A DNA stretch of 64,000 bases from Arcobacter sp. (lineage in GTDB: Bacteria > Campylobacterota > Campylobacteria > Campylobacterales > Arcobacteraceae). A program made the position numbers and the translations under genes. How positions within the stretch are numbered: position 1 is the first letter of the stretch; each line of letters begins with the position of its first letter. Where the stretch lies: the NCBI GenBank assembly GCA_002869535.1, contig PKUK01000001.1:496001-560000 (forward strand), in the 5' to 3' direction. Shown one piece after another: positions 1-64,000 of this stretch. The notes beneath the pieces are model-generated. The model made no database searches. It was not told the DNA's origin and saw nothing but the letters and a program-made list of their open reading frames with translations.

Positions 1-1
1 T

Positions 2-661
<660 letters not shown>

Positions 662-771
662 GTGTTACTTTTTAATAAAATTTTAATTTTACATCATCTC
701 AAAATAAGTTTTTATTATATATTTATATATTTTTAGTCTATAATTAAGAGATATTTTACAAAAGGTTTTAT

Positions 772-1251
772 ATGAGTAATACAGTAAAAGGTGAGAAATC
801 TCTTACAATGACAATGTTAATGACTCCTGATAAAGCGAACTTTAGTGGGCAAAATGTACATGGTGGAGAAATTCTAAAAATGCTAGACCATGTTGCATAT
901 GCATGTTCTGCTAGATATTCAGGTGGATATGCTGTTACCCTATCAGTTGATATGGTTTTATTTAAAGATCCAATAAAAATTGGTTCTCTTGTTACTTTTC
1001 ATGCATCAGTTAACTATGTGGGAAGAACATCAATGGAGATTGGGATTAAAGTAATTTCTGAAGATATCAAAGACCACACAATCAAAAATACAAATGTTTG
1101 TTATTTTACTATGGTTGCAGTTGATGAAGATTGGAAACCAATATCTGTTCCAAAGTTAGAGCCAAAAACAGAAGATGAAAAAAGAAGATATAACGATGCA
1201 ATCAAAAGAAGAGAGCAAAGAATGTCTTCAAAACACGCTACAAAAATATAA
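772..1251 (+). CDS. Acyl-CoA thioesterase (hotdog fold, YciA-like)
   Basis: MTPDKANFSGQNVHGGEILKMLDHVAYACSARYSGGYAVTLSVD hotdog thioesterase pattern. Confidence 0.85.
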   Translation: MSNTVKGEKSLTMTMLMTPDKANFSGQNVHGGEILKMLDHVAYACSARYSGGYAVTLSVDMVLFKDPIKIGSLVTFHASVNYVGRTSMEIGIKVISEDIKDHTIKNTNVCYFTMVAVDEDWKPISVPKLEPKTEDEKRRYNDAIKRREQRMSSKHATKI

Positions 1252-1263
1252 TAAATACTCTTA

Positions 1264-1287
1264 CAAAAGAAGCTTATGCTTCTTTTG
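1264..1287. terminator. Hairpin terminator between convergent genes
   Basis: caaaagaagc-ttat-gcttcttttg perfect 10-bp inverted repeat overlapping the stop of the minus-strand gene. Confidence 0.7.
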
Positions 1288-2863
1288 AATCGATATACTC
1301 TTCGTAAGTACCTTTAAAGTCAACTATAGAACCATCATTTTGAATCGCAATAATTCTATTTGCATAAGCATCAAGTAATTCCCTATCGTGTGATACACAA
1401 ATTACAGAACCTGGGTACTCTAAAAGTCCTTCACCCAATGCAATAATTGCTTCTAAATCCAAGTGGTTTGTTGGCTCATCTAGTATCATAAAGTTTGGTT
1501 GTTCTAACATAATCTTAGAAAGCCACATTCTATGTTTTTCCCCACCACTACAAGCACTTACTTTTTTCTCTTGTTCTTGACCATTAAATAGCATTCTTCC
1601 AAGACAGTTTCTTATCTCCGAAATATCTGCATCTCTATCGAAATCTCTTAGCCAATCATATAGTGTCATTTCACCTTTGATTATATCAGTTGCATTTTGA
1701 GGAAAATAACCATTTTGAATAGTTGCACCCTAAAAAACTTCACCACTATCAGGTTTTATATTTTCCATCATTATTTCACATAAAGTTGTTTTACCAATAC
1801 CATTTGGTCCTATAAGTGCAATCTTATCACCCTTTTCAACTGTAAGTGAGATATCATTTAAAACTTGCTCTCCATCATATGACTTAGAGATATTTCTAAC
1901 AGTAAGTAACTCTTTACCTACTTCTCTTTTTTGTCTAAAGATAATTGAAGGGTCTCTTCTACTTGAAACTTGAATAGCTCCAACATCTAACTTATCAAGT
2001 TGTTTTTGTCTAGATGTTGCTTGTTTTGCTTTTGATGCATTTGCACTAAATCTAGCAATAAATTTCTCTAACTCTTCTTTCTCTTTTAACTTTTTACTTA
2101 CATCTGTTTGTTGCTGTTTTGCAATTAAAGTAGAAGCGATATACCAGTCATCATATGTACCACTGAACTCTCTAATTTGTTTGTAATCAACATCTAAGAT
2201 GTGCGTACAAACTGCGTTTAAGAAGTGTCTATCATGTGAGATAACTACCATAGTTCCATCATGGTGTTGTAATTGATTTTCTAGCCATCCAATTGTTTCA
2301 ATATCAAGGTTATTTGTAGGCTCATCTAAGAATAGTACATCAGGTTTTGGATATAAAACTTGTGCTAATAATACTTTGAATTTATTTCCACCAGTTAGTG
2401 TTGACATAAGTTCTTGATGTTCAGCAGCTGGAAAACCTAAATCTTCTAAGATTTTAGTAATTTTAACATCATATTCATAAGTTGGATCTTCTTCGCAACA
2501 AATTATTTCTAACTCACCTAATCTTTCACCTATTTCATCTGTATACTCTTCCATATAAAGTTTTTCTTTTTCTTTAATAGCATCGTATAATCTTTTGTTT
2601 CCAAGTAAAACTGTATCAAATAAACTATATGTTTCATAAGCAAATTGATTTTGACTTAAAGTTCCAACTTTTTTCCCACTTTGAACTTGTACTTCACCCT
2701 CTGTTGCTTCTTCTTCTCCAGATAAAATTTTTAAAAATGTAGTTTTACCAGCACCATTAGCACCAATTAAACCATATCTTTTCCCAGCATCTAGTTTTAG
2801 GTTTATTTCTTGAAATAAAACCCTTGCACCAAATGATTTTTTTAAATTGACTGTTTGAACCAT
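1274..2863 (-). pseudogene. ABC-F family ATP-binding protein (YbiT-like) interrupted by one in-frame TAG
   Basis: ORFs 1730-2863 and 1274-1669 are in the same frame; junction reads GEVF-TAG-GATIQNGYFPQNATDIIKGEMTLYDW; two Walker/ABC signature sets. Confidence 0.88.
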
Positions 2864-2935
2864 ATATTTTTCCTAATTGTTGTTTTAGTAATTCGCGATT
2901 TTAACTAAAGTAAACTAAACCGAAAGTAAAACGAT

Positions 2936-4498
2936 TTAAACCTCTTCATCAAAAGCCAATTTTATAAGCTCTTTCTCTGTTAGTTCTTTTTTCTTATCAT
3001 CATCACTAGGGTTTTTTATACAAAGTACTTTCTCTTTTAAATCGTTTAAATTGTATTTTGTTAAGTTTTTAAGCAAGGTATCTGTTACCATCTCTTGTTT
3101 TAAAGAATTATTATTTAGTAGTTTCGTGATACCATTATGCAGTTTTTTTCTTGTTGTTTCAAATAATTTTTCTTCATCAGTTAAAGTTACATATATTCTA
3201 TCCAAGTATTCACAAACTAAATCACCTGCATATTTATATGTTGTAATTTTATTATAGACAAACTTTTGAGACTTGATATCAGGAAGTGATACATTTGTAA
3301 AAATTGAACCTTGAACTAAATTTAATCCCTCTAAACTATCTATTGGATTGTGTGAACAAATAAAATCATCTTTTACAATAGTAGGAGCATACTTTAAATT
3401 TGAAATATTATTTTTAAGAATAATATAGTTTCCTTGTACCTCTTTTGGTCCACCTTTTAATGAGTAAATTTCATTTTTAAAAGCTAAGAAATCACCCTTT
3501 ACAACACTTGGACAACCTTCAAGGGAGGTAAGCTCATTGTCACTTATATCAAAATCCCCAGTTATTTCATTGAATTTTAAAGGTAGTCTTGAAAGGTTTG
3601 CCAATCTATCAGATAACTTTACTCTTCCTGTAACATCAACAGAGTTATCTTCTAAAATCTTATAGTTTGTAATATCATATTTATGTAACCACTTTTCAAT
3701 ATCTTCTCTGTTTTGTAAAGAGACAATAGGTTTATAAACATGTTCAACTACATCTTTACCTTTATATCTCCAAGTAGTTGTTTGCTCATCAAAACTATGA
3801 ACTAAGTGATTCAATCTAACATCAGTAATTAAATCCCAACCTATTTCATCCGAGATACCATCTAAATCTTGTATCTCATTTCCATGACAAAGATAATCTT
3901 CACCAACAGTAATTGGTCCACCTTTTAATTCTCTCAAAATATTATGAGAACAATCAAAATATAAAGTTACGTATTTAGGACCACCCTTTAATGAGTGTAT
4001 TTTATTTTCTGAACAATTAAAGTATCCCCTTACAGTTCTAGGACTTCCTTTGATTGTGGTAAGTTCATTGTTTGAACAATCTAAATAGCCCACTATCTCT
4101 TTTGGACAATAAGATAAATTGGCTAATTTATTAAATGAACAATTAAAATCATATACAGATATAGGAGATCCAATTAGAGATTCAATCATATTATGAGAAC
4201 AATTAAAATCCCCAGTAACTTTTTCAGGACACCCTTCAAGTGATTTTAAAGAGTTATTACTAATATCAAAATAACCATCAACAACGTCAAAGGTCACAGG
4301 TAGCTTATCCCCAGTTAATTTTCCATTTAAATTAACATTTCCATGAACTGTTACTTTTAAATCTTTTGAAATAAAAAAATTACCAATGGAGTGTCTATCA
4401 AGCCATTTCTCAACATCAACTGAGTTTGTCATACTATACCTTATTTTGAAAGTTATTCTTTCTATTTGTATTTTATTATTTTTATTGTAAAAAAGCAA
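2936..4498 (-). CDS. Leucine-rich-repeat-like protein with duplicated LRR module
   Basis: About 21-aa repeats (FNCSxNxLxSLxGxPxxVxGx); two homologous halves each beginning DVEKWL/DIEKWL. Confidence 0.75.
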   Translation of the reverse strand: MLFYNKNNKIQIERITFKIRYSMTNSVDVEKWLDRHSIGNFFISKDLKVTVHGNVNLNGKLTGDKLPVTFDVVDGYFDISNNSLKSLEGCPEKVTGDFNCSHNMIESLIGSPISVYDFNCSFNKLANLSYCPKEIVGYLDCSNNELTTIKGSPRTVRGYFNCSENKIHSLKGGPKYVTLYFDCSHNILRELKGGPITVGEDYLCHGNEIQDLDGISDEIGWDLITDVRLNHLVHSFDEQTTTWRYKGKDVVEHVYKPIVSLQNREDIEKWLHKYDITNYKILEDNSVDVTGRVKLSDRLANLSRLPLKFNEITGDFDISDNELTSLEGCPSVVKGDFLAFKNEIYSLKGGPKEVQGNYIILKNNISNLKYAPTIVKDDFICSHNPIDSLEGLNLVQGSIFTNVSLPDIKSQKFVYNKITTYKYAGDLVCEYLDRIYVTLTDEEKLFETTRKKLHNGITKLLNNNSLKQEMVTDTLLKNLTKYNLNDLKEKVLCIKNPSDDDKKKELTEKELIKLAFDEEV

Positions 4499-4542
4499 TA
4501 AAAATAGATTAAATTAACTGTTTTATAAAGAACCTTAAAATA

Positions 4543-6048
4543 TTATTTTTCTGGTCTATATACTTTTATATTGTTAAAATTTTTTGCATCTTTTAAATAT
4601 TGAGCATGCAATTGACTCAAAATTCCCTTTTCACAATAAAATAAATACTCTTTATCTTGTGGAAGCTTTTCAAACTCTGATTTCAACTTATAAAAAGGGA
4701 TTTTTATAGTCTCACAAGATGTCTCTATACACTCTGCATTTTGCCTAATATCTATTACAACATAATTACCACTTGAAATATCACTTACCGTTTCCATTTG
4801 ACCTATATCTTTTATATCTTCATTTATCTCATCCACATTTATTTGAATAGCATTTTCTACTGCTTTATCCAAAATAGAATAATCAAATTTACTAGCCTCT
4901 TTTTCCATTCTTTCATAAGAGCCATGGGTAGTTGGGTTTTTAGAAATTACCCCACAATACTCAGGCATAGTTTCTGCAAATCTTTTTGTGCCAATCTCAT
5001 TGGCTATATTTATAATATCTGGTTTATTCATAGTAGCAAGGGGTCTTAAAACAAGTTTATTTGTTGATTGGTCAATCAATGCCAAGTTTCGTAAAGTCTG
5101 ACTAGAAACTTGTGCCACACTCTCACCTGTTAGAAGCGCATCTATTTTTAACTCATTGGCTATTTTTTCAGAGGCTTTTAACATAAGTCTTTTTAGTGTT
5201 ACTCCCATATAGGTTTCATGTGTTGATCTAAATATTTCAGTAACTACATCATCAAAAGGAATAGATGTAAAAGTCACCCTATGTGAAGAGCCAAACTTAC
5301 TCCACAAATAAAGAGCAACTTGTTTTACACCTATTTCATGTGCCACCCCGCCAAGATTGAAAAATACAAAGTGTGTTTTAATTCCTCTTTTCATAGTAAG
5401 GTATGAAGCTACAGTAGAGTCAAACCCTCCTGACATAAGTGACAAAATCTCACCTTGAGAGCCTAGTGGAAATCCTCCAAGACCCTTGTGTCTTAGTGTT
5501 ATGATATTTAGTTGATTGTTTATTAGTTCAAGATTTATAGTAACTTCAGCATTTCGTAAATCTACGCCTTTGCTCAAACCTTTATTTTCATGAAGCATAT
5601 ATCCACCAACAGTCTGCTCAATCTGTGTAGATTTAAACTCATGTGTTCCTGAACGTTTTACTCTTACAACAAAACTTTTATCAATTATTTCTTTTGCCAT
5701 ATGTTCATTAACAATCTCTTTTATCTCATCAATTGTTGTGATTTTATCAAATTGTAATGCTTCTAAAACTAACTCAATTCCTGGAGTGTCTAGTAGTTTA
5801 ATCCTAACTTCTGTAACAACATCAATAGGACAAACTACTTCTATCTTGTCAAAAAATTTTTTAGTTGTAATATCTGGTGAAATTCTTGTTAAGAGTTTTT
5901 GTAGGTTTCCATGAAGTCTTGCAACCATTTGTCTTTTAGCAGATGTCCCTTTTATCATTATTTCTGGGAATAGTTTTATTATAAATTTTTGTGTTTTTAT
6001 TGGAGAAATATCCATTCGTCTATGAACCTTATTTTTAATTAAGCGCAA
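4543..6048 (-). CDS. thiI: tRNA 4-thiouridine synthase / sulfurtransferase ThiI with C-terminal rhodanese domain (true start may be internal MDIS)
   Basis: THUMP region, PP-loop LSLMSGGFDSTVASYL, rhodanese-like C-terminus YLFYCEKGILSQLHAQYL. Confidence 0.93.
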   Translation of the reverse strand: MRLIKNKVHRRMDISPIKTQKFIIKLFPEIMIKGTSAKRQMVARLHGNLQKLLTRISPDITTKKFFDKIEVVCPIDVVTEVRIKLLDTPGIELVLEALQFDKITTIDEIKEIVNEHMAKEIIDKSFVVRVKRSGTHEFKSTQIEQTVGGYMLHENKGLSKGVDLRNAEVTINLELINNQLNIITLRHKGLGGFPLGSQGEILSLMSGGFDSTVASYLTMKRGIKTHFVFFNLGGVAHEIGVKQVALYLWSKFGSSHRVTFTSIPFDDVVTEIFRSTHETYMGVTLKRLMLKASEKIANELKIDALLTGESVAQVSSQTLRNLALIDQSTNKLVLRPLATMNKPDIINIANEIGTKRFAETMPEYCGVISKNPTTHGSYERMEKEASKFDYSILDKAVENAIQINVDEINEDIKDIGQMETVSDISSGNYVVIDIRQNAECIETSCETIKIPFYKLKSEFEKLPQDKEYLFYCEKGILSQLHAQYLKDAKNFNNIKVYRPEK

Positions 6049-6146
6049 TTATATCATAAGAATAATAATTGAAAATTAATATTTGATGGTAACATAATTC
6101 TTACATAATAATTAGATAGCATTATAAGAACAACTCAAGGTAAACA

Positions 6147-7070
6147 ATGACTATTTTTTTAACTTTATTAGGAAAAATTCTTCCCTTATATTTTAGTATT
6201 ATTTTGGGTTTTTTAAGTACTGCTATTTTAAAGTGCAGTAAAGATACTGTTGCCAAAATTCTACTTTTTATTTTAGCTCCACTAATTGTATTTAATGCAA
6301 CTATAAATGTAAAACTTATCCCATCGGTTCTTTTTATGCCTATTTTCTTTTTTCTTCTAAGTTCAATTCTTGCTTTTGTTTTATTGATAGTTTTTAAAAA
6401 AGTATGGAGTGATAATACTTCAAATCTTTTAGCTTTTAGCACAGCTACTGGTAATACTGGAAATATTGGTATTCCACTTGCAATTTTATTTTTAGAGCCT
6501 AGATTAGTAGATGTATTTATCTTTACTGTTCTAGCTTCTATCTTATATCAAAACTCTGTGGGATATTATATAACAGCAAAGGGTTCTTTTAGTGCAAAAG
6601 ATAGTTTAATAAAAGTATTAAAACTACCTGTAATATATGCTTTTATTTTGGGAATTATCTTCAACTTACTAGATATAAAAATGCCTACTATGTTCATGGA
6701 CTATAGCAACTATTTAAAAGGTGCATATGCAATTTTGGGAATGATGCTTGTAGGTATGGGAATGGAAAATATCAAAACAGAGAACTCATTTGATAAAAAG
6801 TTTATCTCTTATGCATTGGGTATTAAGTTTATACTTTGGCCAGCACTTATTTTGATATTTATTTTTATAGATAAAAACTTTATACACTTTTTAAATGATG
6901 GTTTTTATATGGTGATGTTTTTGTTCTCTATCGTACCACTTGCTGGAAATACTGTAACAATAGCAACCTTACTAAATGTTAAACCCCTGAAGATGTCTTT
7001 AGCAGTTTTTATATCTACATTGGTATCTTTGTTTTATATACCACTTATGATATTTTTATATACAAATTAA
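6147..7070 (+). CDS. AEC family (auxin efflux carrier-like) transporter
   Basis: Multi-TM, STATGNTGNIGIPLA and VPLAGNTVTIATLL motifs. Confidence 0.85.
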   Translation: MTIFLTLLGKILPLYFSIILGFLSTAILKCSKDTVAKILLFILAPLIVFNATINVKLIPSVLFMPIFFFLLSSILAFVLLIVFKKVWSDNTSNLLAFSTATGNTGNIGIPLAILFLEPRLVDVFIFTVLASILYQNSVGYYITAKGSFSAKDSLIKVLKLPVIYAFILGIIFNLLDIKMPTMFMDYSNYLKGAYAILGMMLVGMGMENIKTENSFDKKFISYALGIKFILWPALILIFIFIDKNFIHFLNDGFYMVMFLFSIVPLAGNTVTIATLLNVKPLKMSLAVFISTLVSLFYIPLMIFLYTN

Positions 7071-7095
7071 ATAAAGAGTAAAACTCTTTATTTAA
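7067..7095. terminator. Bidirectional hairpin terminator overlapping both stop codons
   Basis: ttaaataaagagt-aaa-actctttatttaa, 13-bp perfect stem. Confidence 0.75.
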
Positions 7096-7717
7096 TAAAC
7101 TCTACTATATCTTCAAATTTTTCTCTTAGTTGTGTTGATTGTTCATTAATTCTATATCCAAAAGGAAGTACACAAGTTAATTGGAATTTTGAAGTATCAA
7201 GACCTAATACTTTTTCTACACCATCTTTATCAAAACCTTCAATAGGACAAGAATCTATTCCTTTAACAGCACCTGCTGTCATCATATTTCCTAAAGCAAT
7301 AAATGTTTGTATTGCAGTCCATGCATAAATATTTTTATCACTGCTTAAAGTCTCTTTTAGATGTTCAGCATAAAGATTTAGGTAAAAATCATATTTTTCT
7401 TTTGGCATATCTCGTCTTGCAAATCTTTTTGCAGGGATTCCACTTTCAGGTTTTACTCCTTCAATCCCAGCTAAAACAATTACCAAATGAGAACAAGTTG
7501 TAACTTGAGGTTGATCCCAACAAAAAGGTCTTAGTTTTGCTTTTAACTCTTCATTTGTGATAACTAAAAACTTCCAAGCTTCCATACCAAAAGAAGATGG
7601 TGATTTTCTTCCAGCTTCAAGGATAAACTTCATATCCTCATCACTTATCTTTTTACTCTCATCAAAAATCTTACACGCATGTCTAAATTCCATAGCTTCC
7701 ATAAAACTTTTTTCCAT
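7088..7717 (-). CDS. NAD(P)H-dependent nitroreductase
   Basis: FRHACKIFDESKKI... RKSPSSFGMEAWKFLVI nitroreductase-family motif. Confidence 0.88.
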   Translation of the reverse strand: MEKSFMEAMEFRHACKIFDESKKISDEDMKFILEAGRKSPSSFGMEAWKFLVITNEELKAKLRPFCWDQPQVTTCSHLVIVLAGIEGVKPESGIPAKRFARRDMPKEKYDFYLNLYAEHLKETLSSDKNIYAWTAIQTFIALGNMMTAGAVKGIDSCPIEGFDKDGVEKVLGLDTSKFQLTCVLPFGYRINEQSTQLREKFEDIVEFIK

Positions 7718-7727
7718 AATTATTCCT

Positions 7728-8861
7728 TTATATTGATTTTTCTAATATTTTTTCTACAACTGTTTTATCAATTGTTTCTCTATCACCAAATTGTGTAAAT
7801 CCATGTTTTTCTAAAAGTGTTGTAACTTTTTTTGTAATCTCTTTATCCTCAGTATATGAAGAGATTTTTAAATCTATATTTAGTGATGAATATAAAGCTC
7901 TAATTTTTTCCACTACAACTAATGGGTCACTTGTATTTATCTTAAATACATTTTCTCCCATTTGTAAAAGCTTGTCTTTTTTTTCATCAGCTAGAATTGT
8001 AAGTAGATTTGGTTGAATAATAGCTAAAGTTCGTGCATGGTCTATGCCATATAAGCCACTTAATTCATGACCTATAAAATGTGTTGCCCAATCCTGAGGA
8101 ACACCAAGTCCAATTAGTCCATTTAATGCTTGATTTGCAAGCCACATAAGGTTTGCATGCCAAAGGTCATCCCTTGATTCAAATGTCTTTGCAAGTTCAA
8201 CTAAACCTCTTAAAAGTCCTTCACTATAATAGTCTTGTGCCAAAGCTCCATGGGGTTGGGTTAAATACTGTTCACATGTATGTACAAAAGCATCAACTAC
8301 TCCATTTACTAGTTGTCTATCATCTAAACTTTTTAAAACATCTGGGTCTAAAATTGCAAATTGTGGGTATGAAAAAGGAGAATGAAAAAATCTTTTTTCA
8401 TTTGTCTGTTTTTTTGTAATAACAGAACCTGTATTTGATTCACTTCCTGTTGCAGCTAAAGTTAAAACTGCACCTATTTTTAAAGCTTTTGTAGCTATAA
8501 ATTTCCCATCTAATAAATCCCATCCATCACCATCATGATAATAAGCATTTGCAAGATATTTCGCACCATCAATAACAGAACCACCACCAACTGCTAATAC
8601 AAAATCAACTCTGTTTTCTCTTGCATATAAAATAGCCTTATCTAAAGTCTCTTTTTTAGGGTTTGGTTCAATTCCTCCAAACTCAAACCAAGTATGATTT
8701 GATAAGGCATCTTTAACTTGAGTATAAACACCATTTTTCTTTATACTTCCACCACCATATAAAAATAAAACTCTATCTTCTTTTGATATTAGTTGTGATA
8801 TTTTTTCTATTTTTCCTTGACCAAACTCTATTTGAGTTGGATTTATATATGAAAACTGCAT
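7728..8861 (-). CDS. Iron-containing alcohol dehydrogenase (YqhD/BDH-like)
   Basis: VLAVGGGSVIDGAKYLA, TGSESNTGSVIT, FIGHELSGLYGIDHARTLAII. Confidence 0.92.
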   Translation of the reverse strand: MQFSYINPTQIEFGQGKIEKISQLISKEDRVLFLYGGGSIKKNGVYTQVKDALSNHTWFEFGGIEPNPKKETLDKAILYARENRVDFVLAVGGGSVIDGAKYLANAYYHDGDGWDLLDGKFIATKALKIGAVLTLAATGSESNTGSVITKKQTNEKRFFHSPFSYPQFAILDPDVLKSLDDRQLVNGVVDAFVHTCEQYLTQPHGALAQDYYSEGLLRGLVELAKTFESRDDLWHANLMWLANQALNGLIGLGVPQDWATHFIGHELSGLYGIDHARTLAIIQPNLLTILADEKKDKLLQMGENVFKINTSDPLVVVEKIRALYSSLNIDLKISSYTEDKEITKKVTTLLEKHGFTQFGDRETIDKTVVEKILEKSI

Positions 8862-8870
8862 ATTATTCCT

Positions 8871-9797
8871 TTATAAATTATCTGTTTTTTCTAATGCTTT
8901 TAATCTCATTTTTTCAATTCTACTTTTTTTGTTAAATAATACAACGGCAACAAATGATAACAAGCAACCAAGTATAGTAGATAAAGCAATTTTTTCATCA
9001 TAAAAAAAATAGCTTGATACAACTGCTCCAATAGGAACAATAAACATAAATACACCAGTATTATGGGCCCCTATTCTACTGGCACTTGCAAAAAACATTG
9101 CCATTGAAAATGTTCCTGATAGAAGTCCTACAAAAAGAATATTCCACCAAAATATTGAGTCATATAGAGCTATATCAAAAGGATGATAAGGTAAGGCAAA
9201 TAACATATTTGTAAAAGATGTTACTCCTAAAAGAACCAAGGTATAAAACATTGGATCAACTCTATGGGATACTTTTTGAGTTATAATTGTTACAAAAGAC
9301 CAAACAATTGCACACAATAAAAAATATATACTATTTATATTTAAAAAAGATAATCCTTCCATAGGAATACGAAGTAGTACAATAGCACCAAAAACACCAA
9401 TTCCCAATGCTACAACTTGTTTTGAAGAGACTTTTGTACTAAATATTATCATAGATAAAAAATATGTAAGCAAAGGAACTAGTGACGTAACCATTGTGCC
9501 TCCATATCCCGCTTCTCCATGGGAAAGTCCTGCAAAAAAAAGATAAGAAAACAAGGCACTCAACAATCCACCTAAAACCATATAGATATATCCTACAAAG
9601 TCACTTTTTAGAGATCTTTTCATATAAAAAATAACAGGAATCATTCCAATAAAAGATATAAAATATCTCCAAAAAGATGAGACTTGGATATTTGAGTGTT
9701 CAACAGCTGCTTTTCCAGATGTCCAAGCAATACCCCAAAGTACCATGGCAATAAACATACCAACAAAATATTTAGTTTTATTCTCTTCTTGTGGCAT
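8871..9797 (-). CDS. EamA/DMT family transporter
   Basis: 10-TM EamA duplicated domain pattern (GIAWTSGKAAV...). Confidence 0.88.
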   Translation of the reverse strand: MPQEENKTKYFVGMFIAMVLWGIAWTSGKAAVEHSNIQVSSFWRYFISFIGMIPVIFYMKRSLKSDFVGYIYMVLGGLLSALFSYLFFAGLSHGEAGYGGTMVTSLVPLLTYFLSMIIFSTKVSSKQVVALGIGVFGAIVLLRIPMEGLSFLNINSIYFLLCAIVWSFVTIITQKVSHRVDPMFYTLVLLGVTSFTNMLFALPYHPFDIALYDSIFWWNILFVGLLSGTFSMAMFFASASRIGAHNTGVFMFIVPIGAVVSSYFFYDEKIALSTILGCLLSFVAVVLFNKKSRIEKMRLKALEKTDNL

Positions 9798-10825
9798 TAA
9801 AAGGCTCTTTGATATGAGGAATCTATAAACTCTTTTTTACTAAACTCATTAGCAGCAATAAAAGTAAAATTTGGTGAACGCAACAGTTCTCTTCCATAAG
9901 CAACAAAATCACAATACAATTCTTCTAAAAGCTTTTCACACTCTTGTGCTGTTGTGATTAATCCCACAGCAATCACTGGGATATTTACCTCTTTTTTTAT
10001 CGCTTTTGCAAAATTTGCTTGGTACATAGGTTTTAATTCTATTGCTTTATTTGGTTTTTCTTGATTTCCTCCAGAGGAAACATGGATAGAATCAACCCCA
10101 ATTTTTTCTAACTCTTTTGAAAGATAAATTGAATCAGTTATATTCCAACCTTCACTCATCCACTCATCTGCACTTATTCTTACAATTAAAGGTAAATCAA
10201 CTTTTTGCTTTAACTCTTTTGCTATTTCTAAAAGTAATCTACATCTGTTTTCTAAACTGCCTCCATAAATATCATTTCTGTGATTACTCAAAGGAGATAA
10301 AAACTCACATAAAAAATACCCATGAGCTCCATGAAGTTCTATGGCATCATAATTAGCACTTTTAGCTCTAAGAGCTGCTTTTATAAACAGTTCTTTTATC
10401 TCATTTATATCTTCAAGTGTCGCAGCAATTGGCTTTTTGAAAGGTTTGTTTTCACTAAAAGCTATTGAACTTGGTGCAAGAGGAGTTTCATCTTCAACTG
10501 TACATTTTCTACCAGCATGTGCTAATTGAATAGCAGTTTTTGCTCCAAAAGAGTGCATTTGTTCATTTAATATTTTGTGTGATTCTATTAAAGAATCATT
10601 CCAAAGACCTAAATCATTTGCAGAGATTCTTCCTCTTGGCTCAATAGCTGTTGCTTCAATAATAATAAAACCAACTCCACCAATAGCTCTACTTAAATAA
10701 TGCCCCTTGTGAAAAGTCTTTAATTCACCACTATTATCACTTTTATACATACACATAGGAGGCATAACAATTCTATTTTTTAGCTTCAAATCTCCTATTT
10801 GTCCCTCTTGGAATAATAAATTCAT
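9797..10825 (-). CDS. NADH:flavin oxidoreductase, Old Yellow Enzyme family (YqjM/NamA-like)
   Basis: LKNRIVMPPMCMYKSDNSGE, AIELHGAHGYFLCEFLSPLSNHRNDIYGGSLENRCR. Confidence 0.93.
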   Translation of the reverse strand: MNLLFQEGQIGDLKLKNRIVMPPMCMYKSDNSGELKTFHKGHYLSRAIGGVGFIIIEATAIEPRGRISANDLGLWNDSLIESHKILNEQMHSFGAKTAIQLAHAGRKCTVEDETPLAPSSIAFSENKPFKKPIAATLEDINEIKELFIKAALRAKSANYDAIELHGAHGYFLCEFLSPLSNHRNDIYGGSLENRCRLLLEIAKELKQKVDLPLIVRISADEWMSEGWNITDSIYLSKELEKIGVDSIHVSSGGNQEKPNKAIELKPMYQANFAKAIKKEVNIPVIAVGLITTAQECEKLLEELYCDFVAYGRELLRSPNFTFIAANEFSKKEFIDSSYQRAF

Positions 10826-10835
10826 AAAAACTCCT

Positions 10836-11132
10836 TTAGATATCTACTTTTTCTAACTTATTAATTGTCAAGAGTTCAATTTTATCTTTGATAGTAGCTA
10901 CAAAAGAGAGAAAATGTTCTTTTTTTTCATGTGCTGATAATAATTCTTGGTTCTCCCAAGTCTCTACAAATGTAAAGCTATTTTCATCATCTAAATCTTT
11001 ATGTAAATCATATTGAATACATCCTACATCAAATTTATGAGTAGCTTTATACAAGTTTTTAAGTTCATTAAAAACTACATCTTTAAAACCATCTTTTACT
11101 TTTATTGTCGCTACAATTACTATGTTTTTCAT
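10836..11132 (-). CDS. Putative quinol monooxygenase (ABM domain)
   Basis: CIQYDLHKDLDDENSFTFVETWENQELLSAHEKKEHF. Confidence 0.85.
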   Translation of the reverse strand: MKNIVIVATIKVKDGFKDVVFNELKNLYKATHKFDVGCIQYDLHKDLDDENSFTFVETWENQELLSAHEKKEHFLSFVATIKDKIELLTINKLEKVDI

Positions 11133-11192
11133 AATGTTTCCTTTTGATTTTCAAATTTAAATCTTGTTTTGTATAGTTTTTTAAATTATATT

Positions 11193-11783
11193 TTACAAAA
11201 AGTTTTTAGTCAATATTTTCTCAAATATACCTAATTGAGAATTTAAATCCAAGTCACCTTTAAAAATATCATGCACTGAATATGTTTCTAACTGTTTTGC
11301 TCCACAAAATTGAAATGTCTTATGTACGGCATAATTTGCTTCATCTAAAGATAAACCTTCAAAAAAACCATCTTTATTATCAAATTCACTTATTGGACAG
11401 TTATATGTAAGACTTAGCATATATTTTTTGTCGTTCATTAATCCACCACTTCCATATTTTTTACTAGCATCTTCTCTACTTCTTCCATCACCAGCATATG
11501 TTACTTTCCCTGCCCCAGTTGAAAAAATTTCATCAACATATTTTTTTGCTTTCCAAGGTAAGCTCATCCAATAAACAGGATATTGAAAAATTATATAATC
11601 TGCCCAAGCAAACTTTTCTACTTCTTCGTTGATATCATACTCTTTATCTACTGTACTATGTTTTATAGTAAAGCCATTTTTTGATAAAAACTCATCTGCT
11701 TTATTTATATAACTTCTAGTTAGATTTCCTTCTGCTATATCTTTATAATATTGATGTCCATTTATTATTAATACATTTTTCAT
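11193..11783 (-). CDS. NAD(P)H-dependent flavodoxin-fold oxidoreductase (MdaB-like)
   Basis: MKNVLIINGHQYY...DYIIFQYPVYWMSLPWKAKKYVDEIFSTGAG. Confidence 0.88.
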   Translation of the reverse strand: MKNVLIINGHQYYKDIAEGNLTRSYINKADEFLSKNGFTIKHSTVDKEYDINEEVEKFAWADYIIFQYPVYWMSLPWKAKKYVDEIFSTGAGKVTYAGDGRSREDASKKYGSGGLMNDKKYMLSLTYNCPISEFDNKDGFFEGLSLDEANYAVHKTFQFCGAKQLETYSVHDIFKGDLDLNSQLGIFEKILTKNFL

Positions 11784-11838
11784 TTTTTCTCCTAAAAACT
11801 TATTTAAAAATTATATAGCTTGTAAACTTAATTTACCC

Positions 11839-11860
11839 TTACTTTACTTTAGGTAAGTAA
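11839..11860. promoter_or_regulatory. Candidate HxlR operator in divergent promoter region
   Basis: Perfect inverted repeat TTACTT-N10-AAGTAA between the divergent mdaB-like and hxlR genes. Confidence 0.45.
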
Positions 11861-11907
11861 TACACTTTTATTTAGTTTATGATATAATTATTCCAAGAAA
11901 AGGATTT

Positions 11908-12288
11908 ATGATGTATTATATAAATGATAAAGAATATAAGTGTTCAGTTGCTGTTACACTTGACATATTTAATGATAGATGGAAGTTAGGCATTATTTGG
12001 CATCTATTAGATTCGGATATGAGATTTAAAGACTTACATGAAACCGTAAGTGAAATCACACAAAAAACATTAACTATTAAACTAAAAGAATTGGAAGAAA
12101 AAAATATTATTCATAGAGAAGTTTATGCTGAAGTTCCACCAAAAGTAGTATATAGTCTTACTGACTGTGGAAAAAAACTAAAACCTGTATTAGAAGAGAT
12201 GTACAAGTGGGGAATCGCTTATGTTGGAGAGTGTGGAAAAATCACAGATGAAAATCCATGTGAAACAACACTTTGTAAGCAAAATTAA
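11908..12288 (+). CDS. HxlR family transcriptional regulator
   Basis: LDIFNDRWKLGIIWHLLDSDMRFKDLHETVSEITQKTLTIKLKELEEKNII. Confidence 0.92.
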   Translation: MMYYINDKEYKCSVAVTLDIFNDRWKLGIIWHLLDSDMRFKDLHETVSEITQKTLTIKLKELEEKNIIHREVYAEVPPKVVYSLTDCGKKLKPVLEEMYKWGIAYVGECGKITDENPCETTLCKQN

Positions 12289-13442
12289 TGAATACCACAC
12301 AATTTTATAAAGAATTAGAAGAGATAAAAGATTTTTCTCAAATTATGGATGATAGTAACTATTCTAAGATACCTGAAAATTGGTATGTTTTGGTTTCTGA
12401 TATAAAAGGCTCTACAAAAGCTATAGAAAAAGGTATGTACAAAAAAGTAAACTTTGTAGCTGCTCTTGCAATAATAGGTGTTTTAAATATTGATAAAAAT
12501 TCAGAATTTCCATATATATTTGGTGGTGATGGAGCTAGTTTAATTATACCTCCACATTTACTAGATAGAGCAAAAGTTGTACTCTTAGAAACTGCAAAAA
12601 AAGCAAAAGACGTATTTGAGTTAGACTTAAGAGTGGGAGTTGTGAGTGTAAAAGAGATAAAAGAAAAAGGCTCTTTTATTGAAATCACTAAATTTAGAGC
12701 CACAAAAGATTACACTCAAGCAATAGTAAGAGGCAATGGACTTGAACTTGCTGAAGATCTTTTAAAAAAAGAGTATAAAACTTTTAAAATAGATGAAAAC
12801 TTTACATATGACTATCTTCCTGATTTTGATGGATTAGAGTGTCGTTGGGAAGATATTAAAAGTCCTAAAGAGGAAACAATTGCCTTATTGATAAAAAGTA
12901 CAAACCTCGAAAAATCAAATGTTATTTATCAAAATGTTTTAAATAAAATAGACGAAATAGCAGGTTCTCAAACCCAAAGAAATCCTATAAAAGAGATAAA
13001 TCAACTTAATGTTTCATTTAATCCAAAAGTTTTAAATACAGAGGCTTCACTCTCTTCTTTAAATATTTTTTCTAAATTTTTTGCGATAATAGGGATTATT
13101 ATTGAAAATTTACTTGGAGTTTTTCTTATGAAGTTTTCTATTGGTAAATGGGGTGATTATAAAAATAGAATCATGAGAACTACAGACACAGAAAAGTTTG
13201 ATGATATGCTAAGAATGGTAATTTCAACAGATAAAATACAAACAAAAGAGCTTGAGGATTATTTAGAAAAAGAGTATCAAGATGACTATTTAGTCTATGG
13301 TATACACAAATCAGACTCAGCATTGATGACTTGTCTTATTTTTGAGCGACATGGTAAACATATTCACTTTGTAGATAGTTCAAATGGTGGATATGCTCTT
13401 GCATCAAAAGCATTAAAAGCAAGATTAAAAGCAAAAGAATGA
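12288..13442 (+). CDS. DUF3095 family protein, class III nucleotide cyclase-like
   Basis: LVSDIKGSTKAIEKG...YIFGGDGASLIIP; TAATG overlap with hxlR. Confidence 0.75.
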   Translation: MNTTQFYKELEEIKDFSQIMDDSNYSKIPENWYVLVSDIKGSTKAIEKGMYKKVNFVAALAIIGVLNIDKNSEFPYIFGGDGASLIIPPHLLDRAKVVLLETAKKAKDVFELDLRVGVVSVKEIKEKGSFIEITKFRATKDYTQAIVRGNGLELAEDLLKKEYKTFKIDENFTYDYLPDFDGLECRWEDIKSPKEETIALLIKSTNLEKSNVIYQNVLNKIDEIAGSQTQRNPIKEINQLNVSFNPKVLNTEASLSSLNIFSKFFAIIGIIIENLLGVFLMKFSIGKWGDYKNRIMRTTDTEKFDDMLRMVISTDKIQTKELEDYLEKEYQDDYLVYGIHKSDSALMTCLIFERHGKHIHFVDSSNGGYALASKALKARLKAKE

Positions 13443-13484
13443 AAAATGCATTGTAGTTAATTATACGATAAAATAAGGATATCT

Positions 13485-13715
13485 ATGAGTAAAAAAAGTA
13501 AACTTCCATTTGATCCAAATGCCTTTGATTCAATAACTACAATTGGTAATATAATTGAGGATTTTCCAAAGTTACATTCTATGGATTTTTCAAAAGTTAG
13601 TCTCAATGATGAGCTTACAAGACTAAATTATGAGATAACATCACCAGAATATAAAGATTTTGAGTATAGTGATATAAAAGATTGTTATGAATATGAAGTG
13701 GATAAAATAGTTTAA
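13485..13715 (+). CDS. Hypothetical protein
   Basis: Intact 76-aa ORF in intergenic position, same strand as DUF3095 gene. Confidence 0.55.
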   Translation: MSKKSKLPFDPNAFDSITTIGNIIEDFPKLHSMDFSKVSLNDELTRLNYEITSPEYKDFEYSDIKDCYEYEVDKIV

Positions 13716-13728
13716 TACTATTTTATCC
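13700..13728. terminator. Bidirectional hairpin terminator
   Basis: ggataaaatagt-ttaat-actattttatcc between convergent genes. Confidence 0.7.
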
Positions 13729-14448
13729 CAAATGTTTTTCTAAAGCCTCTTTAAAAGGCGCTCCCAATACTTCACAAGATATAGTTTCTTGTATAAAATC
13801 AAGATTTTCTTTTGGGTTTGCTTTTGCATTGTTTAATTTTTCAATTGTTAGATTTGGAAATAATCTTTCAACAAGTTCTACACTATTCGTTTGTTTTACA
13901 ACACCCTCTTCTATAACTTTTGCATACCATCCTGTATATCCATATTTGATTACAGTTTTTAGCATCTCTTTTGTTTTTGTATTTATATTTAATACATTAC
14001 AAGGTTCTCTTGGCTGTGTTACTTGAACAACAGCATCTCCTAGCTTCAGAATATCTCCTACACAAATATCTTCTTCAGTAATTTCTGATACAAGTAAGTT
14101 TTCACCTAAAGGTGATATATCTTTATAGTCTAAATTTATATTTAGTACTTCATTTAATTTTTCATAAGTTAAAGAAGAGTAAAAAAGTACCGCTTTATTA
14201 GGTCCACCATGATATTTTTTATTAACTTGGTCATCACCTTTAAAACCTATTTTTGTAAGATATGACTCTTCTACAATTTTTTTATTTATAGCTGACTGTA
14301 TTACCTTTTCTTTATTCTTTAACTCTTTTGCTTTTCCAACTTTAAGTGAAATTATTTTTGCTATTGTTTTCATATAAACCCAAGAATTTAATTTTTTAAT
14401 AAATATACCACAAAAAAGATAAAGTGACATTATGTTAGAGTTCTGCAA
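13723..14448 (-). CDS. MOSC domain-containing protein (likely start at internal MKTIAKI)
   Basis: YHGGPNKAVLFYSSLTYEKLNE..LGENLLVSEITEEDICVGDILKLGDAVVQVTQPREPC. Confidence 0.88.
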   Translation of the reverse strand: MQNSNIMSLYLFCGIFIKKLNSWVYMKTIAKIISLKVGKAKELKNKEKVIQSAINKKIVEESYLTKIGFKGDDQVNKKYHGGPNKAVLFYSSLTYEKLNEVLNINLDYKDISPLGENLLVSEITEEDICVGDILKLGDAVVQVTQPREPCNVLNINTKTKEMLKTVIKYGYTGWYAKVIEEGVVKQTNSVELVERLFPNLTIEKLNNAKANPKENLDFIQETISCEVLGAPFKEALEKHLG

Positions 14449-14471
14449 AATTGTTTTATCGGATATTATAA

Positions 14472-15407
14472 ATGTTTAAATTAATTATATTAGGAATTAT
14501 TGCTGGTGCATTTTTTAGTACTACATTTGTTTTAAATGAACTTATGAGTATATCAGGTGGACATTGGCTTTGGTCTGCAACACTTAGATACTTTTTTATG
14601 ATAATATTTTTAGCTCTTGTTTTGATATTCCAAGGTGGAATTCAAAGAGTTATTGATGTATGTAAACTATACCTTAGTAATTATATTTTCTGGACAATAA
14701 GCGGAACAGTAGGATTTGGATTTTTTTATGCCTTGATTTGTTTTAGTGCTGATTTTTCTCCTGGTTGGGTAATAGCTGCCACTTGGCAATTTACAGTTGT
14801 AGCTACTCTTTTTGTGTTGATGTTTTTTGGTAAAAAATTTCCTAAAAAGATTTGGTTTTTTTCAATTATAATATTCGTTGGAGTTTGTTTAGTAAATCTA
14901 GCTCATATGGAAACATTTGATTTAAAAGCTCTATTGTTAGGTGGATTTCCTATTCTTATTGCCTCTTTTTGTTATCCAATAGGAAATCAACTTGTATGGG
15001 AAGCAAAGAATGGTGAACATAAAAATGTACCACAAATTAAATCAAAGCTCTTAAACAATGCTTTTAATAAAGTATTTTTACTCTCTCTTGGCTCTTTACC
15101 ATTGTGGTTTGTTTTAATAGCTATTATTCAACCAAGTGCACCAAGTGACTCTCAAATAATGAATACAGCCTTTGTAGCTCTATTCTCAGGTGTATTTGCA
15201 ACTTCAATATTTTTATATACTAGAAATATCGCTAAAAATTCAAACGAACTTGCAGCAGTTGATGCTACACAAGCTACAGAGGTAGTTTTTGCATTGATTG
15301 GTGGAATGATATTTTTAGGAACAGGCTCTTTAAATCTAATCGCTATGGTAGGACTTGTACTTATAATGGCAGGACTATTTTTATTTACAAAATATCAAGC
15401 ATATTGA
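14472..15407 (+). CDS. Multidrug resistance efflux / DMT-type transporter
   Basis: 10-TM protein, GAFFSTTFVLNELMSISGGHWLWSATLRYFFM. Confidence 0.8.
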   Translation: MFKLIILGIIAGAFFSTTFVLNELMSISGGHWLWSATLRYFFMIIFLALVLIFQGGIQRVIDVCKLYLSNYIFWTISGTVGFGFFYALICFSADFSPGWVIAATWQFTVVATLFVLMFFGKKFPKKIWFFSIIIFVGVCLVNLAHMETFDLKALLLGGFPILIASFCYPIGNQLVWEAKNGEHKNVPQIKSKLLNNAFNKVFLLSLGSLPLWFVLIAIIQPSAPSDSQIMNTAFVALFSGVFATSIFLYTRNIAKNSNELAAVDATQATEVVFALIGGMIFLGTGSLNLIAMVGLVLIMAGLFLFTKYQAY

Positions 15408-15415
15408 TATTTTGT
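15387..15415. terminator. Hairpin terminator overlapping stop codon
   Basis: acaaaatatcaa-gcata-ttgatattttgt. Confidence 0.65.
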
Positions 15416-15422
15416 AAGGTTT

Positions 15423-15866
15423 TTATTTTATAGAGATATAAATCTCTATCTCATCTTCTTTAACATATTTTTCAAAATCTATACTATATTTTCTTTCATA
15501 TTCACTATTGTTTTCAAAGTATTCCCAAATCTCAGCCCAAGTTTGTAAAACCATATCAGGAAGCTCACCTTTGTTTGAAAATACTAAATATCTTTCATCT
15601 TTAATAACAATAGCATTTTTAGGTTTTGTAACTTCAACACCCACAGTTACTGTATAGTCACCATTTACATCACTTGTATAGTCAGTATAAACACCATACA
15701 TATATTTACTATTTGCTTTATTAAAAGTACTTCCATAAACATTTTTCTCAATATAATCTTCCCACAACTGAGGAATTTTACCATCTTCTGATTCTAATTC
15801 GAACTTGTTATTTGTAGTTGTACTAAGACCTGAAATCATTAGGTCTTTTACTTTTGTTACTTTCAT
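15423..15866 (-). CDS. GyrI-like / AraC effector-binding domain protein
   Basis: Stand-alone effector-binding fold: GLSTTTNN...IPQLWEDYIEKNVYG...YGVYTDYTSDVNGDYTVTVGVEV. Confidence 0.75.
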   Translation of the reverse strand: MKVTKVKDLMISGLSTTTNNKFELESEDGKIPQLWEDYIEKNVYGSTFNKANSKYMYGVYTDYTSDVNGDYTVTVGVEVTKPKNAIVIKDERYLVFSNKGELPDMVLQTWAEIWEYFENNSEYERKYSIDFEKYVKEDEIEIYISIK

Positions 15867-15879
15867 TAAAACTCCAATT

Positions 15880-16347
15880 TTATTTATTATCTAATTGCAT
15901 AGAAAAATTAATCAACTCTTCATCGCACCTTTTTACATGGTTCATTTTTACTTGCTTAAATCCAAATTTTTCAAAAAATGGCTTAGCAGTAATACTTACA
16001 TCAACTTTTATTTTAGATATATTATTATTTTTTGCTATTGATAAAACATGTTCCATTAAACTTTTTCCTACACCCATACCTTGATACTGATGATGAATAT
16101 AAAAACAGTCAATATAATCTTCATAAAACTCTACAAAGCCTACTAACTTGTTTTGAATAATAGCTAAATATGGTTTCGTTTTAGCTACTTTTTTTTCCCA
16201 AATTTCAAAATCTATATTTGGATTTGCCCATGCATCAAGTTGGGCTTGGGTGTAATCTTTATTGCAAGTTTTATGAATAGTGTTTGTAAAAAGAATAGGA
16301 ATATCTTTTTTAAAGTGGTGGTCATACTCTATTATTTCTATCTTCAT
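15880..16347 (-). CDS. GNAT family N-acetyltransferase
   Basis: YIHHQYQGMGVGKSLMEHVLSIAKNNNISKIKVDVSITAKPFFEKFGF. Confidence 0.92.
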   Translation of the reverse strand: MKIEIIEYDHHFKKDIPILFTNTIHKTCNKDYTQAQLDAWANPNIDFEIWEKKVAKTKPYLAIIQNKLVGFVEFYEDYIDCFYIHHQYQGMGVGKSLMEHVLSIAKNNNISKIKVDVSITAKPFFEKFGFKQVKMNHVKRCDEELINFSMQLDNK

Positions 16348-16350
16348 TGT

Positions 16351-16983
16351 TTATTGCTCATTACAAATTTCAATACCCATTTTTAAAAATCCTGTAAAAG
16401 CAGCATTGTCAAAGGATAGTGGTCCTGAAACTTTTGATTTAATAGTATCTAATACTTTTGAATACTCTTTATAAAACTCATAAGATGGTCTTGGTTTATA
16501 TATCAAGTCTGGTATCTCCAAATACTTTATGATATTTTTTGTAGTTGTGGGTTTAATAAAATACTCTGTTTGCCTATTTATACTATAAGGTACAAGAGTA
16601 ACCAAAGTCCACTTTGCCATACCAAACTCAGCTAAAAACTCCACAAGCCCTTCAAAACCATTTTTCTTATTTCCATGCAACAGTTCATAAAGTTCGATAC
16701 TCAGCATATCTTTTTCATATGAAGTCAAAGCCTTAATCACATCACGAAGTTTAACCTTATCAAAAAGTGATACCATAACTGATTTTTGGATAGTTTTAAA
16801 ATATGCCTCTGCTATAAAATGAGGGTCTGAAAAATTCTCTTTTTGAAAAGCATCTTTTGCATAGGCTTCTAGCTTTTCAGGGTTGAACTTTTTTATAAGT
16901 TTAATTAACTTCTCATCCTCAAAGCCCTTTGGATAGGCATCAAAAAATTCAGACTCTACATCTTTTAGTTTTTCTGTGTTCAT
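16351..16983 (-). CDS. Conserved hypothetical protein
   Basis: Intact 210-aa ORF, tightly packed downstream of the HNH gene. Confidence 0.6.
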   Translation of the reverse strand: MNTEKLKDVESEFFDAYPKGFEDEKLIKLIKKFNPEKLEAYAKDAFQKENFSDPHFIAEAYFKTIQKSVMVSLFDKVKLRDVIKALTSYEKDMLSIELYELLHGNKKNGFEGLVEFLAEFGMAKWTLVTLVPYSINRQTEYFIKPTTTKNIIKYLEIPDLIYKPRPSYEFYKEYSKVLDTIKSKVSGPLSFDNAAFTGFLKMGIEICNEQ

Positions 16984-17024
16984 TTTTACAAAAACCTTTT
17001 AATTATAAATATAACTTCTACTTA

Positions 17025-17777
17025 CTAAACCGCAATTTTAAATTGGTTCTTCACTATAAACTTATAAAATCCATATTTCTTTATATTAGGTTTATCCTTA
17101 ACATAACCTGCTAATATCTTTTTATTTTCTTCTGTTTTTTGAGTTAAACACTTCTTAGATAATCTAGCAAAATCTAAAAGCCTTTCATAATGTTCTTCCA
17201 ATAAATCTATTCTACAACTACTCATTTTCTCATTATTATCACAATTACCTATTCCATAAAATTCTATTGTTTTTTCTGCTTTTGCTTTTTTATATTCATC
17301 TAAATCTTTTCTTGGATTAAGAATTAAAATTGACTTACCCTTTGTAGTATTAATAAACTGCAATTCAAAAAGTTCGTAAATATCATCATGTAAAGGATTA
17401 GCAATAAGTGGCTTTTCATTTGTCAACTCAGACTTATTTTTAGCCCGTATTCTATTTTGACCATATAATGGAAAATCAGTTTTCTTATAGGTACTATTAC
17501 AAACAGGGCACATTAACATGTAATTTTGATAACAACACTCCAAAAATGGGTATAAAGTTTTATCTTTTGGTCGATAATGGTCAATATGAGAATATTCATC
17601 TATTAATTTTTCACAAATAGGACATTTAGAATTAGTAAATTCTAAAAAAGCTTTTTTAAAAACTTTCCATTTACATTCACTCACTCCAGTGCAATCTCCA
17701 TCAAGTTCCTTATGGTTAAACTCTGTTAGAGCTTCTTGGAAAAGTTTATCTACATAAATCTCTCTCATATCTATCAT
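17025..17777 (-). CDS. HNH endonuclease, PtuB-like (TIGR02646-type)
   Basis: CPICEKLIDEYSHIDHYRPKDKTLYPFLECCYQNYMLMCPVCNSTYKKTDFP; ATGA overlap with upstream ATPase. Confidence 0.8.
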   Translation of the reverse strand: MIDMREIYVDKLFQEALTEFNHKELDGDCTGVSECKWKVFKKAFLEFTNSKCPICEKLIDEYSHIDHYRPKDKTLYPFLECCYQNYMLMCPVCNSTYKKTDFPLYGQNRIRAKNKSELTNEKPLIANPLHDDIYELFELQFINTTKGKSILILNPRKDLDEYKKAKAEKTIEFYGIGNCDNNEKMSSCRIDLLEEHYERLLDFARLSKKCLTQKTEENKKILAGYVKDKPNIKKYGFYKFIVKNQFKIAV

Positions 17778-20308
17778 AAAGATTCCTCAAAATCCTTTAA
17801 TAAATCATCTATTTCATCTTCACTCATCTCATCTAATTTTTCAAATTCTATATCTTTATGTTCTTTTATAAATTTTAAGAACTGAAAGTATCCTCTATTG
17901 TAAATAAAGTTTGTTGCAACTGTTTCACTTAATTTATCTTCTAAACTTTTTAGTTCATCCTCTTGTTCATCTGTTAATTCATCTAAAAGCTTTATCTTAG
18001 TAAATTTTGATAGGTTTTTTTGCATCTCTTCACCTACTAAAGAATTTACTCCAAAATATTTTAAAAGTACCATTCCAACATCAATATTTTTAGTACCTGA
18101 ACCTTTTTGAGCTTCTAGCTTTCCATCTATTTCTTTAATAATAGTTATTTCATCTTCGTTTCTATCTAATATTGACATAGGATTATGGGTAGTTAAAATA
18201 AATTGAATTTTCGGAAAAGTATCTAGTAGTTTAGATACAATATTTGATTGCCATTTTGGATGAAGATGTCTATCAAACTCATCTATTAAGATAACACCTT
18301 CTATTGTTTCAGGAGTTTTTCCTATCCCTAAAATTCTTACTAAAATATCTGTTATAAGTAAGATATTATTTCTATATCCTTCACTTAAGTTTTCTAATTT
18401 AAAAATATTTTTATTATTGTGTTTAAAAAAATACTTTCCTTTATCATATACTAGCTCATATTCATCTTGTAAATTATTTATAGTATTTATAAATATTTTT
18501 TTTACCTCTTTTGCTCTTCGTGTATCAATTCTTTCAAGTTCATTTAAAATACTTTTTGGATTATGAAACTCATCTACATAATCTTTAAAAATAGAGTTTG
18601 TAAAATTATTTGTAATCTTTTTTTCTAAAATATCTGAAACCAAATCATTTACTTCAAGCTTGTATTTTGTAAAGATATTTGAACCATATGATAAAACAAA
18701 AGGAGAAAGTATAATATTATCTATTGTTCTTTCTTGAGATGTTATTTTAACACTCTTTTTATATTCATCTATCGTTAAATCAATATTAGCACTATCTTTA
18801 CTTTTTGTTATGTAGTTTGGATACTTTTCATTTGATTCTCCACTATAATTCTCTTCTAAAAGTCCTAAAGTAAGTGCTTGTAATAAAGATGTTTTTCCTG
18901 AAGAATTTTCCCCTATTATAATATTTATATTTGGTGAAAACTCTATTTCAAAATCTTTTAAAAGTTTGAAGTTTTCAATTTTTGCTTTTTTAACAAAAGG
19001 TGCAATACTAAAGCTTGAATCAATAAAGAATTTTTTATACGAAATAGACTTTAAATTATTATAAAAAAGTTTTGTACTTTTATTTATATTAGAAATCCTA
19101 TTCCCTAGTTTCAAAGAAATTCTTAGTGCTTTTTCAAAGTACTCTCTTTCTTTTACTAACTCATTTACCCTATAATAATAAAAACCTAAATTATTGTAAG
19201 ACTCTGCAGTATCAGCATGATTTTCTCCTAATACTTCCAATCTTATCTTTAATGCTTTATCATAGTACTCTTTTGATTTCTCAAAATCATTTATCCTATC
19301 ATAATAATCTCCTAAGCTATTATAAGACTCTGCAGTATCTGCATGATTCTCTCCTAATACTTCCAATCTTATTTTTTGTGCTTTATCATAGTACTCTTTT
19401 GATTTCTCAAAATCATTTATCCTATCATAATAAACGCCTAAGCAATTATAAGAGTCTGCCGTATCTGCGTGATTTTCTCCTAATACTTCCAATCTTATCT
19501 TTAATGCTTTATCTAAGTACTCTTTTGATTTCTCAAAATCATTTATATTATCATAATAATCTCCTAAGCTATTATAAGACTCTGCCGTATCAGCATGATT
19601 CTCTCCTAATACTTCCAATCTTATCTTTAATGCTTTATCTAAGTACTCTTTTGATTTTTCAAAATCTTTTATATTATCATAATAATCTCCTAAGCTATTA
19701 TAAGACTCTGCCGTATCAGCATGATTCTCTCCTAATACTTCCAATCTTATTTTTAGTGCTTTTTCGTCGTACTCTTTTGATTTTTCAAAATCATTTATCC
19801 TATCATAATAAATACCTAAATTATGGTAAGAGTCTGCCGTATCTGCATGATTCTCTCCTAATACTTCCAATCTTATTTTTAGTGCTTTTTCGTAGTACTC
19901 TTTTGATTTTTCTAAATCATTATAAAAATAGAGTATTAAATTAGAGTAATTATAATATAAATGAGAGGCTTCTTTTGTACTAAAGTCTAAATCTTTTCTT
20001 TCCAATGTTTTTTTAGCTATATCCAAATATTTTTTCTTCGAAAGATAATCTCTTTTTTGTTTATCAATTTTTAAAATATTAGACAACTCTAAAATAATAT
20101 CATCACTTTTTAGATTTTCTAAATAAAAATCTTCTATTTTAGAATTAAGAGAGCTATCAATATCAAAAACTAATTCTAAATAATCATAAAAAGACTCTTT
20201 ATCTTTTTTACTTCGTGATTCTTCCAGTTTTTGTTTTATTTTTGTTGTAAATTTATCTTGTAATAAATCAAAATTGTCCCATATTATTTGTCTTAGATTA
20301 TCTTCCAT
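17774..20308 (-). CDS. TPR-repeat AAA ATPase, PtuA-like (Septu-like defence candidate)
   Basis: N-terminal tandem 42-aa TPRs; C-terminal Walker A IIGENSSGKTSLL, Walker B GVILIDEFDRHLHPKWQ, TTHNPMSIL. Confidence 0.82.
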   Translation of the reverse strand: MEDNLRQIIWDNFDLLQDKFTTKIKQKLEESRSKKDKESFYDYLELVFDIDSSLNSKIEDFYLENLKSDDIILELSNILKIDKQKRDYLSKKKYLDIAKKTLERKDLDFSTKEASHLYYNYSNLILYFYNDLEKSKEYYEKALKIRLEVLGENHADTADSYHNLGIYYDRINDFEKSKEYDEKALKIRLEVLGENHADTAESYNSLGDYYDNIKDFEKSKEYLDKALKIRLEVLGENHADTAESYNSLGDYYDNINDFEKSKEYLDKALKIRLEVLGENHADTADSYNCLGVYYDRINDFEKSKEYYDKAQKIRLEVLGENHADTAESYNSLGDYYDRINDFEKSKEYYDKALKIRLEVLGENHADTAESYNNLGFYYYRVNELVKEREYFEKALRISLKLGNRISNINKSTKLFYNNLKSISYKKFFIDSSFSIAPFVKKAKIENFKLLKDFEIEFSPNINIIIGENSSGKTSLLQALTLGLLEENYSGESNEKYPNYITKSKDSANIDLTIDEYKKSVKITSQERTIDNIILSPFVLSYGSNIFTKYKLEVNDLVSDILEKKITNNFTNSIFKDYVDEFHNPKSILNELERIDTRRAKEVKKIFINTINNLQDEYELVYDKGKYFFKHNNKNIFKLENLSEGYRNNILLITDILVRILGIGKTPETIEGVILIDEFDRHLHPKWQSNIVSKLLDTFPKIQFILTTHNPMSILDRNEDEITIIKEIDGKLEAQKGSGTKNIDVGMVLLKYFGVNSLVGEEMQKNLSKFTKIKLLDELTDEQEDELKSLEDKLSETVATNFIYNRGYFQFLKFIKEHKDIEFEKLDEMSEDEIDDLLKDFEESL
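19150..19920 (-). repeat. Intragenic 126-bp tandem repeats encoding 42-aa TPR units (6 copies)
   Basis: Core 'atacttccaatctta' recurs at 19231, 19357, 19483, 19609, 19735, 19861, i.e. exactly 126 bp apart. Confidence 0.95.
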
Positions 20309-20327
20309 ACTTTCTTCCTTTTTATTT

Positions 20328-21428
20328 CTAAAAGTTCTTTATCAAGTCTTCATAAACAGCAGTTAATCCCTCTACTTCTTTTACTGTAGTTCTCTCACCA
20401 ATACTATGAATAGTGTCGTTTATAACACCAAACTCTATGGCTTCTATACCAAATGCACCAAAATATCTGGCATCACTTGTTCCTCCATGGGTTGATTGTT
20501 TTGTAGGTACTCCTAAAACTTTTTGGATAGAGTTTTCCATTGCTTTCACCACTTTTGATTCTTTATTTGTCACAAAGGGAAAAGAGCCTTGTGTTGTTTT
20601 AAAGTCGTAGCTTAAGCCTTTTAACTTTTCATGGATAAACTCTTCTACACTTTCTCTTGTCGTATTTGTTGAGTTTCTTACATTGAACATAAGTTTTAGT
20701 TCATTTGGTGTTACGTTTGTAACTTCTGTACCACCTCTTATATCTGTAATTACCATCTTAGATGGAGCAAAGTATTCATCTCCATTATCTAAATTATACC
20801 CTGCAATTTTTGGTAATATCTCTGCAAAATTATGTACGGGATTGATACACTTTTCAGGGTATGCAGCATGTCCTTGCTTACCTTTTATAGTGATATATCC
20901 ATTTATACTTCCACGTCGGCCTACTTTTATGGCATCACCAAAAACTTCTTCACAAGTAGGTTCTGCAACTACTGCGTATTGAGGTATAAAGTCTATCTCT
21001 TTTAAGTGTTCAAGCATTTTGATAGTTCCATAAGTTCCTTCACCCTCTTCATCACTTGTCATAAGAATAGAGAGTGTTCCATCAAAGTTTTGAGCGTGTT
21101 TACAAGCATATAAGAAAGCAGCATCACCACTTTTCATATCTTGTGCACCACGTGCACTTATAACTCCATTTACTATTTCAGCAGCAAAAGGGTCTACTTC
21201 CCAACCTTGCCCCACAGGTACTACATCTATATGTCCAGCAAAGCACAGATGCTGTTTTTTGTCATTAAACTTTTTATAAAAAAATCTGTTTTTTGTGCCT
21301 TCCATATCAACTTTTATGCAACGCCACTCTTTTCCTAAATACTCTTCTATAAAATCAAAAGCTCCATCATCATCAGGTGTTATTGATTTAAATCTTAATA
21401 ATTTTTGAAATAATTCTATAATAGTCAT
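20328..21428 (-). CDS. dapE: Succinyl-diaminopimelate desuccinylase
   Basis: CFAGHIDVVPVGQGWEVDPF, ARGAQDMKSGDAAFLYA, STHGGTSDARYF. Confidence 0.95.
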   Translation of the reverse strand: MTIIELFQKLLRFKSITPDDDGAFDFIEEYLGKEWRCIKVDMEGTKNRFFYKKFNDKKQHLCFAGHIDVVPVGQGWEVDPFAAEIVNGVISARGAQDMKSGDAAFLYACKHAQNFDGTLSILMTSDEEGEGTYGTIKMLEHLKEIDFIPQYAVVAEPTCEEVFGDAIKVGRRGSINGYITIKGKQGHAAYPEKCINPVHNFAEILPKIAGYNLDNGDEYFAPSKMVITDIRGGTEVTNVTPNELKLMFNVRNSTNTTRESVEEFIHEKLKGLSYDFKTTQGSFPFVTNKESKVVKAMENSIQKVLGVPTKQSTHGGTSDARYFGAFGIEAIEFGVINDTIHSIGERTTVKEVEGLTAVYEDLIKNF

Positions 21429-21602
21429 CTAATTCCTTTAAAGTAGATATTGTATCAAATTTGTGATTTATTTTTCTATATCAAAACAAACAATAGAAGT
21501 CTGAGAATAATAATAAAAGGGACACTTGATTAATACCCTAGTCTCATTATGCAATTTATCAAACTTCTGTTATAATAAATTAACTTAAAATAGGAGTCTC
21601 CT

Positions 21603-24224
21603 ATGAAAAATAATCTATTTATTAAGATTTCACTTTCTCTATTTATAATTTACTCGTTATTAGGTTTCTTTTTGATTCCTTATATTGCAAAAGACCAAAT
21701 AATTAAAAATCTTGACAATTTACTTGTTTTTAAAAGTGATTTAAAGAAAGTTTCTTTTAATCCATATACATTAAGTGTACAACTTGAAGAGTTCTCTATT
21801 TCAAACAAAGATGAGAAGCTAATAGGCTTTGATGAACTTGAAATTGATTTTGCTCTTTTAAAATCTATACATGAGTCACATATAAGCTTTAAAACCCTAA
21901 ATATAGTAAAACCATATGTAAATATAATTCAAGATGAAAATGGAAGTATAAATTTAGCCTCTATTTTAAAACCTCAAGAAAAAGAGGTAGAAAAAAGCTA
22001 TAGTGAAAAAACAGATATACCAGCATTTAAAATATCAAAGACTCAAATCATAGATGCAAATTTTATTTTTACACAAATTTTTGACTCTAAAAAAACTACA
22101 ACTGATATAAATAATTTCAACTATACATTTTATGATATAGGGACATTTAAAAACTTCCTTGCCTCTCATAGCCTAGTTACAAATGTAAATAAAGATACAA
22201 AACTCTATTTAGATGGTGGATTTAGACTAACTCCTTTTAAGATGTATGGAAAAGTAAAACTTGAAAACCTAAAATCAAAAGAATATCTAGGTTATACAAA
22301 AGATTTACTAAACTTTCAAATTGGAGAGCCAACCTTATCTTTATCTTTTGGATATAGAGTTGACACAACTAAAGAACTAGAAGTATATATTGATAATGCA
22401 AAGATTAATTTAAATAACTTAAAACTAATAAAAGACAATAAAGAACTTGCAAGTTTGAATAGCTTTAAAGTTAGTGATTTAAACCTAGACTTAGCAAGAC
22501 AAAAAATATCTGTAAATGATATCTCATTTAACTCTTTATTTGCGAAAATTGTATCAAATAAAAATGAGAAGTTAAATATAGATAATCTAGTAAATATTAA
22601 AAATGATACAGCAAGTAAAAAAGAAGTCGATACAAAAGATGAAAAGCCTTGGATTGTTGATTTAAAATCATTTACTATAAACAACTCAAACTTTACATAT
22701 GATGATTTAAAAAATAGAACTAACATGAAAGCAAATGATATAAATGTACTGCTTGATAGTCTTTCTATTTTAGGTGCTAAAATAAAAGTTGAGAAATCTA
22801 CAATTGGAACCAAGAGCTTTGAATTAAAAGATAATAAAAATAAAACAGATATTACAGCTCAAAATATAAAATTAAATCTACATAATCTACTAAAAGATAA
22901 CAAAGGGCTAAAACTATCTAGTGTAGATATGACAAATCCAATTGCCACAATAATATTAGAAGAAAAAGAAGCCAAAAAAGAGACAAAAGCAAAAGAAGTT
23001 AAAAAATCATCTACTTCTCAAAACTCTAGTATGATATTAGACATAGGTCCAGTAAAAATAAACAATGCCCAATTGACCTTTCAAGACAAAAATTTAAAAG
23101 TTCCTTTTAAAACAAATATTACCAAACTAAATGGTAGTTTTTCTGAACTAAATAGTAAAAGTTCAAAACCAACAAAACTAAAACTTGAGGGTAAAATTGA
23201 TAGATATGGATATACAAGAATTACAGGCTTTGTTGACCATAAACATATAAAAAATCTTACAGATGTAACTCTTATATTTAAAAATATAGCAATTAAAAAC
23301 TTTACACCCTATTCAGCAAAATTTGCAGGTAGAGAACTTGAAAAAGGTAAATTAAATCTAAATCTAAAATATAATATCTCCAAATCAAATCTTAATGCAA
23401 AAAATAGCATTATTATCACAGATATTAAACTAGGAAAAGTTGTAGAAAGTCCTGATGCTGCAAGCTTACCCCTTGAACTTGGAATTGCTTTGTTGGAAGA
23501 CTCAAAAGGTATAATAGATATTGACTTACCTATTACAGGAAATCTTGATAATCCAGAATTCTCAATTGCTCCAACAGTATGGAAAGTATTTACAAACCTT
23601 ATTATAAAAGCAGTAAGCTCTCCATTTTCATTTTTAGCATCGCTTTTAGGTATTAGTGCAGACGAAATTAAAAGTGTGGAATTTATTTATGGGGAAAGTA
23701 TACTTATAGATTCAGAAAAAGAAACACTAGATTACATTGCAAAAGCCTTTGCAAAAAGACCAAACCTTGCTTTAAAAATCGAACCATCATATGATATAAA
23801 TAAAGATAAAAGTGCTCTTCAAGGCTTAAAACTTGAAGATTTACTAATCCTTGATATGAAAAAATTAAAAGATGGAGATAAGTATTTATTAGCATTGGAG
23901 AATAGATATAAAGCTAGCAATGAAGAAGTTAGCTTAAAAGAGCTAAAAAAAGAGTTTACAAGTGAAGTAAAAGGTAAAGATTACTTTGATAAAGATTCAT
24001 ACATTGCCAAAATCAAAAATATACTAAAATCAAAAATAGAAGTTACAATACAAGAGATGGAAGCTTTAGCTTTAAAAAGAATAGACTCTATAAAAGCCTA
24101 TCTACTTAAAAAAGAAGCAATAGGTGAAAAAAGATTATTTATCAATGACAAAATAAAAGTCTTAGATGAAAAAAATGCTAAATATGCTGAGTTTGATTTA
24201 GCCATAGATATAAAAAAGAAGTAG
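21603..24224 (+). CDS. DUF748 (AsmA-like) domain-containing protein
   Basis: N-terminal TM; repeated AsmA-like segments; PLELGIALLEDSKGIIDIDLPITGNLDNPEFS motif. Confidence 0.85.
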   Translation: MKNNLFIKISLSLFIIYSLLGFFLIPYIAKDQIIKNLDNLLVFKSDLKKVSFNPYTLSVQLEEFSISNKDEKLIGFDELEIDFALLKSIHESHISFKTLNIVKPYVNIIQDENGSINLASILKPQEKEVEKSYSEKTDIPAFKISKTQIIDANFIFTQIFDSKKTTTDINNFNYTFYDIGTFKNFLASHSLVTNVNKDTKLYLDGGFRLTPFKMYGKVKLENLKSKEYLGYTKDLLNFQIGEPTLSLSFGYRVDTTKELEVYIDNAKINLNNLKLIKDNKELASLNSFKVSDLNLDLARQKISVNDISFNSLFAKIVSNKNEKLNIDNLVNIKNDTASKKEVDTKDEKPWIVDLKSFTINNSNFTYDDLKNRTNMKANDINVLLDSLSILGAKIKVEKSTIGTKSFELKDNKNKTDITAQNIKLNLHNLLKDNKGLKLSSVDMTNPIATIILEEKEAKKETKAKEVKKSSTSQNSSMILDIGPVKINNAQLTFQDKNLKVPFKTNITKLNGSFSELNSKSSKPTKLKLEGKIDRYGYTRITGFVDHKHIKNLTDVTLIFKNIAIKNFTPYSAKFAGRELEKGKLNLNLKYNISKSNLNAKNSIIITDIKLGKVVESPDAASLPLELGIALLEDSKGIIDIDLPITGNLDNPEFSIAPTVWKVFTNLIIKAVSSPFSFLASLLGISADEIKSVEFIYGESILIDSEKETLDYIAKAFAKRPNLALKIEPSYDINKDKSALQGLKLEDLLILDMKKLKDGDKYLLALENRYKASNEEVSLKELKKEFTSEVKGKDYFDKDSYIAKIKNILKSKIEVTIQEMEALALKRIDSIKAYLLKKEAIGEKRLFINDKIKVLDEKNAKYAEFDLAIDIKKK

Positions 24225-24241
24225 TTATCTAACTACTTCTT
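24216..24241. terminator. Bidirectional hairpin terminator overlapping both stops
   Basis: aagaagtagtta-tc-taactacttctt. Confidence 0.65.
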
Positions 24242-25051
24242 AATGTTGTATGTAGGGAAAGGAATATTTATATTGTTTTGTTTTAAAGCTTTGTAAATAC
24301 CAAGATTTACTTTATATTGAGTATCAAAGAATAGTTTTGTATGAGCCCAATATCTCACTTCAATATTAATAGAAAAGTCACCAAACTCTTTTATACCAAC
24401 TTGAGCTTTAGGCTCTTTTGAAATGATTTCTGCATCAAAGTCATTTACTACTTTAGATATCACAAGAATTGCTTCTTCTGGATTTGATTCATAGTCAATT
24501 CCAACTACAGACTCTACAATCCTATATTCAAAAGAGTTAATTAATATCTCACCAATAATGTGTTTATTTGGAATAGTAATTTGCTCACCATCTTCAGTTG
24601 ATAAAATAGTATGCGCTAATCTTATCTCTTCTACTACACCAAAAACACCATCTACACTGATAGTATTACCTACAATAAAAGGACGACCTATGATTATAGA
24701 AAGCCCTGCCCCATAGTTTGAAAGTGTTCCTTGTAATGCTAAACCAGCACCAAGTGAAGCCGCACCAATACCTGCAATAAAAGGAGTTAATGTAATACCA
24801 AGTTTTCCAACTGCAACTATTGACACACCAATAATAATTGAAAACTTAATAATATTTACAATAAACTTTGTCAAAGTAACATCAAGCTCATTTTTTTCAC
24901 AAATACGTCTTACAAACGCAGATACTTTATTTGCGACAAACCAACCTAAAAGAAAAATTATAATCGCACCAATTAATTGGAAACTATAATTAACAAAAAA
25001 CTCAATTATCACATCATAAAACTTTTGTATGTTTTCTAGCTCTTTATCCAT
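24233..25051 (-). CDS. Small-conductance mechanosensitive channel (MscS family)
   Basis: GIGAASLGAGLALQGTLSNYGAGLSIIIGRPFIVGNTI. Confidence 0.92.
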   Translation of the reverse strand: MDKELENIQKFYDVIIEFFVNYSFQLIGAIIIFLLGWFVANKVSAFVRRICEKNELDVTLTKFIVNIIKFSIIIGVSIVAVGKLGITLTPFIAGIGAASLGAGLALQGTLSNYGAGLSIIIGRPFIVGNTISVDGVFGVVEEIRLAHTILSTEDGEQITIPNKHIIGEILINSFEYRIVESVVGIDYESNPEEAILVISKVVNDFDAEIISKEPKAQVGIKEFGDFSINIEVRYWAHTKLFFDTQYKVNLGIYKALKQNNINIPFPTYNIKK

Positions 25052-25065
25052 GATTGCTGCCTTTT

Positions 25066-27267
25066 CTATAATTTTACTACCTTCGCACCAAAGCCACCTT
25101 GACTAGGATGAGCATCAGTAAATGACTTAACACTTGGATGCTTTATTAAAAAATCTTTTACTATTTTTGATAATTTTCCAGTACCAATACCGTGATATAC
25201 TAAAACTTCATCAAAACCAGATATTAAACAATCAGAAATAAACTTATCAAGTTTTTCAACTGCTTCATCACCTCTTAATCCATGCAAGTCAATATTTACA
25301 TGTCCACCTTGAGGTTTTTCAATTGTTACAGTTGTTTTTTTCTTAACCTTTGGTTTAACTTCATTTCCTGATGGTCTTAACTCATCAACAGTTACATGGA
25401 GTCTCATTCCTGCATCTGTTAAGATTAAAGCCTTTTTACCTCTTATTGAGATAATCTCACCCTTTGAGCTTTTATATTTTACCCTATCTTTCTCTTTGAA
25501 GTTGTAATTCTCTTCTACTTTTTCTACTTTTATATCTTTTGCTTTTTTATGTGCAATATTAAGATGTTGATGTGACTCTTGGTAGATTTTTGCTTTTATA
25601 GCTTTTTTTGCTTCTTCTCTTGCATCACTATACTCTTTATGAAGCTTTGATTTTTCTATATTTATATGGTCATCAAGGTCTTGTTTTGCTTCTTTGAGAT
25701 TTTTATTTAGTTTTTGATGTGTTTCAATCTCATTATCAAGTTTAGCAATTTTTTGTTTATATTCCATTTCCAAGGCACTACTTCGTTCGATTAGTTCATT
25801 TAGCCTATCTTGATCATCACCATAAACATCTTTTGCTTTTTTTACTACATTTACAGGTATACCATATCGTTGTGCCGTTTCAAAAGCATAAGAACGTCCA
25901 ATAGTACCTTGTAAGAAGTCATAAGTTGGTTTCTGGTTTGCTTCATCATAAATAGCTGCTATTAACTCCACTTTATCATTTGCAGCCATAAGTGCAGCTA
26001 ATCTTTTGTGGTGAGTTGTAATGATGATTTTAATATTTTTATCAATAAGCTCTTCAATTATTACTTTAAACAAACTAGCAGCTTCATCGGAATCAGTTCC
26101 AAGTTCTATCTCATCAACACCAACTATTACATCTTTTTGGGTAAATAGTTTAGAGAACTCTACCATACGACCTGCAAAAGTAGAGATATCATTTTTAACA
26201 CTTTGAGGGTCATCTAAAACAGCTAAGGCATTTTTAAAGTATCCTATTGAAGACTTTTCATTGGCTTTATATGGGATTAAGTATTTTGATAAAACAACTG
26301 CTGAAAGTATAGATTTTAACATCATTGTTTTACCACCAGCATTTACACCTGTTATCATAATAACAGATTTTGAAAAATCTACAGATATAGGTTTTCCACC
26401 ATGAAGTGCTGGATGAACAAACTCTTTTAAAATATTTTTACCACTTTTTGAAGGAATTATAAAGTTTTTATCTCCATCTTTAGCAAAAAACAATCTTGCT
26501 AAATAGTGGTCAATCCTATCAAACTCTTTATTTAAGAACTTTATAAAAAGTAAGTTTTTTTCAAAAGTAGAAGAGATAGATTTACACACCTTTAATAAAA
26601 CTTCTTCTTGTTTGTTTTTTAAATCAGACTCTTTTTGTTTGAGTTCTGAAATTGAGTGAGGTAAGATATAAAAGAATCCTGAGCTTGATCTATGTATAAC
26701 AGTAGCTTTTATAATATTATTAAAGCCTCCACGCACAAGTAGCGTCTCTTCTGAGTTTACATAATGAACTTGTGAATCAATTAAATAAGGTCTTAATTTA
26801 CTATTATTTATAGATTTGTACAAGGCTTGTTTGATTGACTCTTTATTTCTATAAAGGGCAGATTTTATAAGATCTAAGTCTTCATCAATTCCCTCTTTTA
26901 GATTTCCTTTTGAATCGAAGAAATCAACTACTCTTTCCATATCAGCTGGTATTATTACTTTTTCTATCCACTCAGCTAATTTACCCTCAAAAGTAAATCT
27001 TTTTAAATAAAGAAAATATTTTATAATCTTTATAAACTCATAAACTTCTTCAACTCTTAATATACCTTGCTTTTGAATATGTACTATTTTACCATCAAGG
27101 TTTTCAACCTTTTGGGGCTCTTTTAGTTCATATTTTGACAACTCATTTATAAATCTATGATGTAAGTTTATATCACCTTCTAAAACAACTGGTTTTTCTC
27201 TTGCAAATAGTTTAGAAAATGATGTTAAATAATCCTCTAAGTCTAACTTTTTAAATATCTCTTGCAT
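25066..27267 (-). CDS. mutS2: Endonuclease MutS2
   Basis: MITGVNAGGKTMMLKSIL, VGVDEIELGTDSDEAASLFKVI, C-terminal Smr domain VNIDLHGLRGDEAVEKLDKFI. Confidence 0.95.
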   Translation of the reverse strand: MQEIFKKLDLEDYLTSFSKLFAREKPVVLEGDINLHHRFINELSKYELKEPQKVENLDGKIVHIQKQGILRVEEVYEFIKIIKYFLYLKRFTFEGKLAEWIEKVIIPADMERVVDFFDSKGNLKEGIDEDLDLIKSALYRNKESIKQALYKSINNSKLRPYLIDSQVHYVNSEETLLVRGGFNNIIKATVIHRSSSGFFYILPHSISELKQKESDLKNKQEEVLLKVCKSISSTFEKNLLFIKFLNKEFDRIDHYLARLFFAKDGDKNFIIPSKSGKNILKEFVHPALHGGKPISVDFSKSVIMITGVNAGGKTMMLKSILSAVVLSKYLIPYKANEKSSIGYFKNALAVLDDPQSVKNDISTFAGRMVEFSKLFTQKDVIVGVDEIELGTDSDEAASLFKVIIEELIDKNIKIIITTHHKRLAALMAANDKVELIAAIYDEANQKPTYDFLQGTIGRSYAFETAQRYGIPVNVVKKAKDVYGDDQDRLNELIERSSALEMEYKQKIAKLDNEIETHQKLNKNLKEAKQDLDDHINIEKSKLHKEYSDAREEAKKAIKAKIYQESHQHLNIAHKKAKDIKVEKVEENYNFKEKDRVKYKSSKGEIISIRGKKALILTDAGMRLHVTVDELRPSGNEVKPKVKKKTTVTIEKPQGGHVNIDLHGLRGDEAVEKLDKFISDCLISGFDEVLVYHGIGTGKLSKIVKDFLIKHPSVKSFTDAHPSQGGFGAKVVKL

Positions 27268-27270
27268 ATA

Positions 27271-28002
27271 TTATTTAACTTCTACTCCATATCTTTGTAA
27301 AACATTAACCCAAGATAGAGCTTTTCCATCTATGTCAAACAATGCAGGAGTTCCCCTTACACCTAACTCTTCACCTAATTTCATATTTGCTTCAATAATC
27401 TTATTTAAAGAAGCTTTTCGTTTATCACTATATTTTTTATTTTTAAACTCTTTGCTATCAACAGTAACATTCATCATTGCTTCTACTTTAGCATCATTTG
27501 TTTTATTATCTAAAATATATTGTGTTAAAGCTATGGCATTTTTATGAAAACTTAAAGGGAAGAAAAATATTTTAAGTTGTACATCTTTTTTTATATCTTC
27601 AAAATATGATTCAAACTTTTTACAATATGGACACTCAGGGTCTGTAAACAAATAATATACATCTTTACCCGTACCATATGTTAAAGCCTCTTTTCCATCT
27701 AAAATAGATACATCATTTGGAATACTAAGCTCTTCACCCGATGCAGTATTATAAATTTTACCAGCGATTAAAAAATTTTTATCAGCTGTTAAAACTAACT
27801 CTTGAACATTTTCTTGAATATTCACTCTTAATAAATAAAACTGTTCATCTTTATATGCTTTCATAATGTGCATACCAGAACCTGTAAAAATAGGTAACTT
27901 CTCTATTTCACTCATCTCTTTTTTATTTAATTCTCCAGATGCAACTGCATTCAGTGAAAATAAAATACCAATCATTAATACTATTTTAAATATCTTTTTC
28001 AT
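27271..28002 (-). CDS. Periplasmic thioredoxin-fold protein (DsbC/DsbG-like)
   Basis: Signal peptide; LFTDPECPYCKKFESYFEDI; GVRGTPALFDIDG. Confidence 0.85.
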   Translation of the reverse strand: MKKIFKIVLMIGILFSLNAVASGELNKKEMSEIEKLPIFTGSGMHIMKAYKDEQFYLLRVNIQENVQELVLTADKNFLIAGKIYNTASGEELSIPNDVSILDGKEALTYGTGKDVYYLFTDPECPYCKKFESYFEDIKKDVQLKIFFFPLSFHKNAIALTQYILDNKTNDAKVEAMMNVTVDSKEFKNKKYSDKRKASLNKIIEANMKLGEELGVRGTPALFDIDGKALSWVNVLQRYGVEVK

Positions 28003-28054
28003 TTCTTTCTCCTAATTGCTAAATATTAGCAAGTTATTGTTTAGTTTGTATAAA

Positions 28055-29389
28055 TTATAAATAAAACTGCCAATAAAGTATAGCAGTAGTTGTAACTAGA
28101 ACTATACCTAAAATATTAAACACTAATCCATATTTAGCCATATCTTTTACTTTTACCACACCACTACTCATAGCTATTGCATTTGGTGGGGTTGCTATTG
28201 GCAACATAAAAGCATAAGAGGCACAAATTGTTGCAACAAATAAAATCAATGCTACATCTATATTTCCGACATTACCAAGGGAGTAAATAATAGGTAAAAC
28301 TACTGAAATAAGTGCAGTATTGGAAGTTATTTCTGTAGTAAAAGTAACCAAAGATGCAACTAGTATTATTAGCAATATTATTGGCAAGTCTGTTACTGAC
28401 AATAGTTGATTTGCAATTACATCAGCTAGTCCTGTTTTTGAAAATGCCATTGCAATGGAAAAACCAGCACCAAATAAAAACATAATCTCATAAGGAATCT
28501 TTTTTGTGTCTTCCCAAGTTAAAAAACCAATTTTTGGCATAAACATAAGCAAACCATAACCTAATAATATACCCTTTTCATTTAGTCCAAGTCCCATATA
28601 ATAAGGTTCTATTTTAGAATTAACGAATAATAAAACTATTAAAGATCCCAAAATATAAAGTAATCTTTTTTGATCCCAATTTAAAGGTTTCAACTCTTTT
28701 AAACTTGCATCTATCTCAAAGTTTTTCACCCCTAAAGATAAAATAAAAGGAATAATAATAAGCATTGCAATTGCCAAAGGAGAAGTTAAAGCTATCCATT
28801 TTATAAAAGGTATTGCTTCTAAATGATGCTGTTCCATAAACCCTAAAAGAATAAGATTGGGAGGTGTTCCTATTGGAGTTACAATTCCACCTATACTTGC
28901 CCCATATGCAATTGCAAGTACAAATCTAAGTCTTATTTTTATATCATCACTTAAATATATGGCAATTGGTATCAATAAAAGAGCTGTTGTTGTATTTGAT
29001 ATAAGTGAACTCAAAAATGCAGAAGTAATAGCCAATGAAAATATTATTCCTCTTGCAGTATTTGGGAAAAGTGTTAATAGCTTATTTGAAATATATTTAT
29101 GCAACTCAATTTTTTGTGTCGCAATTGCTATCATAAATCCACCTAAAAACAAAAAGATTATTGATTTTGAATAATTAGATACGGTTTCATTTGTACTAAT
29201 AATATCAAAACTTGGAAAAAGTAAAATTGGTAACAAGGAAACAACCCCTAAAGGTAAGGCCTCATTTGACCACAATACAACAAGAAAAAATATTATTGAA
29301 AGTAAAGTAGCATGTTGAGTACTAAAAAAAGAATTCAATAGAAAAAAAAGAATTACTGATAAAATTAAGGTTAATGTGATTTGTTTCAA
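28055..29389 (-). CDS. SLC13/DASS family sodium:anion symporter
   Basis: GASIGGIVTPIGTPPNLILLG and FMLPIATPPNAIAMSSG motifs. Confidence 0.92.
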   Translation of the reverse strand: MKQITLTLILSVILFFLLNSFFSTQHATLLSIIFFLVVLWSNEALPLGVVSLLPILLFPSFDIISTNETVSNYSKSIIFLFLGGFMIAIATQKIELHKYISNKLLTLFPNTARGIIFSLAITSAFLSSLISNTTTALLLIPIAIYLSDDIKIRLRFVLAIAYGASIGGIVTPIGTPPNLILLGFMEQHHLEAIPFIKWIALTSPLAIAMLIIIPFILSLGVKNFEIDASLKELKPLNWDQKRLLYILGSLIVLLFVNSKIEPYYMGLGLNEKGILLGYGLLMFMPKIGFLTWEDTKKIPYEIMFLFGAGFSIAMAFSKTGLADVIANQLLSVTDLPIILLIILVASLVTFTTEITSNTALISVVLPIIYSLGNVGNIDVALILFVATICASYAFMLPIATPPNAIAMSSGVVKVKDMAKYGLVFNILGIVLVTTTAILYWQFYL

Positions 29390-29403
29390 GATTACTCCTA
29401 CTT

Positions 29404-29934
29404 TTATTTCTTTTTTGGTCTAAAAGGTTTTATAACCTCTTCATTACACTCTAAAAAAGGTCCTTCCATCAAGTCAATACAATATGGAATTGCAGGAAAA
29501 ACTGCATCTAAACACTCCCTTATAGATTTTGGTTTTCCAGGAAGATTTACTATAAGAGAACTTCCTCTAAGTCCTGCTGTTTGTCTTGATAAGATAGCTG
29601 TTGGCACAAACTTTAAAGACTCTGCCCTCATAAGTTCACCAAATCCTGGCATCATTCTATCACACACATTTTCAGTAGCTTCTGGAGTAACATCTCTTGC
29701 AGCTGGACCAGTTCCCCCTGTAGTAACAACTAAACAACACTTTTCATTATCAATTAAATCTTTTAGTGTATTTTCAATTGTCTCTTGGCTATCTTCAATA
29801 CATTTGTAAACAGGTTCCCATTTGCTTGTTAGATACTCATTTAATGTATCAATAATTGCTTGTCCAGATAAATCTTCATAAACACCCTTACTTGCTCTAT
29901 CACTTGCTGTTAGTATTCCAATTCTTATTTTCAT
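29404..29934 (-). CDS. mog: Molybdopterin adenylyltransferase
   Basis: IGILTASDRASKGVYEDLSGQAI, LVVTTGGTGPAARDVTPEAT. Confidence 0.92.
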   Translation of the reverse strand: MKIRIGILTASDRASKGVYEDLSGQAIIDTLNEYLTSKWEPVYKCIEDSQETIENTLKDLIDNEKCCLVVTTGGTGPAARDVTPEATENVCDRMMPGFGELMRAESLKFVPTAILSRQTAGLRGSSLIVNLPGKPKSIRECLDAVFPAIPYCIDLMEGPFLECNEEVIKPFRPKKK

Positions 29935-30017
29935 AAAATTCCTTTCTTATCAATTCCATATATCGCTTGTGATTTATCTCGCAGAAGCAAAGCGACGAGT
30001 ACAACTTTTGCTATCAT
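29931..30017 (-). CDS. Possible 28-aa small ORF bridging bioV-like gene and mog
   Basis: MIAKVVLVALLLRDKSQAIYGIDKKGIL*; AAAGGATAATAATG RBS spacing, stop overlaps mog start (ATGA). Confidence 0.35.
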   Translation of the reverse strand: MIAKVVLVALLLRDKSQAIYGIDKKGIL

Positions 30018-30019
30018 TA

Positions 30020-30538
30020 TTATCCTTTTAAAATATGTCCATAATTTTTCATAAAATATACTGTTGAAAAATCTTTAAAAAACTCACAAGCTTTTGGTGA
30101 ATCTATAATTTTATCAACACCACCTAAATAGACTTCAATTTTAGTTCCTCTATTTAAAAGAGTATTTAACTTCTCTTCATCCCACTTATATGTAAGTAGA
30201 GTTTGAAGCTCTTCAGAAGTTCCCTCTTTAAAGTATGTTGAAACTTCAAAAGAAGAGGGAGAGGATATATTTTTTAAAAAATTCTCATAATAGTTCTTTG
30301 AATCTTTTTTAAAAAACATCAATTGCATTCTTACAAATTTTTTATTTTGAGTTTGAAAGAAAGCTGGTGAAAAAAGTTGAAGTAAATCAACTCTCTTTTG
30401 AGTATTTAAAGCCTCTTCAAAAGCTTTTATTGCACCATATGAAAAGCCAGAAATAGTAAAATCATTTTCTATTATATACTCACTAAAAAGCTCTTTTTCA
30501 TTTTCTAGTGAAAATCCTGAAAAATATCTAGAGTTCAT
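30020..30538 (-). CDS. bioV: Alpha/beta-hydrolase-like, probable BioV-type pimeloyl-ACP methyl ester esterase
   Basis: FTISGFSYGAIKAFEEAL nucleophile elbow; small size and position after ftsH-like gene. Confidence 0.6.
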   Translation of the reverse strand: MNSRYFSGFSLENEKELFSEYIIENDFTISGFSYGAIKAFEEALNTQKRVDLLQLFSPAFFQTQNKKFVRMQLMFFKKDSKNYYENFLKNISSPSSFEVSTYFKEGTSEELQTLLTYKWDEEKLNTLLNRGTKIEVYLGGVDKIIDSPKACEFFKDFSTVYFMKNYGHILKG

Positions 30539-32030
30539 TTTTCTCTATTACTTCTTTTTCAATCATAATTTTTGTTAATTTATTTATTTCATCATAGTTT
30601 TCATCAAGTTGAGTTTTTAATTCAACTTTTGTTTGCTCTATTAACTCTTTATAATCTTTTGCCATAGCATATTTTTCAACCATATCTTTTGCTAAGTCAT
30701 CTGCTTTTTTTAAATCCTCTTCAAAAATAGCATACTGTTCATCTTTTAAAACTTCAATACCAATACTACCAGAAAGATATTTTTTAAGCTCTTTTTTTAA
30801 CTCATTTTTTGAAGGAAATATAGTTTTTAGATTTGTACTATTTTCATCAAATAAAGAGACTCTTTCTTTTGTAATAAAAGCCTTTGAAGCTTGATAGATA
30901 GATAATATCTCTTTTTCATTATCTGATAAAACAAAATTCTCTTTTTTTCCAAATTCTAATTTATTTTTAGCAATCTCTATATGTTTATCTTCTAGAACAC
31001 TATCATTTGACTTTATCATATAAAGCATAGCTTCATTTATAAGAGTTGATATAGAAGCAGATGAAAAACCAGAAAGATTTGTTGAGAGTTTTTTGATATC
31101 AAGTGTATGTTTGATTGCTTTTAAATATAGCTCTAAAATCAACTCTCTGTCCTTGATATTAGGAAGTGTTAACCTTACTCTTCTATCAAATCTTCCCGCT
31201 CTTAAAAGTGCATCATCAAGAACTTCTATTTTATTTGTTGCGGCAATTACTATTACACCATTTTCACCTTCAAAACCATCCATTTGTGTTAGAAGTTCAT
31301 TAAGTGTTGATTCTCTTTCATCATTTTATTTGCCGCTTCTTGTTTTTCCAATAGCATCAATTTCATCTATAAATATTATTGAAGGAGCATTTGCTTTAGC
31401 TTTTGCAAAAAGTTCACGAACTCTTTTTGCTCCCATTCCCACATATATTTGAACAAAACTTGCACCACTTTGATAAAAAAATGGAACATTTGCTTCTCCA
31501 GCAACTGCACGTGCTATCAAAGTTTTACCCACACCTGGAGGTCCATAAAGTAAAACACCCTTTGGTAGTTTTATTCCATATTTATGGTATTTTTTAGGAT
31601 TATCTAAAAACTCTACTATCTCTTCAAGTTCTTCTTTAACACTTGCTATTCCTGCAATATCTTTAAAAGTTGTATTGGGTTTTATAACTTCTATATGAGA
31701 GTTATCTTCTGCTTCTACTTCTTCCTTACTTACTTTTGTTTTTTGAAGCTCTTGTTCAAAAACAGAATCTTTAATTTTGTTTTTATTAATAAACTCTTGA
31801 ATTTTATCTTTTTTAAGTCTTGCAATAACAGCAAATACCAAAAGGAAAATTATAAAAACTAAACCAAAACTATAAGTACTACTTTGAATATAAGAAGAGC
31901 TTTTGTAAATAGTATAAAAGAAAAGCACAATAAGTGCAATTCCAGATAAAAGCATAAGCTTTAAATTCTTATCTTTATTTTTTTTATAATCATCAGAATT
32001 TTGCAACATTACCATTTTCCTTTGCTTCAT
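30528..32030 (-). pseudogene. FtsH-like AAA ATPase interrupted by one in-frame TAA
   Basis: 31326-32030 and 30528-31283 same frame; junction GKTRSGK-TAA-NDERESTLNELLTQMDGF; Walker [25 protein letters not shown]. Confidence 0.88.
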
Positions 32031-33258
32031 AATTCTTTAAGAAAACCCAATCTCCAACCAAATCAGCACTACTTTCTACCTCTATTTGATTGAAATATTG
32101 GTCTAGTCCTATATATTTTCCATTTTTCTCTTGCTCAATTAGCACTTCTAAAGTATTTTTATTGTTTTTTCTAAAATTATAATTTTTCTCATCTATTATT
32201 GAAATAAGTTCATTATATCTTATTTTAGCAATGTCACCTTTTACTTGAGGTTTCATAGTAACACTTGGAGTTCCATCTCTTTTTGAATAAGTAAAAGCAT
32301 GAACATGAGTAAGGGGAAATCTATGTAAGTTCTCAACAGCCTCTTTCCATAACTCATCAGTCTCACCTGGATGTCCTACTATAAAGTCAGTTCCAAGGGC
32401 ATAACCATTGTCTCTTAAAAACTCAAAAAGCTCTAAGTCTTTTAAGACTTTATTTCTTCTGTTCATTATTTCTAACATTTTTTTAGAAGTGTGTTGAAGA
32501 GCTATATGAAGATGTTTTGCCATAAAAGGTTCATTGATGATTTCTCTAAACTCATCATCTATTTGAATAGGTTCAACAGAACCAAGTCTTACTCTTCTAA
32601 CGCCTTTTATTAAGGATATTTTCTTTAAAAGTTTTGCTAATGAGGTGTGTTGTTTTTTACCGTAAGAGCCAACATTTGTCCCTGTTAAAATAAACTCCCC
32701 AAATCCATTTGATGCCAGAGTTGATATTTGTTCTAATATTTTATCTTCACTATAACTTCTAGCATCTCCTCTTACATAAGGAATAATACAATATTAACAT
32801 CTAAAGTCACAACCCTCTTGGATTTTAATAAATGCCCTACTCTTACCAACAAACTCTTCTACAATAGTCTCATCAATATGTTCCAAATCACCAGCTGTAA
32901 AAAATCTCTCATCATTTTTAAGAAGTTCATTGATGTTCTCTTTTTCACTATGTCCAAATAAAGAATCTACCTTCTCTTCTTTAAAGAGGTTTTCACCTTT
33001 TGTCCAAACTCCACAACCAGTAAAAATAACTCTTGGTTTTTTAGGAAGTTTATTTAAAGAGTTTATATAACCACGAGCTGTACTATCTGCACTATTTGTA
33101 ACAGTACAAGAGTTTATAACAACAACATTTGCATCTTTTTCATTTTGTGTAATTTCAAAATCTTTTAGATTGCTCATCATAACTTGAGTATCAAAAACAT
33201 TTGTTCTACAACCAAAGGTTTTAAAATATACTTTTGGTTTTGTATCTAGAAAATTCAT
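31993..33258 (-). pseudogene. mtaB: MtaB-type tRNA methylthiotransferase interrupted by one in-frame TAA within the radical-SAM motif
   Basis: 32794-33258 and 31993-32523 same frame; junction IKIQEGCDFRC-TAA-YCIIPYVRGDARS. Confidence 0.88.
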
Positions 33259-33261
33259 ACT

Positions 33262-34917
33262 TTATGGAACCTCAGGCAAGTCTGCAGGTGGAACTCTGTC
33301 AGGCTGATTTGATGTAAAATTAATTTGTTGCGTAGGGTAAGCAATCGTAATATCATCCTCAGCCATAAATGCCTGTAATATCTCTGGAGACATAGTACTT
33401 CGTAAAACCAATGCCGCATAAGAGTTTGTAAGATACCAAGAAGAGATAACAATACCATAAGGCTCAACAAAAGTATAAACTCTAGGTTCAACTCCCGTTG
33501 CTCTTAGGGCATACTTATTTCTCATTTTAGATAACTGTTTTCTTGTAATATCAGTGTAGCCTTTTGAGTAGTGCTTTAATATCTCTTTTGCTATATGTTG
33601 TGCTTTTTTGTAGTTTGAATCAAAGGTAATAGTAATATCAATACCATCCCAAACAGTTCGAAGCCCTGAGTGAGTATAGTTTGCAATCATTTCAGAAAAA
33701 ACATAGTTATTTGGTATAAAAAAGATTCTTCCTGTTCTTCTATTAACTTTGTATGATGTATAAGTAATATCTTCTCTGATAGTTATTTTAAATAATGAGA
33801 TATCAAGAACATCACCAACTGCTTCAAGACCACCTCTTGTTACTTTTATTCTATCTCCCACTTGAATAGAACCAGATGTTACAATTACCATCCAACCAAA
33901 AATAGACATAAACCAATCTTTTAAAGCAATAGCAATACCAGCTGATGCAAACCCTAAGATTGTAATAACATATGAGACATTGTCAATGTATGAAAAAAGA
34001 ACTATCATTACAATCAAAAACACTAGGACAAAATTGATAACTTTATTTGCCATATAGAAGTTTTCATTTTGAGAAAAGTATTTTTTAAGAGTTAGTTTTA
34101 CTAAAAATGAAAATATAAATACAACTGCAATAATTAAGAAGATAATTGAAGTTTTTGAAATCTGATCTGCTATTTGATTATCTGTTTCTAATATCACTTG
34201 CTCGATTTTTCTATTATAGACTTCACTAGTAGTTGTTAGAATTTCTAACACCATGTTAAAATCTTTTTTCTCACTATCTAAAAAGTTGATCTTTTTTTCA
34301 TATTCATCTTTTGGATCTAGATTATATAAATCTAAATATAGTAAGATTTTCTTATCTAAAAGCCCAATCAATCTTGTAACATCTTTTATAATATTTGTAA
34401 ACTCTTTTTTATGATCTTTCATTTTCTTTTTATATGAAAGAGCATTTATAATACCAAAAGGGTTTGTTATAGCTTCATATTTTTCTATTTCAGGAGGATT
34501 TATAAGTTTTCCAATTGGTGAATCTTTATATTCAGAAATTAGTTCTAACTCATTGTTTTTAATTCGAATTTTATTTTCTACTTTATAAAGTAAATCTCTA
34601 TTTTTTTTGTTTACATCAGCTAATTCATTTTTTAATTCATGAAGTTCTTTAGAGATGCTTCTATATGCAATATAATTTGAATATCTTTTTAACAATATAT
34701 TATCTTCAAGTTGTTCATCTATATTTTCTATTTCTAAAATAAAACTATCAATTTTTTCTTTTATTTCAGGTGTTGGATCTAAAAGAACAACTTTAGGTTC
34801 TTCACTCACTTCTGTTTTTTCAACAAAAGATTTTAAATCTTTAGAGTCTTCTATTTGAGCAGCTGTTAAATTCAAAGTTATGAAAACAGTAAAAACTAGA
34901 AAAAATATTTTTTTCAA
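33262..34917 (-). CDS. MscS family mechanosensitive channel
   Basis: Signal peptide, TMs, GFASAGIAIALKDWFMSIFGWMVIVTSGSIQVGDRIKV. Confidence 0.9.
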   Translation of the reverse strand: MKKIFFLVFTVFITLNLTAAQIEDSKDLKSFVEKTEVSEEPKVVLLDPTPEIKEKIDSFILEIENIDEQLEDNILLKRYSNYIAYRSISKELHELKNELADVNKKNRDLLYKVENKIRIKNNELELISEYKDSPIGKLINPPEIEKYEAITNPFGIINALSYKKKMKDHKKEFTNIIKDVTRLIGLLDKKILLYLDLYNLDPKDEYEKKINFLDSEKKDFNMVLEILTTTSEVYNRKIEQVILETDNQIADQISKTSIIFLIIAVVFIFSFLVKLTLKKYFSQNENFYMANKVINFVLVFLIVMIVLFSYIDNVSYVITILGFASAGIAIALKDWFMSIFGWMVIVTSGSIQVGDRIKVTRGGLEAVGDVLDISLFKITIREDITYTSYKVNRRTGRIFFIPNNYVFSEMIANYTHSGLRTVWDGIDITITFDSNYKKAQHIAKEILKHYSKGYTDITRKQLSKMRNKYALRATGVEPRVYTFVEPYGIVISSWYLTNSYAALVLRSTMSPEILQAFMAEDDITIAYPTQQINFTSNQPDRVPPADLPEVP

Positions 34918-35952
34918 TTAAAATCCTTTTAAAACGTCAATAACATCAGTTTTAGATACTTCATCAGTAATTTTACAATCACCAATACCAACAGGCAAGA
35001 TAAATTTAATTTTATCATCAAGACTTTTTTTGTCTAAAAAGAAGTGCTCATAAAAATCTTCCACATCATTTATTTTGTATGATGTTGGAATATTATATTT
35101 CTCTAAAACATTTTTTACTCTTAAAGCATCTTCACTACTCATAAGTCCAATTTTTTTAGAAACTTCATTGGCCATAATCATACCAATACCAACTGCTTCA
35201 CCATGAAGATATTTTGAATATTTTGTTTCATTTTCTACAACATGTCCAAAAGTATGTCCATAATTTAAAGCTGCTCTTATTCCATTTTCTTTTTCATCTT
35301 GAGATACAACCCAAGCTTTTGTTTCAACAGATTTTTTTATGGCAACTTTTATATTCTCTTCATCATATAAATCATGACTCTCAATCCATTCAAAAAACTC
35401 TTTGTTAAAAGTTACTGCCATCTTAACAATTTCAGCAATCCCTGCACCAAATTCTCTTTTAGGTAAAGTGCTTAAAAAGTATGGGTCAATATATACAGCT
35501 CTTGGTTGATGAAAGGCTCCAATTAAGTTTTTACCAAACTTATTATTAACACCAGTTTTTCCTCCAACACTTGCATCTACTTGAGATAATAGAGTTGTAG
35601 GAACTTGTATAAAATCAATACCTCTTTGGTAAATAGATGCACAAAATCCAGTCATATCACCAATTACACCCCCACCAAATGCAACTAGCAATGATTTACG
35701 ATTTAACCTATTTTCAAAGCAATGTTCAAGAATCATATCAACAGTTTCCATATTTTTATACTCTTCACCATCTGGTATTGTAACAATACTAAGGTTGTTT
35801 GATTTGATTTTATTTTTAAAATATTCTAAGTGAAATCCACTAACAGTTGGGTTTGTTACTACTACAACTTTTCTATCAAAAGTTAACTCTTTTAATGTAT
35901 CAATTGTTATATCATATGAAATATTATTTGGCAGTTTTATATTTACAATCAT
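34918..35952 (-). CDS. aroB: 3-dehydroquinate synthase
   Basis: VVVTNPTVSGFHLEYF, FGGGVIGDMTGFCASIYQRGIDFIQVPTTLLSQVDASVGGKTGVN. Confidence 0.97.
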   Translation of the reverse strand: MIVNIKLPNNISYDITIDTLKELTFDRKVVVVTNPTVSGFHLEYFKNKIKSNNLSIVTIPDGEEYKNMETVDMILEHCFENRLNRKSLLVAFGGGVIGDMTGFCASIYQRGIDFIQVPTTLLSQVDASVGGKTGVNNKFGKNLIGAFHQPRAVYIDPYFLSTLPKREFGAGIAEIVKMAVTFNKEFFEWIESHDLYDEENIKVAIKKSVETKAWVVSQDEKENGIRAALNYGHTFGHVVENETKYSKYLHGEAVGIGMIMANEVSKKIGLMSSEDALRVKNVLEKYNIPTSYKINDVEDFYEHFFLDKKSLDDKIKFILPVGIGDCKITDEVSKTDVIDVLKGF

Positions 35953-36024
35953 TTATTAATTTCCAGCTCTATAAAGTATGTAGATTATATCTAAAATAAT
36001 TTAAGAAAAGATAATAATTTATTA

Positions 36025-36666
36025 TCAAAATTCAAACTGTTCTTTTAACTTTTCATGATTTAATATTTTTATATGACCCTTATCATTTTCTATGATTTTA
36101 TCTTTTTTCAGTTTTGATATTTTTCTTGATAATGTCTCAGGAGTTATATTTAAAATTGAAGCAATTTTCACTTGTTTTAGACTTGATAATATCTCTTCAT
36201 TTTCATATATAAATTGTGTTATTTTTATATTTGCATCTGCTGTTATGTTATAGTTTATAAAGTTTTCTAATGCCTTTATCTTTTTTGTAAGTGATTTAAT
36301 TAGCATCATTGATATCTCTGGTTTAAATAAAAATCTTTTTTTAAATTCATTATATTCTATAACATAAACTTCTGAATCAGTTTCAAATGAACAGTTTGCA
36401 GGATAAGGTACCTCTTCATAGTTTGCAATTTCAGCTATAAATGTAGGTGCAGTTAAATTATGTATAATGATTTCATTATCTTTATAATCATGTTTATAAA
36501 CCTTTACAATGCCACTTACTAAAAGATATAGATATTTTGCTTCATCACCTTTATAAAAAAGTATTTCATCTTTTTTATAATTTTTCTTTCTGCTTATTTT
36601 TTCTAACTCTTTTTTCTCTTTTTCATCTAAAGAATCAAAAAAATAGTACTCATGTATATTCATCAT
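36025..36666 (-). CDS. Crp/Fnr family transcriptional regulator
   Basis: cNMP-binding fold and C-terminal HTH (KIASILNITPETLSRKISKLKKDKII). Confidence 0.9.
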   Translation of the reverse strand: MMNIHEYYFFDSLDEKEKKELEKISRKKNYKKDEILFYKGDEAKYLYLLVSGIVKVYKHDYKDNEIIIHNLTAPTFIAEIANYEEVPYPANCSFETDSEVYVIEYNEFKKRFLFKPEISMMLIKSLTKKIKALENFINYNITADANIKITQFIYENEEILSSLKQVKIASILNITPETLSRKISKLKKDKIIENDKGHIKILNHEKLKEQFEF

Positions 36667-36677
36667 TTCACTTTCTA

Positions 36678-36691
36678 TTGATTGGCATCAA
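36678..36691. promoter_or_regulatory. FNR/DNR-type binding site
   Basis: Perfect TTGAT-TGGC-ATCAA between divergent Crp/Fnr and hemerythrin genes. Confidence 0.7.
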
Positions 36692-36750
36692 TTTAATTTA
36701 TCTGATTTTATGCAAAAATTACAAAATTTAAAATAAAACAGGGGTATAAA

Positions 36751-37194
36751 ATGACTATTAAAGAATATATGTCAAACAATCATAAAGAGTGTGATGAACT
36801 ACTTGCACTATTAGAAAGTGCAGTTGAAAAGGGAAATTGGGACAATGCAGTTGAGCTAAATGAAAAGTTTAAAAATGAGACTTTAAAACACTTTGAGATG
36901 GAAGAGAACTATCTATTTCCAATGTTTGATGAAAAAGCCTCTACTGGTGGTTGTGGTCCAACACAAGTTATGAAAATGGAACATGAACAAGCAAGAACAG
37001 TTTTTCCTAAAATTGAAGAATCACTTAAAGAAAAAGATAGTGATAGATTTTTTGGACTAAGTGAATCTATAATGATACTAATCCAACAACATAATTCTAA
37101 AGAAGAACAAATGTTATATACAATGATACAAAATCTATTAAATAATGAAAATGATACTATTGTAGATGGTTTAAAAAGCTATGAGCAAAAATAA
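36751..37194 (+). CDS. Hemerythrin domain-containing protein
   Basis: HKECDELLALLE..HFEMEENYLFPMF..MEHEQARTVFP..HNSKEEQMLYTMI. Confidence 0.9.
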   Translation: MTIKEYMSNNHKECDELLALLESAVEKGNWDNAVELNEKFKNETLKHFEMEENYLFPMFDEKASTGGCGPTQVMKMEHEQARTVFPKIEESLKEKDSDRFFGLSESIMILIQQHNSKEEQMLYTMIQNLLNNENDTIVDGLKSYEQK

Positions 37195-37405
37195 AACTAT
37201 TATTTTAGATGTAAGCGAGCTTGAAGCTCCTTACCCTCTTATGCAAGGATTAGAAGCAGTACATAATCTAAAAGAAGATGAAATACTTATTTTTAAACAT
37301 AGAATGAGTCCTTGCAAGCTTTTTGAAACAATTGAAAAAAATAGTTTAAGATATGAAATTATAAAAGATGAAGAAAACTATTTTGAGATGAAAATACACA
37401 AATAA
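37181..37405 (+). CDS. DUF2249 domain-containing protein
   Basis: LDVSELEAPYPLMQGLEAVHNLKEDEILIFKHRMSPCKLFE. Confidence 0.8.
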   Translation: MSKNKTIILDVSELEAPYPLMQGLEAVHNLKEDEILIFKHRMSPCKLFETIEKNSLRYEIIKDEENYFEMKIHK

Positions 37406-37416
37406 AGGCTTAAAAT

Positions 37417-38658
37417 ATGCAAATGCAAGGTTTATCTTTAGATCAAGCACCACCTTATAAAATCCCTATGTTTTATTACATAATTGCTTCTATTTACTTA
37501 GTTACTTTTTCTATTTGTATGTTTATTTATGCAAATGGTATTGAAGGTAGATATTACTATGAAGCTATAGCTCTTACACATGTTTTAACCCTTGGTTTTT
37601 TCACTCATGTGATGTTTGGTTCACTATTTCAGATGATTCCTGTCATTATTGGAGTTGCATATAAAAAAGTAAATATTCAAGCTAAAATCATACTCTTTTT
37701 GCTAAATACTGGAACAATATGTTTTACAACAGGTTTTTTATTAACAAGTAAAATTCTTATGCATATTGCTAGCTTATGTTTACTTCTTGCTATTGTTTAT
37801 TTTGTAGTAATTACTTTTTTTACTATTTTAAAAACTGAAGATAAAAATCCAACAGTTAAGACATTTTTAACAGCCCTTGGATTTTTAATTTTAGGTTTAG
37901 CATTTGGAATACTCTCTTTAATAAATCATAATAGTGGTTTTACATCAAGAAACTTTGCTGATGCACATATTAGTTATATCTTCTTTGGATGGCTTATCAT
38001 GCTTATTTCAGGAGTTTCATATAAGGTTATTCCTATGTTTTATGTGACTAAAGAGTATCCATTATTTATAAAAAATCATTTTTATTGGATAGTAACTATA
38101 ATAATACTTTTATTGTCCCTATTTATAATTACTAATTCAGAGTTAGTACCACTATTTAAAACTCTATTGGCTTTATCTTCTCTTATATTTTCACTTACAA
38201 CAATCTATTTACTAAAAAATAGAAAAAGACCAAGAAGAGACACTACAATTAATCTTTGGTATTTTGCGATGATAAACTTATCAGTTGCTTCTGTTATTTG
38301 GATTGTATCAATTTGGGTTAATTTAGATATTAATTTTTTACTTGCAGTCACTTTTGGTCTTGGGTTTGCATACTCTATTATAAATGGAATGTTATATAAA
38401 ATAGTTCCATTTCTTACCTGGTTTCATCTTAGTTCAAAAATGATTTTTGATGCGGAGATGTCACAAGTAATAAAAAGTAAATATATGAAACTACAATACA
38501 ACATATATATTGTTTCTTATATTACTTTTTTATTAGCGGTGTTTTTTAAAGCTCTGATTTATCTAGCTAGTTTATTATTTCTTGTTTCAGCTTTAATATT
38601 ATGTTACAACATTATAAGTGCATTTAGCTATTACAAAAAGTTAAGCCAGCCTATTTAG
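37417..38658 (+). CDS. Polytopic membrane protein, NnrS / haem-copper subunit-I-like
   Basis: 12-TM pattern with histidines (HVLTLGFFTHVMFGSLFQMIPVIIGVAY); co-oriented with hemerythrin and DUF2249. Confidence 0.55.
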   Translation: MQMQGLSLDQAPPYKIPMFYYIIASIYLVTFSICMFIYANGIEGRYYYEAIALTHVLTLGFFTHVMFGSLFQMIPVIIGVAYKKVNIQAKIILFLLNTGTICFTTGFLLTSKILMHIASLCLLLAIVYFVVITFFTILKTEDKNPTVKTFLTALGFLILGLAFGILSLINHNSGFTSRNFADAHISYIFFGWLIMLISGVSYKVIPMFYVTKEYPLFIKNHFYWIVTIIILLLSLFIITNSELVPLFKTLLALSSLIFSLTTIYLLKNRKRPRRDTTINLWYFAMINLSVASVIWIVSIWVNLDINFLLAVTFGLGFAYSIINGMLYKIVPFLTWFHLSSKMIFDAEMSQVIKSKYMKLQYNIYIVSYITFLLAVFFKALIYLASLLFLVSALILCYNIISAFSYYKKLSQPI

Positions 38659-40087
38659 TATAAAAAGAGATTCCTTCATCTAGTAATCTCTTTACAACTT
38701 TTTGACTTAGTTGTGATTTTAATTCCATGATTTGGTGATATGGAGCCACATACCAAATACGAAGAACAAAAAAAGGCTCTTTTGTATCAGGGATAAGGTG
38801 AATCCTTGGTCGAAATTCACGTGAACGCATATCATAACGCTTTCTCATACTTTGAAACTGTTTTGAAGCTACTTCCATATATTTTTCTGTCATTTCATAT
38901 GCCACTTCTGCAGCTATTGTTTCAGCTTTTTGTGTATCTGTAGAAAAAGGAATACATAGCTCTATCATGTCATAAATAGTTTTCATTTTATCATGGGTAT
39001 AGTTAAATACATAGTTATTTACAAATAGACTATTTGCTATAAAAACAATACGTCCTGCAATCTTTGTTTGAGCAGAAGTAGTATTGTTTATACTTTCATA
39101 TAGGGTTGTTTTAAATAAAGATATTGCAATAACTTCTCCAATAACTGGATTATTATTTATATTAATTAAGATTCTGTCACCTATTTGTATTTGACCACCA
39201 ATTACCAACTGAAACCAAGCTGCCATACTTTGTAAATACTCTTTCATAGAGATAGTCATAGCAGCTGCAATAACACCTATTAAGGTAGCAGCATAAATTA
39301 TGTTACCTATGTTGAAAAAAATCACCACAACAAGTATAATCACAAAAAAAGTGATGTTTAAAGCCTTTCTTATTTTAAAAAGCTTCTCTTCATTGTCAAT
39401 TTTTTTAGTGATAAAATACTTTGATACATAAAAAAGTATAAAAAGTAAGATAATAATTGATAGATTTAAGATATGCATACGTAGTTGCGTTTGTTCATAC
39501 TCTTTTAAAGCATTAATATACAAATCTTTTGTACGTTTCAATACCTCTTCTTTACCTTCTATTAGGCCTTTTGCATTGTCAAAATATGTTATTATTTTTT
39601 TTAGTTGCTCTTCTTTTTTAAGATTTTTATTTTCTTGTTCAGAAGTTATTTTAAGCTCATTTTCCAAGTACTCAACTGCTTCATCATACTGTTTTCTTAA
39701 AAAATTTAATTTCTGAGTTTCAACTGCAAATTTTGTTTTTTGATTTGAAAAGAGATAATCTATTAAATTTATCTCTTTTATATTTGTTCCAATAATTACT
39801 TTTTCTAACATATCATCAAATGATTTTGGTAATTCATCAAGAATTTTCTTTTTACTCTCTTGTAGACTTAAAAGTTGTCTCAGTTCTGTTCTTTTTTGTC
39901 CACTAGCATTTTTAATATCTTTTTCTAATGCTTTTATTTCATCATCAATAGCTTGAGTTTTTATTAGGTTATTATAAACCTGAATCCAACTATTATTCTC
40001 TTTTTCTAAATAGTTTAACTCTTCAGCATTTGATATACCAACAAATAAAAATAAAATAAATACAAAATTTAATAATCTTTTAACAAT
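38651..40087 (-). CDS. MscS family mechanosensitive channel; N-terminus extends upstream of ORF-track ATG to a non-canonical start
   Basis: Frame open from 39811 to about 40087 with signal peptide (KRLLNFVFILFLFVGISNAEELNYLEKE); channel core YAATLIGVIAAAMTISMKEYLQSMAAWFQLVIGGQIQIGDRI. Confidence 0.75.
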   Translation of the reverse strand: MVKRLLNFVFILFLFVGISNAEELNYLEKENNSWIQVYNNLIKTQAIDDEIKALEKDIKNASGQKRTELRQLLSLQESKKKILDELPKSFDDMLEKVIIGTNIKEINLIDYLFSNQKTKFAVETQKLNFLRKQYDEAVEYLENELKITSEQENKNLKKEEQLKKIITYFDNAKGLIEGKEEVLKRTKDLYINALKEYEQTQLRMHILNLSIIILLFILFYVSKYFITKKIDNEEKLFKIRKALNITFFVIILVVVIFFNIGNIIYAATLIGVIAAAMTISMKEYLQSMAAWFQLVIGGQIQIGDRILININNNPVIGEVIAISLFKTTLYESINNTTSAQTKIAGRIVFIANSLFVNNYVFNYTHDKMKTIYDMIELCIPFSTDTQKAETIAAEVAYEMTEKYMEVASKQFQSMRKRYDMRSREFRPRIHLIPDTKEPFFVLRIWYVAPYHQIMELKSQLSQKVVKRLLDEGISFYTK

Positions 40088-40122
40088 ATCTCCATAAAAT
40101 TAAAAATCATATTTTAACATAT

Positions 40123-40776
40123 TTATACTCTAAATTTTTCAAACAACTCTTTTTTATCCATTTGAATTTCTATATTATTACTATAGATTCTTTTTTTAAA
40201 TTTTTTATATAATTTTATTTGAAGAATAATTCCAAACACACCTATAATAGATAAAAATATCAATAAGCCAGTCAAATCTTTATTAAAATAATCATATATC
40301 ATTGCACTAATACTTCCTGCAACTATTGCCCCAGAAATCATAAAGGACCTAATCATTAAATAATCTTTTAACTCTACTTTTTCATCTTGCATGAAATCAA
40401 CAGTATGTATTCTTGCTATTTCAAAAGTAATACCTTGAATTGTGAATATTGTTAATATTACATAAGTAAATATTAAAATTGATTGTGAAAACATCATATA
40501 AGAAAATATCTGTACAATATCCAAAATAATAGCAAACAAGTAGATATTATAAATCTTTATATGTTTAAAAAGGGGTTGAATAAACCCATCCAAAGCACCA
40601 ATTAGCATATAAAAACTTATCATAAAAACAGGAAGATAAGTTCCTTCAAGTTTTGTAACAAAAGGAATCAATGTCCAATCAATATATGTTATTAAAAACA
40701 GTGTTAGAGATTGTATTTTTAAGAAGTTACTACTTCTTATTTCTTTAAATATAGGGGCATAGTTTCTAAATGCCAT
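40123..40776 (-). CDS. Hypothetical multi-pass membrane protein (MFS-like half)
   Basis: About 6 hydrophobic segments. Confidence 0.6.
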   Translation of the reverse strand: MAFRNYAPIFKEIRSSNFLKIQSLTLFLITYIDWTLIPFVTKLEGTYLPVFMISFYMLIGALDGFIQPLFKHIKIYNIYLFAIILDIVQIFSYMMFSQSILIFTYVILTIFTIQGITFEIARIHTVDFMQDEKVELKDYLMIRSFMISGAIVAGSISAMIYDYFNKDLTGLLIFLSIIGVFGIILQIKLYKKFKKRIYSNNIEIQMDKKELFEKFRV

Positions 40777-40858
40777 GGGTTCGCCTTTGAAAAAAGCGAA
40801 TTATACTACAGATTTTTGATTTTGAAGCAAAATAAAATATTTATTTTTTATTTATATC

Positions 40859-41803
40859 TTACCACTTTGATGCCCACAGTTTTTGCTCATCTTTTGTAAG
40901 GAATGTCCAGATAACTATTCTACTAACTTTTTGCCCATGTTGCATCTCAATAGTGTCATATTCTGTGGGTTTAACATACTCAATAGTGTCATAGATAAAT
41001 TGAAGATTGTCTTTTTTTGATACGATAGTACTAAACCAAAAACAGTTTTTTGCATACTTTTTACTCTGTTTAATCATGGCTTTTACAAAGGCTACTTCTC
41101 CACCTTTGCACCACAGTTCATTGCTTTTACCACCAAAGTTTAAGCTAGCTTTTTCAACTACTTTTTTAGTAAGATTTTGTACCTTTCTATTACTCCCCGC
41201 TTGGGCTTGGGCTTGTGATTTATGAAAAGGAGGATTACATAAGGTAAAATCAAACCTATCATCTTCTTTTATAATGCCTGTAAAAATACTATCAGGATTT
41301 AACTGCAACCTACACTCAATATTTCCTATTAAAGAGTCATTTTCTTTTATAATATTCTCAGAGGACTCAAGAGACTCTTTTTCAATATCACTACCTACAA
41401 AAGACCAGCCATAAACGCTGTTTCCTATTATTGGATAAATACAGTTTGCCCCAATACCAATATCAAGTCCTTTTATCTTTGCTCCTGTTGGGACTTTACC
41501 CCCATGAAACTCTGCAAGTAAATCAGCAATATAATGCAAATAATCAGCCCGTCCAGGAATAGGAGGACATAAATAATCTTCTGGAATATACCAGTTCTTT
41601 ATATTGTAAAAGTGAGCAAGAAGTGCTTTGTTTAAAGTTAATACAGCTTTTGCATCTGCAAAATCAATAGATAGTTCATCATATTTATTTTTAAAAACGA
41701 AATCTGCTAGTTTTGGTAAACTTTTTATGAGTTGTGGAAAATCATATCTTTTATTGTGAGGATTTCTTGGATGTAATCCTTTTTTGTGTTCTTTATGTGC
41801 CAT
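40859..41803 (-). CDS. rlmF: 23S rRNA (adenine(1618)-N(6))-methyltransferase
   Basis: KGLHPRNPHNKRYDFPQLIKSLPKL, GLDIGIGANCIYPIIG, DFTLCNPPFHKS. Confidence 0.95.
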   Translation of the reverse strand: MAHKEHKKGLHPRNPHNKRYDFPQLIKSLPKLADFVFKNKYDELSIDFADAKAVLTLNKALLAHFYNIKNWYIPEDYLCPPIPGRADYLHYIADLLAEFHGGKVPTGAKIKGLDIGIGANCIYPIIGNSVYGWSFVGSDIEKESLESSENIIKENDSLIGNIECRLQLNPDSIFTGIIKEDDRFDFTLCNPPFHKSQAQAQAGSNRKVQNLTKKVVEKASLNFGGKSNELWCKGGEVAFVKAMIKQSKKYAKNCFWFSTIVSKKDNLQFIYDTIEYVKPTEYDTIEMQHGQKVSRIVIWTFLTKDEQKLWASKW

Positions 41804-41904
41804 TATATTTATCTTATTCTTTTATTTATAGGTATTGTACTATAGTTTATCTATATCTATCTTGCTAGATATCTTTACTATAAGAGAGTGTAGATATTAT
41901 TAAA

Positions 41905-41947
41905 AGAGTTTTTAGAGTTTGTAATTGTAAAAAACTCTAAAAACTCT
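41905..41947 (-). terminator. Long hairpin terminator downstream of DUF1328 gene
   Basis: agagtttttagagttt / aaactctaaaaactct perfect 16-bp inverted repeat. Confidence 0.65.
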
Positions 41948-41960
41948 ACTTAGCATTAAT

Positions 41961-42131
41961 TTAAGGGCGTCTACCTTTCATTGCATTTGCAACTGCTGAC
42001 ACAATAAGAAGTACTAAGAATACGAAAAATAGCAATTGAGCAATATTTGCTGCTGCACCTGCAATACCTGAAAATCCCAAAACTCCTGCAATTATTGCAA
42101 GAACTAAAAAAGTTAATGACCATGATAACAT
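41961..42131 (-). CDS. DUF1328 small membrane protein (missing from ORF track)
   Basis: [56 protein letters not shown], ggaggaagag RBS. Confidence 0.9.
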
Positions 42132-42166
42132 TGTCTCTTCCTCCTAACTTTATTTAATAATTACTT

Positions 42167-42421
42167 TTAAAACTTAGCTAATAGTTTCACCAAAAAAGGT
42201 TTTACATAATTCTGGGATATAAAGGTAGCTATTAACTCTTCTTTTATTCCTGAATTAAAACTTTTTAACGTATCACCTATATCATACCCAGGATCAATTG
42301 CTCTTAGTTTTAACTTAGCAATTTTAAGAGAACTGGGTTTTTTAGTAAATATAGAGTCATCTCCCTCTAATTTAGATACTAAATTATTAAGTTTTTCTAT
42401 CTTTTTTGTTCTATTTTCCAT
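42167..42421 (-). CDS. Hypothetical protein of stress cassette
   Basis: Intact ORF overlapping upstream gene by 25 nt. Confidence 0.6.
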   Translation of the reverse strand: MENRTKKIEKLNNLVSKLEGDDSIFTKKPSSLKIAKLKLRAIDPGYDIGDTLKSFNSGIKEELIATFISQNYVKPFLVKLLAKF

Positions 42422-42687
42422 GAGGCGACCTTAGACACTATTAATGCTAATATTAAAACTATCAAAGCTGTTATAAAATAGGCAAAAACCTCACCTAAAT
42501 AACTTTCAATCCAAACTTTTATTCCCAAAAAGAAAAAAATAGATGCCAAAACAAGTAAAGAAAGTGAAAAAAGTTTTATCATTAAACCCTTTGCACTACT
42601 TACAAAAGAAGATTCTACCTCTTTTATTTGAGCTTCTATTAATTCTATAACAGAAATAATAAATTCTGAAATTGTAACTTTTGACAT
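42397..42687 (-). CDS. Small two-TM protein, phage-holin/DUF1469-like
   Basis: Two TM segments after amphipathic N-terminus. Confidence 0.6.
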   Translation of the reverse strand: MSKVTISEFIISVIELIEAQIKEVESSFVSSAKGLMIKLFSLSLLVLASIFFFLGIKVWIESYLGEVFAYFITALIVLILALIVSKVASWKIEQKR

Positions 42688-42688
42688 T

Positions 42689-43045
42689 TTATTTTTTTAC
42701 TAGCCAAGCTGCTAAAAAACCTAACCCAAATGTTACTGCAACACTTTTGAAAGGATCATTTTTAATTTTAGATTCAACTTCACCAACTTCATCTAAACCT
42801 TTACTTTTTAACTCATATAGTTTTGCTTTTAATTCATCAATTGATAAATCTTCAAAAATATCAAGTTTACTTTTACTTTTGTTAACTTTTTCGGCTGTAG
42901 CTTCCTTTAAACTAGAAGATAACTCTTTTATATCTGTTTTTAAAAGCTCGATATCTTCTTTTAATTTTGTAACCTCTTGAGTAGTTGCCATTTCTTCTCC
43001 TTTAATATTTTTTAATACGACTTCTTGACTTCTTAAATCTATCAT
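42689..43045 (-). CDS. DUF883/ElaB-like protein
   Basis: Coiled coil then C-terminal single TM VESKIKNDPFKSVAVTFGLGFLAAWLVKK. Confidence 0.75.
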   Translation of the reverse strand: MIDLRSQEVVLKNIKGEEMATTQEVTKLKEDIELLKTDIKELSSSLKEATAEKVNKSKSKLDIFEDLSIDELKAKLYELKSKGLDEVGEVESKIKNDPFKSVAVTFGLGFLAAWLVKK

Positions 43046-43293
43046 AATGAATATTAATCACAAATAAAAATTATTATTTAGCAGTATTATATAAAAAAAC
43101 AATATATTTATTTTATAAAAGAATTTATTAACAACTATATTACTTGCTTGTAACTATTATTTAAATTTAAGATTACAACAATAAAAAATACAATTAATTA
43201 AAAAAATGACCTTTTGTCATAAATTTATCTATATTATTTAAGGAATATTTTATTAGCTTTTGTTATAGTTTAGTATAAATAAGGAGGATTATT

Positions 43294-43380
43294 ATGAAAT
43301 ACAAATCAATAAAACTGCCTTTTACCTATGATACTTTGAAATCTATAGTATCTACAAATGTATTTTATTCTAGAGAATAA
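43294..43380 (+). CDS. Possible 28-aa small ORF
   Basis: aaggaggattattATG; MKYKSIKLPFTYDTLKSIVSTNVFYSRE*. Confidence 0.45.
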   Translation: MKYKSIKLPFTYDTLKSIVSTNVFYSRE

Positions 43381-43456
43381 TTAAAATAAATATCGTAGAT
43401 ATTTAATTAGAACACTAGAAATAAATAAAACGTAAATAATTTTAAAGGAGAAAGTC

Positions 43457-43744
43457 ATGAGTATGAAAAAAGAATATGAAGTAAAATTACAAGCACAGTT
43501 AGATGAATGGAGTGCAGAGATAGATAGACTTAAAGCAAAAGCTGAGGCTGAAAAAGCAGATAAAAAAATCAAATATTATGAAGAAATTGATAAACTAAAA
43601 TCTATGAAAAAAAATGCTGATGAGAAACTCACAGAGCTTAAAAATGCAAGTGATGATGCATGGGAGGACTTAAAGGCAGGAATTGACAGTGCTTGGATTT
43701 CTTTTGGTGATGCATTGAAGTCAGCTGGTTCGAGATTTAAGTAA
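43457..43744 (+). CDS. sll1863-family-like stress response coiled-coil protein
   Basis: KKEYEVKLQAQLDEWSAEIDRLKAKAEAEKADKKIKYYEEIDKL. Confidence 0.75.
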   Translation: MSMKKEYEVKLQAQLDEWSAEIDRLKAKAEAEKADKKIKYYEEIDKLKSMKKNADEKLTELKNASDDAWEDLKAGIDSAWISFGDALKSAGSRFK

Positions 43745-43783
43745 ATATCATACTTATTGCAAATATAATTTAGGAGATTACAC

Positions 43784-44242
43784 ATGAAACTACATATACA
43801 TATATTAATGATAATCGGTTTACTTGGTCTTGCAACCTCATTGTCTTATGCTCAAAGTGAAGATACAGATACCTCAATTAAAGAAGTAAAAAAAGAGACC
43901 CAAGAGTTATTTAAAACTATTGGAAACTATACTGTAGATAAAAAAGATGAAACACTAAAAAAAGCAAAAGAGAGTTTAGATAAGCTAGATGAACGTGTTG
44001 ATACTTTAGAGTCAAAGGTTGATAAACAATGGGATAAAATGAACAAAGCTGTTCGTATGGAAACCCGAGAAAATCTTAGAACTCTTCGTAAACAACGTAA
44101 TCAAGTTGCCCAATGGTATGGTGGTATGAAAAATAGTACTGCTGAGGCATGGGAATACACGAAAAAAGGCTTTTCAGATGCGTATAAAGATTTAGAAAAA
44201 GCTTGGGAAAAATCTGAAAAAGAATTTAGCTCAACAAAATAA
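43784..44242 (+). CDS. Exported coiled-coil protein
   Basis: Signal peptide MKLHIHILMIIGLLGLATSLSYAQ; heptad-rich C-terminus. Confidence 0.7.
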   Translation: MKLHIHILMIIGLLGLATSLSYAQSEDTDTSIKEVKKETQELFKTIGNYTVDKKDETLKKAKESLDKLDERVDTLESKVDKQWDKMNKAVRMETRENLRTLRKQRNQVAQWYGGMKNSTAEAWEYTKKGFSDAYKDLEKAWEKSEKEFSSTK

Positions 44243-44269
44243 ACTACTTTAGCATACTACAAATAAAGA

Positions 44270-44301
44270 GTCTGGCACTTATATTATAAAAAGTGTCAGA
44301 C
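44270..44301 (+). terminator. Hairpin terminator
   Basis: gtctggcactt ... aagtgtcagac, 11-bp stem with one G-U, followed by cagtttta. Confidence 0.5.
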
Positions 44302-44339
44302 CAGTTTTATGTTTATTGAAATTAACAAATTAATTTAAT

Positions 44340-44579
44340 TTGGAGGAAAAAATGCCATACAAAAGTATTAATGAGTTACCAAAACAAGCAAAAAACAACC
44401 TACCAAAACATGCACAAGAGATTTATAAAGAAGCATATAATAGTGCATGGGAAGAGTACAAAGACCCAAAAGATAGAAAAGATGACAGTTCAAGAGAAGA
44501 AGTTGCTCATAAAGTTGCTTGGGCTGCTGTAAAAAATGTATATGAAAAAAATAATAAAGAAAATTGGGTTAAAAAATAA
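44340..44579 (+). CDS. ChaB family protein
   Basis: MPYKSINELPKQAKNNLPKHAQEIYKEAYNSAWEEY...AHKVAWAAVKNVYEKNNKENWVKK. Confidence 0.9.
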   Translation: MEEKMPYKSINELPKQAKNNLPKHAQEIYKEAYNSAWEEYKDPKDRKDDSSREEVAHKVAWAAVKNVYEKNNKENWVKK

Positions 44580-44672
44580 AAATGATACCTTATCAATTTT
44601 TATAGAATTTAATTAGAAAATTGGTATAGTTTTCTTTAACTAACAGTTATATAATATCTAAGGAGCTTAATA

Positions 44673-45722
44673 ATGAAAGGAAAAAGACCCAATAAATTTC
44701 AACAAGCTTTTATATTAATATTGCTGTTTACAGTACTAATGGGTTTTATTGGAATGATTCAAGAGTTTCTAATAGCTCTAGTGCTTGCTGCAATCTTTGC
44801 AGGCTTACTTTATCCTTTCTATCATAAAATTCTTTTATACTTAAAAAACAAATCTGCTTTGGCAGCCTCTATTGTATTGATTATATCAATTTTAGCTGTA
44901 GGGTTTCCCTTGGCAGCACTTACTGGTATGGTGACAAATGAAGCAATACAATTCAGCCAAAAAACAACTCCTATAGTAAAAGAGATTTTAAATGATGAAT
45001 TCTCAATAAGTAAACAACTACCTAGTTGGTTGCCACTGCAAGAGAAGTTTGATTCTATAAATGAAACTCTTCTCAAAAAAGCCTCTGATGCAACAAGTGC
45101 AATAGGAAGTTGGTTAGTTTCAAGTTTGTCTAGTGCGACTAAAGGAACTGCTGGATTTCTTATGAGTTTATTTATTATGCTTTATGCTATGTTTTACTTT
45201 TTAATAAATGGACAACAGTTACTAGCTTCTCTAGCCTCTTTACTTCCTCTTTCAAAAAAAGATTATAATGAGCTGATGAACCGTGGGCTTATGGTAACTA
45301 AAGCATCACTTAAAGGTATAGTTATAATTGGATTTATTCAAGGGCTATTGGTAGGATTATCATTTTGGGCTGTAGGACTTAATGGACCAGTATTTTGGGG
45401 AAGTGTTGTTTTTCTTCTTTCTGCTATTCCAGGCTTAGGAGCACCTGTAGTTTGGGTGCCAGCAGTGATATACCTCATACTTACAGGCAGTATTGCATGG
45501 GGAATAGCGCTTAGTGTATGGGGAATAATAGTAGTAGGGTTAGTTGATAATCTACTACGCCCATGGATTGTAGGAAATGATGCAAAACTACCTGATCTTG
45601 TTATTCTAATATCAATCCTTGGAGGAATAATATCTTTTGGTCCAGTAGGTATTATTATAGGTCCTGTAATTGCAGCTCTTTTAGATACAGTTTTAAATAT
45701 TTATAAAAAGAGCTTTAAATAA
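44673..45722 (+). CDS. AI-2E family transporter
   Basis: LAGLLYPFYHKI, VVGLVDNLLRPWIVG, GVIGFGPVGIIIGPVI-like C-terminus. Confidence 0.9.
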   Translation: MKGKRPNKFQQAFILILLFTVLMGFIGMIQEFLIALVLAAIFAGLLYPFYHKILLYLKNKSALAASIVLIISILAVGFPLAALTGMVTNEAIQFSQKTTPIVKEILNDEFSISKQLPSWLPLQEKFDSINETLLKKASDATSAIGSWLVSSLSSATKGTAGFLMSLFIMLYAMFYFLINGQQLLASLASLLPLSKKDYNELMNRGLMVTKASLKGIVIIGFIQGLLVGLSFWAVGLNGPVFWGSVVFLLSAIPGLGAPVVWVPAVIYLILTGSIAWGIALSVWGIIVVGLVDNLLRPWIVGNDAKLPDLVILISILGGIISFGPVGIIIGPVIAALLDTVLNIYKKSFK

Positions 45723-45749
45723 CTTTGGGGAAGAACTTCTTAGCTAAAA

Positions 45750-46634
45750 TTATCTTTTTACTTCAACTTTTGCCAACCTTTCATAGTACCTGATTAGTCC
45801 ACAATGATCTAAATTATCTTCACCTTGAGCTTTCATCGCTTGCATAATTTCCATTATAGCTGCGGTAAGGTGAACAGGAGCACCTATTTCGTGCGCTGTA
45901 TCTAGTGCATTTTGTAAATCTTTAATATGTAGATTGATTTTAAATCCTGGGTCAAATTTTCTATCCATAACTAAAGGAGCTTTTGCATCTAAGACAGCAC
46001 TTCCAGCCAGCCCTCCCCTAATCGCTTGATAAACTAACTCAGGTTCAACACCAGCTTTTGTAGCTAAAACTAAAGCTTCACACATGCCAGCAATATTGAG
46101 TGCAACAATAATTTGATTTGCCAATTTTGTCGTATTTCCCGCTCCAACTTTTCCAGTATAAACAACAGAACTAGCCATTGACATCATCAGTTCATAAAAC
46201 TTATCAAATACCTCTTTTTTTCCACCAACCATAACAGATAGTGTTCCCTCTATTGCTTTTGGTTCTCCACCACTTACTGGTGCATCAAGTAATTCAACAC
46301 CTTTTTTAGCAAGTTGAGCTGAAATCTCTTGTGAAGCTAATGGTGCAATTGAACTCATATCAATAATTACCCCACCCTCTTTAATTCCATCAATAACCCC
46401 ATCTTCTCCAAGGATAACTTCTTTTACTTGAGGAGAGTTTGGTAACATTGTTATGACAACATCAACTTGTTGGGCAAGCTCTTTAGCACTATTTGCACCT
46501 ATTGCACAAGCATTTACTAATTCATCAACTGAAGTTTTACTTCTATTTGTAACAACTAATTCGTAACCGGCTTTTAATAAATTTTTTGCCATAGGTTTTC
46601 CCATGATTCCAAGTCCTATAAATCCAACTTTCAT
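45750..46634 (-). CDS. 2-hydroxy-3-oxopropionate reductase-like (GarR/HIBADH family)
   Basis: VGFIGLGIMGKPMAKNLLKAGYEL, DAPVSGGEPKAIEGTLSVMVGG. Confidence 0.9.
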   Translation of the reverse strand: MKVGFIGLGIMGKPMAKNLLKAGYELVVTNRSKTSVDELVNACAIGANSAKELAQQVDVVITMLPNSPQVKEVILGEDGVIDGIKEGGVIIDMSSIAPLASQEISAQLAKKGVELLDAPVSGGEPKAIEGTLSVMVGGKKEVFDKFYELMMSMASSVVYTGKVGAGNTTKLANQIIVALNIAGMCEALVLATKAGVEPELVYQAIRGGLAGSAVLDAKAPLVMDRKFDPGFKINLHIKDLQNALDTAHEIGAPVHLTAAIMEIMQAMKAQGEDNLDHCGLIRYYERLAKVEVKR

Positions 46635-46689
46635 TTTATCTCCTCATGTATAAATTATAGGAGTCAGCTGATAATCATAACTCTATCAA

Positions 46690-46785
46690 CTATTTCTCCT
46701 AATTATCTTATTAACTTCTGGCTGTGATATTCAAATTATTTTAGCAATTACATACTGTGAATAGCCTTGTTCATATGTCTTTAAT
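46690..46785 (-). pseudogene. Transposase/resolvase-like HTH remnant
   Basis: Reverse strand reads YEQGYSQYVIAKII*ISQPEVNKIIRRNS* with an internal TGA. Confidence 0.5.
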
Positions 46786-46837
46786 ATATAGTTATTTTTT
46801 GTATGTTCATAAATATATAACCTACAAGTATAAATAA

Positions 46838-47270
46838 TATATTAACACTTAGATGGGAATACATTGATTTTGATAATATGCTATATACTTTACCAAACAC
46901 TAAAAATGGTAAAAAACAAACATTTATACTACCAGAATCAATTGCCCTACTTTTATTAGCAATGCAAACAAATAAAAAAGATTATGTTTTTGAATCTCCA
47001 ACTAACAATAAAATATACATACAAAACATTCAAGCTCAAACAAGAAAGTTGAAAAAAGCATTAAATAACCCAAATTTTGGGATTCACTATTTGAGAAATG
47101 TTGTTGTATCAGCTATGGCAGAACAAGGGATTAATGCAACTTATTTATCAGGAGCATTAGGTCATTCTGATTTAAATACTATTAAAAAATATTTATCTAT
47201 ACCTTATAAAAAAGGTTCTGAAGTTGCAAATAAAACTATTGAAAATATTACAAGAGAAAATAATATATAA
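46838..47270 (+). pseudogene. Tyrosine recombinase (integrase) C-terminal remnant
   Basis: Upstream LTLRWEYIDFDNM in frame; catalytic motifs HYLRN and GALGHSDLNTIKKYLS; N-terminus absent. Confidence 0.78.
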
Positions 47271-47377
47271 GAATACATGCATTATTTTATTTCATTATTG
47301 CATCAGAGTGGTAATGAATACAATTAAATAGACATTCTTTATAAACTTAAATTGAATTTTACCATGCAAATAATCTT

Positions 47378-47410
47378 TGCAATTAATTTGCGATAAATTT
47401 TATATACAAT
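47378..47410 (+). promoter_or_regulatory. Direct-repeat regulatory box + -10 upstream of pheA
   Basis: TGCAAT-N5-TGCGAT (47378, 47389), N10, TACAAT (47405). Confidence 0.7.
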
Positions 47411-47440
47411 ATTAAATAATTTATAATATAGGAAAACTAT

Positions 47441-48481
47441 ATGAACAAAAAAATTAATAAAAAAATTAATTTGATTAATGATTTAGATAAAGAAATATTA
47501 AAACTTATTAATAAAAGAATATCACTAGTAAAAGATGACGAATATTTAAATTCTTTTGATGTAAACAAGACCCTAATAGAAAAATTGAAAGATATAAATT
47601 ATGAACACATTACATATAATGATATACAGATATTTTATAATGAAATATTTAATTTAGGAAGAAACCTTATTTCTATTGAAAAAGTTGCATATTTAGGTCC
47701 AGAAGGTAGTTATACTCAAGAAGCTGCAGAAAGTAAATTTGGCAAAAACTCTAGCTATTTTTCAGTTAATTCTATTAAAAATATTTTTCTTGAAGTTTCA
47801 GAAAATAGAGCAAAATATGGAATTGTTCCAATTGAAAATAGTTCTAATGGAATGGTAGGGGATACAATTAACTCTTTTAATATATTTAATCTAAATATTG
47901 TAGGAGAAATTGTTCTTGATATTCATCATACGCTAGTAAGTACATGTAAAAATATTAATGAGATAAATACTATATATTCTAAAGATATTGCATTTGATCA
48001 ATGTTCTATTTTTCTAGAAAATTATCATTTAAATGAAGCTAAATATATTTATGTAGAATCAACTACTAAAGCTGCAAAGTTGGCATCAAAAACTCCAAAC
48101 TCTGCAGCTATATGCTCTGAAAATGCTGCAAAAAATAATCACATACCTATTTTATTTAAAAATATTGAAGATAATAAAAATAATAGAACGCGTTTTTTTG
48201 TAATCTCTAGTGATGAATCATCTAAAACTAAAAGTGACAAAACAACTATTATTGTTCAATTACCAAATAAGTATGGGAGTTTAATTACATTTCTTAATAG
48301 TTTTAAAAAAGCAAAAATCAGTCTGAGTAAAATAAAATCCCATATAGTAAATGGTGTATCAACATTTTTTATAGAATTTGTAGGACATAAAAATGATGAT
48401 AATATTCAGAAGATTTTAACTAAACACTCAAAATATATAAAAATTTTAGGTTCTTATCCAAAAGAAGTAGAAGACATATAA
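47441..48481 (+). CDS. pheA: Chorismate mutase-like / prephenate dehydratase
   Basis: VAYLGPEGSYTQEAAESKFG, YGIVPIENSSNGMVGDTIN, ESTTKAAKLAS, C-terminal ACT domain. Confidence 0.9.
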   Translation: MNKKINKKINLINDLDKEILKLINKRISLVKDDEYLNSFDVNKTLIEKLKDINYEHITYNDIQIFYNEIFNLGRNLISIEKVAYLGPEGSYTQEAAESKFGKNSSYFSVNSIKNIFLEVSENRAKYGIVPIENSSNGMVGDTINSFNIFNLNIVGEIVLDIHHTLVSTCKNINEINTIYSKDIAFDQCSIFLENYHLNEAKYIYVESTTKAAKLASKTPNSAAICSENAAKNNHIPILFKNIEDNKNNRTRFFVISSDESSKTKSDKTTIIVQLPNKYGSLITFLNSFKKAKISLSKIKSHIVNGVSTFFIEFVGHKNDDNIQKILTKHSKYIKILGSYPKEVEDI

Positions 48482-48501
48482 AAATACACAATAATAAAAT
48501 C

Positions 48502-48534
48502 TGCGATAATTTTGCGATTGATTTCATATAAACT
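48502..48534 (+). promoter_or_regulatory. Direct-repeat regulatory box + -10 upstream of porin
   Basis: TGCGAT-N5-TGCGAT (48502, 48513), N10, TAAACT (48529). Confidence 0.75.
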
Positions 48535-48596
48535 TCTTCTTAATAATTTAGATTTGATTTTTTCAAATCTAAAATATATAACTACAAAGGAATAAA

Positions 48597-49814
48597 ATGA
48601 AAAGATTTACAAAATTAAGTCTAGCTACAATTGCTACATTATCTACATTTGCAACTATTGCAAATGCAAGTGATAGCATTGCAGCAGCATTCGCAGATTC
48701 AAAAGTTAAAGGTGAACTAAAATCAGTTTACGCAAAATCAAACTTTGACCCAGGTACACAAGCTTTACCTGCAACAAAAGATGATAGTATCCTTGCTGTT
48801 GGCGGGAGTTTAGGTATCATTACTGATAGTTTTTATGGTATTAAATTAGGAGCAACTTTTCAAGCTTCATCAATTTTATCAGATACTAACAAGAATGCTA
48901 TATTTGCAAATGATCTGAATGTATCTGGTGCCGTATTATCAGAATCATATGTAGATTATACTATTGCTAATACCAATCTAAAAGCAGGTAGACAATTCAT
49001 TACAACACCTCTTCTTAGTAGTTCATTAGATGGCAAATCATCAGAATCTCTAATTAAAGATTCATTTGAAGCATATGTATTAACAAATACAGATATTCCA
49101 GATACAACATTAGTTGCTGGATATGTAAGTAAATACCAAGGTAAAACTAATGGTACACAAGATGTATCAAAGTTCAATAAGTTTCAAGATGGAGCTTATA
49201 CAATTTATGCAAAAAATACATCTGTGGAAAATTTAACATTACAAGCTCAATACTTAGATGAAAATGGTGTTACATCTGCTACAGATAAAAATGCTTTATA
49301 TTTTCAAGCTGACTATGCAATGGGAGCACACATCTTGTCTGCACAATATGTAAGTTCTGAAGATAAAACACAAGCTGCAAATGCCCAAGAGGGGACATTG
49401 TATTGATTAAGAGCAATGGGACCAATAGGAATTGATAAACTTGGGTACATTGTTGCATATAATTCAAGTACTGATAGAAATGCTCCTGTATACACAGGTG
49501 CTGGTACAGGTACAACGGATACAGCCTTTACCGCTATGCCTGTTAATGGTGGTGGCGTTCCAACAAGAGCAGATACTGATACATTAGTTGGAGGAATAAT
49601 TGTTCCAATAGCAAATACAACATCAATTCTTTATGCAGGAAAATCAACTTCATCAACTCATGTACTTGGTGATGTTACAGCAATGGGTGCAATATTTATT
49701 TATCCAGTAGTTAAAAACTTTACAATTAAAGCAAATTTTGAGCATGTTAAAATTGAAAAACTTGCAACAGAAGATGCTGGTACAGCAAGAGTTTACTTAT
49801 CATATAAATTTTAA
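48597..49814 (+). pseudogene. Outer-membrane porin interrupted by one in-frame TGA
   Basis: 48597-49406 and 49416-49814 same frame; EGTLY-TGA-LRAMGPIGIDKLGYIVAY; signal peptide and C-terminal ARVYLSYKF. Confidence 0.88.
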
Positions 49815-49880
49815 TAAAAATAAATATAGATTTATAACTATTAATGGGTGTAGTTATATTTCTTATTTATTTTATGCTTA

Positions 49881-50019
49881 AATACTATTAAGATGCGCGC
49901 CAAATAGTATTGTATATTTTGAATGTAACTTCTATTTTACAGTTACATTCAAGTATTTATTCTCTAAAATAAGTACTTTTTTGATAGATTGTTCTCCTAC
50001 ATCAAAATAGTACTTATTT
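49881..50019. terminator. Three consecutive stem-loops between convergent porin and AEC genes
   Basis: aatactatt/aatagtatt; gaatgtaact/agttacattc; aaataagtacttttttgat/atcaaaatagtacttattt. Confidence 0.65.
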
Positions 50020-50108
50020 AAAATTCTTTATAAATATAAACACTTCGACATAAAAAATATGATAAAAATAGAAATCAAGATAAAAATTGGAATATTCATT
50101 TTATACTC

Positions 50109-50990
50109 TTATGCGTATAAAAATAAAAAATAAAATACGATTGGAATAACTATCAAACTAAAAAGATTTCCTACTGCAACAACAGAAGAGACTACACTTG
50201 CATCATGTCCATATTTTTCAGCCATAATAGAGTTAATAACTGCGGGAGGGAGTGCTCCAAAAAGTATTATTAAGTTTATTTGTAAAGTTGTATAGTCAAA
50301 AAACAAAATAGCAATTAAAGCCATTATAACACCAGACAAAGGACACAAGATAGCACCTATTAAACCTATTCTCCAGTGAGAAAATTCAATAGAAGCTAAT
50401 CTTACACCCAAAGCAAATAAAATTAGAGGTATGGTAATTTGTGAAAGCATTTTAATTGGTATCAAAAATAATTCTGGTAAATGAAAATTATAATAATTAA
50501 ATAGAAGTCCCAAAACTGTTGAGATAATTACAGGATTTTTAAGTATGTTAATTACCTTTGCCTCTCCTCCATACATTACTACTGCAATTGTAAACTGTCC
50601 AATAACTTGAACTAGTGACAAAGCAATAGCCATTGCCATTGCTTCTTCACCAAATGCAAATAAAGCTAAGGGAAGTCCTAAATTAATTGAGTTATTAAAC
50701 ATCATAGAAGGTAAAAATGTTCGTGGACTTATTCTTAATATTTTTGCTACTGGATATGAAATAAGCCCAGAGCCTAATACCACAATAACAGCCCCAACAG
50801 AAAAAGTTCCAAGTAGTGTAATAGAGGGTAATTTTTCACTAATAGCATAAAATACCAAAATTGGAATAAATATATCAAGGTTTATTTTATTAGGGATATC
50901 CATACTGATTTTTTCTTTTTTATAATATAAATATCCCATAAAAGAAATCATCAAAACGGGAAATATAATCTGAAAGATTTTAAGTATCAT
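50109..50990 (-). CDS. AEC family transporter (last gene of meta-cleavage operon)
   Basis: NNSINLGLPLALFAFGEEA, FGALPPAVINSIMAEKYG. Confidence 0.85.
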   Translation of the reverse strand: MILKIFQIIFPVLMISFMGYLYYKKEKISMDIPNKINLDIFIPILVFYAISEKLPSITLLGTFSVGAVIVVLGSGLISYPVAKILRISPRTFLPSMMFNNSINLGLPLALFAFGEEAMAMAIALSLVQVIGQFTIAVVMYGGEAKVINILKNPVIISTVLGLLFNYYNFHLPELFLIPIKMLSQITIPLILFALGVRLASIEFSHWRIGLIGAILCPLSGVIMALIAILFFDYTTLQINLIILFGALPPAVINSIMAEKYGHDASVVSSVVAVGNLFSLIVIPIVFYFLFLYA

Positions 50991-50993
50991 GAA

Positions 50994-51935
50994 TTAATAT
51001 TTTTTATTATAAGTAAAGTCTAAAAGAGTAGAAATAGTTCTTGTATATGGTGCATCAAGGTTTTGTTCTTCACAATTTCTAATTACTACATTACAAATCT
51101 GATCTAGTTCTATTTCTCTATTATTTTCTAAATCTACAAGCATTGAAGGTTTTATTGAGTCAAAATCTGTGATTAATTTAAACATTTCATCTACTTCTAC
51201 TTTAGAAATATTTATACCTTTATTTGAAGCAGCTATCGAGGTTTCAGTCATCAATCCATAAACAATCTTTGACAACTTTTTATTATGCATTATTACACCT
51301 GTCTTTTTTTTAAGTAAAGCACATATAGCATTAACACCATTATTTATAATTAATTTTTTCCATAACTCTAAATTAATATTTTCTGATATTTCAGTAGGAA
51401 TATTTGCATTTTTAAAAACTTCTTTTAAGTTGATTAAAAAGATTTTATTCTTATTGGTTTTTTCAATTGCACCTAAAATTGTTTCTGCACATCCTGTAGC
51501 TTTAACTACAGCAGGACTTACAATGTGAGCACCAATTTTTCTTGTAAGTCCTGCAATAATATATTTTTTATTTATATAAGATGAAAGGACCTCTTCATTT
51601 TCTACACCATTTTGTAGGGAAATTATAAATGGTATATTTTTATCATCAGCAAACCACTCTTTTAAATGATTTGCTAAATTTAGGGTTGAAGTTGATTTAG
51701 TGGTAATTAATACAGCATCAAACAAGGAGAAGTCAAACTTTTTTATTTCACAAATTTGGGAGGAGGGAATCTGTTTATGAAATGAAAATTCTGGGTGCTG
51801 CAACTTCAAACCATTTTGCTGTAAGGCTAATAGGTGCTCACCTCTTGCTACAAAGGTTACTTGATTTCCTGCATCTAGTAATCTTGCACCAAAATAAGAG
51901 CCTATACCACCAGCCCCCAGAATCAAAAAATTCAT
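50994..51935 (-). CDS. 2-dehydropantoate 2-reductase family (ApbA/PanE)
   Basis: MNFLILGAGGIGSYFGARLLDAGNQVTFVARGEHL. Confidence 0.9.
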   Translation of the reverse strand: MNFLILGAGGIGSYFGARLLDAGNQVTFVARGEHLLALQQNGLKLQHPEFSFHKQIPSSQICEIKKFDFSLFDAVLITTKSTSTLNLANHLKEWFADDKNIPFIISLQNGVENEEVLSSYINKKYIIAGLTRKIGAHIVSPAVVKATGCAETILGAIEKTNKNKIFLINLKEVFKNANIPTEISENINLELWKKLIINNGVNAICALLKKKTGVIMHNKKLSKIVYGLMTETSIAASNKGINISKVEVDEMFKLITDFDSIKPSMLVDLENNREIELDQICNVVIRNCEEQNLDAPYTRTISTLLDFTYNKKY

Positions 51936-52760
51936 TTATTTTTCCGAAAAAAAGTTTAATAATAAATCATTAAATATTTGATTATGTTCAATTTGAGTCC
52001 AATGTCCACATTCACCAAAAATATGAAGTTGTGATTTTTGTATTAATTGATTTAATCTAATTGAATTTTGTACTGGAATTACTTTATCTTCTCTTCCATG
52101 TATAATTAAAACATCTTTTTCTATTTTTTTTATGTCATTTTCATCACTTTCCATTGAATCAACACCGTTTTGTCTAGGTGCAGGGAACATTGAAGAAAAT
52201 GATTCTTGAAAACCAGGTCTTATACTAGCTTCATATCTCATCTTTGCTAAATCATCAGTTACAATACTTCTATCATAAGCAAATATATCTAATAATTCTT
52301 TCATATTTTCAATACTTGGAGTATATCCCCAGGCTTTGTCTAATCCATATGTTAAATCAAAATAAACTCCTACTGCACCCATTAGTACAATTTTATTAAA
52401 TCTTTCTGGATATTTAATAGTGAGTGCTAATGCTAATGCTCCACCAAAGGAATTTCCAACAAGATTTGTTTTTTCTATTCCTAAAGCATCCATTAAATCT
52501 ATTGTTTGCTTAACCCATGTATCCATATCATATGATATATCTTTAGGTCTATCAGAATAGCCAAATCCCACCATATCAGGTGCAATTACTCTAAACTTTT
52601 CTGATATAACTGGCATACACAATCGCCAATTTGCAAATGCTGAAACGCCTGGACCAGAGCCATGAATAAACATTATGGGATCCCCTTTTCCTAAATCATG
52701 GTAGTTTGTATTAAAACTTCCAGTTTTTATACTATTTGCTATTTCTGGATTTTGTGACAT
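51936..52760 (-). CDS. xylF: 2-hydroxymuconate-semialdehyde hydrolase (XylF/DmpD-like)
   Basis: MFIHGSGPGVSAFANWRLCMPVI, LVGNSFGGALALA, GREDKVIP, GECGHWTQIE. Confidence 0.9.
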   Translation of the reverse strand: MSQNPEIANSIKTGSFNTNYHDLGKGDPIMFIHGSGPGVSAFANWRLCMPVISEKFRVIAPDMVGFGYSDRPKDISYDMDTWVKQTIDLMDALGIEKTNLVGNSFGGALALALTIKYPERFNKIVLMGAVGVYFDLTYGLDKAWGYTPSIENMKELLDIFAYDRSIVTDDLAKMRYEASIRPGFQESFSSMFPAPRQNGVDSMESDENDIKKIEKDVLIIHGREDKVIPVQNSIRLNQLIQKSQLHIFGECGHWTQIEHNQIFNDLLLNFFSEK

Positions 52761-52772
52761 TTATTCTCCTTT

Positions 52773-53786
52773 TTACTTTTTTAAATCAAATTCTTTTGCC
52801 AATAATTCATAAGATCTTTTTCTATCTTCAAATGAATAAGTAACGTTAACAACAACAATTTCATCAACATCATACTCTTGTGCTAATTTTTCTATTTTTT
52901 CTTTACACTCTTTTGGTGTTCCTAAAATCATAGAGTCTAATGTTTCATGATAATAAACTTTATCTTCTAAACTTAATTCTTCATATAACTCTTCAACTCT
53001 TTTTGGACTTTGCAAAGGATCTCTTTGAATATGTCTAAAAGCTTGAACTTTCCAATATGTATGTGTGCTTGCAATTTTTTCTGCTTCTACTTTAGAACCA
53101 GCACATATACATGCAACAGCTAACATAGCTTTTGGCTTTTTAAAATTTAAAGAAGGTCTAAAGTTTTTCTTATAGTCTTCAATAATTTTAGTTGGTCTAT
53201 CATGAGTACCTATAAATAATGCTAAACAAAATCCTGCACCTAGCTTTCCAGCTAAAGAACTACTACCCTCACTTGAACCCAATAGATAAACTGGCGTTGA
53301 ATCAACACCTTTCGGAGATAAACTAACCCCATGTAAATAACCATTTTCTGGTATCTTATTATCCAAATAGTTTATAAGCTCATATGCTTTTTGAACGTAA
53401 TCATCACCTTGAGAATTATGCAAAGCACGTGCAGCCAAAAAATTAGCTCCACTTGCTCTTCCAATTCCTAAATCTATTCTATTATGATGTAAGGCACTTA
53501 AACTGTTAAAAGTCTCTGCAACTTTAAATGAACTATAGTGATTTAGCATAACTCCGCCACTTCCAATTCTAATACTAGAAGTTGCATTTGCAACTTGACT
53601 TACCATTATTTCAGGACACGAACTTGCATACCCTGGCGTATCATGATGTTCAGAACACCAATATCTATAATAACCCAAGTTTTCGCAATGCTTTGCTAAT
53701 TCTATTGTGTCAAATAGTCCACTTTTAGGTTCTTTATCTTCATGAATAGGAGACTGGTCTAAAACACTAAGTTTAATTCTTTGCAT
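52773..53786 (-). CDS. LLM class flavin-dependent oxidoreductase (MsnO8-like)
   Basis: LSVLDQSPIHEDKEP...YRYWCSEHHDTPGYASSCPEI..RIGSGGVMLNHYSSFKVAETF. Confidence 0.9.
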   Translation of the reverse strand: MQRIKLSVLDQSPIHEDKEPKSGLFDTIELAKHCENLGYYRYWCSEHHDTPGYASSCPEIMVSQVANATSSIRIGSGGVMLNHYSSFKVAETFNSLSALHHNRIDLGIGRASGANFLAARALHNSQGDDYVQKAYELINYLDNKIPENGYLHGVSLSPKGVDSTPVYLLGSSEGSSSLAGKLGAGFCLALFIGTHDRPTKIIEDYKKNFRPSLNFKKPKAMLAVACICAGSKVEAEKIASTHTYWKVQAFRHIQRDPLQSPKRVEELYEELSLEDKVYYHETLDSMILGTPKECKEKIEKLAQEYDVDEIVVVNVTYSFEDRKRSYELLAKEFDLKK

Positions 53787-53978
53787 TTATTTGCCTAGTT
53801 TTTTAGCACTTTTTCCTGCAATACCATAATGCTGTTTTGGCATTTCATTTATTATTACTCTTACTGTTTCAATAGGAGCACCTAGCGATTCATGAATTGC
53901 TAGAGTTACCTTTTCAATAAGAGCCTCTTTTTTTGCGTCATCTCGACCTTCAATAATATTTATTGTAGCAATTGGCAT
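53787..53978 (-). CDS. xylH: 2-hydroxymuconate (4-oxalocrotonate) tautomerase
   Basis: 63 aa, MPIATINIIEGRDDAKKEALIEKVTLAIHESLGAPIETVRVIINEMPKQHYGIAGKSA. Confidence 0.95.
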   Translation of the reverse strand: MPIATINIIEGRDDAKKEALIEKVTLAIHESLGAPIETVRVIINEMPKQHYGIAGKSAKKLGK

Positions 53979-53987
53979 GTTACCTCC

Positions 53988-54776
53988 TTAAATAAATTTA
54001 AATGAAACAGAACCTAAATCCTGAAACTTCACATTTACATTATCACCTTTTTTTACAGAAACTGCAGCAGTAATTGCACCGGATAAAATGTATTCACCTT
54101 TTTTGAGTGTTTCTCCACGTTCTGCCATCATATTTGCAAGCATTGCAATTGAAGTTGCAGGATGTCCAAGAACAGCTGCACCAGCTCCTAGTTGAACAAC
54201 TTCTCCATTTATTTCCATAACTACACCTAAAGTTTTAAGATCTAAATCTTTTATATCTCTAGCTTGTCCACCTGTCACATATCTAGAAGATGAAGAATTA
54301 TCTGCAATAACTGATTTTAAATCAAATTTAAAATCTTTATATCTCGAATCAATCACTTCAACAGCAGGCATTACAAAATCAGTTGCAGCTAAAACATCAC
54401 CAATATGACAACCGGGTCCTGTTAAATCCTCTTTTAAAACAAAAGCAATCTCGGCTTCAACCTTTGGATGGATAAGTTCATCAATTTTGATTTCAGCTCC
54501 ATCACCAAAAGCAAAATAATCAGCAAGATAGCCATAACAAGGGTTTTCAACACCCATTTGTTTCATTTTTGCTTGAGATGTAAGCCCCATTTTCATACCA
54601 ACTATTTTTGTCCCTCTTGCTTCTTTATTTTTTCTTGCTGTCCATTGAATATCAAAGGCATCTTCATAGGTCATTTCAGGATAATCATCTGTAATCTTAG
54701 TAATTTCTACTGCATTTAGTTCAGCATCCTCACAATGCTTTGCTAACTTCTCTATTGTTGCTTTATCTAATGCCAT
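53988..54776 (-). CDS. xylI: 2-oxo-3-hexenedioate (4-oxalocrotonate) decarboxylase
   Basis: GMKMGLTSQAKMKQMGVENPCYGYL, HPKVEAEIAFVLKEDL; homologous to hydratase. Confidence 0.9.
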   Translation of the reverse strand: MALDKATIEKLAKHCEDAELNAVEITKITDDYPEMTYEDAFDIQWTARKNKEARGTKIVGMKMGLTSQAKMKQMGVENPCYGYLADYFAFGDGAEIKIDELIHPKVEAEIAFVLKEDLTGPGCHIGDVLAATDFVMPAVEVIDSRYKDFKFDLKSVIADNSSSSRYVTGGQARDIKDLDLKTLGVVMEINGEVVQLGAGAAVLGHPATSIAMLANMMAERGETLKKGEYILSGAITAAVSVKKGDNVNVKFQDLGSVSFKFI

Positions 54777-55804
54777 TATATAAGTCCTTTTTCTTTTGCC
54801 ATATCTAATGCTAAATCTTCAATCATATCTTCTTGACCACCAACAGTACCTCTTTTTCCTAATTCAATAAGAATAGCTCTTGCATCAACACCATATTTTA
54901 CTTCTGCACGTCTTGCAAATAATAGAAAAGAAGAATAAACACCTGCATAACCTAATGTTAAAGAATCTCTAGAAATTCTTGTAGGTTTTCCCATAATTGG
55001 CAATGCAATATCTTCTGCAGCATCTTCAATTTTATTTAGGTCAATTCCTGTTTCAACACCCATTCTATTTAATACTGCAACTAAAACTTCAGTTGCAGTA
55101 TTTCCAGAACCAGCTCCAAAACCTGCAAGTGATGCATCTATTCTTGTAGCACCGGCTTCAATTGCAGCCAAAGAATTTGCAACACCCATAGACATATTAT
55201 TATGTCCATGAAATCCAATTTCTATTTCATTTCCAAACTCTTTCTTAAGAGCCCCTATTCTTGCACTTATATCATCAGGAAGCATAAATCCTGCAGAATC
55301 AGTAGCATAAATGCAATTTGCACCATATGAAACCATTTTTCTTGCTTCTTCAACTAATCTTTTTGGTTCAACCATATGTGCCATCATTAAAAAACCAACA
55401 GTATCTAATCCCATACCAACTGCTGCTTTTATATGTTGAGCTGAGACATCAGCTTCTGTACAATGAGTTGCAACCCTTACAGTAGAAATACCTTTTTCAA
55501 GTGCTTTTTCTAAATCTTTAACAATTCCAATTCCAGGAAGTAAAAGAGCTGAAATTTTTGCATTTTTCATATTTGGAACAACAGCATCTAGCCACTCTTC
55601 ATCACTATGAAGACCAAATCCATAATTTAATGATGAACCACCAAGTCCATCTCCATGAGTTACTTCAATCAATGGAACACCAGCCTCATCCATAGCAATA
55701 GACATAGCTTTCATCTGTTCTAAAGTAAATTGATGTCTTACAGAGTGCATACCATCTCTTAAAGACATATCATGTATTTTAATTTTTTTACCTCTTAAAT
55801 CCAT
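54776..55804 (-). CDS. dmpG: 4-hydroxy-2-oxovalerate aldolase
   Basis: [40 protein letters not shown]. Confidence 0.96.
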
Positions 55805-55805
55805 T

Positions 55806-56690
55806 TTATGCTCCTGCTTTTATTTTTTCTGCCATTTGTTCTGCAATATTTGTTGCAGCTGCAGTTATAATGTCAAGATTTCCAGCATATTTAGGTAAAT
55901 AGTCTCCTAAACCCTCTACCTCTAAAAATATTGAAACTTTTTTACCATCAAAAACAGGACCATTTTTTAATTTATATCCAGGTACAAATTTTTGAATCTC
56001 TTTTACCATTTCTTTTACAGATTTTGTTATAGCTTCAATATTTGGCTCATCTTTAGTTAAACAATGAACAGTATCTCTCATCATAAGAGGTGGTTCAGCT
56101 GGATTCAAAATAATTATTGCTTTTCCAATTTTTGCTTTTCCAACTTTCTCAATACCTAACTTAGTAGTTTCTGTAAATTCGTCAATATTTGCTCTTGTTC
56201 CTGGACCTGCAGATTTTGAGGCAACTGTTGCAATAATTTCTGCATAATCAACCTCTTGTACATTTGATACAGCTGCAACCATTGGGATTGTTGCTTGTCC
56301 ACCACAAGTAACCATATTTACATTTTGAGTATTTTGAGATAATAATTCTTTCATATTTACTGAAGGTACACAGAATGGCCCTATTGCAGCAGGTGTCAAG
56401 TCTATAACCATAACACCTAGCTCTGCAAGTTTTCTATTATTTTCTCCATGTACATATGCTGATGTTGCATCAAATGCAATTTTTACACCATCTTCTTTAA
56501 TAAAGGGTAATAGCCCATCTACACCTTCATGAGTTATTTTCATTCCAGCTTCTTTTGCTTTTTTTAATCCATCAGAATCTGGATCTATTCCTACCATCCA
56601 TAAATGATTTAATATTTCACTTCTTTGAAGTTTGTACATTAAATCTGTACCAATATTACCAGATCCAATTAATGCGCAATTTATTTTCAT
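55806..56690 (-). CDS. dmpF: Acetaldehyde dehydrogenase (acetylating)
   Basis: [41 protein letters not shown]. Confidence 0.96.
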
Positions 56691-56809
56691 TCTATTTCCT
56701 TAAAAATAGTCCCTATTTTGAAAGGACCTTTTATTTTATAACTTCTCTTATCAGTAAAAATGAATTTTACTTTAAGAGGCAAATTTTAAAGAGAGTAAAG
56801 AGTTACTCT

Positions 56810-57625
56810 CTATATAAATCTGCATGTTGCAGAGCCAATTCCACCAATGTTAATTGTAATATTATCACCAGGCTCAATAGTTACCATAGCACACAAGGCA
56901 CCTGACAAAATAACTTCACCAGCTTTTAAACCAACACCAAACTCACCTAAAGTATTTGCAAGCCATGCTACTGCATTGACTGGACTCCCAAGTGCTGCTG
57001 CTCCTGCTCCTGTATGTAGGAGCTCTCCATTTCTTTCTAATGTAATTCCACAAGTAGTTAAATCTATATCTCTTGGATCAACACTTTTACCACCAAAAAC
57101 TATATATCCACAAGAGGCATTATCTGCAACTGTATCTTGGATTTTAATTTTCCAATCTTTAATTCTAGAATCAACAATTTCAAAGCAAGGCATAACAAAT
57201 TTTGTTGCTCTTAGTACATCAGCTGTTGTAACACCTGGTCCCATTAAATCTTCTTTTAAAACAAAAGCTATTTCACCTTCAGCTTTAGGTTGAATCATTT
57301 TATTAGTTACATAAATTTCATCACCATCAGAATAAATCATATCAGATAATAAATATCCAAAATCAGGTTGATTTACACCTAGCATATCCATAACAACTTT
57401 TGAGGTTACACCAATTTTTTTACCAATAATTTTTGAACCATCTTCTTTAATTCTCTTTTTAATTAATACATCTTGAATTGCATATGCATCTTCAATTGTA
57501 ATATCAGTTTCTCTTGATGTAAGTGGTTCAATAACATTACAAGACTTTAAAGAGTCATATAATTCATTTCCATATTTTACAATTTTTGACTGTTCCATTT
57601 TTCTCAACCTTACATTTTTATACAT
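56810..57625 (-). CDS. dmpE: 2-oxopent-4-enoate (2-hydroxypenta-2,4-dienoate) hydratase
   Basis: GKKIGVTSKVVMDMLGVNQPDFGYLLSDM, PKAEGEIAFVLKEDLMGPGVT. Confidence 0.9.
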   Translation of the reverse strand: MYKNVRLRKMEQSKIVKYGNELYDSLKSCNVIEPLTSRETDITIEDAYAIQDVLIKKRIKEDGSKIIGKKIGVTSKVVMDMLGVNQPDFGYLLSDMIYSDGDEIYVTNKMIQPKAEGEIAFVLKEDLMGPGVTTADVLRATKFVMPCFEIVDSRIKDWKIKIQDTVADNASCGYIVFGGKSVDPRDIDLTTCGITLERNGELLHTGAGAAALGSPVNAVAWLANTLGEFGVGLKAGEVILSGALCAMVTIEPGDNITINIGGIGSATCRFI

Positions 57626-59067
57626 ACATTTTTAAGTTCTGTATAGAATTCTAATGAGTGATGTCCACCTTCTCTTCCAATACCAGAACCTTTCATTCCA
57701 CCAAATGGTGTTCTTAAGTCTCTTAAAAACCATGAGTTAATCCATACAATCCCAGTATCTAATTGAGAAGCAACTCTATGAGCTTTATCTAAATTCTCAG
57801 TGAAAATTGTTGATGCTAATCCATATGGAGAATTATTCGCCATTTTTATAGCTTCTTCTTCTGTATAAAAAGGTTGAACATGACAACAAGGTCCAAAGAC
57901 TTCTTCTTGAACAACAGTTGCTTCTTCACTTAAACCTGTCCAGATTGTTGGTTCAACCCAATATCCATCTTTCATTTTTCCAGGCATTACTGGTGCTTTA
58001 CCACCTAAGACAACATTAGCACCCTCTGCAACTGCTTTTTCATAATAATCTAATACTTTATCTCTATGAGAAGAACTTACTAATGGACCAATATCAGTTG
58101 ACTCATCATGTTGAATTCCAAGCTTTAATTTAGAAGCAGATTCTTTTAATCTAGAAACAAACTCATCAAAAATGGTTCTTTGTACATAAACTCTTTCTGT
58201 TCCTAAACATACTTGACCAGAATTAGCAAAACATGATCTTGTAGTTTCAGTAATTGCTTTATCCATATCACAATCTGCAAATACTACAGCAGGGTTTTTA
58301 CCACCTAATTCAAGAGATACATCCCTAACCCCAACAGAACAAGCTTTCATAATCATCTCGCCAGTTACTGTTTCACCTGTAAAAGTAATAGCATCTAAGT
58401 CTTTATGTGCTGTTAAAAGATTTCCAGTAATTGAACCCTTTCCTTGAACAACATTATAAGCCCCTGCTGGAACTCCAACTTTAGACATAACTTCACCTAA
58501 AAGTGATGTAGTAGTTGGCGTTACTTGAGATGGTTTAACAACAACTGTATTACCACAAGCCATAGCAGGGCCTACTTTCCAAGTCATAAGAAGAAGAGGA
58601 AGGTTCCATGGAGAGATAACTCCAATAACACCTTTTGGTTTTCTCATAGAATAATTCATTGCCATTTTTCCATCAGGAGTGTCCATTCTATATGCTTCAT
58701 CAGCAACTGATTTCATAGTGTCAGCAAATACTTTAAAGTTTGCCGCACCTCTAGGAATATCAATATGTCTCGCTATTGAATATGGTTTACCTGTATCCAA
58801 AGTTTCAGCTTCTAAAAAATCATCAAATCTTCTATCAATTTCATTAGCAATTTCATACATTAAAGCTATTCTGTCATTTAGCTTCATTTGACCCCACTCA
58901 CCAGTTAGTGCAGCTCTTGCTGCTGCAACTGCTGCATTTACTTCAGATTCTCTTCCTAAAGCAACTTTTGCTATTAATTCATTTGTTGATGGGTTAAAGT
59001 TATCAAAAAACTCACCACATTGTGAGTCCATAAATTTTCCGTTAATATAGTGTTGTACTTTTTTCAT
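57610..59067 (-). CDS. dmpC: 2-hydroxymuconic semialdehyde dehydrogenase
   Basis: ALDH: VSLELGGKNPAVVFADCD, FANSGQVCLGTERVYV; position after C23O. Confidence 0.93.
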   Translation of the reverse strand: MKKVQHYINGKFMDSQCGEFFDNFNPSTNELIAKVALGRESEVNAAVAAARAALTGEWGQMKLNDRIALMYEIANEIDRRFDDFLEAETLDTGKPYSIARHIDIPRGAANFKVFADTMKSVADEAYRMDTPDGKMAMNYSMRKPKGVIGVISPWNLPLLLMTWKVGPAMACGNTVVVKPSQVTPTTTSLLGEVMSKVGVPAGAYNVVQGKGSITGNLLTAHKDLDAITFTGETVTGEMIMKACSVGVRDVSLELGGKNPAVVFADCDMDKAITETTRSCFANSGQVCLGTERVYVQRTIFDEFVSRLKESASKLKLGIQHDESTDIGPLVSSSHRDKVLDYYEKAVAEGANVVLGGKAPVMPGKMKDGYWVEPTIWTGLSEEATVVQEEVFGPCCHVQPFYTEEEAIKMANNSPYGLASTIFTENLDKAHRVASQLDTGIVWINSWFLRDLRTPFGGMKGSGIGREGGHHSLEFYTELKNVCIKM

Positions 59068-59492
59068 TATTCTAATCCTATTTTTTCAATTGCATATTTT
59101 GCACATATAATATCTTCTTCTTCTGTTCCACCTGAAACACCAATTGCTCCAACCTTAATACCCTTTTCAAAAATCGGCATCCCTCCTCCAAAAGGAATTA
59201 ATCGTTCCCTATTTGAAAACCCATGTTCCAAATGAGGCATACTTTTGAAAATTGTAGTCCACTGCTCTGTAGGGAAACCAAAACTTGCACTTGTATATGC
59301 TTTATCTTTTGCAATACCAATAGAATGGATAAATGAATCCTCCATTCTTAAAAATGCCATTTCTAAACCTTTGTTATCTACTACAGATACATTTATTTTG
59401 ATTCCTATTTCTTCAGCTTTTTGAACTGAGAAAAGACAAGCTTCCATTGAAGCTTGTCTTGAAATAGTTATTTCTTTTTTAGTAATATTCAT
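59067..59492 (-). CDS. GlcG/HbpS (DUF336) family haem-binding-like protein
   Basis: VSVVDNKGLEMAFLRMEDSF, PFGGGMPIFEKGIKVGAIGVSGGTEEED. Confidence 0.88.
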   Translation of the reverse strand: MNITKKEITISRQASMEACLFSVQKAEEIGIKINVSVVDNKGLEMAFLRMEDSFIHSIGIAKDKAYTSASFGFPTEQWTTIFKSMPHLEHGFSNRERLIPFGGGMPIFEKGIKVGAIGVSGGTEEEDIICAKYAIEKIGLE

Positions 59493-59503
59493 TTTATTAC
59501 CAA

Positions 59504-60451
59504 TTATTTATATGCCGATAATGTATAGGCTGTTGTAAATGCACCATTTTCTATACCCGTATGGTAGAAAATTCCTCTCCATAACTCATCTTCTGTCCAA
59601 GTTACAGTTGGCATATCTGGTTGCATTAAGTAGCCAAGTCCTGCAAAAGTTTCTAATCTATGCCCTGATGGATCAAAGAAATAAATTGTTTCACCTCTTG
59701 TAATACCATGTCTTTGTGGGGTTACATCAATTTTTACATCATGCATTGCCATAACATCTGCTGCTCTTAAAATATCATTCCAACCATCTAAGAAAAATGC
59801 AAAGTGGTGCATACCTGTTTCAGGACCGGCAACAAATGCCAAATCATGTGGTGTTGATGTTCTTGAAAGCCAAGTTGCAGCTTGTAAAGAACCTTCTGGT
59901 CCCACACATACTTGCTCTGCTAAATTAAACTCTAATACTTCTTGGAAAAACTTTGTCGATGCCATAACATTTTCAGGCCCCTCACACATCAATAAAATAT
60001 GATCTATCCAATGGGCTTTTATACCTCTTCCTTCAAATGGCCAAGGTCTTGGGTTTGTATCACCAACTACTTTTCCTACAAATGTTTTTTCAGCATATAA
60101 GTTAAATTCATGTCCACTTGGAGCATTAAATTTTAATACTCTTCCACACTCTACAACAGTTCCTGCAGGCAAAATTTCTGTTGAAATACCATAAGCTTCA
60201 ATTTTAGATTTTAAATCATCAATGTCAGAGTCTTTTTCAACTTTATATCCAACTCTATTATAAGTAGCCTCATCACTAGGTCTTAAAACTAAACTATATT
60301 TGTCCCATTCATCCCAGCACTTTAAATATAAAGTTCCATCTTCATCTTCTCTAGTTACATCCATACCCATAATATTTACATAGTACTCTCTTGATAAATC
60401 AACATCTAAAACATTTATGTCAACATGACCTATTCTCATAATTCCACTCAT
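59504..60451 (-). CDS. xylE: Catechol 2,3-dioxygenase
   Basis: Extradiol VOC dioxygenase: MRIGHVDINVLDVDLSREYYVNIMG, GIKAHWIDHILLMCEGPENV, GMHHFAFFLDGW, FDPSGHRLETFAG. Confidence 0.95.
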   Translation of the reverse strand: MSGIMRIGHVDINVLDVDLSREYYVNIMGMDVTREDEDGTLYLKCWDEWDKYSLVLRPSDEATYNRVGYKVEKDSDIDDLKSKIEAYGISTEILPAGTVVECGRVLKFNAPSGHEFNLYAEKTFVGKVVGDTNPRPWPFEGRGIKAHWIDHILLMCEGPENVMASTKFFQEVLEFNLAEQVCVGPEGSLQAATWLSRTSTPHDLAFVAGPETGMHHFAFFLDGWNDILRAADVMAMHDVKIDVTPQRHGITRGETIYFFDPSGHRLETFAGLGYLMQPDMPTVTWTEDELWRGIFYHTGIENGAFTTAYTLSAYK

Positions 60452-60463
60452 TTTATCTCCTTG

Positions 60464-60784
60464 TTATTTGCCAAATACAAATGCATCTTTTTCTACATTT
60501 GTTTTAGTTCTTGGTATAAATTCTATTTCCATGTCACTTTTAGGAAAAACTCTACAGGCTAAGACTGTATTTTCATTTTCCTCAACTTCGCTTATGTGTT
60601 TACGATTCATTTTTAATTTTTCATAATCTCCATTATGAATAATTACTTTACAAACACCACAACAGCCATTATGGCAACCCTTAGGGGCTAAATCAGATTG
60701 TTTGGATAAAGAATCCATTAAATTCTTATTTTCAAAACATTCTCGATTTTTATTCTTATCTCTAACTAAGATATTATGTTTCAA
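60464..60784 (-). CDS. xylT: 2Fe-2S ferredoxin (XylT/DmpQ-like)
   Basis: GCHNGCCGVCKVIIHNGDYEK...NTVLACRVFP plant-type cluster motif. Confidence 0.9.
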   Translation of the reverse strand: MKHNILVRDKNKNRECFENKNLMDSLSKQSDLAPKGCHNGCCGVCKVIIHNGDYEKLKMNRKHISEVEENENTVLACRVFPKSDMEIEFIPRTKTNVEKDAFVFGK

Positions 60785-60867
60785 AAATATCCTTTTTTAA
60801 AAATTCTAATACCAAAAATTTCTTTTAAATATTAGCTTTAAGTAAAAGTTACCTTTTAACTATTTGT

Positions 60868-60900
60868 ACTATACTTTAAATAATTCGCATAAAAATCGCA
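60868..60900 (-). promoter_or_regulatory. Direct-repeat regulatory box + -10 upstream of meta-cleavage operon
   Basis: Minus strand TGCGAT-N5-TGCGAA (60900-60884), N10, TATAGT (60873-60868). Confidence 0.75.
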
Positions 60901-60922
60901 ATTTAAAATATAGATAAAAAAA

Positions 60923-61861
60923 TTAATTATTTGAGTTTAAAGTCTCTATTAAGTTTCTTACTGTCGCTACAGAGTTCATAAAATCGAATTTTTGAGACTC
61001 GTCTAAATTTAATTCAATAATTCCTTCAACACCATTTTTACCTAAAATAACAGGTACTCCAGCTACAATATCATTAAATCCATATTCACCACTTAGCATA
61101 ACTGCACAAGGATGAATCTCTTTTTTGTCATTTAATATTGCATCAATGATTATTGCTGTTGAACTAGCTGGTGCAAAATAAGCTGAACCTGTTCCTAACA
61201 ATTCAACAATTTGTGCTCCTGCATGTTTTGTCTTATTTACTATCTCATCAATATCTTTATCATTTAAGACTTCTTGTAAGTTTTTATCTTTTACTTTAGA
61301 TAAAGAGGTTAATGGAACCATGTCATTACCATGACCTCCCATTACCTGAGCATCAATCTCCCCTATTCCATAAGACAATTTTTCTTCTATAAAATGACTC
61401 ATTCTTGCACTATCTAGTATCCCTGCCATTCCTATAACTCTATTATTAGACAAATTAGAGACTTTTAAAGCTTGATAAACCATTACATCTAAATGATTAG
61501 AAACAATTATTAATATTGCAGTGGGATTATGTTGTATAATATCTTCAACAACATTTTTCATAATCTTTGCATTTGTAAATAATAAGTCATCCCTACTCAT
61601 TCCAGGCTTTCTTGCAATTCCTGCAGTTATTACAACAATATCACAATCATGGAAATCTTTATTATCCTTAATCGCTATTATTTTTGTTGCTAACTTTAAA
61701 GCATGAGTGGCTTGTGAGATATCCAACGCCATTGCTTGTGATAAATCATCTCTAATATCTTTTAATAAAATTGTTGAACAAATATTTTTTATTGCTAAAG
61801 TAAAAGCTAAAGTTGCTCCTACATTTCCAGTACCAATAATCCCAATTTTTCTATTCTTCAC
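60923..61861 (-). CDS. mdh: Malate dehydrogenase (lactate/malate dehydrogenase family)
   Basis: IGIIGTGNVGATLAFTLA; MDH-type RKPGMSRDDLLFTNAKI; VMGGHGNDMVPL. Confidence 0.88.
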   Translation of the reverse strand: MKNRKIGIIGTGNVGATLAFTLAIKNICSTILLKDIRDDLSQAMALDISQATHALKLATKIIAIKDNKDFHDCDIVVITAGIARKPGMSRDDLLFTNAKIMKNVVEDIIQHNPTAILIIVSNHLDVMVYQALKVSNLSNNRVIGMAGILDSARMSHFIEEKLSYGIGEIDAQVMGGHGNDMVPLTSLSKVKDKNLQEVLNDKDIDEIVNKTKHAGAQIVELLGTGSAYFAPASSTAIIIDAILNDKKEIHPCAVMLSGEYGFNDIVAGVPVILGKNGVEGIIELNLDESQKFDFMNSVATVRNLIETLNSNN

Positions 61862-61887
61862 AGGCTTCCTTTATCTTAATTTTTTGA

Positions 61888-61920
61888 ATTATATTTAAAG
61901 GCAATCGCTTTTTAATCGCA
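61888..61920 (-). promoter_or_regulatory. Direct-repeat regulatory box + -10 upstream of mdh
   Basis: Minus strand TGCGAT-N5-AGCGAT (61920-61904), N10, TATAAT (61893-61888). Confidence 0.75.
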
Positions 61921-61976
61921 TCAGTTTTTTATAAAATTTATTTATGATATACTTTTTAAAAACATAAAGTTGGATT

Positions 61977-63272
61977 ATGATTAACTACTTAAAAAGACAA
62001 AATATTGTGGATAATGGTATTGCAAAAAAGTTCTCTATTATATTTATATTAATTGGAGTATTAGGTTTAATTTTTTTAAATAAGTTAATAAGTATATTTT
62101 TTATAAATAATGATATTTCAAAAGAAGGACCTTTAACTTTTGGCATATTATTTGTGATATCCACAGGAGTTATTCTTTATTTTATGATAAATCATATGGA
62201 AAGAGTTATACAAAGAATAGACAAATCTTACAATGATTTAAAAAGAAAAGACCAAATAAGAATAGCACCATATGAGTTCTCTTTAGATAAGTCTGTTGAT
62301 TCAATACATTGGCTTAGTCTAGATGGAAAATTTTTATATGTAAATGAATCAACTTGTAAAATGGAAGGTTATACAAAAGAAGAGTTTAAATCCATGTATA
62401 TAGAAGATATTGACCCATCTTTTAATAGAGAGACTGCAAAAGAATGTATGTTAGAGATTAAAAATACTGAAAATTGGAGGTTAGAAACTAGACATAAAAG
62501 AAAAGATGGAACAATATATCCAGTTGAAGTATCAGGACATGCTTTTATTTTTGATAATAAAGAGTATATATGTGCATTTGCAAGAGATATATCACAAAGA
62601 CTAGAAGATAAAGAAAGTATTACCAAAATCAATCAGCAATTACAAAAATCACTAGATGAAAAAGAGATATTATTAAAAGAAATTCATCATAGAGTAAAAA
62701 ATAATATGGAGATAATTTCATCTTTACTAAATATGCAAGCAAGAAGAAGTGAGGATGAAAAGTTCAAAGATGCAATGAAACAAAGTAGAAGTAGGATTCA
62801 TACAATGGCATTGGTTCATGAGTTTTTATATTTAGGTGAAAATTTAGCTTCAATCAACGTACATGATTACATAAAGAAACTAGTACAAGATATAAAAGAG
62901 TTGTACATTTCTCAAAATACTAAACTTGATGTAGACTTAGATGTAGATAATCTCATTTTTTCTGCAAATAGATGTATTCAAGTAGGTATGATTTTACACG
63001 AACTATGTGTCAATTCATTAAAATATGCTTTTGAAGAAAATAGAAAAAACTTACTTTGTATACATATAAACAAAATAGATTCATCTATTAATATAAGAAT
63101 AAGAGATAATGGTGATAAAGATATTGATGTGAATTCTTTAGAAAGAAGAGATTCAATAGGACTACAACTGATACATTCAATTGTAGATTTTCAATTACAT
63201 GGAGAAATTGACTTTAAAATTAATAAAGGACTAGAATGTAATATTACATTCCCACAAAAGGAAGAGCTGTGA
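61977..63272 (+). CDS. PAS domain sensor histidine kinase (HisKA_2 type)
   Basis: Two TMs, PAS region, H-box LLKEIHHRVKNNMEIISSLLNMQARR, HATPase. Confidence 0.9.
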   Translation: MINYLKRQNIVDNGIAKKFSIIFILIGVLGLIFLNKLISIFFINNDISKEGPLTFGILFVISTGVILYFMINHMERVIQRIDKSYNDLKRKDQIRIAPYEFSLDKSVDSIHWLSLDGKFLYVNESTCKMEGYTKEEFKSMYIEDIDPSFNRETAKECMLEIKNTENWRLETRHKRKDGTIYPVEVSGHAFIFDNKEYICAFARDISQRLEDKESITKINQQLQKSLDEKEILLKEIHHRVKNNMEIISSLLNMQARRSEDEKFKDAMKQSRSRIHTMALVHEFLYLGENLASINVHDYIKKLVQDIKELYISQNTKLDVDLDVDNLIFSANRCIQVGMILHELCVNSLKYAFEENRKNLLCIHINKIDSSINIRIRDNGDKDIDVNSLERRDSIGLQLIHSIVDFQLHGEIDFKINKGLECNITFPQKEEL

Positions 63273-64000
63273 AAAAATATAAAATATTAATTGTTGAAGA
63301 TGAACCAATAATTGCATTAAATTTACAAGAAATTCTTTTTGAATTAGGTTATGAACCTTGTGGAATAGCAAATAATAGATGTAAAACCCTTGCCATATTA
63401 GCAAAAAATATAAAACCTGATTTAATACTTATGGATATCTACTTACAAGGTCCTACAACAGGTATTGAACTAGCTAAAGAATTAAAAAAGACTTTACCAA
63501 ATGTTCCTGTAATCTTTTTAACTGCTAATTCAGAGTTAGCAACGATAAGAGAAGCTTCTGAAACTTTTGCGTATGGATATTTAGTTAAACCATATAAAAA
63601 AAATACTCTATTTGCAACAATTGAATTAGCATTAAAAAAAGCAAGTGAAGATTTGCAAAAAAATTTAGATTTTGAATCTGTACAAAATATAAATAAAACC
63701 TTAGAACACAAATTCTCACTAGAAGTAGAGGCAAAATCTAGAACTATTAAATTAAAGTATGGATATTTATTTGATAAAGAAAAAGATGTATTATATTATG
63801 GTAATGAAGTTGTAAAACTTACAAATAAAGAAACAGAGATAATAAAAGCTCTATGTAAAACACCAGGGCAAAAAATATCACAAGAACAATTGGAATATGC
63901 AATATGGCAGGATGAACCTGCTGGTTATGCTGCATTTAGGTCCGTCTTATTTAGATTAAGAAATAAAATACATAAAGACTTAATTACTAACCAAAATAAC
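63269..64000 (+). CDS. Response regulator, receiver + OmpR-type winged-helix; GTG start, runs off window
   Basis: KYKILIVEDEPIIALNLQEILFELGY...LMDIYLQGPTTG...LTNKETEIIKALCKTPGQKISQEQLEYAIW...FRSVLFRLRNKI; open to base 64000. Confidence 0.88.
   Translation, partial: MKKYKILIVEDEPIIALNLQEILFELGYEPCGIANNRCKTLAILAKNIKPDLILMDIYLQGPTTGIELAKELKKTLPNVPVIFLTANSELATIREASETFAYGYLVKPYKKNTLFATIELALKKASEDLQKNLDFESVQNINKTLEHKFSLEVEAKSRTIKLKYGYLFDKEKDVLYYGNEVVKLTNKETEIIKALCKTPGQKISQEQLEYAIWQDEPAGYAAFRSVLFRLRNKIHKDLITNQNN

Follow-up and report, generated by a model that had tools for sequence, protein, structure and literature searches.

The gene pair at positions 17,025–20,308 of the window (the whole 64,000-nucleotide stretch of Arcobacter DNA analyzed here) is, judging from sequence comparisons, a divergent PtuA/PtuB relative in which the executioner part is ordinary and the N-terminal module fused to PtuA is unusual. 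Based on homology and structural models, we consider it probable that the pair forms a Septu-like PtuAB abortive-infection module with the infection sensor built into PtuA, the TPR superhelix being that sensor. The locus and its flanks comprise the following features, all on the minus strand.

17774..20308, minus: PtuA-like protein, 844 aa, with an N-terminal domain (N-domain), a TPR array and an ABC/OLD-type ATPase (ORF, PADLOC, Pfam, Foldseek)
19994..20308, minus: N-terminal helical domain, aa 1–105 (alignment with G408, G303, and G464; AlphaFold)
19103..19963, minus: TPR array, aa ~116–402, of 42-aa kinesin-light-chain-type repeats (Pfam, TRF, Foldseek)
17777..19003, minus: PtuA-type ATPase domain, aa 436–844, with Walker A/B, signature and H-loop (PADLOC, Pfam, PDB search)
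17025..17777, minus: PtuB-like HNH endonuclease, 250 aa (PADLOC, TIGR02646, AlphaFold/Foldseek)
20328..21428, minus: dapE, upstream flank and anchor of a variable slot (NCBIfam TIGR01246, 414.7 bits; 85–88% DNA identity in congeners)
16351..16983, minus: 210-aa gene of undefined family, the other conserved flank (present in 64 of 104 family genomes; 86–88% DNA identity in congeners)

A PtuA/PtuB-like gene pair

Both ORFs are intact, and the start codon of ptuB overlaps the end of ptuA by ATGA (TTTATGATAG), exactly as had been predicted originally. At the local composition, a reading frame of 844 codons would stay open by chance with a probability of about 3e-29. The GC content of ptuA (24.9%) and ptuB (27.0%) is lower than that of dapE (34.5%) and the 210-aa gene (31.0%).

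The PADLOC and AlphaFold comparisons proposed with the original prediction both tie the two proteins to PtuA and PtuB. The 844-aa protein matches the PADLOC PtuA model PDLC00292 (3.6e-53, the best PtuA model), which we read as probably describing a fused PtuB-PtuA, because its first third matches the window PtuB. Pfam identifies TPR_12, AAA_21, and AAA_15 in this protein, that is, TPRs and an ABC-type ATPase only, with no NB-ARC or NACHT domain. The ATPase domain contains Walker A (GENSSGKT, 466–473), the signature (LSEGY, 641–645), Walker B (VILIDEFD, 672–679), and the H-loop (TTHNP, 706–710). A PDB sequence search retrieved PtuA (8ee4, 5e-19) and several retron PtuA proteins, and for the TPR part KLC1 and a bacterial kinesin-light-chain-like protein. 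The top Foldseek matches of the AlphaFold model are retron Ec78 PtuA (9nnb) and E. coli Septu PtuA (8eea/8sux; E ~1e-11), followed by the KLC1 TPR structure 7ai4. The model has pLDDT 75 and pTM 0.48, with low values in the linker (402–435) and the N-domain, so that it does not fix the relative placement of domains. About 75 aa of the N-domain are conserved in the alignment with G408, G303, and G464; the domain is modeled as all-helical, mostly at low confidence, and its residues 1–105 match no Pfam family.

The 250-aa protein matches the PADLOC PtuB model PDLC00339 (4e-19), and its AlphaFold model (pLDDT 86.5) has retron PtuB chains as all five top Foldseek matches (9nnb/9n6b, E ~5e-5, probability 1.00). 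The HNH and zinc residues C52, C55, H67, N85, C90, C93, and N94 (CxxC...DH...N...CxxCN) are nearly invariant in 14 homologs. The catalytic HNH residues of PtuB and the Walker residues of PtuA are intact.

A reading of the pair as plain Septu is not supported. PtuA scores 126.5 bits with NF041760, the equivalog model for retron Ec78 PtuA (cutoff 500), and PtuB scores 28.6 bits with TIGR02646 (1.3e-6; cutoff 52.15). Since neither NCBIfam cutoff is reached, the proteins are better regarded as divergent relatives than as equivalogs, and their nearest kin, which have fused N-terminal modules, make up a clade of their own. The stand-alone ATPase architecture canonical for Septu PtuA is not that of the window protein, with its 844 aa and TPR array.

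Genomic setting and the dapE-adjacent slot

The end of dapE is separated from ptuA by 19 nt on the same strand, and the 210-aa gene lies 41 nt downstream of ptuB. The Pfam reverse transcriptase family RVT_1 has 0 matches in the entire genome that contains the window (control profiles matched), and no Rfam family around the locus exceeds its gathering score. As the 19-nt gap leaves no space for a retron ncRNA upstream and the genome has no reverse transcriptase (RT), the retron reading is ruled out. The prediction of a Septu-like TPR-fused PtuA with PtuB and without an RT is therefore borne out by profiles, folds, and synteny. A SAM-V riboswitch candidate at 18664–18708, within the coding region, scores 29.1 bits (gathering score 41, E 0.25) and was taken as a chance match.

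The pair is accessory: it is absent from both congeners examined and hence is not a core gene pair; conservation as a core pair, which would have spoken against the original prediction, is thus not observed. In both congeners the flanks are conserved (85–88% DNA identity) with 7.5–9 kb of other genes between them. No precise empty site was found, since both flanks enclose other genes in the relatives examined. In G001, dapE is followed first by genes (L024:7223-11684) for an ORF6N protein, which matches the PADLOC candidate PDC-S05 (5.4e-68), and for a 1273-aa protein whose match to an nSTAND NTPase is weak (3.9e-7, below the Pfam cutoff). In G032, from another genus, the slot (L139:8094-12179) contains a PDC-S49 KAP NTPase (1.1e-176), an LmuB-like ATPase, and a type II restriction enzyme (1.2e-26), and the slot genes of G002 are not defense-like. 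Because other defense-type genes occupy the slot in G001 and G032, it behaves as a defense hotspot; with the window, these three genomes are the basis for a possible chromosomal hotspot of the family adjacent to dapE.

Two mobile origins were considered and rejected. No PtuB relative occurs in viral contigs, and matches to the ATPase there and in phage records are weak and partial. Among plasmid records, none reaches 80% coverage of the TPR-PtuA query, the listed matches being TPR-only or ATPase-only.

Exchange of N-terminal modules and repeat variation

Of 397 genomes of the phylum, 3 contain a close relative of the ATPase in addition to the window genome, and later searches added further ones; overall, the sampling amounted to 1,985 genome searches in Campylobacterota and Pseudomonadota, with draws that overlapped. 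Intact PtuB adjoins the ATPase in all five clade loci that can be read unbroken downstream (the window, G273, G408, G303, and G464). The ATPase identity to the window is 60% in G273, 56% (partial) in G303, 55% in G408, 54% in G464, 50% in G1013, 39.8% in G1009, and 30–37% in the GTPase-type proteins described below. In the tree, the window, G273, G408, and G464 group at 92/93; once G1013, G303, and G1009 are included, support for the deep forks is weak and the position of G1009, the LRR form, is unsure. Weak inside the clade, the tree does not give the order of TPR gain and loss.

N-terminal to this ATPase, the relatives bear different modules. G408 repeats the window arrangement (N-domain, TPR, ATPase), but its ptuA is interrupted by a single stop and a single frame break. 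G273 has the N-domain and ~9 TPRs on one contig and the ATPase with PtuB on another, the contigs overlapping by 61 identical bp (L061:7422-7482, L094:7321-7381) with an nrtD-like fragment, which is either an insertion or an assembly artifact. G464 encodes an intact 476-aa protein with the N-domain and the ATPase, lacking TPRs, and keeps PtuB. G303 combines an N-domain-like start, a winged-helix-like (WH-like) stretch, TPRs, and the ATPase, with two frame breaks in ptuA; with the NB-ARC end, WH, and TPRs of G1013, its N-terminal half gives a 36% alignment of 238 aa, so that part of its N-domain may derive from a decayed NB-ARC. G1013 (L156:3007-6357) has an intact 1116-aa protein with NB-ARC (1.4e-8), WH, TPR (TPR_10, 1.1e-52), and the PtuA ATPase (8.4e-48), followed by a broken PtuB frame and an NB-ARC-TPR paralog without the ATPase (L156:7533-9509). 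In G1009 (L157:2776-4785), LRRs (1.4e-19) precede a PtuA ATPase (3.3e-39), inside which the contig ends. Thus, a single ATPase clade bears the N-domain alone, N-domain and TPR, WH-like and TPR, or NB-ARC, WH and TPR, and a distant member bears LRRs. The rarity of the clade speaks against the Septu-like sensor reading, and the lesions in draft genomes (ptuA of G408 and G303, ptuB of G1013), whether decay or assembly error, cloud these particular loci. These module swaps are the most telling new evidence, and go beyond the original prediction.

Several neighboring arrangements were also observed. Upstream of the NB-ARC-PtuA gene on L156 are genes for an AbiLi/PDC-M38A-like ATPase (1432-2460) and a small PDC-M38B-like protein. 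A sister group of ~940–990-aa proteins from Campylobacterales, Methylococcaceae, and Nitrosomonas combines a PtuA/AriA-like ATPase with a GTPase-like P-loop domain (KIYLLGSTGAGKTSI...) at the N-terminus, and a PtuB follows; possibly, this combination is an undescribed Septu-like system. Its loci are:

L020:2229-5063, GTPase-like-PtuA
L021:834-3803, GTPase-like-PtuA
L026:3030-6008, GTPase-like-PtuA
L027:3072-6008, GTPase-like-PtuA
L030:3024-6008, GTPase-like-PtuA
L072:4820-7801, GTPase-like-PtuA
L073:4765-7719, GTPase-like-PtuA
L107:335-3268, GTPase-like-PtuA

In a Pseudomonadota genome (L106:1851-4915), an HNH-ATPase fusion of 717 aa precedes another HNH protein, which is encoded separately. 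The layout of a Priestia plasmid locus (L096) is similar in its two HNH units and has an RT close by; the 704-aa Priestia ATPase was rejected as a TPR fusion, its extension matching PtuB and not TPR.

Within the window array, Pfam recognizes TPR_12 (3.5e-63) and TPR_10 (1.3e-59), the latter in seven stretches (about seven repeats), and TRF reports a 126-bp unit (42 aa) in 6.3 copies with 90% matches (19123–19921). Among copies 1–5, only 9 of the 42 positions vary (2, 5, 6, 9, 13, 15, 24, 25, and 28). In TPRs generally, positions 2, 5, 9, 12, and 13 count among those that vary most and face the ligand, and the TPRs of HOP touch their peptide via positions 2, 5, 6, 9, 12, and 13 (PMC1261162). 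In the window array, variation is enriched at positions 2, 5, 9, 12, and 13 (p = 0.005); permutation gives p = 0.003 for the window, 0.014 for G408, and 0.044 for G273, and a combined value of 8e-5 from these few copies, which assumes three independent arrays, orthologous arrays being not quite independent. Fungal NLRs likewise have 42-aa KLC-like TPRs with high internal identity, concave variation, and repeat-number polymorphism (PMC4986451), and the window copies resemble them in being homogenized, yet variable at ligand-contact positions. Concave variation is a general trait of TPR ligand sites and does not point to a phage product as the ligand.

The same observations bear on whether the TPRs of a Septu-like defense pair are instead a scaffold for oligomerization or PtuB docking, the ATPase core sensing a trigger such as nucleotide depletion or damaged DNA, as in plain Septu. 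We regard this as fairly unlikely. In its favor, TPR arrays often mediate assembly, canonical Septu works without a repeat module, and G464 keeps PtuB beside the same N-domain and ATPase without TPRs. The intact G464 pair shows that the TPRs are dispensable for the persistence of the pair, which counts against the TPR-sensor reading. However, both the replacement of the TPRs by NB-ARC/TPR or LRR modules in relatives and the variation at ligand-contact positions fit recognition better than a fixed scaffold. The original prediction had left the array as either a sensing or an oligomerization module; the NB-ARC/TPR and LRR swaps strengthen the sensing side, which we still infer from sequence.

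Two sister species of one genus, G273 and G408, allow a comparison of alleles. Their upstream genes are 93.7–98.9% identical in DNA (98.9% for the neighboring gene), the intergenic region 99.3%, the N-domain 92.2%, and the 3′ flank 95.8%, and the amino acid identity is 53.7% in the ATPase and 49.4% in PtuB. In these two draft assemblies, with G273 ptuA split over two contigs, one of them with the nrtD-like fragment, the pattern appears to be that of allele replacement at a single locus. This divergence of about 50% inside flanks of 94–99% identity, the patchy presence, the variable slot with other defense-type genes, and the strong PtuA/PtuB homology make it very improbable that the genes are a cellular ATPase-nuclease pair for DNA/RNA maintenance or regulation, as might be supposed from their position among housekeeping genes and apparent co-transcription with dapE across the 19-nt gap.

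Proposed mechanism and relation to known systems

Published PtuAB systems need both the ATPase and the HNH activities for defense, and the EcB88 Septu and the PtuAB of retron-Eco7 lead to cleavage or loss of tRNA-Tyr (PMC13096335, PMC11555353); the Septu PtuAB of E. coli ATCC 25922 has been reported to target DNA, as stated in PMC11555353. In retron-Eco7, RT/msDNA silences PtuAB (PMC11555353). By analogy, this restraining or sensing role would here be assigned most simply, and with reasonable probability, to the fused N-terminal module. In the model that we favor, with the sensor inside PtuA, the ATPase core would assemble with PtuB and keep the HNH nuclease off. The concave groove of the TPR superhelix would take up either a phage product or a host protein that the phage has disturbed. 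This would alter the ATPase assembly in a presumably ATP-dependent gating step and free PtuB, whose cleavage of an essential nucleic acid (tRNA or DNA) would bring the infected cell to a halt.

The silencing in retron-Eco7 also suggests an indirect trigger of a guard or toxin-antitoxin kind, in which the TPRs hold a host partner that silences PtuAB, and PtuAB is released when phage attack this partner. As the window pair has no linked gene of this kind, a host protein could fill the silencing role; the loci examined, however, have no conserved third gene beside the pair and yielded no candidate partner, and we think this explanation improbable.

On the sensor-in-PtuA model, the immune-receptor-like modules at the PtuA N-terminus of relatives suggest a route by which such systems gain a virus-sensing part. 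Tentatively, and with slightly less than even confidence, we propose that PtuAB is a transferable executioner onto which NLR-type modules (TPR, LRR, NB-ARC-WH-TPR) have been grafted, forming a "receptor-fused Septu" group in Campylobacterota whose recognition part in PtuA evolves, like fungal NLRs, through homogenization of repeats, variation in the groove, and exchange of alleles. Should the N-terminus of PtuA serve as a socket for receptors, the TPR, LRR, and NB-ARC-TPR fusions could each be used as bait for the phage trigger, domain swaps could directly probe whether sensing and killing are separable, and Septu would be linked to NLR-type receptors of bacteria and fungi. In the open-access literature we found no paper joining Septu, PtuA and TPR, or PtuA and NACHT, and no stated trigger for plain Septu.

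Type I Septu shares with the window pair the adjacent ATPase and HNH genes, the PtuA and PtuB folds, and the lack of an RT, and the PADLOC PtuA/PtuB models match best; it differs in having an ATPase of ~400–550 aa, in contrast to the 844-aa protein with N-domain and TPRs, and both window proteins score below the respective cutoffs (NCBIfam equivalog and TIGR02646). The effectors of type I-A retrons (Ec78/Eco7, Ec83/Eco4; "Septu type II" in PADLOC) have the same folds and gene order, whereas the window genome has neither an RT nor upstream space for an ncRNA.

Bacterial STAND/NLR-type receptors (NB-ARC/NACHT with TPR) are similar in their KLC-type array of 42-aa TPRs as the presumed receptor arm, and G1013 carries NB-ARC, WH, and TPR on the same PtuA; the window protein, in contrast, has no NB-ARC/NACHT, and its effector is a separate HNH protein that would be driven by the C-terminal ABC-type ATPase. 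Fungal NLRs with highly conserved TPRs (PMC4986451) share the repeat type, the internal identity, the concave variation, and the differing repeat number, but belong to another kingdom and have a NOD domain that the window protein lacks, the comparison here covering three arrays. Finally, fused PtuB-PtuA proteins of the PDLC00292 type and GTPase-like-PtuA fusions also have an N-terminal addition on PtuA followed by a ptuB gene, the addition being an HNH or a GTPase-like P-loop domain instead of repeats.
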